Notes under the pieces: model-generated | Told to the model about the DNA's origin: nothing | Seen by the model: only the letters and a program-made list of their open reading frames with translations | The model's database searches: none | Translations under genes and position numbers: made by a program | Virus record (IMG/VR): IMGVR_UViG_3300013101_000114 | Location: 1 to 22,290 of that record | Direction: 5' to 3' (one strand) | From: a virus | Length of the DNA: 22,290 nt | Shown here: piece after piece, positions 1 to 22,290 of the stretch | Numbering within the stretch: the first letter of the stretch is position 1 | Layout of the letters: each line of letters opens with the position of its first letter

Positions 1-72
1 GCAGTCGTCGGCATCAATGCCGAGACAGCCGCGAATAGCTTCTGTAGTAGTGTAGCTGGTTATCTGCGCCAT
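1..72 (-). CDS. head-tail connector-like protein, N-terminal fragment (cut by window edge)
   Basis: Reading leftward from an ATG at 72, the frame stays open to the window edge, giving 24 codons that begin MAQITSYTTTEAIRGCLGID. Small phage head-completion or adaptor proteins downstream of the capsid gene often begin this way, with a short Thr/Tyr-rich start and then an Ile-Arg-x-x-Leu-Gly helix. The position fits: it follows the major capsid gene and one small gene in the same direction, with only 4 bases after the upstream stop. The ribosome site is weak, so coupling to the upstream gene is likely. Most of the protein lies outside the window, so the role is inferred from place and N-terminus only. 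Confidence 0.55.
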   Translation of the reverse strand, partial: MAQITSYTTTEAIRGCLGIDADDC

Positions 73-76
73 CGTA

Positions 77-376
77 TTACGACTCGCTCAATACGGTGAC
101 GAGGCCAGCGTTAAGCTGAGAGTGGAGCCAGCTTCCTGATAGGATAGGCCCAGCAGCTTCGATGTCACCTTGTCCAGCAGAGGGGATGCGAATCTGCCTC
201 TTGTGGTCGAACAGGGTGCCGGTGACACGGGGAGTACACTGCAAGCGGTAACTGCCAGCTGGATAGCTGCCATCTTTCTTACGCTTGCTGCGCTTTTTTG
301 TTGGGATGGAAGGAGCCTCGCCATCTTGGCCTTGCTCTTCAGTTTCTTCAGTTTCTACATTTTCTTCTTCAGACAT
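77..376 (-). CDS. small post-capsid protein, acidic then basic N-terminus (unknown)
   Basis: This is a 99-residue protein. The start is the ATG at 376, not an earlier in-frame codon, because AAAAAGGTAACCCC lies just upstream and gives an AGGTAA ribosome site at good spacing. Residues 1-20 are strongly acidic (MSEEENVETEETEEQG). They are followed by a Lys/Arg cluster near residues 27-34, then a compact region rich in Gly, Ser and Arg that looks like a small beta domain. It lies between the capsid gene and a probable head-tail connector, the place of lambda FI-type accessory genes. The acidic N-terminus recalls FI-like packaging accessory proteins, but no recognisable motif proves it. It is separated from the capsid gene by a strong hairpin, so its expression may be lower than that of the capsid gene. 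Confidence 0.6.
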   Translation of the reverse strand: MSEEENVETEETEEQGQDGEAPSIPTKKRSKRKKDGSYPAGSYRLQCTPRVTGTLFDHKRQIRIPSAGQGDIEAAGPILSGSWLHSQLNAGLVTVLSES

Positions 377-403
377 TGGGGTTACCTTTTTGTTGGAGTA
401 AAT

Positions 404-431
404 GGCGGTGGGCCGACTAAGGCCCACCGCC
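404..431 (-). terminator. 11-bp stem-loop after the major capsid gene
   Basis: GGCGGTGGGCC at 404-414 and GGCCCACCGCC at 421-431 are perfect inverted repeats around a 6-base loop. The hairpin lies 10 bases past the capsid stop and 27 bases before the next start. The minus-strand transcript after the stem reads ATTTACTCC, with no real U-run. It is therefore either a weak terminator that tapers transcription after the capsid gene, or an mRNA 3'-end stabiliser. Confidence 0.7.
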
Positions 432-441
432 AAGACCTTAC

Positions 442-1641
442 TTACGCGACAGTCAGATCCATCACGGAGAACGCATCGTCATACAGACGGTGAGAGAACT
501 CACCATAGTCAATACGGAATGCAGACGCACGACGCATCAAGTACTGCTCGATGGCAGAGTAAGATGCTTGTGCGTTAATCACACGACGAATCGCATACCG
601 GCTGTCGAGACCAACAATGGTGTCGGCAGGGATAACGCCATCATCAACTAGTAGCACAGGTGGCGCACTGATAGACAGGTTGTCGACAGTCATGTCCACC
701 GCAAAGTTACTACCCGGAACGTGGAAAGCGTTAGCTACCACAGGCCTGCCAGTACGACCTTCAATCGCCAGCGCCGTATCCAGAGTAGTAATGACACGGT
801 TGATGGACATCTTGCGATAGTTGGCCCGCAGGTACTTGATCCAAGCTGTGTGACTCAGGGTGCCCAGTACGGTGAGTCCGGAGTCCAGAGACTTGGCTTG
901 GAATGTCGGCAGAGCGGTCATGTTGCGATCAACGTCACCTGATATGATACCGTTGATATGCTCCTCAACACTGCGAACCCGCTCACCACGAGCATGTGCG
1001 CTCAAGATGATGGATACCAGATCCAGAGTGGTAGCCTGCAGAGCTTGGTCGGATATAATCAGACCAATCGACTTGGTTGTGATCGTGCGCGAAACTTCGC
1101 TCACGGAGATGCTTACCAAAGCATCCGGCTCGGCCAGCTGAGCTATAGGGTTTGAACCCTGCCCTTCTGGAGCCTTCACATTGATGATCGGCTGCTCAAA
1201 CTTCGGTCCATTGATGGACGCAGTCTGGGCAATCATCTTCTCCCAGCCGCCCAAGAAATCATCCTGGGATTCGCGCAGCTCAGATTCGATAGTACGCATG
1301 ATAATCTCTGGGAAGAGCATGCGGCCTGACGGACTCTGGTCGGAGCCGTCGTTACGAGTGATGGCAGAGATCTGGATACCGTCGGAAACAACAGCCTTCA
1401 TGGTAGGAGGCTTAATCCCGGTGGTGTAGTCTTCGCCCATGAACATGCCAGCAGAAGCCATGAACTGTCCGATTACCGAACCGTACTTGCCTTCGTCGGT
1501 GTTGCCGCCATGCTTCTGAGTCAGGTACTGGCTCAGAGTCAGGTTGGCTTCACCTGCACGTTGATAGTCCTGCGCTTCAAACGGCACTTCAATATTGTTG
1601 CCGCTCTTGTCACGCATCTTGAAAGTTGTAGATAAAGTCAT
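442..1641 (-). CDS. major capsid protein (HK97 fold, lambda gpE position)
   Basis: This 399-residue protein is the expected size for a processed or scaffold-assembled HK97-fold capsid subunit. The start is the ATG at 1641, preceded by AAGGAGATTACGTCA, the clearest ribosome site in the head block. An extended in-frame start further upstream would overlap the previous gene and is rejected. The body matches a capsid subunit: an N-terminal arm, a long central alpha/beta region, and a C-terminal stretch with an Arg/Ala-rich helix (YAIRRVINAQASYSAIEQYL). The gene lies directly downstream of the protease/scaffold and decoration-protein genes, the order C-Nu3-D-E of lambda. Identity rests on position, size and ribosome-site strength more than on a diagnostic motif. 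Confidence 0.85.
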   Translation of the reverse strand: MTLSTTFKMRDKSGNNIEVPFEAQDYQRAGEANLTLSQYLTQKHGGNTDEGKYGSVIGQFMASAGMFMGEDYTTGIKPPTMKAVVSDGIQISAITRNDGSDQSPSGRMLFPEIIMRTIESELRESQDDFLGGWEKMIAQTASINGPKFEQPIINVKAPEGQGSNPIAQLAEPDALVSISVSEVSRTITTKSIGLIISDQALQATTLDLVSIILSAHARGERVRSVEEHINGIISGDVDRNMTALPTFQAKSLDSGLTVLGTLSHTAWIKYLRANYRKMSINRVITTLDTALAIEGRTGRPVVANAFHVPGSNFAVDMTVDNLSISAPPVLLVDDGVIPADTIVGLDSRYAIRRVINAQASYSAIEQYLMRRASAFRIDYGEFSHRLYDDAFSVMDLTVA

Positions 1642-1654
1642 TGACGTAATCTCC

Positions 1655-2116
1655 TTAGACTCGTTCGATGACGACGGTGGAACCGGCTTCACCATCTGTG
1701 CGAAGGGCGATTACTCGCCACACGAAACTACCCGCATCACCGGCAGCACTTTCAACCTGAACCAGCGCCTTGTTGCCATTGGTTTGTACACCAGTAGCCT
1801 CTTGCGCTCCAGCGGTCATGACATCCCCAACCACAACACCAGTTTGACCAACGGCCAGAACAACTTCCATGCGGCGGTCACGCTGCACAGAGCCGAAGCT
1901 AAAGCCTTGGTTTACAGTGTTAGGCTCAACACCGACAACGATACCTTCAATAGGGTCGTTGGCTGTGCAAGGCACGTAGTTGTGAGCGGAACCAAGCTTT
2001 ACAGCCTTGCCCACTTCTTCATCGCCCCAGCCTTCACCAGTGGTAGCGCCAAGGGCGGCTTCCGTAATACTGGCGAACGGGTCGTTTACTTTGACGTTAA
2101 AAGCAAATGTGCTCAT
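1655..2116 (-). CDS. capsid decoration / head-stabilising protein (gpD position, DUF2190-like)
   Basis: This is a 153-residue, beta-rich, Gly/Ala/Val-rich protein with almost no predicted helix. It contains PIEGIVVGVEPNTVNQGFSFG and a run of short hydrophobic strands typical of trimeric spike or decoration proteins of the gpD/DUF2190 type. Such proteins bind the outside of the expanded capsid at three-fold sites and stabilise it. The start at 2116 has ACGGAGTTTAACG upstream. It sits between the protease/scaffold gene (12-base gap) and the capsid gene (13-base gap), exactly where lambda D lies. Family assignment is by composition, length and neighbours. Confidence 0.7.
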   Translation of the reverse strand: MSTFAFNVKVNDPFASITEAALGATTGEGWGDEEVGKAVKLGSAHNYVPCTANDPIEGIVVGVEPNTVNQGFSFGSVQRDRRMEVVLAVGQTGVVVGDVMTAGAQEATGVQTNGNKALVQVESAAGDAGSFVWRVIALRTDGEAGSTVVIERV

Positions 2117-2128
2117 CGTTAAACTCCG

Positions 2129-2740
2129 TTATTTCACTTTTGAAGTTGTCAGGCGGGTAACGGCAGCTGCCATAGAGGCATTCTCGTCGTTACTAGCGCC
2201 ATCAAAATCTTCGTTTTCGGGAACAGCTGCTGAGGCCCCAACCTTGAACTTCTGGTTGAACTGGGAGTACGTTCGATTGTACTGGTCCAGAACTGCAGGG
2301 GTTGAAGCATCGTTGAGCGGGGTAGGAGATCCGCCAAGACTAACTTGCATCTTGTGAATAGCCTGAACAGCAATCTTGGTCAAAGACACTTCATTCGCCT
2401 TTGCCGTAACGCTATTCTGCTCAGCTGCAGACACCTTGGTCTCCAAGGCAGCATTTGCTGTGGTTAAGGTTGCAATCCGATCCAGCAGGTTATTCACCAT
2501 GCCGACAGGCTCTTCTTGTGAGGCCGCTGTTTGATTCTCAGAACCTTCGTCTCCAGCAGCATCGCTACCTTCGCCTTCAGATTCACCAGCTCCTTCACCA
2601 GCTTCGGCAGCAGCGGCTTGAGCAGCAATCTCTTCTTCCGTCATTTCGACAACCATTTCTGAGTTGGCGTAAACTTCGGCTTCAGGGACTCCAGACTCAA
2701 TAGCTGCAACACCAGCTTCGGTCAAGACTTTCTTTTTCAT
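2129..2740 (-). CDS. nested in-frame scaffold protein (Nu3-like), internal start of the protease gene
   Basis: An ATG at 2740, codon 306 of the protease gene, begins MKKKVLTEAGVAAIESGVPE and would give a 203-residue scaffold without the protease domain. It is preceded on the minus strand by GTAGGTGAAATTGAT, where AGGTGA is an exact match to the anti-Shine-Dalgarno core, 7 bases from the ATG. The start falls in the linker just after the S49 domain. This matches the lambda C/Nu3 arrangement, in which a shorter scaffold is made from the 3' end of the protease gene in the same frame. The sequence is acidic (EGAGESEGEGSDAAGDEGSE) with a coiled-coil segment and a Lys-ended C-terminus. That it is translated separately is inferred. 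Confidence 0.7.
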   Translation of the reverse strand: MKKKVLTEAGVAAIESGVPEAEVYANSEMVVEMTEEEIAAQAAAAEAGEGAGESEGEGSDAAGDEGSENQTAASQEEPVGMVNNLLDRIATLTTANAALETKVSAAEQNSVTAKANEVSLTKIAVQAIHKMQVSLGGSPTPLNDASTPAVLDQYNRTYSQFNQKFKVGASAAVPENEDFDGASNDENASMAAAVTRLTTSKVK

Positions 2741-3655
2741 ATCAATTTCACCTACGATAATCGAGGAGGGTGGGTTAAAAGGCGAACGGATGCTGGAAGA
2801 CTTAACCTTCTGAGAGATGTCAGCAATAGCTGCATCATACGAGGTTATGTTATCCACCAACCCAACTGTCACGGCATCAGCACCAATAAAAATTCGGCCC
2901 TCCGCAGCAGTTTCCTTCAGAGCAATGACGCTTGTACCTCGGTTGTCAGCTACAGTCTCTAAGAACACATCGTAGATCGAGTTCATTTGAGATTCTAACT
3001 GCGCACGAGCTTTGTCGTCTAAGTTTTCGTAAGGGGAACCCAACGCTTTGAATTCCCCGGCACGAAGCACGGTAATCTCCAGTCCGATATCCTTGTACAT
3101 CTTCGCGTAACTGACGTGTACAGTGATGACACCGATTGACCCGATAGTGGCCAATTTGGAGGCATAAATTTCTCTTCCTACTGAACCAAGCCAGTATCCA
3201 CCAGACGCCATCGTAGTCCCGGCGTAGGTGTAAATGGGCATGACCTTTGAATCAACTTCAGAGAGGAACTCTCCGAGTTCGTCGACCCCAGAAGCAGAGC
3301 CTCCGGGAGTATCCATGTTCAGGACGATACCTTGAATTCCGTCAGCCTCCATAGCGGAGAATACGGCATTGCGAATTTCGTTGTAGGAGACCATTCCCAT
3401 GTAACGGTTGTAGGATCGATCGGTTGAGGTGAGGCTTCCGCTTATGGTGACAATAGCAAGATTCCCCGCACGACTCACCATATAGCTGAACTCGCCAAAA
3501 TCCTCTTCGTCCTGATCAGCGTACTCAGTGGTAGCCCGAATGCACATGTCCTGCAATTCGGCAGTCGCAGTCCCCGCAACCTTATTCTCCTGCGCGGCGT
3601 GGATAGAGAGACTTACCTCATCCCCAAGCCAAAACTCATTTTCATTTATCCTCAT
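2129..3655 (-). CDS. S49 family prohead protease fused to scaffold (lambda gpC type)
   Basis: The 508-residue protein has two parts. Residues about 55-280 form a SppA/S49 (ClpP-fold) serine protease: TPGGSASGVDEL near 116-127, the nucleophile Ser151 in TMASGGYW, and the general-base Lys203 in AGEFKALGSPYENL, the Ser-Lys dyad spacing of the family. Residues about 306-508 form an acidic, Ala/Glu/Gly-rich region with a coiled-coil stretch (ATLTTANAALETKVSAAEQN), typical of an internal scaffold. In lambda-type heads this protein cleaves the scaffold and other head proteins during prohead maturation. The start at 3655 overlaps the portal stop (ATGA) and is preceded by GGAGGAGAG. Both catalytic residues are present, so the enzyme looks intact. 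A nested scaffold start is listed separately. Confidence 0.9.
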   Translation of the reverse strand: MRINENEFWLGDEVSLSIHAAQENKVAGTATAELQDMCIRATTEYADQDEEDFGEFSYMVSRAGNLAIVTISGSLTSTDRSYNRYMGMVSYNEIRNAVFSAMEADGIQGIVLNMDTPGGSASGVDELGEFLSEVDSKVMPIYTYAGTTMASGGYWLGSVGREIYASKLATIGSIGVITVHVSYAKMYKDIGLEITVLRAGEFKALGSPYENLDDKARAQLESQMNSIYDVFLETVADNRGTSVIALKETAAEGRIFIGADAVTVGLVDNITSYDAAIADISQKVKSSSIRSPFNPPSSIIVGEIDMKKKVLTEAGVAAIESGVPEAEVYANSEMVVEMTEEEIAAQAAAAEAGEGAGESEGEGSDAAGDEGSENQTAASQEEPVGMVNNLLDRIATLTTANAALETKVSAAEQNSVTAKANEVSLTKIAVQAIHKMQVSLGGSPTPLNDASTPAVLDQYNRTYSQFNQKFKVGASAAVPENEDFDGASNDENASMAAAVTRLTTSKVK

Positions 3656-5103
3656 TGACTCTCTCCTCCAGCTTTTTTAGGTGTATCAGGTTGCAACGCC
3701 CTGCCCTGCGGGTCTGCATTGGGTGATGCGTCCGTCGCATTAATACTGTCTTCGGCATTACCTTGCCGCATAAATCCTGTGCCACTAAGGGCCGGGGCTC
3801 CCGGAGCACGAGGTCCAGTCCCCAGATCCTGAGCAGCTTCTTCATCGGTAATAAATCCTTCTGAAAGCAACTTGAATATCCGATCCATCTTCATCGTCTT
3901 GAAGGCTTCCAGCTCATCTTCAGGACGAAGGTTAATTGGGTCGAATTTGAATTTGACGTAGGCATCCACCCCGTACAGTCTGGTAGCCAGAGTCAACGCT
4001 CTGGACATGACCTCCTCTACCGGCTTCTGGATGCCGCGAGCTACCTTCAGAAACACCAGACTCTCTGTGTTGGATAAGCTCTGTGACCCAGACAGCCTCA
4101 AGCCAAGTATCGACGGAGAGGTTTTGAGGGATGTGGCATGCTGGCCTGACAGTGCGTTCAGCAAGGGGACGTAATCTGCTTTCTCCCCCTCCGCTTTCAT
4201 CAGGTCAACATCCGCGCTATCGTAAAACACCAGTGCATCTTCTGGGTTGAGCGCCTGCAACTCGGTAGTTACAGCATCCTGAACAACTTCCATAAAAGAA
4301 GCCAGTTTGACAGAGTCATTTCGAATCTCTTCAGGAGCCGCCGCACGGACCTGCTCAGCACTTAATTTAACGTTCAACCGGCCATGCCCCTGCCTTCTCA
4401 AGGCCCGACGCATGTCTTCTAGGAAATCGTTGAAGTGGTAGCTGCTGTTCAAGGCCGCTGCCATCATCGTGGTAGCGTAGGCCTTGCTAGAATGCTTGTG
4501 CAGTTCCGAGACAAAGAAGTTCGGCAGATCCAGCTTTATGGGGTCTCCGGTAGCTGTTTGCTGCCGGGGGTACTTCGTTCCATCTCCACGAGCCACCCAC
4601 TCCAGAGTGTCGTAAGGTACGACATTGATCCTGTCCGGGAGACGCAGCTTGTCCAGCACCAGCTCAGCCGCCATAGCGCCCGTAGTGATCACCTCCAGAA
4701 GAGCAGTCTCAATAGTAGCCGTCATGCTACGTTTATCAGCAAACCCCTTGGAGTAGTCGTACAGGGTGTCCAGAGCTGCCACGACTGACCGTGCCATCTG
4801 AGTGCCTTCCACACTGTACTGGTGAGTGTCCGTCTCATAAGCAGTTAGCTTGAACCCGGAATTGGCAATCTCCACAAACGAGAATATCGCTGACGAGACT
4901 GTACCATCCTGAATATCGAGCGCCCGAACAGCGTTGACATCGTTGTTCTGGGTACGGACAGATTGTATTGACGCATTGGCAGCTCGGGTATTATCCTTGG
5001 GAATCGCAGTCCCACGATCTGACCCAGATGCCGGGGTCTGTGCCTGAGCCTTTTTTACCAACTTCGTCGGCAGAGTTACCTGCTTACCTGTTGAATCTGG
5101 CAC
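3652..5103 (-). CDS. phage portal protein
   Basis: This is a 483-residue protein between TerL and the protease, the fixed place of the portal in lambda-like head modules. The portal forms the dodecameric ring through which DNA is packaged and to which the tail joins. Supporting features are a central mixed alpha/beta body, the segment SLSNTESLVFLKVARGIQKP near residue 345, and a C-terminal region (FKFDPINLRPEDELEAFKTM, then LLSEGFITDEEAAQDLG) resembling the stem/crown helices of many portals. The tail is Pro/Gly-rich and probably disordered. The start is a GTG at 5103 directly after an in-frame TAA. GGTG lies 8 bases upstream and is a weak ribosome site. No other start is available for about 140 codons. 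Its end overlaps the protease start by 4 bases. Confidence 0.85.
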   Translation of the reverse strand: MPDSTGKQVTLPTKLVKKAQAQTPASGSDRGTAIPKDNTRAANASIQSVRTQNNDVNAVRALDIQDGTVSSAIFSFVEIANSGFKLTAYETDTHQYSVEGTQMARSVVAALDTLYDYSKGFADKRSMTATIETALLEVITTGAMAAELVLDKLRLPDRINVVPYDTLEWVARGDGTKYPRQQTATGDPIKLDLPNFFVSELHKHSSKAYATTMMAAALNSSYHFNDFLEDMRRALRRQGHGRLNVKLSAEQVRAAAPEEIRNDSVKLASFMEVVQDAVTTELQALNPEDALVFYDSADVDLMKAEGEKADYVPLLNALSGQHATSLKTSPSILGLRLSGSQSLSNTESLVFLKVARGIQKPVEEVMSRALTLATRLYGVDAYVKFKFDPINLRPEDELEAFKTMKMDRIFKLLSEGFITDEEAAQDLGTGPRAPGAPALSGTGFMRQGNAEDSINATDASPNADPQGRALQPDTPKKAGGESQ

Positions 5104-5130
5104 TTAAGTCACACCGTTCAGTTTAGTCAT
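5104..5130 (-). other. 8-codon minicistron in frame with and abutting the portal start
   Basis: The minus strand reads ATG ACT AAA CTG AAC GGT GTG ACT TAA, followed at once by the portal GTG in the same frame. This is either a leader minicistron whose termination places ribosomes on the GTG, or the remains of a longer portal N-terminus cut by a stop codon. No good ribosome site precedes the ATG. The reading frame is seen directly; translation is not shown. Confidence 0.3.
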
Positions 5131-5157
5131 TATTTGATAATCCAGTAATTAAAACAA
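5129..5157 (-). promoter_or_regulatory. possible minus-strand promoter before the portal gene
   Basis: The TerL-portal gap (5104-5221) is the only long gap in the head block and is AT-rich. On the minus strand it holds TTGTTT (5152-5157), a 17-base spacer and AATAAT (5129-5134), a 5/6 match to the -10 box with a poor -35. Transcription would start near 5121 and give a short leader to the portal GTG. It may be a chance match in AT-rich DNA. Confidence 0.25.
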
Positions 5158-5207
5158 TACTACCAATTTTTTGTAGGTGTTCGCCCAGAATTATTACAAC
5201 CTTACTT

Positions 5208-5219
5208 GCAAAATTTTGC
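5208..5219. repeat. 12-bp perfect palindrome just past the TerL stop
   Basis: GCAAAATTTTGC lies 2 bases downstream of the TerL stop. It is too short and AT-rich to be a convincing terminator. It could be a small protein-binding site or chance. Confidence 0.25.
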
Positions 5220-5221
5220 CT

Positions 5222-7003
5222 TCACCTTGAAGCAATCCTCAGTCCCAGTGGGTCATTGATCCTGTCGGGCTCCTCCGGCTCGCTCCGCATCTTGGTTTTC
5301 CGCATCATGGGCAGGGCCGGAGCTACGTTGAGAGTACTCCCGGCCAGCAACATGCTCATGGCAATATGGGCGTAATTCAGAGAGTGCGCATAGTGGTCTT
5401 CCCCGGTGCTGACCCAAGAGGAGACCATCTCCCCCTGATCGTTCCGGTTGTCCACCCTCTTTATGTTTGACAGGTGGAGCTTCATGGTGGGAAGCTCCAC
5501 CGACTTGGTGAAGGTTGACTTGCCCGAGTTCACCTTCTTGGCCATCGCATCAAAGCAGCCGGTGCGGTTGGCAGTGACGATTCCTTCAGCCTCGTTCAGC
5601 TTATAATTCTCCAGAGTCCCCTTCTGCTGCCTGACGTAGTAGCAGGCCCAGACTCTTCCCTCGTAACTTTTCTCTACCAGAAACTTGGACACCGAAATAT
5701 CAGGTCCAGCATCCACGACTCCTTTGGAACATCCGAAGACTTTTGAGAGGAACAGGACTCGCTTTCCAAGGCGGTTGTCTCCGTCTTGTCTAATTCGCTC
5801 GTAGTAGATGCATCGAGCTTCTCCTTCGACGTTGGCGAGAACCGTGAACCAACTTGTCTTTCCCACGTCAAGTCCGAACGCAGTGTTCGACGCAAGGACG
5901 AGGCCTTCTTCGTCGTCGTCTGGTCGTTTCTCTGAGTTTTTTGTCGCATACTTTTCTATAGCTCCTTGTAAAAACGAAGTTTCTGCGTCAGCGAACGGGT
6001 ACCCCACCTTGAAATTTACCCAGTCCTTTTTTCGGTCGTATTCTTTGATTTGTCGCAGGGTGCGGGAGATCGGGTTCACCTCCGGCACGTCGATGGGGAG
6101 GATCTGGTAGCCGTGAATTGAATTATCCGGCTCCTCGTGAATCCACCTTCTGCACTCAGGGTCCAGAATAGTTTGCCAGCTTATTGGGGATTTACACTCT
6201 GAACACTTGATGAATGCGTTGTCGGTATCGACGTAGGGATTCTCCAGATCTTCCTTTTCAAACGTAAGGAGATTGCCATCAAAGCCGGGGATCTCCACGT
6301 CCGTCATATAGTTTGGGGCTACCCACTTGTGGCATCCGTCACACTTGATACAGTAGTGAGCCTTGGAGGAGTGCTCATACATTGCATTGATACCGTACTT
6401 ATCCACAGTGGGAGTAGAAAAAGATCGCTTGTAGAATTCTCCGGGCTTGTTGTGGCCGAGTCGTGAGTTAAATGTAGTGAGCGTTGTCTGATTACAGAAG
6501 TCCACTTCGTCTTGGAAGAGGGCGTTTGCTGGCACGGAGATCGCTGCATTTTGTCCATAGGAGCCTGCTATGTATAGGAAGTTGTTTCCCAGCTGCTTCA
6601 GTTCGGAGGAGTCCACATCCTTATTGATCAGGTCAGACAGGAGGTGGCTCTGGGTGATGACTGGATCTATCCTCGCCTTGGAGAATTTGCGAGCGAACCC
6701 GCTGGTCGGCAGAACGTAAATTGCTGTCATGCTTTTGGATAGGGCCAGCATCGCTAAAATCAACCTAATCCACAGCTCGGATGCTCCCACTTGCGAGCAC
6801 TTTTGAGCGACCACCTCGTCGGACATGTCGGCAAGAATTTCCCGCTGATATTCGTGACCTTTGAAGTTCCACTTCTGATCTGGGTCCATAGGGTTTTTGG
6901 TGTTACGCTCCAACCACTTGGGTATTTGCCTAAGGTCGAACACGTTGGATGCTTGGGTAGCAATCCTATCTAGGTAGTTTCTGTGTGATCTATGAATCGA
7001 CAT
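5222..7003 (-). CDS. large terminase subunit, GpA family
   Basis: This 593-residue packaging motor has the N-terminal ATPase and C-terminal nuclease layout of lambda gpA-type terminases. The ATPase part shows an atypical Walker A region at 68-77 (KCSQVGASEL, comparable to lambda KSARVGYSK) and Walker B at about 162-166 (LFQDE). A Cys-rich zinc-binding insertion follows at 218-224 (C-x2-C-x2-C) and 267-270 (CSEC). The RNase-H-like nuclease shows GLDVG (Asp379), VVDAGPD (Asp431) and GEDHYAHSLNYAH near 534-546 (Asp536). All expected acidic residues are present. It cuts concatemeric DNA and drives it into the prohead through the portal. The start overlaps the upstream gene by 14 bases; the ribosome site is weak (AAGAGA), suggesting coupling. 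No small terminase lies next to it. Confidence 0.93.
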   Translation of the reverse strand: MSIHRSHRNYLDRIATQASNVFDLRQIPKWLERNTKNPMDPDQKWNFKGHEYQREILADMSDEVVAQKCSQVGASELWIRLILAMLALSKSMTAIYVLPTSGFARKFSKARIDPVITQSHLLSDLINKDVDSSELKQLGNNFLYIAGSYGQNAAISVPANALFQDEVDFCNQTTLTTFNSRLGHNKPGEFYKRSFSTPTVDKYGINAMYEHSSKAHYCIKCDGCHKWVAPNYMTDVEIPGFDGNLLTFEKEDLENPYVDTDNAFIKCSECKSPISWQTILDPECRRWIHEEPDNSIHGYQILPIDVPEVNPISRTLRQIKEYDRKKDWVNFKVGYPFADAETSFLQGAIEKYATKNSEKRPDDDEEGLVLASNTAFGLDVGKTSWFTVLANVEGEARCIYYERIRQDGDNRLGKRVLFLSKVFGCSKGVVDAGPDISVSKFLVEKSYEGRVWACYYVRQQKGTLENYKLNEAEGIVTANRTGCFDAMAKKVNSGKSTFTKSVELPTMKLHLSNIKRVDNRNDQGEMVSSWVSTGEDHYAHSLNYAHIAMSMLLAGSTLNVAPALPMMRKTKMRSEPEEPDRINDPLGLRIASR

Positions 7004-7703
7004 AGACTGTGATCTCTTCTTCTGTCATTAATAAGGAATCGACAACGACGGTGGATTGTCTCTCTATGGTGAAGTTGTCTATATGGGCACCTGTGTTTAT
7101 GTGCTGCTCCCAACCTACTTTAGTTTCTAGGCTGGGGTCTTGGCAGGTAGCTACAAACTCGTGAGACCCTATCCCCAGCGTAACTTCACCTACGTGTTCA
7201 GTGTAAGGAATCCTGAATCGCACAGTGCCAAATGTAACGTCAAATCTAACCCTGACGACCTCCCCAAGGTAAGTTGGGAAGGTGTAGAACACTGCGGCGT
7301 CTATCCCGCCCTTCCTAGCCACCACTAAATGGGTTGGTTCCCACCACCCCGCAGTAATTCCTTGTGAATCGTAGAAAGATTTGGGGAACATGAACCATTC
7401 AGGTGCAGTTATAGACGCTGCGTCTGGGAAGTCACCAGTCAGTACGATATCATCCCCATAGGTTGTAATAGTCTTCACTTCTATGAGCACTTCATACGCC
7501 TCGTAATCTACAATTTCAACTTCGTTGGCGGGGTATTCTACGACGGCTGTGGATTCGTCGTCGTAGAATACTGGGACTGGCTGGACGTGAACAATTGAGC
7601 CTTCGCCGCTACCTCCTCCCAAGTTGTTCAGGTGATCCCAAAACGTATTCGCCGGGGATACCGGGAGGGTGCTATTGTTGGTTACCAGTTGCCACGTATT
7701 CAT
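6990..7703 (-). CDS. hypothetical virion protein upstream of TerL, beta-rich
   Basis: This is a 237-residue protein with no family I recognise. It begins MNTWQLVTNNSTLPVSPANT, has a Gly/Ser linker (GGGSGEGS) near residues 29-36, and then consists mostly of short beta strands with many Val, Thr and aromatic residues and few Lys. That composition is common in phage tail-fibre tips, receptor-binding accessory proteins and carbohydrate-binding beta-sandwiches. There is no signal peptide or TM segment. It overlaps the previous gene by 4 bases (ATGA) and TerL by 14, so it is translated as part of the same unit. The start lacks a ribosome site, which fits coupling. A role as a small partner of the preceding beta-helix protein is inferred from position only. 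Confidence 0.6.
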   Translation of the reverse strand: MNTWQLVTNNSTLPVSPANTFWDHLNNLGGGSGEGSIVHVQPVPVFYDDESTAVVEYPANEVEIVDYEAYEVLIEVKTITTYGDDIVLTGDFPDAASITAPEWFMFPKSFYDSQGITAGWWEPTHLVVARKGGIDAAVFYTFPTYLGEVVRVRFDVTFGTVRFRIPYTEHVGEVTLGIGSHEFVATCQDPSLETKVGWEQHINTGAHIDNFTIERQSTVVVDSLLMTEEEITVYVDS

Positions 7704-8881
7704 GGGTAACTAGTGGTGCCTAGCAGGAGGTCTCTTGACGCCTCGGCTACTGCTTGTGGGTTGACCAGTTCGTTGACGATGGTGGCTCCGTTCCAAGTAC
7801 CGGAGCGGATGTGCTCACCGTTCTCGTCGACCATCTTCCCCACGCCCCTTGCCACTATTATTCCCGCTGTTACCGTGTTCTCCAGAATTACCGTGCCCGA
7901 GTTGATGTCCAAGCTTACGCTTTCTGGCCCGGATTTGCTCCGAAGGGAGATTCCTCCGTTGTAATTTCTGAGAGCTAAACTCTGACCCGAACCCCCCATG
8001 TCTATGACTGGGGTGCCCAATCCGGGAACGCCCGACCAGCAGTCTAGAAAATGAGCCGCTGCGCCTCCCCCTAGCAGTATTATTCCCGGCGAAAGTACGC
8101 ATTGTTCAACGAATCCATTTATGTAGTTTAAGCTGGTTATTTCGCAACCTTTTATCTTGGCATTGCCGTCCAGCGTTCCTGTTATCTCTGCGTCATAAAA
8201 TTCAGCGTTAGCGACTATGGCGGCAGGATCTATAGTTATTTTTGTTTTGGTCTGGCTCTCTCCGACAAATACCATGCTGGTAAAGTCTATGGCGGTGTCG
8301 AGAGTAGCGTCCCCAAGGATGTAAAAAGTACCGAACCCTCTTTCCAAGCAGATGGTGATAGCGTCGGTGAGGTTGTTTACTGGTTGTCTCGACGTTCCGG
8401 TTGGGTAGTCTGTTCCAGAGTAAATCTCAAGGAGGTCGACAGTGACGCCTCCGTTGTAGGTGCCGTGCTCAATTTCTGACAGCTGAGCTACTGTGGAGTC
8501 AACAAGGCTGGATACTGTTTGCTCCAAGAATATGTTGTACGACCCGAGGGTGGTGTTGAATGGTGACGTACCGTCCTCTGAGTAGAAGTTGCCGTTTACC
8601 CGGAGCCGGTGGCTCGCTTCGTAAGGAGCAATCTTCCAATCGGAACGTATAAAATAGGTATCCCCGAGAACTTTCGAACCGGGGAGAGGGTCACCTCCTA
8701 CTGCCCTGATTGGAAACTGAAGTTTCCTCAAGGTTTCGTCAGCGACCCAGTCTTCTTTTCCGTCAGAATAGAGATCTATCTGGACATCGATGTCGATGAC
8801 CCAGTCCCCATTCTCAAGTACGGGGACTTGGGTAACCTGTATGATGCGCGTTACAGCATCGAATGTTACCTTCGCTCCCAT
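7700..8881 (-). CDS. probable tail fibre / structural protein with beta-helix-like C-terminal region
   Basis: This is a 393-residue protein. Residues about 20-100 form a module with DWVADETLRKLQFPIRA and later DTYFIRSDWKIAP that recurs at the N-terminus of the 607-residue protein two genes upstream, suggesting a shared virion-attachment domain. Residues about 155-390 contain a series of short strands with regular Gly/Asn turns (GTLDGNAKIKGCEITSLNYI, GTVILENTVTAGIIVARGVG), the pattern of a right-handed beta-helix with a pectate-lyase-like look. The start at 8881 abuts the previous stop (TAA then ATG). GAGAGGG lies 9 bases upstream. A virion fibre or spike role is inferred; no catalytic motif was recognised. 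Confidence 0.6.
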   Translation of the reverse strand: MGAKVTFDAVTRIIQVTQVPVLENGDWVIDIDVQIDLYSDGKEDWVADETLRKLQFPIRAVGGDPLPGSKVLGDTYFIRSDWKIAPYEASHRLRVNGNFYSEDGTSPFNTTLGSYNIFLEQTVSSLVDSTVAQLSEIEHGTYNGGVTVDLLEIYSGTDYPTGTSRQPVNNLTDAITICLERGFGTFYILGDATLDTAIDFTSMVFVGESQTKTKITIDPAAIVANAEFYDAEITGTLDGNAKIKGCEITSLNYINGFVEQCVLSPGIILLGGGAAAHFLDCWSGVPGLGTPVIDMGGSGQSLALRNYNGGISLRSKSGPESVSLDINSGTVILENTVTAGIIVARGVGKMVDENGEHIRSGTWNGATIVNELVNPQAVAEASRDLLLGTTSYP

Positions 8882-9331
8882 TTAGATAAGCCCTCTCTTT
8901 CTGGCTTCACCCTCTACGCTTTTACGGACGTTGATATCCGGGTAGGTGACTTTGCCGTCGTGGCCGATGGAGGGGAACTTCGCTGCGACCAGCTCATCCC
9001 ACTCCTCCTGCTCAGACTTATCTTTGTGGACAATGCGGTATGGGTCGTCAAAAGCAACGTCCCAAGTTGTTCCGAAGAAGCGCCAACCGTCGAAGAACGG
9101 CTGGGACTCAAACACCTGTTTGAAATCTTCTTCGGAGTCAGAACCGCACTTGCCTTCTGACTCAGTTCGGCACCGATACAGCTGGTACCGCACTTTCTTC
9201 CTCTCAGCTCGAATCTGCATCCCCTCTTCAGAGAATGCAGCTACAGTCTTTTCGATTTCTGAAGCTGACATATCTGCCAGCTCCAGTTCCTCGATTTCCG
9301 TTTCGAGCTGTTCAGCTTTTTCCAAGCTCAT
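8882..9331 (-). CDS. hypothetical protein with N-terminal coiled coil
   Basis: This is a 149-residue protein. Residues 1-50 are Glu/Lys-rich and predicted helical or coiled-coil (LEKAEQLETEIEELELADMS). The middle has aromatic and acidic stretches (FFDGWRFFGTTWDVAFDDPY), and the C-terminus is basic (ARKRGLI). It has a strong ribosome site, AAGGAG with 6 bases to the ATG. It lies between two presumed fibre genes in one transcription unit, with a 10-base gap upstream and direct abutment downstream. An assembly chaperone or a small connector for the fibre proteins is possible, but no family was recognised. Confidence 0.6.
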   Translation of the reverse strand: MSLEKAEQLETEIEELELADMSASEIEKTVAAFSEEGMQIRAERKKVRYQLYRCRTESEGKCGSDSEEDFKQVFESQPFFDGWRFFGTTWDVAFDDPYRIVHKDKSEQEEWDELVAAKFPSIGHDGKVTYPDINVRKSVEGEARKRGLI

Positions 9332-9341
9332 CAGCTACTCC

Positions 9342-11165
9342 TTACGTTGCGTAGTTACGCTCGTCACCACCGTTGACTGGAACGTTAATTCCGGTAGCAG
9401 CTGTGAGAGTAAACGTTGCGTCGATCCATTCTGCACCGTCCTTGGCGATAGCAACTACAGTACAAGGTGCGTTTGATGCAGGAGTCCTGCCGCCTTGAAC
9501 GTTGTTGGTATAGTCAAAGTCGAACGCGATTGTACCAGCTGAGATTTGCCCGTCCATATCGGTTCCGCCATTATCCTTGACGATGACAGCTCCGGGCGAC
9601 TCGTATGGGTTGCCGAGAATGGTGATGCTGTTTGAAGCAGCCTCGTCACCGACTGTCACACCGTCCTGCTTGGTAGCATCGACAGAAGCGTTGGTGGGTG
9701 ATCCGCCAGTCTCCTGCCACAGACCGTTCAGGGTAGTATCAGTGAACCCGTCAATGGTGAAGTATTCACCAGCCGAGATATCCATGCCAGAGCCGGAGTC
9801 AGTGAACGTTGAAGTGGCACCAGCAGCCGAAGTGGCAGCGATGGTGGACGCAGTCTGCGTCTTGGTATAGTCAAAGTACACAGTGAAAATCGTATCGACA
9901 TCCGGCTGAGTAACGAAGTTGTTGGAGAACACGAAGTTTCCAGCTGAAACGAACGGGAACGATACCTCTGTGAATATCAGAGGGACATCGTCTGAGTCCA
10001 GACCGCCTGAGTCGACTGTGATCGGCTGGTGCTTGATGCTGTTGGTAGAGTTGGCATCGAAGTTTCGCAGAACGACTCCGGGAGCCATTACCAATGTGTC
10101 ACCAACGTACTGGTCAAGCATCCGGGCAACCTTGCCGTTCACTGTACCGTAGGCATCCTGACCGGCAGTGACGCCAGTATCGGTGTTGATCTCACCAACC
10201 TGACGCAGCTGGCGCATCATGTACTCATGCGCCTCTGTGTCGGTACCAGTACCGGCATCTACTTCGCGGTTAAATGCGTAGTAGGTGGAGCCGATCAGTT
10301 CCTCACCGAAGTAGGCTTCGAAAGTTCCGGTGCCACCGTTCGCGGTGTAATCTGCAACACCTGCAGCATCCAGAGTACCGTCAGCTGAACAATACGCCCA
10401 ACGTCCTGCAACGTCCTGAATAACGTCTCCGGTAGTGTACGCCTGAGCAGCAGCAGAGGTGAATCCAGTACCTTTGATGTAGTTGATTTCCATGCTGGTG
10501 TAAGGAGCCTGAGTGTCGATGTTGCCGTCAGTCTCAGTTACCTTGGCATCGTTACCGTTTGTAAGCGGGAACGAGTAAGCTTGGAAACCAATAACAGATA
10601 GACCCTGTTCCGCCAGCAGTGCATACTCGCCGTACAGCTTGCCTTGCTCGCGCAAGAAAGATTTCTGGTAAGTTGTCAGGCCGGTGATATCGATGTTCTC
10701 GTTTACCTCGCCAGTCTTGTCGTAGTCGGTAGTAGAGGAAGTGAATCCTGCCGCCTGCGTATAATACGCAAGGTCAGATCCGGGAGCGTCGATAGCGCCC
10801 AGTGAGATCATACAGGCGTTGACGTTGCCTGAAACCTGCTCCTCAAATCCAGCGTCACGGAACAAGTCACGAGTCTGTGCGCCCTGAGGTGCCCAACCGT
10901 TTGTCCAAATGAACGAACCCTCAAAAATCATTTTGATGGGGAATTTAAAACGACGCAGGGTCGCGTTGGTCAGCCACTCTTCCTTGAGGAAGGAATAAAC
11001 TGATTTCGCAGTAGCGCCTGAAGTCTTGCCGGGGGCAGTGTCATCAAGGTTACCCGCAACACGCAACTCAACGGTCAGCGTTCCAGTTTGAATTTCTACC
11101 TCCTCAGTGGTGGCGGTAGCGTTGACAGCTATAGAATAACTATCGGGGTCTGTAAGTTTTGCCAT
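9342..11165 (-). CDS. large structural protein, probable tail fibre / virion spike
   Basis: This is a 607-residue, Thr/Ala/Gly/Asp-rich protein with few Cys or Trp and many beta strands, a typical virion composition. Residues about 58-95 (EEWLTNATLRRFKFPIKMIF, then SFIWTNGWAPQG) match the motif order of the N-terminal module in the protein encoded at 7700-8881. Residues about 430-510 include TASTIAATSAAGATSTFTDS followed by ISAGEYFTIDGFTDTTLNG, resembling an immunoglobulin-like or carbohydrate-binding repeat. The C-terminus is another small beta domain. The start at 11165 has GTAGGTATACGACA upstream, a moderate ribosome site. It is the longest gene in the window and is preceded by another large Gly/Thr/Ser-rich gene. 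The exact virion role is not determined. Confidence 0.65.
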   Translation of the reverse strand: MAKLTDPDSYSIAVNATATTEEVEIQTGTLTVELRVAGNLDDTAPGKTSGATAKSVYSFLKEEWLTNATLRRFKFPIKMIFEGSFIWTNGWAPQGAQTRDLFRDAGFEEQVSGNVNACMISLGAIDAPGSDLAYYTQAAGFTSSTTDYDKTGEVNENIDITGLTTYQKSFLREQGKLYGEYALLAEQGLSVIGFQAYSFPLTNGNDAKVTETDGNIDTQAPYTSMEINYIKGTGFTSAAAQAYTTGDVIQDVAGRWAYCSADGTLDAAGVADYTANGGTGTFEAYFGEELIGSTYYAFNREVDAGTGTDTEAHEYMMRQLRQVGEINTDTGVTAGQDAYGTVNGKVARMLDQYVGDTLVMAPGVVLRNFDANSTNSIKHQPITVDSGGLDSDDVPLIFTEVSFPFVSAGNFVFSNNFVTQPDVDTIFTVYFDYTKTQTASTIAATSAAGATSTFTDSGSGMDISAGEYFTIDGFTDTTLNGLWQETGGSPTNASVDATKQDGVTVGDEAASNSITILGNPYESPGAVIVKDNGGTDMDGQISAGTIAFDFDYTNNVQGGRTPASNAPCTVVAIAKDGAEWIDATFTLTAATGINVPVNGGDERNYAT

Positions 11166-11188
11166 TGTCGTATACCTACTCTATGGTT

Positions 11189-12781
11189 TTAAGGGTTGTC
11201 GAAATTTAGATCGTCGGTCATGCTGAACTTAATAGAACTGTCTGAACTTGGCAGAGTGAGATCGTATATGTCTGATGCATTTGGGTCGTAACTGTTGTGC
11301 ATCAACAAAATATCCACCGTCTCTCCTCCCGAGTGCCCGTAGGTGATGTCTGCACCAGTCGACGTTGAGTTCTGCAATTCTGTCCTTGTAGAACTATTGA
11401 CGATAGTGACTTGCACACCTGTTGGAATGTCAGTTAGCGTTAAGGTTTTTGAACTTACTACTGTTACCGTCCCTAATCCTAAGTTGCGGATAGTTGGCGT
11501 AGAGCCCCCGGACCCAACGTTGATAGTAAGAGTTTTTCCGGAATCAACGCTACAGCCAATTGTTTCGTTACCTGTGTTGCCGTTGGTAGCGGCATAGCCA
11601 CTATCGGTACAGTTCCACGACATCGCAACATCAGAGCTAATTGTTCCTGAGATGGATACTGCATACCCAGTTCCGTCGCTGATGAAGTCACATCCATCCA
11701 ACTGACTCAAATCACTTGAGGACACGGCTGAAATATTTGAAGCCTTAGCCCATGTGCAGCCAACAAAAGAGGCCGAGTTGGCGAAAGTGAAATCGCAACC
11801 ACGAAATGTCACTCCAGTGCAGACACACCCTACACTGAAAGTAGCGGTTCCCAGACCTGTCCAAGTACCGCCTGTAATCTCTACGGTTGCACTGGAGTCG
11901 AGTACGGAAAACAGGCCGGGATTGTTCGTTCCCAGCGCTGTGATGGATATGTTATTCCAGTAGACCTCAGTGGACGCGTGGTCTATAAGTATTCTGGTAA
12001 AATCGTCTTCTGTGTGAGGGGTATCGGCAATCAGAATGTTGACATCTGAATCGTCGAAATAGGCCAGAGTGGCAGTCTTAGAATTGTTCTGTCCAATGAC
12101 AAAATAACCCTGCAATTCATATGAGCCGCCAACGTTCGTGAGGATTCCCCAGCGGTTACCGATTAGATCATTCTGTGTAGCGAACCCATCAAAGGTGGCT
12201 GGGTCTCCAGAGTCACCGGCAGTGAGGTAAGCTCCGGTGCCGTACCGAACAGCATCACAGCCCATGTTAGCGCCTTTAGCAGAGGCGGTAGTTTTTATCC
12301 CGAACCCGAAGTACGTGGGGGTAGCTCCCGGCGATCCGTTTACAGTTCTGTATGGAACGCTACCTGTATTTGCTGTAGTCACGTAACGGTACGAGTAGCA
12401 CCTGCCGACTCGTCCTGCCGCACCGTAAGTATCGTTACCCTCTACATGAAATTGTACTGTCGCGTTTGTACCTGTGCCGCATATTAGGTACGCGCCACGG
12501 GTTGCTAAGTTATCAGTAATCCCCGGCGTGGCTACAAAACCCCACTGGAAGATATGAACTCCAGTAGCAACAGCCCCGGCACCGGGGGACTGGTTAAAAA
12601 CAACCCCACGTTCGTGAGCTGAAACCTGCCTATCCCAGCAACCGCCGCCCTGCATGCCTAAGTCAGCTCCAAAAGCGGGGGCTGCACCACCCCCGCCAGA
12701 GTAATTTACAGCTACCCCAGTACTTCCCGATTCAGCAAGGTCGATGTCAGTCAGGTCTTCCGAATAGGCTGGTGCAGCCAT
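11189..12781 (-). CDS. large Gly/Ser/Thr-rich beta-helix-like virion protein
   Basis: This is a 530-residue protein. The N-terminal half is Gly-rich and looks like a jelly-roll or lectin-like fold (SGGGGAAPAFGADLGMQGGG near residue 28). Residues about 300-470 show serial short rungs with Cys, Gly and Asn at turns (VTFRGCDFTFANSASFVGCT, ISGTISSDVAMSWNCTDSGY), characteristic of a right-handed parallel beta-helix. Similar proteins serve as tail spikes or fibres that bind or digest surface polysaccharide, but no catalytic acid pair was recognised. The start overlaps the upstream lysin stop by one base (TAATG), so the two genes are coupled. GGGGTGG lies about 7 bases upstream. Confidence 0.6.
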   Translation of the reverse strand: MAAPAYSEDLTDIDLAESGSTGVAVNYSGGGGAAPAFGADLGMQGGGCWDRQVSAHERGVVFNQSPGAGAVATGVHIFQWGFVATPGITDNLATRGAYLICGTGTNATVQFHVEGNDTYGAAGRVGRCYSYRYVTTANTGSVPYRTVNGSPGATPTYFGFGIKTTASAKGANMGCDAVRYGTGAYLTAGDSGDPATFDGFATQNDLIGNRWGILTNVGGSYELQGYFVIGQNNSKTATLAYFDDSDVNILIADTPHTEDDFTRILIDHASTEVYWNNISITALGTNNPGLFSVLDSSATVEITGGTWTGLGTATFSVGCVCTGVTFRGCDFTFANSASFVGCTWAKASNISAVSSSDLSQLDGCDFISDGTGYAVSISGTISSDVAMSWNCTDSGYAATNGNTGNETIGCSVDSGKTLTINVGSGGSTPTIRNLGLGTVTVVSSKTLTLTDIPTGVQVTIVNSSTRTELQNSTSTGADITYGHSGGETVDILLMHNSYDPNASDIYDLTLPSSDSSIKFSMTDDLNFDNP

Positions 12782-13272
12782 TAGTTGACCACCCCACAGT
12801 CCTGAACAGCCAGCATGAAGTGACCCTCAGTACCTGCCCCGGCTTCTGTGTTGTAAACCTTCTTCCACATGCGAGCCATACCACTCCACTCCCCGGCAGC
12901 AGGAAGTGGCTCAGGAGATCTCAGGTAGTGGATACGAGCCATGACAGTGGCATACTTCAAGTCAGTTATTAGAAGGGCGTGACTCGGCATGTCTCCCCAA
13001 GAAGACCAACCGTTAGCTGGGACGCATCCCACCACTCTGTCGTGGAGCCCCTCACGGTACTCAAGGTAGTTGCGCCATATGTCGGCGTGGGTATTTGGCT
13101 CCATCTGGTAAATTCCCAGCGCCGGACCCCCTACCTGATGAACGTAAGTGCCCATCATGGACTCCGCACACGCAGTCCCCACCAGTAAATCTTCAGCCGC
13201 TTCGGAATACAAGCCAACCCCGTCAAGGGCAGGCCTGACAATATACGTTCTAAACTGTTTCAGGTTGAACAT
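12781..13272 (-). CDS. lysozyme-like / transglycosylase endolysin
   Basis: This 163-residue protein has features of the lysozyme-like superfamily: Glu37 in TACAESMMGTY as the probable catalytic acid, followed by GGPALGIYQMEPNTHADIW, which matches the Gly-x-x-Gln-x-x-Pro core motif of lytic transglycosylases (GxxQ). It would cleave the glycan chain of peptidoglycan to release progeny or help DNA entry. There is no signal peptide, so as an endolysin it needs a holin; the membrane protein directly upstream is a candidate. The gene is coupled by TAATG overlaps at both ends. Since it sits next to virion genes, a virion-associated lysin is a valid alternative. Confidence 0.75.
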   Translation of the reverse strand: MFNLKQFRTYIVRPALDGVGLYSEAAEDLLVGTACAESMMGTYVHQVGGPALGIYQMEPNTHADIWRNYLEYREGLHDRVVGCVPANGWSSWGDMPSHALLITDLKYATVMARIHYLRSPEPLPAAGEWSGMARMWKKVYNTEAGAGTEGHFMLAVQDCGVVN

Positions 13273-13766
13273 TACTCTATCTCAGGATGTTCATACTTTC
13301 TGTGGTTGTCCAAGTGCTCTTTGTGATTCTCGTCCAGCTCGCCCTTCATCATAGAGGCTATATCTTTCACGTCCTCAGCCAACGTAGCCTGTACGGTAGT
13401 GGTGACAGCTAACACCTCAGTGTTCCTCATCTGTTGAGTGTCTCTGGCCTGCTCGTTATCCCATAGCCAATTAAACAGCATGCCAAATAAAAAGATCAAC
13501 ACGGTGAGTTGCACCCCTGTTGATCTTCCGACAGATTTTCGTATGTCAGTGAGCTGGTCAAATACTATATTTATGTCGCCCTTAAATTCCTTCTTTACCT
13601 CAGCGACTTCTTCTTTAAATTCTTCTTTAACAGCTTCAACTTTATCTGTAAATCTAGCTTCCAGAGCGTGAACTTGACCTGAAATTTGTTCGTCATCCTT
13701 ATGTAAAATCTCCACAGCTTTGTCGGTGTGGTCATTAATTTCTTGAACTTCTTCAGAACTACACAT
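13272..13766 (-). CDS. coiled-coil single-TM membrane protein, holin or lysis-accessory candidate
   Basis: This is a 164-residue protein if started at the ATG at 13766 (MCSSEEVQEINDHTDKAVEI). A longer frame would overlap the upstream gene and is rejected. AGGAGA lies about 10 bases before the ATG. Residues about 25-75 are a charged heptad-like coiled coil (AVKEEFKEEVAEVKKEFKGD), residues 84-102 a single TM helix (GVQLTVLIFLFGMLFNWLW), and residues 103-164 a hydrophilic, probably periplasmic tail rich in His and Glu. It overlaps the lysin start by one base. The topology resembles a T4 t-type holin or a regulator of lysis, but no family was recognised. A structural membrane-contact protein is the alternative. 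Confidence 0.6.
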   Translation of the reverse strand: MCSSEEVQEINDHTDKAVEILHKDDEQISGQVHALEARFTDKVEAVKEEFKEEVAEVKKEFKGDINIVFDQLTDIRKSVGRSTGVQLTVLIFLFGMLFNWLWDNEQARDTQQMRNTEVLAVTTTVQATLAEDVKDIASMMKGELDENHKEHLDNHRKYEHPEIE

Positions 13767-13800
13767 TTCCGCATTATCTCCTGTTCGCCTCCCCCCCACG

Positions 13801-14193
13801 TCACGCAACCCCACTAGAAATAAGTTTCTTGTTTTTTCTCCAAGCCATCCAGCCACCTAAACGCAACCCCCGATACATGATGTGAGACTTCCAATGAGGC
13901 ATCCCCTCGTCCAAAGCGCCCTCCTTGAATAGTTGGTCAGCTCTCTTTCTGGTAACCCCCTCCGGCTGAGTCCTGTAAAGGTAGTCGTGCAGCCACGGAG
14001 CCTTCCCAAGAATAGTCTTAGGAATGAAAGGTCGAAGTAGAGCTGGGATAGAGCTGAGGTCGCTGACGAACAGGGGAGGAGTAATCCACTCCTTGTCATT
14101 GCCGTCCATATAGACAAGAGCTTCCTCCAACATAAAGTCGCCAAAGGAACCGTCCACATCCGTAACGTGTACATCAGTTATCCACACGGCCAC
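13801..14193 (-). CDS. DUF1353 family phage protein
   Basis: This 130-residue protein shows the family marks of DUF1353: FVSDLSSIP at 42-50, APWLHDYLY at 65-73, a TRKRADQLF segment at 81-89, and YRGLRLGGWMAW at 107-118. Conserved His69-Asp70 and Asp86 suggest a metal-binding or hydrolase-like site, but the function of this family is unknown. Members often lie next to phage lysis or tail genes, as here. The start is a GTG at 14193 with GGGGGG almost adjacent; a second GTG two codons later has better spacing and may be the real start. The frame overlaps the nuclease gene by 16 bases. Confidence 0.8.
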   Translation of the reverse strand: MAVWITDVHVTDVDGSFGDFMLEEALVYMDGNDKEWITPPLFVSDLSSIPALLRPFIPKTILGKAPWLHDYLYRTQPEGVTRKRADQLFKEGALDEGMPHWKSHIMYRGLRLGGWMAWRKNKKLISSGVA

Positions 14194-14651
14194 ACCCCCC
14201 GACTACCACCCTCATAAGGAACAGCTTGACCGGCGTCGATCATCAGCTTGGAAAAATCTTCCCCGTCCACAAGAAGGTTGCCAGAAATCCTCCCGGCGTA
14301 CTTGGTCTTCCTTGGATCGACATTGAATAACGTCACGCTACTGGCCTCGGCCAGTAGCGTCCCGGCATACGCCTTCGCCTCTAGACCAAGAACAATCTCA
14401 CACTCAGGAATACGATTGCCAGACTTCACTCCACGACGAGTCTCCGGAGTGTCGATACCTCGGATACGAACGTCTGTCTGAATAATAACTTGAGGCCACA
14501 CCTCTACCCGGACAGCAATAGTGTCTCCGTCCTTTACCTTGAGGATCTCAACATCATAATAAGGCCCGTAGACAGGCCCAGCGAATGAGAGGGGGGAGAG
14601 AAGAATGAGGGCGATGACCCACGAGGAAAAATACAGATCAAGTCTGGGCAC
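14178..14651 (-). CDS. secreted staphylococcal-nuclease-like (SNase) protein
   Basis: The 157-residue protein begins with a signal peptide (Arg3, hydrophobic core at 11-22, probable cleavage after SFA at 24). The mature part is an SNase OB-fold: VKDGDTI at 39-45, VRIRGIDTPE at 61-70 (Arg64, Asp67, Thr68, Glu70 match the catalytic Arg35, Asp40, Thr41, Glu43 of the staphylococcal enzyme), and YAGRISGNLLVDG at 118-130, where Arg121 matches Arg87. All catalytic residues are present, so a Ca2+-dependent nuclease active outside the cytoplasm is likely. The start is a GTG at 14651 with a poor ribosome site, overlapping the upstream gene by 14 bases. Two Cys residues (84 and 156) could form a disulphide. 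Confidence 0.88.
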   Translation of the reverse strand: MPRLDLYFSSWVIALILLSPLSFAGPVYGPYYDVEILKVKDGDTIAVRVEVWPQVIIQTDVRIRGIDTPETRRGVKSGNRIPECEIVLGLEAKAYAGTLLAEASSVTLFNVDPRKTKYAGRISGNLLVDGEDFSKLMIDAGQAVPYEGGSRGVWPCG

Positions 14652-15015
14652 GAGTTACCGCCTGTTCAAAATATACTGTCCCATGCTGAAGGGTGTCCCT
14701 CTCGCCGGGGGCAGAAGCAAGCTTCAGCCAAACAAGGTCATAATCGTAGGTTCCGGGGATGACTGAAGCAGTGTCAGCCGCAGACACTGGGATGATCACA
14801 ATGCCCGCCTGCGAAGTAGCATCGGCAGGAGCGACCGTACTGACCTGAACTACCGCGTCAGAATCCTCTTGGTCGGCTGAGTCCTTTACGGTAAAGTAGA
14901 ATTTATCGCCGGAGATATCGATAGCGGCCTTAGTGACCTTGTCTCGTAGCGTGGCTTTTATATTTCTTGAGTTTCCGATTTTAATCGGCTTCAGGGTAAC
15001 GTCTTCGTTAGCCAC
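14638..15015 (-). CDS. hypothetical beta-sandwich protein (BppU N-terminal / Ig-like)
   Basis: This is a 125-residue protein beginning MANEDVTLKPIKIGNSRNIK. The start is a GTG at 15015 with GGGGC about 6 bases upstream; an ATG two bases away is out of frame. The sequence is strand-rich: IKATLRDKVTKAAIDISGDK, then FYFTVKDSADQED, and a C-terminal YDYDLVWLKL followed by TLQHGTVYFEQ. This order resembles the small beta domain at the N-terminus of phage BppU-type baseplate proteins, which describes input ranges and limits of a polymerised fibre. As a stand-alone gene it is probably a minor virion protein. It lies 50 bases from the next upstream gene and overlaps the nuclease gene. Confidence 0.6.
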   Translation of the reverse strand: MANEDVTLKPIKIGNSRNIKATLRDKVTKAAIDISGDKFYFTVKDSADQEDSDAVVQVSTVAPADATSQAGIVIIPVSAADTASVIPGTYDYDLVWLKLASAPGERDTLQHGTVYFEQAVTRAQT

Positions 15016-15065
15016 ATTTTGCCCCGACTTTTGAGTAGTATTTCACTCAGAGTATACGTTACCCC

Positions 15066-15554
15066 TTACCCAGCCTCTAGACGGGCTTCCATGTTTTCTA
15101 CAAATTTGGTCACAATTTCTTCCCCACCCATACCCCGGAGAATGTCAATAGTCGCCTGTTCAAGTGCCCTGTGCCGGTCAAAATCCATCAGCTTCTCATG
15201 AGACTTCATCAGCAAATTCATCAAGGAAGAGGTGGCAGTCACCACGTCCTTCATCTCCCTCGGGGTGACATCCGTGCGCATCCTCCCATCCTCAGTCATC
15301 ACCGAATTCCTCATCGCCCTGACCGACTGAATCAACCCCTCCACCTCAGAAGTCATGTCGTACTCAGCCCCGTAGGTCACATCCCGGTCAGCTATAGGAA
15401 CCAACTCCAGCGTGTTGACTCGAGTCAGCAGCAGCACCGCCTGCGGCCCAGTCAGGTGAGGCAGCACGTTGTGGTAGAACCTCTCAAAGTCAGCCTCCAA
15501 CAAAGTAGGCTCCTCCTTCACTTCCGCCTGTACGTCGAAATCATCAAGACTCAT
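15066..15554 (-). CDS. helical DNA-packaging-type protein, small-terminase candidate
   Basis: This is a 162-residue, strongly helical, acidic protein. The C-terminal half contains DVTPREMKDVVTATSSLMNL and HEKLMDFDRHRALEQATIDI, a long helix pair resembling the oligomerising region of small-terminase proteins in T7- and T4-like phages. No recognisable N-terminal HTH was found, which leaves the assignment open. The start at 15554 has GGGAGTGAG upstream and overlaps the previous stop by 4 bases (ATGA). It is the only gene in the late block with this character, and TerL has no small subunit beside it, hence the suggestion. Distance from TerL (about 8 kb) is unusual. Confidence 0.5.
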   Translation of the reverse strand: MSLDDFDVQAEVKEEPTLLEADFERFYHNVLPHLTGPQAVLLLTRVNTLELVPIADRDVTYGAEYDMTSEVEGLIQSVRAMRNSVMTEDGRMRTDVTPREMKDVVTATSSLMNLLMKSHEKLMDFDRHRALEQATIDILRGMGGEEIVTKFVENMEARLEAG

Positions 15555-15883
15555 AACTCACTCCCTTCAACCTTCAGCCGCTTCCTTCTCTGCCAGACAA
15601 ATATAGGGAACACGACGATTATCACCAGAGGGGCAATCAGTACCAGCCCGCAGATAATGAGCAGGGCAAAGTAGCCGAATACCAGCTGCAGTAGGATCAT
15701 AGGCACCCGTAAAATGGAGATCACAAACCACTTGTGCATGGCGAGGAACTCCCAGAAGAACCCCGGCTTTGGTACAAAGTCTCTCAGCGGCCCGTCGATA
15801 ACCCGCTCCCTAGCGAACAGGCCTCGCCACAGCTGCCGGTAAAAAGCGGCAACTTGCCTTTTATACGTAGCAAAATATCCCAT
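15551..15883 (-). CDS. small integral membrane protein
   Basis: This is a 110-residue protein started at the ATG at 15883, with CGGAGAA 7 bases upstream. A longer frame uses a TTG inside the previous gene and lacks a ribosome site. Residues 1-50 are basic and aromatic (MGYFATYKRQVAAFYRQLWR). Residues about 52-70 and 73-97 form two long hydrophobic segments (ISILRVPMILLQLVFGYFAL and IICGLVLIAPLVIIVVFPIF), ending in WQRRKRLK, so both termini probably face the cytoplasm. A holin, antiholin or superinfection-exclusion role is possible. Nothing in the sequence chooses between them. It is coupled to the downstream gene by ATGA. Confidence 0.6.
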   Translation of the reverse strand: MGYFATYKRQVAAFYRQLWRGLFARERVIDGPLRDFVPKPGFFWEFLAMHKWFVISILRVPMILLQLVFGYFALLIICGLVLIAPLVIIVVFPIFVWQRRKRLKVEGSEL

Positions 15884-15884
15884 C

Positions 15885-16139
15885 TTATTCTCCGATGAAT
15901 TTGGCAAGCAGCTGGTTTAGCTGCTCTTTGTTATAGAGGATTTTCTGGCGCTTGGGGAACCACTTTCCGTCAATGCGTAGCCGATAGAGGTCGTCCCGGT
16001 CAGTGTTGGCTACACCTCCCAGCATATTGATAAAGGTTTTCCCTTGGAACAGGTCGCCGTCGAACACCTCGATTTTCCGAGTTGTTTCGTTTCCCCGGCG
16101 AACGAGGATAACCTTTCTGGCGTGTCGTTTTTCTCCCAT
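15885..16139 (-). CDS. small basic protein, first gene of the late block
   Basis: This is an 84-residue protein beginning MGEKRHARKVILVRRGNETT at an ATG at 16139. A longer frame upstream would add a hydrophobic stretch through the inverted repeat and has no ribosome site. The chosen start also has only a weak GGGAT. Lys and Arg are frequent, and the middle reads FDGDLFQGKTFINMLGGVAN. The C-terminus is helical (YNKEQLNQLLAKFIGE). No family was recognised. It is the first gene after the divergent regulatory region, so it would be the first translated from a late promoter; a small regulatory or nucleic-acid-binding role is possible but unproven. Confidence 0.5.
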   Translation of the reverse strand: MGEKRHARKVILVRRGNETTRKIEVFDGDLFQGKTFINMLGGVANTDRDDLYRLRIDGKWFPKRQKILYNKEQLNQLLAKFIGE

Positions 16140-16160
16140 GCGGGGTATTATCCCACAGAT

Positions 16161-16176
16161 GCTCAAATAATTGAGC
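16161..16176. repeat. inverted repeat in the divergent regulatory region
   Basis: GCTCAA-ATAA-TTGAGC is a perfect 6-bp inverted repeat with a 4-base spacer, 22 bases upstream of the first minus-strand gene. It may be an operator or a small mRNA hairpin in the leader. It is not followed by a U-run on either strand. Confidence 0.4.
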
Positions 16177-16183
16177 AAAATAA

Positions 16184-16211
16184 TTGTAATTTGAGTTGTA
16201 AATAGTATGAT
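16184..16211 (+). promoter_or_regulatory. putative sigma-70 promoter for the plus-strand operon
   Basis: TTGTAA (16184-16189), a 16-base spacer and TATGAT (16206-16211) match the -35 in 4 of 6 and the -10 in 5 of 6 positions. Transcription would start near 16218 and lead to the first plus-strand gene at 16279. The location between divergent operons supports it. Confidence 0.45.
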
Positions 16212-16229
16212 TACACCCGCTGGCATAGC

Positions 16230-16249
16230 TTGACTTATTTGCTAGTCAA
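16230..16249. repeat. second inverted repeat (operator candidate) between divergent operons
   Basis: TTGACT and AGTCAA are perfect 6-bp inverted repeats separated by TATTTGCT. They lie just after the predicted plus-strand transcription start, where a bound repressor would block the operon. TTGACT also looks like a -35 box, but no -10 follows at correct spacing. Confidence 0.35.
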
Positions 16250-16278
16250 TAGAACCCTGACAATCAAAGGAAATATTT

Positions 16279-16503
16279 ATGACTAAAGTAACTGGAATAG
16301 AACGCGCCAAAGTACGAGTAGAGCTGCACCTGACAAAGGTAGCTGCGGCAAAGGCTGGGCTGTTCGCAGCTCGTGAGAACCTGAAGTCAGTTCGCTTCAA
16401 GGAGAAGGAAAAGGCTATTGCCGCCAAGGCGAAGATCAAAGCCAAGTCTGTTGCTGCCAAAGCTGCTGCTGCCAAGGCGAAATCGAAGTCTCGTAAAAAG
16501 TAG
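16279..16503 (+). CDS. Lys/Ala-rich histone H1-like protein
   Basis: This is a 74-residue, highly basic protein. The N-terminal half is helical (MTKVTGIERAKVRVELHLTK). From about residue 40 it is a Lys/Ala repeat (EKAIAAKAKIKAKSVAAKAA and on to KSKSRKK) like the tail of histone H1-type or bacterial HC2-type nucleoid proteins. Such tails bind DNA or RNA non-specifically. The start has AAAGGAAATATTT upstream, a strong ribosome site. It is the first gene of the plus-strand operon, consistent with early, high expression, perhaps to coat phage or host DNA. The function is inferred from composition only; low-complexity Lys/Ala tails occur in unrelated proteins. Confidence 0.65.
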   Translation: MTKVTGIERAKVRVELHLTKVAAAKAGLFAARENLKSVRFKEKEKAIAAKAKIKAKSVAAKAAAAKAKSKSRKK

Positions 16504-16547
16504 TTGCTATTAACTAATTGTTAAAATTTTGATTTGCAACTATGCTT

Positions 16548-16592
16548 GCTTTAGCGGATTCTCCACACAGATCGTGGGGAGTCTGCTAAAGC
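16548..16592 (+). ncRNA. 19-bp stem-loop in the plus-strand operon leader
   Basis: GCTTTAGCGGATTCTCCAC (16548-16566) pairs along its full length with GTGGGGAGTCTGCTAAAGC (16574-16592) around a 7-base loop (ACAGATC). Sixteen pairs are Watson-Crick and three are G-U. The G-U pairs work only in plus-strand RNA, so the structure acts in the plus transcript. It ends 27 bases before the gene at 16620 and is not followed by a U-run, so it is not a standard terminator. RNase III processing, attenuation or a protein-binding site are candidates. A chance frame ATG..TAA of 15 codons (16542-16589) covers the stem but has no ribosome site. Confidence 0.6.
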
Positions 16593-16619
16593 TCAAACAA
16601 TAAGAGGCGGTCGCTGGGG

Positions 16620-17048
16620 ATGTCGAATGATATCGAACCACGTAAAGTGGAAGGTACGATAAGTATTACCTACTGGGAATGTAATGTTCTCGGGCATCGC
16701 CACCGACACAGAAAGTCAGCAGCTTATTGCATCATGAGAAGGAAAGGCGAATCGGGAGAGTTAAAGAAGCTCAAACGAAATCTATCCATGATCGTTGACC
16801 TTAGGAAAGAAACTCCACTTGTAACAATCGCCAAAAAACATTTTTGCTCCGACTCGAATATCCTTCAAGCAGTGAACTCGACCCTGAATAAGGCGTGGAA
16901 ATTTGCTGACGATAATGGCGGAGCCCCCTACGAGAGCCGAACGTGGCGTCGTATAAATTTCACGGACTCGGCTCTGGATAAAGAGCTGGAGTTCCTAACT
17001 TCTATCCTTATGGAGATGGAAGTCAAATTAGCGAAGTTGGTAGAATGA
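16620..17048 (+). CDS. hypothetical His/Cys-containing protein, second gene of the plus operon
   Basis: This is a 142-residue protein. Residues 18-40 contain YWECNVLGHRHRHRKSAAYC, a Cys/His arrangement (Cys21, His26, His28, Cys38) that could bind one metal ion. The middle is basic (KGESGELKKLKRNLS) and may carry an HTH-like segment (TPLVTIAKKHFCSDSNILQA, near residues 65-84). The C-terminal 35 residues are an acidic helix. A DNA-binding regulator is plausible, but the family was not recognised. GGGG sits directly before the ATG and GAGGCGG is further upstream, so the ribosome site is imperfect. It overlaps the J-domain gene by 4 bases (ATGA). Confidence 0.6.
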   Translation: MSNDIEPRKVEGTISITYWECNVLGHRHRHRKSAAYCIMRRKGESGELKKLKRNLSMIVDLRKETPLVTIAKKHFCSDSNILQAVNSTLNKAWKFADDNGGAPYESRTWRRINFTDSALDKELEFLTSILMEMEVKLAKLVE

Positions 17049-17689
17049 ACGAAGAACGAGATCCTTATCTAATACTTGGCGTGGAAAAAGACTCCACGCC
17101 AAGTGAAATTAAGTTCGCTTTTAGAGTGAAGGCTCAGCGCAACCACCCTGACAGAGAGGGGGGTTGTGAAAAGGCTATGGCCGACATCCAGTGGGCCTAT
17201 TCCATTTTGAAGGATGAGCAGAGGAAGAAGCACTGGGACTGCGAGGGTTTTGAGGAAGTAGCAGAGCCCTCATTCTCAGAAAAAGCAACCGCCAATATTA
17301 TGGGAGCCTTCTCCCAGTGGCTCAACGGCGTATTCACCGGGCAGATCCTCCCGAATACCGACTGCGTGGCTCAGCTCCGCACAGCTATACAGAATGAACT
17401 CAGTAAAGCTTGTCAGGGCAAATCTCAAATAAAAAACAATATGGGTAAAATAGACAAGATGCTTGGAAAGTTCGAGTGTGACAACGGACAGTACAACTTC
17501 TTCGAGGGGCACCTGCAATCCACAAAAGAAGCATCTAAAAGAAAGCTGCTGGAAGTAGAAACTCAGATAAAAATAATGGAGGAGTCGGTTGAGCAGCTAA
17601 AGCACTTTTCCTATTCACCGGAGGGTGGGCTGGTAAGAGTGGCCCCGCCTATATCTAGAACCGGAAGTGCGACAACTATAAGCTACTGA
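17045..17689 (+). CDS. J-domain (DnaJ-like) protein
   Basis: This is a 214-residue protein. Residues 5-70 are a canonical J-domain: DPYLILGVEKDSTPSEIKFA, then the HPD tripeptide at 34-36 (QRNHPDREGG), then MADIQWAYSILKDEQRKKHW. HPD stimulates the ATPase of Hsp70 (DnaK), so this protein should recruit host DnaK. There is no Gly/Phe region and no Cys-rich zinc domain, so it is a class C-type J-protein with a private client domain. Residues about 100-195 are helical and coiled-coil-like (LLEVETQIKIMEESVEQLKH). Phage J-proteins may serve replication-complex remodelling or folding. It is coupled to the preceding gene by ATGA; the next gene starts 2 bases after it. Confidence 0.85.
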   Translation: MNEERDPYLILGVEKDSTPSEIKFAFRVKAQRNHPDREGGCEKAMADIQWAYSILKDEQRKKHWDCEGFEEVAEPSFSEKATANIMGAFSQWLNGVFTGQILPNTDCVAQLRTAIQNELSKACQGKSQIKNNMGKIDKMLGKFECDNGQYNFFEGHLQSTKEASKRKLLEVETQIKIMEESVEQLKHFSYSPEGGLVRVAPPISRTGSATTISY

Positions 17690-17690
17690 T

Positions 17691-17897
17691 ATGAAAATGG
17701 AGAATATTATGATGCTGGCCGGGGAGAAGTTGGCTGAGCAAGCTTTGCACATAACAAAAAATCAGCTGGAGAGATTAGTTCACATTAAGAAAACTTACTC
17801 TGAAGTTGATTCGGAAATAGACGAGGATATTCACAAAGCAAAAAATAGGCTGTCCTCAGTAAGTCACGTTCTGGGACTAAGGCAGTGTTCAAATTAA
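17691..17897 (+). CDS. small helical protein, start ambiguous
   Basis: This is a 68-residue, almost wholly helical protein (LAEQALHITKNQLERLVHIK). The first ATG at 17691 has no ribosome site. An ATG at 17709 (codon 7) is preceded by GGAG at 6 bases (ATGGAGAATATT then ATG), so the shorter 62-residue product is more likely. There is a charged C-terminal half (YSEVDSEIDEDIHKAKN). No family was recognised. It follows the J-domain gene by one base, hinting at joint function. Confidence 0.5.
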   Translation: MKMENIMMLAGEKLAEQALHITKNQLERLVHIKKTYSEVDSEIDEDIHKAKNRLSSVSHVLGLRQCSN

Positions 17898-17910
17898 TAA
17901 TAAAAAATCT

Positions 17911-18051
17911 ATGAGCATAAAAATAAAAAAGCTCGTTATAGCAGTGAGACAAGCAACATCTAGCATGACCTCGGGGGATGGGGATAATGCGGTACAAATA
18001 TCCAGAAACGCAAAAAGCGTTGGACGCAACAAAAGAGGATCTTCTAAATAA
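17911..18051 (+). CDS. possible 46-aa protein overlapping the next gene in another frame
   Basis: ATG at 17911 opens 46 codons, MSIKIKKLVIAVRQATSSMT and then SGDGDNAVQISRNAKSVGRN, ending at 18051. The GDGDNAVQIS segment resembles Gly-Asp-Asn-x-x-Gln-Ile motifs seen in various small phage and defence-linked proteins. There is no ribosome site (AT-rich leader only), and the last 74 bases overlap the following gene in a different frame. It fills an otherwise unexplained 80-base gap. It could be real, or a frame remnant. Confidence 0.3.
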   Translation: MSIKIKKLVIAVRQATSSMTSGDGDNAVQISRNAKSVGRNKRGSSK

Positions 18052-18175
18052 ACGAGTAAAACGTTTAGAAGGGCAACTAGAAGCAGCTTACTGGGCCTCC
18101 GGTAAGTGGGTAACAGACAGCTACGACAAGTGGCTAGAAACCATTAATGAAAACTACCCTCTGGAGCAAGCATGA
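17978..18175 (+). CDS. small helical protein (unknown)
   Basis: This is a 65-residue protein from ATG 17978, or 62 residues from ATG 17987 (MRYKYPETQKALDATKEDLL). GGGG runs precede both, so the start is uncertain. It is helical with charged repeats and a Trp-rich end (AAYWASGKWVTDSYDKWLET). No family was recognised. It overlaps the next gene by 4 bases (ATGA), which supports it as real over the alternative frame at 17911. Confidence 0.5.
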   Translation: MGIMRYKYPETQKALDATKEDLLNKRVKRLEGQLEAAYWASGKWVTDSYDKWLETINENYPLEQA

Positions 18176-18363
18176 CTGCCTACCTGATAGGTGCAGCCCT
18201 GTTTTCGCTGTTTTGGATAAAGGTGCTCATCGTAGATGAGAAACTTAAAGGATGGGAGTTACTTGGAGGGGCAGTCACCACCTTGTGGATAGTGGCCGTG
18301 TGGCCGGGGGTAGCAGCTGCAGTACTGCTCCTGACTATCCGCAAGAAGCTGTGGAAGGTGTGA
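18172..18363 (+). CDS. small two-TM membrane protein
   Basis: This is a 63-residue protein with two hydrophobic segments: residues 3-19 (AYLIGAALFSLFWIKVL) and about 30-56 (LLGGAVTTLWIVAVWPGVAA, then AVLLL), ending in IRKKLWKV. The short polar loop VDEKLKGWE suggests a hairpin with both ends in the cytoplasm. GGAG lies 5 bases before the ATG. It may act at the inner membrane, for example in exclusion or holin-like function, but nothing in the sequence decides this. It is coupled to its upstream neighbour by ATGA, and its stop overlaps the next start. Confidence 0.6.
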   Translation: MTAYLIGAALFSLFWIKVLIVDEKLKGWELLGGAVTTLWIVAVWPGVAAAVLLLTIRKKLWKV

Positions 18364-18629
18364 GAGTTGACTGGGAGCTACTTGTTGCTGACAGTGAAAC
18401 AGGTATGGCGGTCTGGATGGTGCGAGGCATCCCTAAGGATTGCCCGAAGAAAAAGGCGACTTGGATTGCTGTGGCTGTACGTCAAATTCAAAATAAAATT
18501 GTGCGAATCATCTCAAAGGACATGGGAGCGCCGGGGGCTTTCCCGCAGCTGACCGAGTCTTTAATCGATCATGGATTTGAGAAAGTTTTCATGATGAAGA
18601 ATGGGAGGGTGCAGTGGTACAAGCTGTAG
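18360..18629 (+). CDS. small alpha/beta protein, GTG start coupled to the membrane gene
   Basis: The frame from 18252 is open, but the likely start is the GTG at 18360, whose bases overlap the upstream TGA (GTGTGA). This gives 89 residues: DWELLVADSETGMAVWMVRG, a basic central helix (KKKATWIAVAVRQIQNKIVR) and a C-terminal strand (VFMMKNGRVQWYKL). GGAAG lies just 2 bases upstream, so coupling is probable. No family was recognised. It is the last gene of the plus operon and ends 4 bases from a convergent minus-strand stop, with no clear terminator between them. Confidence 0.5.
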   Translation: MRVDWELLVADSETGMAVWMVRGIPKDCPKKKATWIAVAVRQIQNKIVRIISKDMGAPGAFPQLTESLIDHGFEKVFMMKNGRVQWYKL

Positions 18630-18633
18630 TGTA

Positions 18634-18852
18634 TTAGCCGGTAGCCCACTTTAACAGATCCACAAGTTGCTCTGCTGCAGACAGAAGTCCTTCACGCCAA
18701 GCAAACTCTTCGCCCTTCGCAGAGGCTCTCAAAGTCTCATTGGCAGCAACCAATAAAAACCAGTAGGTGGGAGTGGAGGAGGAAAGAAAAAGCGCCTTCC
18801 GAACCGGGGCTTTCGTCAGGACGCTCTTAACTTTGTTCAGGTAACCTATCAT
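18634..18852 (-). CDS. small hypothetical protein, last gene of the accessory operon
   Basis: This is a 72-residue protein that starts MIGYLNKVKSVLTKAPVRKA and ends SAAEQLVDLLKWATG. It has one moderately hydrophobic segment (TYWFLLVAANETL, residues 29-41) and may be a small helical or peripheral membrane protein. GAG lies 6 bases before the ATG, a weak ribosome site. Its leader carries copy B of the conserved hairpin (18880-18906), the main reason to take the gene seriously. It converges with the plus operon. Confidence 0.5.
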   Translation of the reverse strand: MIGYLNKVKSVLTKAPVRKALFLSSSTPTYWFLLVAANETLRASAKGEEFAWREGLLSAAEQLVDLLKWATG

Positions 18853-18879
18853 CTAAATCTCGTGAAGCCTCGGAAACTG

Positions 18880-18906
18880 GGTGGGGACGGTTTGACTGCC
18901 CCCACC
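18880..18906 (-). repeat. conserved leader hairpin, copy B
   Basis: The minus strand reads GGTGGGGGC-AGTCAAACC-GTCCCCACC: a 9-bp stem (eight Watson-Crick pairs, one G-U) and a 9-base loop. It ends 27 bases before the start of the 72-residue gene. The loop is identical to copy A. There is no U-run after it. Confidence 0.65.
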
Positions 18907-18916
18907 CTACTTCGGC

Positions 18917-19471
18917 TTACTTTTTGATGGTCTTGCCACCACTTCTCTGGCCGTGAGTGCTTCCCGGCAGAGCTGTCTCTGGCAGGTCGACCATAGGGCG
19001 CTGTTCGATCTCATCAACCAACTGTTCGAGAACAGCCAAGTTGTTCACCGCCCTCAGGTAGTCAAATTCGACAAGGGAGCCAGCAATACCCGCAGACTGA
19101 CTCTTCGCCAACTCAACTGCCAAAGTGAGCCAATTTTCCGCCAGTTCCTGCGTGGCTTCGTTCATCGGCACTTCTTCACCATTGATATTTTCAGTGAAGT
19201 AGACATACGGGGCGCTGAAGTTGATCGGCATGTCCGTAGGGTGAGAAGCGGGACGGTCTGGGATGGGCCGAGCGTTCAGGCGCTCAACCACGTCACTGGC
19301 TTTTGCGATGTACTGGCGCTGCCGTCCAATAGCATGTTCATCCAGCCCGTTGCTGTGTGCAGCGCTGGGTTCTCGTGCAATAGTCTGGCCGAACTCATAG
19401 CACTGCTTTGCAGCGGAACGTAGCCCGATATTACGGTTCGGATATGTCTGATGTAAGTCATTGATTGGCAT
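18917..19471 (-). CDS. hypothetical protein, helical, with polar Pro-rich middle
   Basis: This is a 184-residue protein beginning MPINDLHQTYPNRNIGLRSA. AAGGAAGAAA precedes the ATG, a good ribosome site. Helical segments flank a Pro-rich middle (RPIPDRPASHPTDMPINFSA). Residues about 110-165 form a long amphipathic helix pair (ATQELAENWLTLAVELAKSQ, then AVLEQLVDEIEQRP). The C-terminus is basic (QRSGGKTIKK). No family was recognised. It carries copy A of the conserved leader hairpin and is separated from the upstream HTH gene by about 125 bases, so it is probably its own expression unit within the operon. Confidence 0.6.
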   Translation of the reverse strand: MPINDLHQTYPNRNIGLRSAAKQCYEFGQTIAREPSAAHSNGLDEHAIGRQRQYIAKASDVVERLNARPIPDRPASHPTDMPINFSAPYVYFTENINGEEVPMNEATQELAENWLTLAVELAKSQSAGIAGSLVEFDYLRAVNNLAVLEQLVDEIEQRPMVDLPETALPGSTHGQRSGGKTIKK

Positions 19472-19507
19472 TTTCTTCCTTACTCCTGCTTTTAAGGCGC
19501 ATAATTG

Positions 19508-19534
19508 GGTTGGAACGGTTTGACTGTTCCCACC
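19508..19534 (-). repeat. conserved leader hairpin, copy A
   Basis: The minus strand reads GGTGGGAAC-AGTCAAACC-GTTCCAACC: a 9-bp stem with eight Watson-Crick pairs and one G-A mismatch, and a 9-base loop identical to copy B. All four differences between the copies lie in the stem, and one is a compensatory G-C to A-U change. It ends 36 bases before the 184-residue gene. Confidence 0.65.
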
Positions 19535-19551
19535 GCCTGATCATCCCACAA

Positions 19552-19584
19552 TTTTTTGGATCGGAAAACCGTCGGATCAAAAAA
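19552..19584. terminator. T6/A6-flanked inverted repeat downstream of the HTH gene
   Basis: TTTTTTGGATC and GATCAAAAAA form a near-perfect inverted repeat with one extra base, enclosing a small GG/CC stem. A second short repeat, GGATC-AAAAAA-GATCC, overlaps it. It lies 15 bases after the stop of the minus-strand HTH gene. A weak bidirectional terminator or an operator is possible. Confidence 0.35.
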
Positions 19585-19598
19585 GATCCATAGAAATG

Positions 19599-19775
19599 CT
19601 AAGTGATGTCATATTTTTTGCGGAGGTTGAAAACCGTGCTCTTCTTCACCCCAACCTTCCGGGCAATGTCACGATCATACAAACCTTTGAGGCGGTACCT
19701 GCGTACCGCCTCCACAAGATCTTTACGACTGTCGTAATTGCCCGTTATGATCGGACGGCCCAGAACCTTCTTCAT
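19599..19775 (-). CDS. small helix-turn-helix DNA-binding protein
   Basis: This is a 58-residue protein started at the ATG at 19775, because GGAG stands 6 bases upstream; a second ATG at 19781 is too close to it. Residues about 22-58 read RRYRLKGLYDRDIARKVGVK then KSTVFNLRKKYDIT, a homeodomain-like or resolvase-type HTH with Gly at the turn and a recognition helix KKSTVFNLRKK. The N-terminus (LGRPIITG) looks like a recombinase-type arm. A small transcriptional regulator of the operon or of the adjacent hairpin-leader genes is likely. It overlaps the upstream gene by 53 bases. Confidence 0.65.
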   Translation of the reverse strand: MKKVLGRPIITGNYDSRKDLVEAVRRYRLKGLYDRDIARKVGVKKSTVFNLRKKYDIT

Positions 19776-20025
19776 TTTCATCTCCAGTCAACAACCCACA
19801 TTCTATTGCCTTCTGAAGAATCTCTCTAGAGGGGACTTCTAAATTAACCACAGAAACTGCAATTACCCACTCCGAAAACTTCTGCCAGTCAGGAGGAGAA
19901 CTCTCCTTGAAACGACACTCAAACCAGTCAGGAGCCCCACATCCCCGGCCCGCAATCACATAAGCGCAAATACCCCCAGCAGTGGGGAATCCTCCACACC
20001 AGCAAAATATATCCTTACAGTTCAC
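19723..20025 (-). CDS. Cys-rich small protein downstream of acb2
   Basis: This 100-residue protein uses a GTG at 20025, two bases after the Acb2 stop (TAGTTGTG); longer frames would run into acb2. GGAG lies 11 bases upstream, slightly long. The N-terminal 45 residues have six Cys (CKDIFCWCGG, then GICAYVIAGRGCG and FEC), suggesting metal binding or a small redox-sensitive fold. The rest is mixed (PDWQKFSEWVIAVSVVNLEV). The C-terminal 20 residues are acidic or polar and overlap the HTH start. No family was recognised. Its tight link to acb2 suggests a counter-defence or accessory role, by association only. Confidence 0.55.
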   Translation of the reverse strand: MNCKDIFCWCGGFPTAGGICAYVIAGRGCGAPDWFECRFKESSPPDWQKFSEWVIAVSVVNLEVPSREILQKAIECGLLTGDENEEGSGPSDHNGQLRQS

Positions 20026-20027
20026 AA

Positions 20028-20300
20028 CTAGAAAAACTCCGGCTTGGCGACAGAACGAGTCCACGCCATCAAACCCTGCTGAAGATGGTCAGATCCAATT
20101 TCCAACCAACGAATAGATTGAGCTAAAGGCTCAGTTTCCTCCGCAGAGGGTGGGGGAGGAGAATCCCACCCAACTACCTCGCTGAGCTTGTCTCTTAACA
20201 GAGAAAGCTCCTTACCCTTCTCCTTGATCTCATTCATCAAGTTGATCTCATCCTGAGACAACTCACGGTAACCACTGATCTTCCTGTGTTGATTTTCCAT
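20028..20300 (-). CDS. acb2: Acb2 family anti-CBASS protein (cyclic-oligonucleotide sponge)
   Basis: The 90-residue protein carries the Acb2 signature: HRKISGYRELSQDEINLMNE at 5-24, IKEKG at 25-29, and RWLEIGSDHLQQGLMAWTRS at 64-83 followed by VAKPEFF. Acb2 forms hexamers that sequester cyclic di- and trinucleotide signals made by CBASS (and Thoeris-type) defences, preventing effector activation. From memory, Tyr11 and Lys26 of the PaMx33 Acb2 contact the ligand; here Tyr11 and Lys26 fall at exactly the same numbers. A Pro/Glu-rich insertion (SPPPPSAEETEP, 47-58) between the helices is longer than I expect for the family. GAGG precedes the ATG, which overlaps the upstream stop (TAATG). Family identity is strong by motif; activity here is inferred. 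Confidence 0.88.
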   Translation of the reverse strand: MENQHRKISGYRELSQDEINLMNEIKEKGKELSLLRDKLSEVVGWDSPPPPSAEETEPLAQSIRWLEIGSDHLQQGLMAWTRSVAKPEFF

Positions 20301-20527
20301 TACTTATCCTCTCTCAATGCACGACTTGCATGCTGGTAAATTGCCTCTACTCCAGTAGGCTTGCCACAGGCACACAAGTTGGCGTTAGCGTGGCAGGCCC
20401 CCTGTATCCACTCCAAAGCTTCTTGTAGACGAGCTATGCGCTCGTCTACATAATCGTCGTAAGACAGGTAGCCGGAAATGTCGCTCCGAAGGTGGTCCCG
20501 ATACTCGTCAAAAATCTTACTCGTCAT
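20300..20527 (-). CDS. small hypothetical protein directly upstream of acb2
   Basis: This is a 75-residue helical protein (MTSKIFDEYRDHLRSDISGY, then ERIARLQEALEWIQGACHAN). Three Cys and two His in the middle (Cys44, His45, Cys50, Cys52, His66) could bind metal. GAGG lies 4-5 bases before the ATG. It is coupled on both sides, by ATGA upstream and TAATG into acb2. No family was recognised. Confidence 0.55.
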   Translation of the reverse strand: MTSKIFDEYRDHLRSDISGYLSYDDYVDERIARLQEALEWIQGACHANANLCACGKPTGVEAIYQHASRALREDK

Positions 20528-20823
20528 CTCGACCTCTTGTTTAAAATCAATACCATCTCATACTCCGTCGGAGACCTCTGGCCTCCGCAATTTTTACATT
20601 CCATCTTCGTGTGCCTGACAGGGTGAGTGAACGTCGACTCCCATTGATGTAAACACGCGGCCTTATTGGTTTCGTAGTAATACTGAATGGATGTGGTGAA
20701 AGTAAAAATTTTGTCGCAAGAGTCACACTGCTGCTCGTGAATTTTATCCTCAGCGTATCCCTGCCCATCATCATGGTTAACCTCCTGCGGAGCATTACAG
20801 TACGGGCAGTCTATGTCGGCCAC
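20524..20823 (-). CDS. double zinc-ribbon protein
   Basis: This 99-residue protein has two likely zinc sites: Cys6-x2-Cys9 with Cys33-x2-Cys36 (DCPYC, then QCDSCDKIF), and Cys57/His59 with Cys76-x2-Cys79 (ACLHQW, then ECKNCGG). Zinc ribbons of this kind occur in phage proteins that bind nucleic acids or host transcription components. The start is a GTG at 20823 inside the end of the upstream gene; the ribosome site is weak. It overlaps the downstream gene by ATGA. The role is not known. Confidence 0.65.
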   Translation of the reverse strand: MADIDCPYCNAPQEVNHDDGQGYAEDKIHEQQCDSCDKIFTFTTSIQYYYETNKAACLHQWESTFTHPVRHTKMECKNCGGQRSPTEYEMVLILNKRSR

Positions 20824-21191
20824 GTGTCTTCATCCGATACTGAGGTTGTTCCGAAACCCTTGATTAGGAGCTTAGCACGATACTTGTCTGCGAGAGCGTG
20901 ATAGGCAGATCTCAACTCAGGCTCAGAAGGGGTTTTCTCAACTAATTCAATTACAGAGGCCATCAGATACTCAGGCTTTTCCACGTAGCCTTCTACAGGC
21001 TCACAGACTCCTCGCGGAGCGAAAAAGCCGGTGAATTCGTCAAGGTAGCTTTTGAGCCTAGTATTTTCGGCGGCAAGGCTGGAACAGGTCTCTATAAGAC
21101 ATTCGTGGTCCCGCTGGAGAGCAGCGTACTCCTCCGCTAAGCACGAGGGGCACCCCATCGAGTTTTCAAATCCGTGATTGCAGTTACTCAT
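20811..21191 (-). CDS. hypothetical protein with N-terminal Cys motif and coiled coil
   Basis: The 126-residue protein begins MSNCNHGFENSMGCPSCLAE, where Cys4, His6, Cys14 and Cys17 form a possible zinc site. A helical or coiled-coil stretch follows (YAALQRDHECLIETCSSLAA, then ENTRLKSYLDEF). The C-terminal half is mixed (SAYHALADKYRAKLLIKGFG). It is coupled to the 25-residue miniprotein by ATGA and overlaps the zinc-ribbon gene by 13 bases. The Cys-x-Cys head resembles the internal product of the gene at 21258-21602. Confidence 0.6.
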   Translation of the reverse strand: MSNCNHGFENSMGCPSCLAEEYAALQRDHECLIETCSSLAAENTRLKSYLDEFTGFFAPRGVCEPVEGYVEKPEYLMASVIELVEKTPSEPELRSAYHALADKYRAKLLIKGFGTTSVSDEDTWPT

Positions 21192-21265
21192 ATTAAAACA
21201 AATCCAAAAATGATAAGTACCATCAGGCCAAAGAAAGCTAATACTACTTTTGCTTCTTCACTCAT
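21188..21265 (-). CDS. 25-aa single-TM miniprotein
   Basis: ATG at 21265 to TGA at 21188 encodes MSEEAKVVLAFFGLMVLIIF and then GFVLI. A charged start is followed by an uninterrupted hydrophobic helix of about 19 residues, the shape of a phage membrane miniprotein. The ATG overlaps the end of the upstream gene by 8 bases, and the stop overlaps the next ATG (ATGA). The tight coupling on both sides makes it more than a chance frame. Confidence 0.6.
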   Translation of the reverse strand: MSEEAKVVLAFFGLMVLIIFGFVLI

Positions 21266-21437
21266 CCAGTGCGACTCTAAGATTGTCCATTGCTTTCCAC
21301 CCTTCAGCAGATTCATCTGCTACAGTCTGTGCCAGATTCCGCAGCGCCTGTAGCTCCATGACCAGACAGGCCTCGCACGTTGTTGTGTAGTAGGCCTGTC
21401 GATGGCAGTAGTCGTTTTTGCAGTTGGTGCTACTCAT
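21258..21437 (-). CDS. nested 59-aa Cys-motif protein from internal start
   Basis: ATG at 21437 is preceded by GGAG with 7 bases spacing, better than the ribosome site of the full gene. It gives a 59-residue protein (MSSTNCKNDYCHRQAYYTTT and on to VALDE) with a four-Cys head and a helical tail, similar in plan to the head of the protein at 20811-21191. Independent translation is inferred. Confidence 0.5.
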   Translation of the reverse strand: MSSTNCKNDYCHRQAYYTTTCEACLVMELQALRNLAQTVADESAEGWKAMDNLRVALDE

Positions 21438-21602
21438 AAGATTTCTCCGGGCGAAGGCCAACGTAGTCCCTCGCTGGCTTATAGTCCATGTTGTTGTCTG
21501 CCGGTTGAAAATGCCAGTGAGAATTCCTGAACGAGGGAAGGCGTAGCGGTTACTGGGTTCGTACCAGTAGAGACGCTTGCCTATGTAGTCTTTCCATTTC
21601 AT
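21258..21602 (-). CDS. hypothetical protein, apparently a two-part fusion
   Basis: This is a 114-residue protein. Residues 1-55 (MKWKDYIGKRLYWYEPSNRY, then FNRQTTTWTISQRGTT) look like a small beta domain. Residues 56-114 begin MSSTNCKNDYCHRQAYYTTT with Cys6, Cys11, Cys21 and Cys24 of that part, then a helix (MELQALRNLAQTVADESAEG). Just before Met56 stands CGGAGAAATCTT, a strong ribosome site. The two halves may therefore be separate genes joined in frame, or one gene with a nested product. The start at 21602 is coupled to the 14-codon cistron. No family was recognised. Confidence 0.55.
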   Translation of the reverse strand: MKWKDYIGKRLYWYEPSNRYAFPRSGILTGIFNRQTTTWTISQRGTTLAFARRNLMSSTNCKNDYCHRQAYYTTTCEACLVMELQALRNLAQTVADESAEGWKAMDNLRVALDE

Positions 21603-21643
21603 TCTGGTAAGGGCATCCAGCCTGTAGGGGTGCCGTAATTCAT
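21599..21643 (-). CDS. 14-aa cistron MNYGTPTGWMPLPE
   Basis: ATG at 21643 is preceded by TTGGAG with 8 bases spacing and ends at 21599. It overlaps the upstream stop (ATGA) and the downstream ATG (ATGA), so it forms a link in the coupled chain. The GWMPLPE segment resembles the start of DUF551-like phage proteins, so it may be a truncated remnant that persists as a coupling peptide. Confidence 0.45.
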   Translation of the reverse strand: MNYGTPTGWMPLPE

Positions 21644-21966
21644 GTCGTAATCTCCAAGGATTCCAGTTCGACGTAGATGGGCTTGGTCCGGGGGTGGGGG
21701 ACGACCAAAGCCACCTCGACCCTCTCTTCTGGGATGAGGTAGCTCTCGGTGTCCTCGTCTCCGTAATGGAAGGTGCCTTTTTTTACGAGGGTTCGGGTGC
21801 CGATGTAGAGGGCACGGGTTGGTAGGCACTCTTCGGTGATCCACTCGCGGATGTTTTCTCTTTCGGGAAATTCTCCGTGGAGGGAGGGTTTGAATTTTTG
21901 GGTGCGTTTTCGCTGGTACGTTTTGTAGACGATGACGAAGCTGCCGAATGGGATTTTGTTTTTCAT
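21640..21966 (-). CDS. hypothetical protein, first gene of the accessory operon
   Basis: This is a 108-residue beta-rich protein, MKNKIPFGSFVIVYKTYQRK, with strands FVIVYKTY, ALYIGTRTLVKKG and VEVALVVP. An earlier TTG at 22002 adds a Pro-rich stretch; neither start has a ribosome site, and the leader is C-rich. The sequence could be a small barrel (ASCH- or KOW-like), but no firm match was found. It leads a chain of overlapping genes down to acb2, so it would be translated first from the operon promoter. Confidence 0.5.
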   Translation of the reverse strand: MKNKIPFGSFVIVYKTYQRKRTQKFKPSLHGEFPERENIREWITEECLPTRALYIGTRTLVKKGTFHYGDEDTESYLIPEERVEVALVVPHPRTKPIYVELESLEITT

Positions 21967-22130
21967 GGGGTAGAGTATGGGGGGAGTTTGGATTTTGGGC
22001 AATCTTTATTGGACTCGTTTTCGTTTTTGGTTGGAGGTGAGTGGGGGGGCTGCACCGGCACTACGTGTACATATAACCGAAAAGAATATAGGGGGGGTCT
22101 CTTAGTCCAAAACAGTCTTGGCACCTGGGA

Positions 22131-22160
22131 CACTGACCCTGTAGAATTCAGGTGTCAGTG
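22131..22160 (+). repeat. 11-bp imperfect hairpin upstream of the SOS box
   Basis: CACTGACCCTG and CAGGTGTCAGTG pair over 11 bp with one bulged T and a 7-base loop (TAGAATT). Flanking GCACCTG repeats (22121-22127, 22169-22175) lie on either side. It may be a leader or terminator element of the accessory-operon control region, or an operator. No U-run follows. Confidence 0.4.
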
Positions 22161-22172
22161 GGCCTCGGGCAC

Positions 22173-22200
22173 CTGACCGGATACTGTACATCCATACAGT
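22173..22200 (+). promoter_or_regulatory. putative promoter overlapped by the LexA box
   Basis: CTGACC (22173-22178), a 16-base spacer and TACAGT (22195-22200) match the sigma-70 boxes in 4 of 6 positions each. The LexA box covers the spacer and -10, so LexA would block it. Transcription would lead to the gene at 22251. Confidence 0.35.
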
Positions 22201-22201
22201 A
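22182..22201 (+). promoter_or_regulatory. LexA (SOS) box
   Basis: TACTGTACATCCATACAGTA contains CTGT-N8-ACAG and matches the E. coli LexA consensus TACTGTATATATATACAGTA in 17 of 20 positions. It lies 49 bases before the plus-strand ATG at 22251. It suggests host LexA represses that gene until DNA damage, a common link between SOS and phage induction. Confidence 0.8.
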
Positions 22202-22250
22202 GTCTGAAATCTAACTTAATGCCATTAAATTGGCAATGGAGTATCACAAA

Positions 22251-22290
22251 ATGAAAACTTATTCAAGTGTTGCAACTATCAAGACTACCC
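22251..22290 (+). CDS. SOS-controlled gene, N-terminal fragment (cut by window edge)
   Basis: ATG at 22251 opens MKTYSSVATIKTT, still open at the right edge after 13 codons. GGAG lies 9 bases upstream, a reasonable ribosome site. It lies downstream of the LexA box and its promoter candidate. A 5-bp inverted repeat (TGCCA/TGGCA, 22220-22235) sits in the leader. The product cannot be named; an antirepressor, DinI-like or recombination protein would fit SOS control. Confidence 0.5.
   Translation, partial: MKTYSSVATIKTT

Follow-up and report, generated by a model that had tools for sequence, protein, structure and literature searches.

A hairpin with a conserved apex and a covarying stem recurs at gene boundaries in two related viruses

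The stretch analysed here (the window) is a 22,290-base record of an uncultured virus. In its right part two hairpins, copy A and copy B, sit among genes on the minus strand (Table 1). The window encodes a terminase large subunit (PHROG 675, E 8e-100), whose matches to named phages all lie below 60% identity, the best being about 33% to Vibrio phages. No DNA-level match of the right half to named phages was found, nor any DNA match to phage or plasmid records. The one close relative of the virus is a contig within the draft genome of a Desulfobacteraceae (MAG BM002, 3.8 Mb), PPDG01000575.1, which we analysed whole and call L222. It is largely syntenic with the window and has the DnaJ-like, 184-aa and 72-aa genes and several structural genes in common with it; the early region of L222 is unlike that of the window.

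Table 1. Features of the locus in the window and of its counterparts in L222
Feature	Position	Strand	Description
Window: 72-aa protein gene	18634..18852	-	Downstream of copy A; 52% identical L222 relative behind the counterpart hairpin
Window: hairpin copy A	18879..18907	-	10-bp stem GGGTGGGGGC/GTCCCCACCC, loop AGTCAAACC
Window: 184-aa protein gene	18917..19471	-	Between copies A and B; strongly conserved family, without annotation
Window: hairpin copy B	19507..19535	-	Stem CGGTGGGAAC/GTTCCAACCC with one G-A mismatch, loop AGTCAAACC
Window: 60-aa helix-turn-helix-like protein gene	19599..19781	-	Upstream of copy B; weak HTH matches
L222: strict copy	7418-7446		Perfect hairpin, loop AGTTAAACC
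L222: degenerate copy	7738-7766		Hairpin
L222: structured leader of the 184-aa gene	9816-9946
L222: counterpart of copy A	10514-10542		Between 184-aa and 70-aa genes; GGGCGGCGAT-AGTTAAACC-ATCGCCGCCC
L222: strict copy	10783-10811		Perfect hairpin, loop AGTTAAACC

Members of the 184-aa protein family were found in viral contigs and are 56-90% identical among relatives, with the L222 member (L049) at 90%. Among 395 genomes of the MAG's phylum the protein occurred in that MAG only. It matched no Pfam, PHROGs or NCBIfam family, the family was not found among the named phages searched, and the predicted structure, a moderate model (pLDDT 78), returned no fold neighbour. For the 72-aa protein, no relatives were found in viral contigs. 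Elsewhere in this phage genome, window 17045-17689 (+) encodes a DnaJ-domain protein that has a relative in L222. The product of 20028-20300 (-) carries an Acb2/Tad1 hairpin domain (Pfam PF24729, E 3e-14) and is likely, judging by this match, an anti-CBASS or anti-Thoeris sponge; that of 20524-20823 (-) weakly matches the restriction alleviation protein Lar (PF14354, below cut-off).

The original prediction described two minus-strand hairpins at 18880-18906 and 19508-19534 with exactly the same 9-base loop, and we found both at these places, with AGTCAAACC in each. The core of copy A (18906-18880) reads GGTGGGGGC-AGTCAAACC-GTCCCCACC and is fully paired, including one G-U; outside the 27 bases of the core, a further G-C pair forms at 18907/18879. 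The core of copy B (19534-19508) reads GGTGGGAAC-AGTCAAACC-GTTCCAACC. The two share the loop and the closing C-G and differ at four bases: one pair turns from G-C to A-U by changes on both sides, another from G-U to A-U by a one-sided change, and C to A at 19511 converts a G-C pair into a G-A mismatch in copy B. Three of the four changes, those in the two pairs mentioned before, hence keep pairing, but the fourth, whose mismatch had gone without mention, does not. CAGTCAAACCGT is present exactly twice in the window, and the two hairpins are listed as a 32-nt pair among its repeats (family D14). When 150 windows of the same composition were simulated with a Markov model, none contained 9-nt-loop hairpins in which a loop occurred twice. 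Copy A folds far better than shuffled sequences (z -4.4, 0 of 200), and copy B alone folds no better than they do (z -0.4, 68 of 200).

Copy A lies 9 nt past the stop of the 184-aa gene and 26-27 nt ahead of the 72-aa gene start; copy B lies 63 nt past the HTH gene and 35-36 nt ahead of the 184-aa gene start. Both distances to the starts agree with those given before. At 403-432, directly after a capsid-like gene, the window has another perfect hairpin of 12 bp (TGGCGGTGGGCC/GGCCCACCGCCA); its 6-nt loop differs from that of copies A and B, and its G-rich stem is similar.

L222 contains three perfect hairpins with the loop AGTTAAACC and a fourth, degenerate one. Comparison of copy A with the L222 10514 copy, a pair found by synteny, revealed changes in 7 of 20 stem bases with all 10 pairs kept, three of them through double change, versus 1 of 9 loop bases (C to T). 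Within each virus the strict copies all have the same letter at this loop position (C in the window, T in L222), as expected if a factor coevolves with all copies. We also searched by the loop alone, so that sites were not selected for structure. This search of the MAG, the window and relatives, pooled, gave 37 distinct AGTYAAACC sites; five of them, in the two viruses, are flanked by uninterrupted stems of 10, 10, 11, 10 and 5 bp, versus 0-3 bp at the other 32. Searching by the loop and then asking for the stem thus cleanly separates real repeated hairpins from chance.

In an alignment of six copies, 95% of cells are paired and 6 of 10 pairs show double changes; the covariation score of 0.71 (versus 0.01-0.09 in slid controls and 0.23 in shuffles) comes from a small sample of two viruses, with the degenerate copy chosen partly for being a hairpin. 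The strict L222 copies fold strongly, like copy A; for the degenerate copy the antisense strand gives the better fold. The consensus is GGYGG-NNNN-RGUYWAACY-N'N'N'N'-CCRCC, in which the inner four stem positions stay complementary while their sequence changes. A covarying stem, as claimed before, is therefore supported, with strong evidence from L222; copy B, on which the claim had mainly been based, is the weakest copy. That the apex is conserved and the stem covaries suggests that something reads the apex in folded form.

The five strict copies all lie at gene boundaries, in gaps between genes. Four of them precede gene starts, as had been claimed for the element in general, but the L222 10783 copy begins at the stop codon of the 70-aa gene. 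Three of the five occupy leaders, at 26-35 nt from the start. Both copy A and its counterpart in L222 follow a stop by 9-12 nt and precede the next start by 26-29 nt, and the L222 7418 copy lies about 20 nt before a minus-strand start with a good Shine-Dalgarno sequence.

Loop orientation is not fixed: read on the mRNA strand, the loop is AGUYAAACC in some copies (AGUCAAACC in A and B, AGUUAAACC in L222 10514) and GGUUUAACU in others (L222 7418 and 10783). A single quasi-palindromic apex, RGUYWAACY, nonetheless accommodates all loops; in predicted folds its G2-C8 and U3-A7 can pair around a tri-loop. Because the orientation of the element is free, a role at the DNA level is conceivable, though we regard it as unlikely. 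In that case a phage protein of DNA binding, replication or recombination would recognise the 27-29 bp interrupted palindrome as a cruciform or as a hairpin of single-stranded DNA, consistent with its occurrence in both orientations relative to genes and with the quasi-palindromic centre RGTYWAACY. An inner stem that is complementary and not conserved suits a single-strand hairpin of either nucleic acid, but an ordinary double-strand operator needs no complementarity at four changing inner positions. The tight placement at gene boundaries, mostly near starts, also speaks against DNA, as does the fact that the likely DNA operator of L222 is a quite different, sequence-conserved palindrome in seven copies. 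These copies, at L222 1750, 4617, 6239, 7447, 8615, 8663 and 9478, are near AACTTCACAATGTGAAGTT in sequence; several are close to minus-strand gene starts, and they are probably phage repressor operators.

Location between genes, stable and varied stems and the one copy that starts at a stop codon would also be expected of a passive intercistronic hairpin with a favoured loop, serving mRNA-end stability, an exonuclease block, weaker read-through or help with re-initiation. The intercistronic CUUCGG hairpins of T4 likewise lie between genes and combine a fixed loop with varied stems. They owe their stability to a tetraloop, whereas the 9-nt apex found here is not a known stable tetraloop and has no known exceptional stability. 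Moreover, a passive hairpin should put up with changes in its loop, whereas the strict copies of each virus have identical loops on differing stems. A terminator tail is absent as well: no poly-T tail was seen after the window copies, window 18500-19900 contains no intrinsic terminator (GC-rich hairpin plus T tract), and the sole terminator-like site at the L222 copies is weak and antisense (10542-10514). We accordingly give the passive hairpin a low probability.

A covariance model built from the six copies was run over 534 kb of related viral sequence. Above noise it recovered only these six, on one or both strands, and one doubtful match (L228, the contig of L006, 7349-7326; 20 bits, E 0.2). 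The doubtful match lies just past the gene that follows the 184-aa gene, a place at which L222 has a copy too. Across the whole 3.8 Mb MAG there were four matches, all on the phage contig L222. We found no clear hairpin copy in the other relatives carrying the 184-aa gene, no copy at 24 loci of terminase relatives, and no further convincing hairpin in pattern scans of viral contigs. The exact scan with GGNNCAGTCAAACCGTNCC gave two matches in viral contigs (L001, L002), neither a hairpin and the second antisense within a coding region. At least 119 stretches fitted AGTYAAACC-N10-AGTTTC in viral contigs; among the matches listed few had a stem, and these were weak and AT-rich. The 30 matches to GGYGGNNNNAGTNNAACCNNNNCCRCC had 4-8 of 9 pairs, none combining the loop with a perfect stem, and were taken as chance. 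One MAG site in a host spacer (L182) has an interrupted stem and was judged unrelated. Further copies thus turned up in the related virus L222 but no clear one in other relatives, and the idea of a widespread phage element was not borne out. As far as known, the range of the element is narrow, and known relatives of the virus are very few; the hairpin is lineage-specific and so far confined to two related viruses.

Differences in copy presence between the two viruses and the occurrence of both orientations could reflect a mobile or selfish repeat, of REP or MITE type, that spread by insertion into spacers. We consider this very unlikely. Reading of the flanks showed no target-site duplication or constant flank, the stems are not conserved in sequence as REP or MITE arms are, and copy A has stayed in one position across the two viruses with a diverged stem. 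Also unlike REP or MITE, the element is not a sequence-conserved, multi-copy repeat of the host genome: the MAG has no copies outside the phage contig, to which all model matches are confined.

The loops could instead pair with one another. The sense-strand loops that flank the 70-aa gene of L222, AGUUAAACC before it and GGUUUAACU after it, show complementarity at all 9 nt; GGUUUAACU also occurs in a third L222 mRNA leader. Kissing loops within or between phage mRNAs might in this way couple the expression of several genes, a network to which we assign only a slight probability. Both window mRNA loops are AGUCAAACC, so a kissing partner would have to lie outside the window. Other roles of the loop were rejected. 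A pseudoknot of AAAC with GUUU after copy A would need its 1-2 nt linker to span a 10-bp stem, which it cannot, and copy B has no GUUU partner; an anti-Shine-Dalgarno role fails because neither start region has complementarity to the loop. By eye, the hairpins matched no CRISPR-repeat mimic, attC, T-loop or anticodon mimic, and these ideas were dropped.

Leaders of the 184-aa gene carry other structures in relatives. In five of them (L005, L006, L007, L039 and L049), a long stem of 17 predicted pairs encloses a second stem with the loop CCUGCU, which is complementary to the Shine-Dalgarno core AGCAGG. Across these five sequences, 10 of 26 predicted pairs show double changes, and no relevant Rfam match was found. 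From the predicted fold, this leader looks like a translational switch. In L222, the leader that corresponds to that of copy B contains a different hairpin, GGGAACAGACGTTCCC. In L010, the leader of the same gene family (4926-4989) is a near-threshold int-alpA RNA (RF02996, a three-way junction; 34.0 bits versus a gathering threshold of 35.8), the first loop of which, CCUCGC, is complementary to a downstream GCGAGG; this complementarity suggests a possible cis role for int-alpA RNA, which is filed as an sRNA. The L048 leader resembles that of L010 by eye and went undetected by Rfam. The window has neither the CCUGCU structure nor int-alpA RNA, and copy B occupies that leader. These observations suggest that translation start is the usual point of control for the 184-aa gene, and that in this virus copy B may have assumed a role of this kind.

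The hairpin had been proposed as a possibly undescribed leader element, and no Rfam family matches it: with Rfam 15, the window gave no match at the gathering threshold and none of relevance at a relaxed threshold, and L222 gave none. The element is not in any family tested and, by analogy, would work most like a multi-copy operator hairpin. In T4 and RB69, the translational operator of gene 43 is a hairpin that precedes the start codon (about 40 bases in T4), shares conserved bases in its top and loop across the two phages and is read by a phage protein (PMC3014915). Our element is likewise a hairpin upstream of a start, with loop bases conserved across phages (copy A and L222 10514). The gene 43 operator, however, is single, precedes the DNA polymerase gene and is bound by that polymerase, whereas here several copies with a longer stem precede unrelated small genes whose unannotated proteins have no family match. 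The extended start-associated sequences (ESAS) of cluster K mycobacteriophages are repeated inverted repeats of unknown function just upstream of many gene starts, next to SAS; their 17-bp arms are conserved in sequence, their spacer varies, and departures lend no support to RNA pairing (PMC3203893). Like ESAS, our hairpins are repeated inverted repeats near gene starts and specific to a phage group; unlike ESAS, they have varying arms that stay paired, and their spacer, the loop, is fixed. The nut boxB of lambdoid phages also occurs more than once per phage and has a fixed loop that is bound by a phage RNA-binding protein. It combines a 5-bp stem and a GNRA-like pentaloop with an upstream boxA, while our copies have 10-bp stems and a 9-nt apex, and no boxA-like sequence was seen in the flanks by eye.

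Taken together, the best fit to the data is an RNA-binding factor with leaders and spacers as its targets, which ranks above the DNA-level, passive and mobile readings. We propose, at a little short of even chances, a lineage-specific RNA hairpin whose apex is read by a coevolving factor in post-transcriptional control. The element would act as folded RNA in an mRNA leader or spacer. Its quasi-palindromic apex, with a tri-loop closed by U-A and G-C, would present nearly the same shape in either orientation to a trans-acting factor of phage or host, and binding of this factor would change the translation or processing of the flanking genes. Going by the sequence pattern, the hairpin is probably a docking site for a putative regulator. 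If this is true, this virus group puts several genes under one putative regulator by means of a short, reusable RNA tag. The viruses linked to sulfate-reducing bacteria have received little study, and the hairpin would offer a handle to fish out the regulator.
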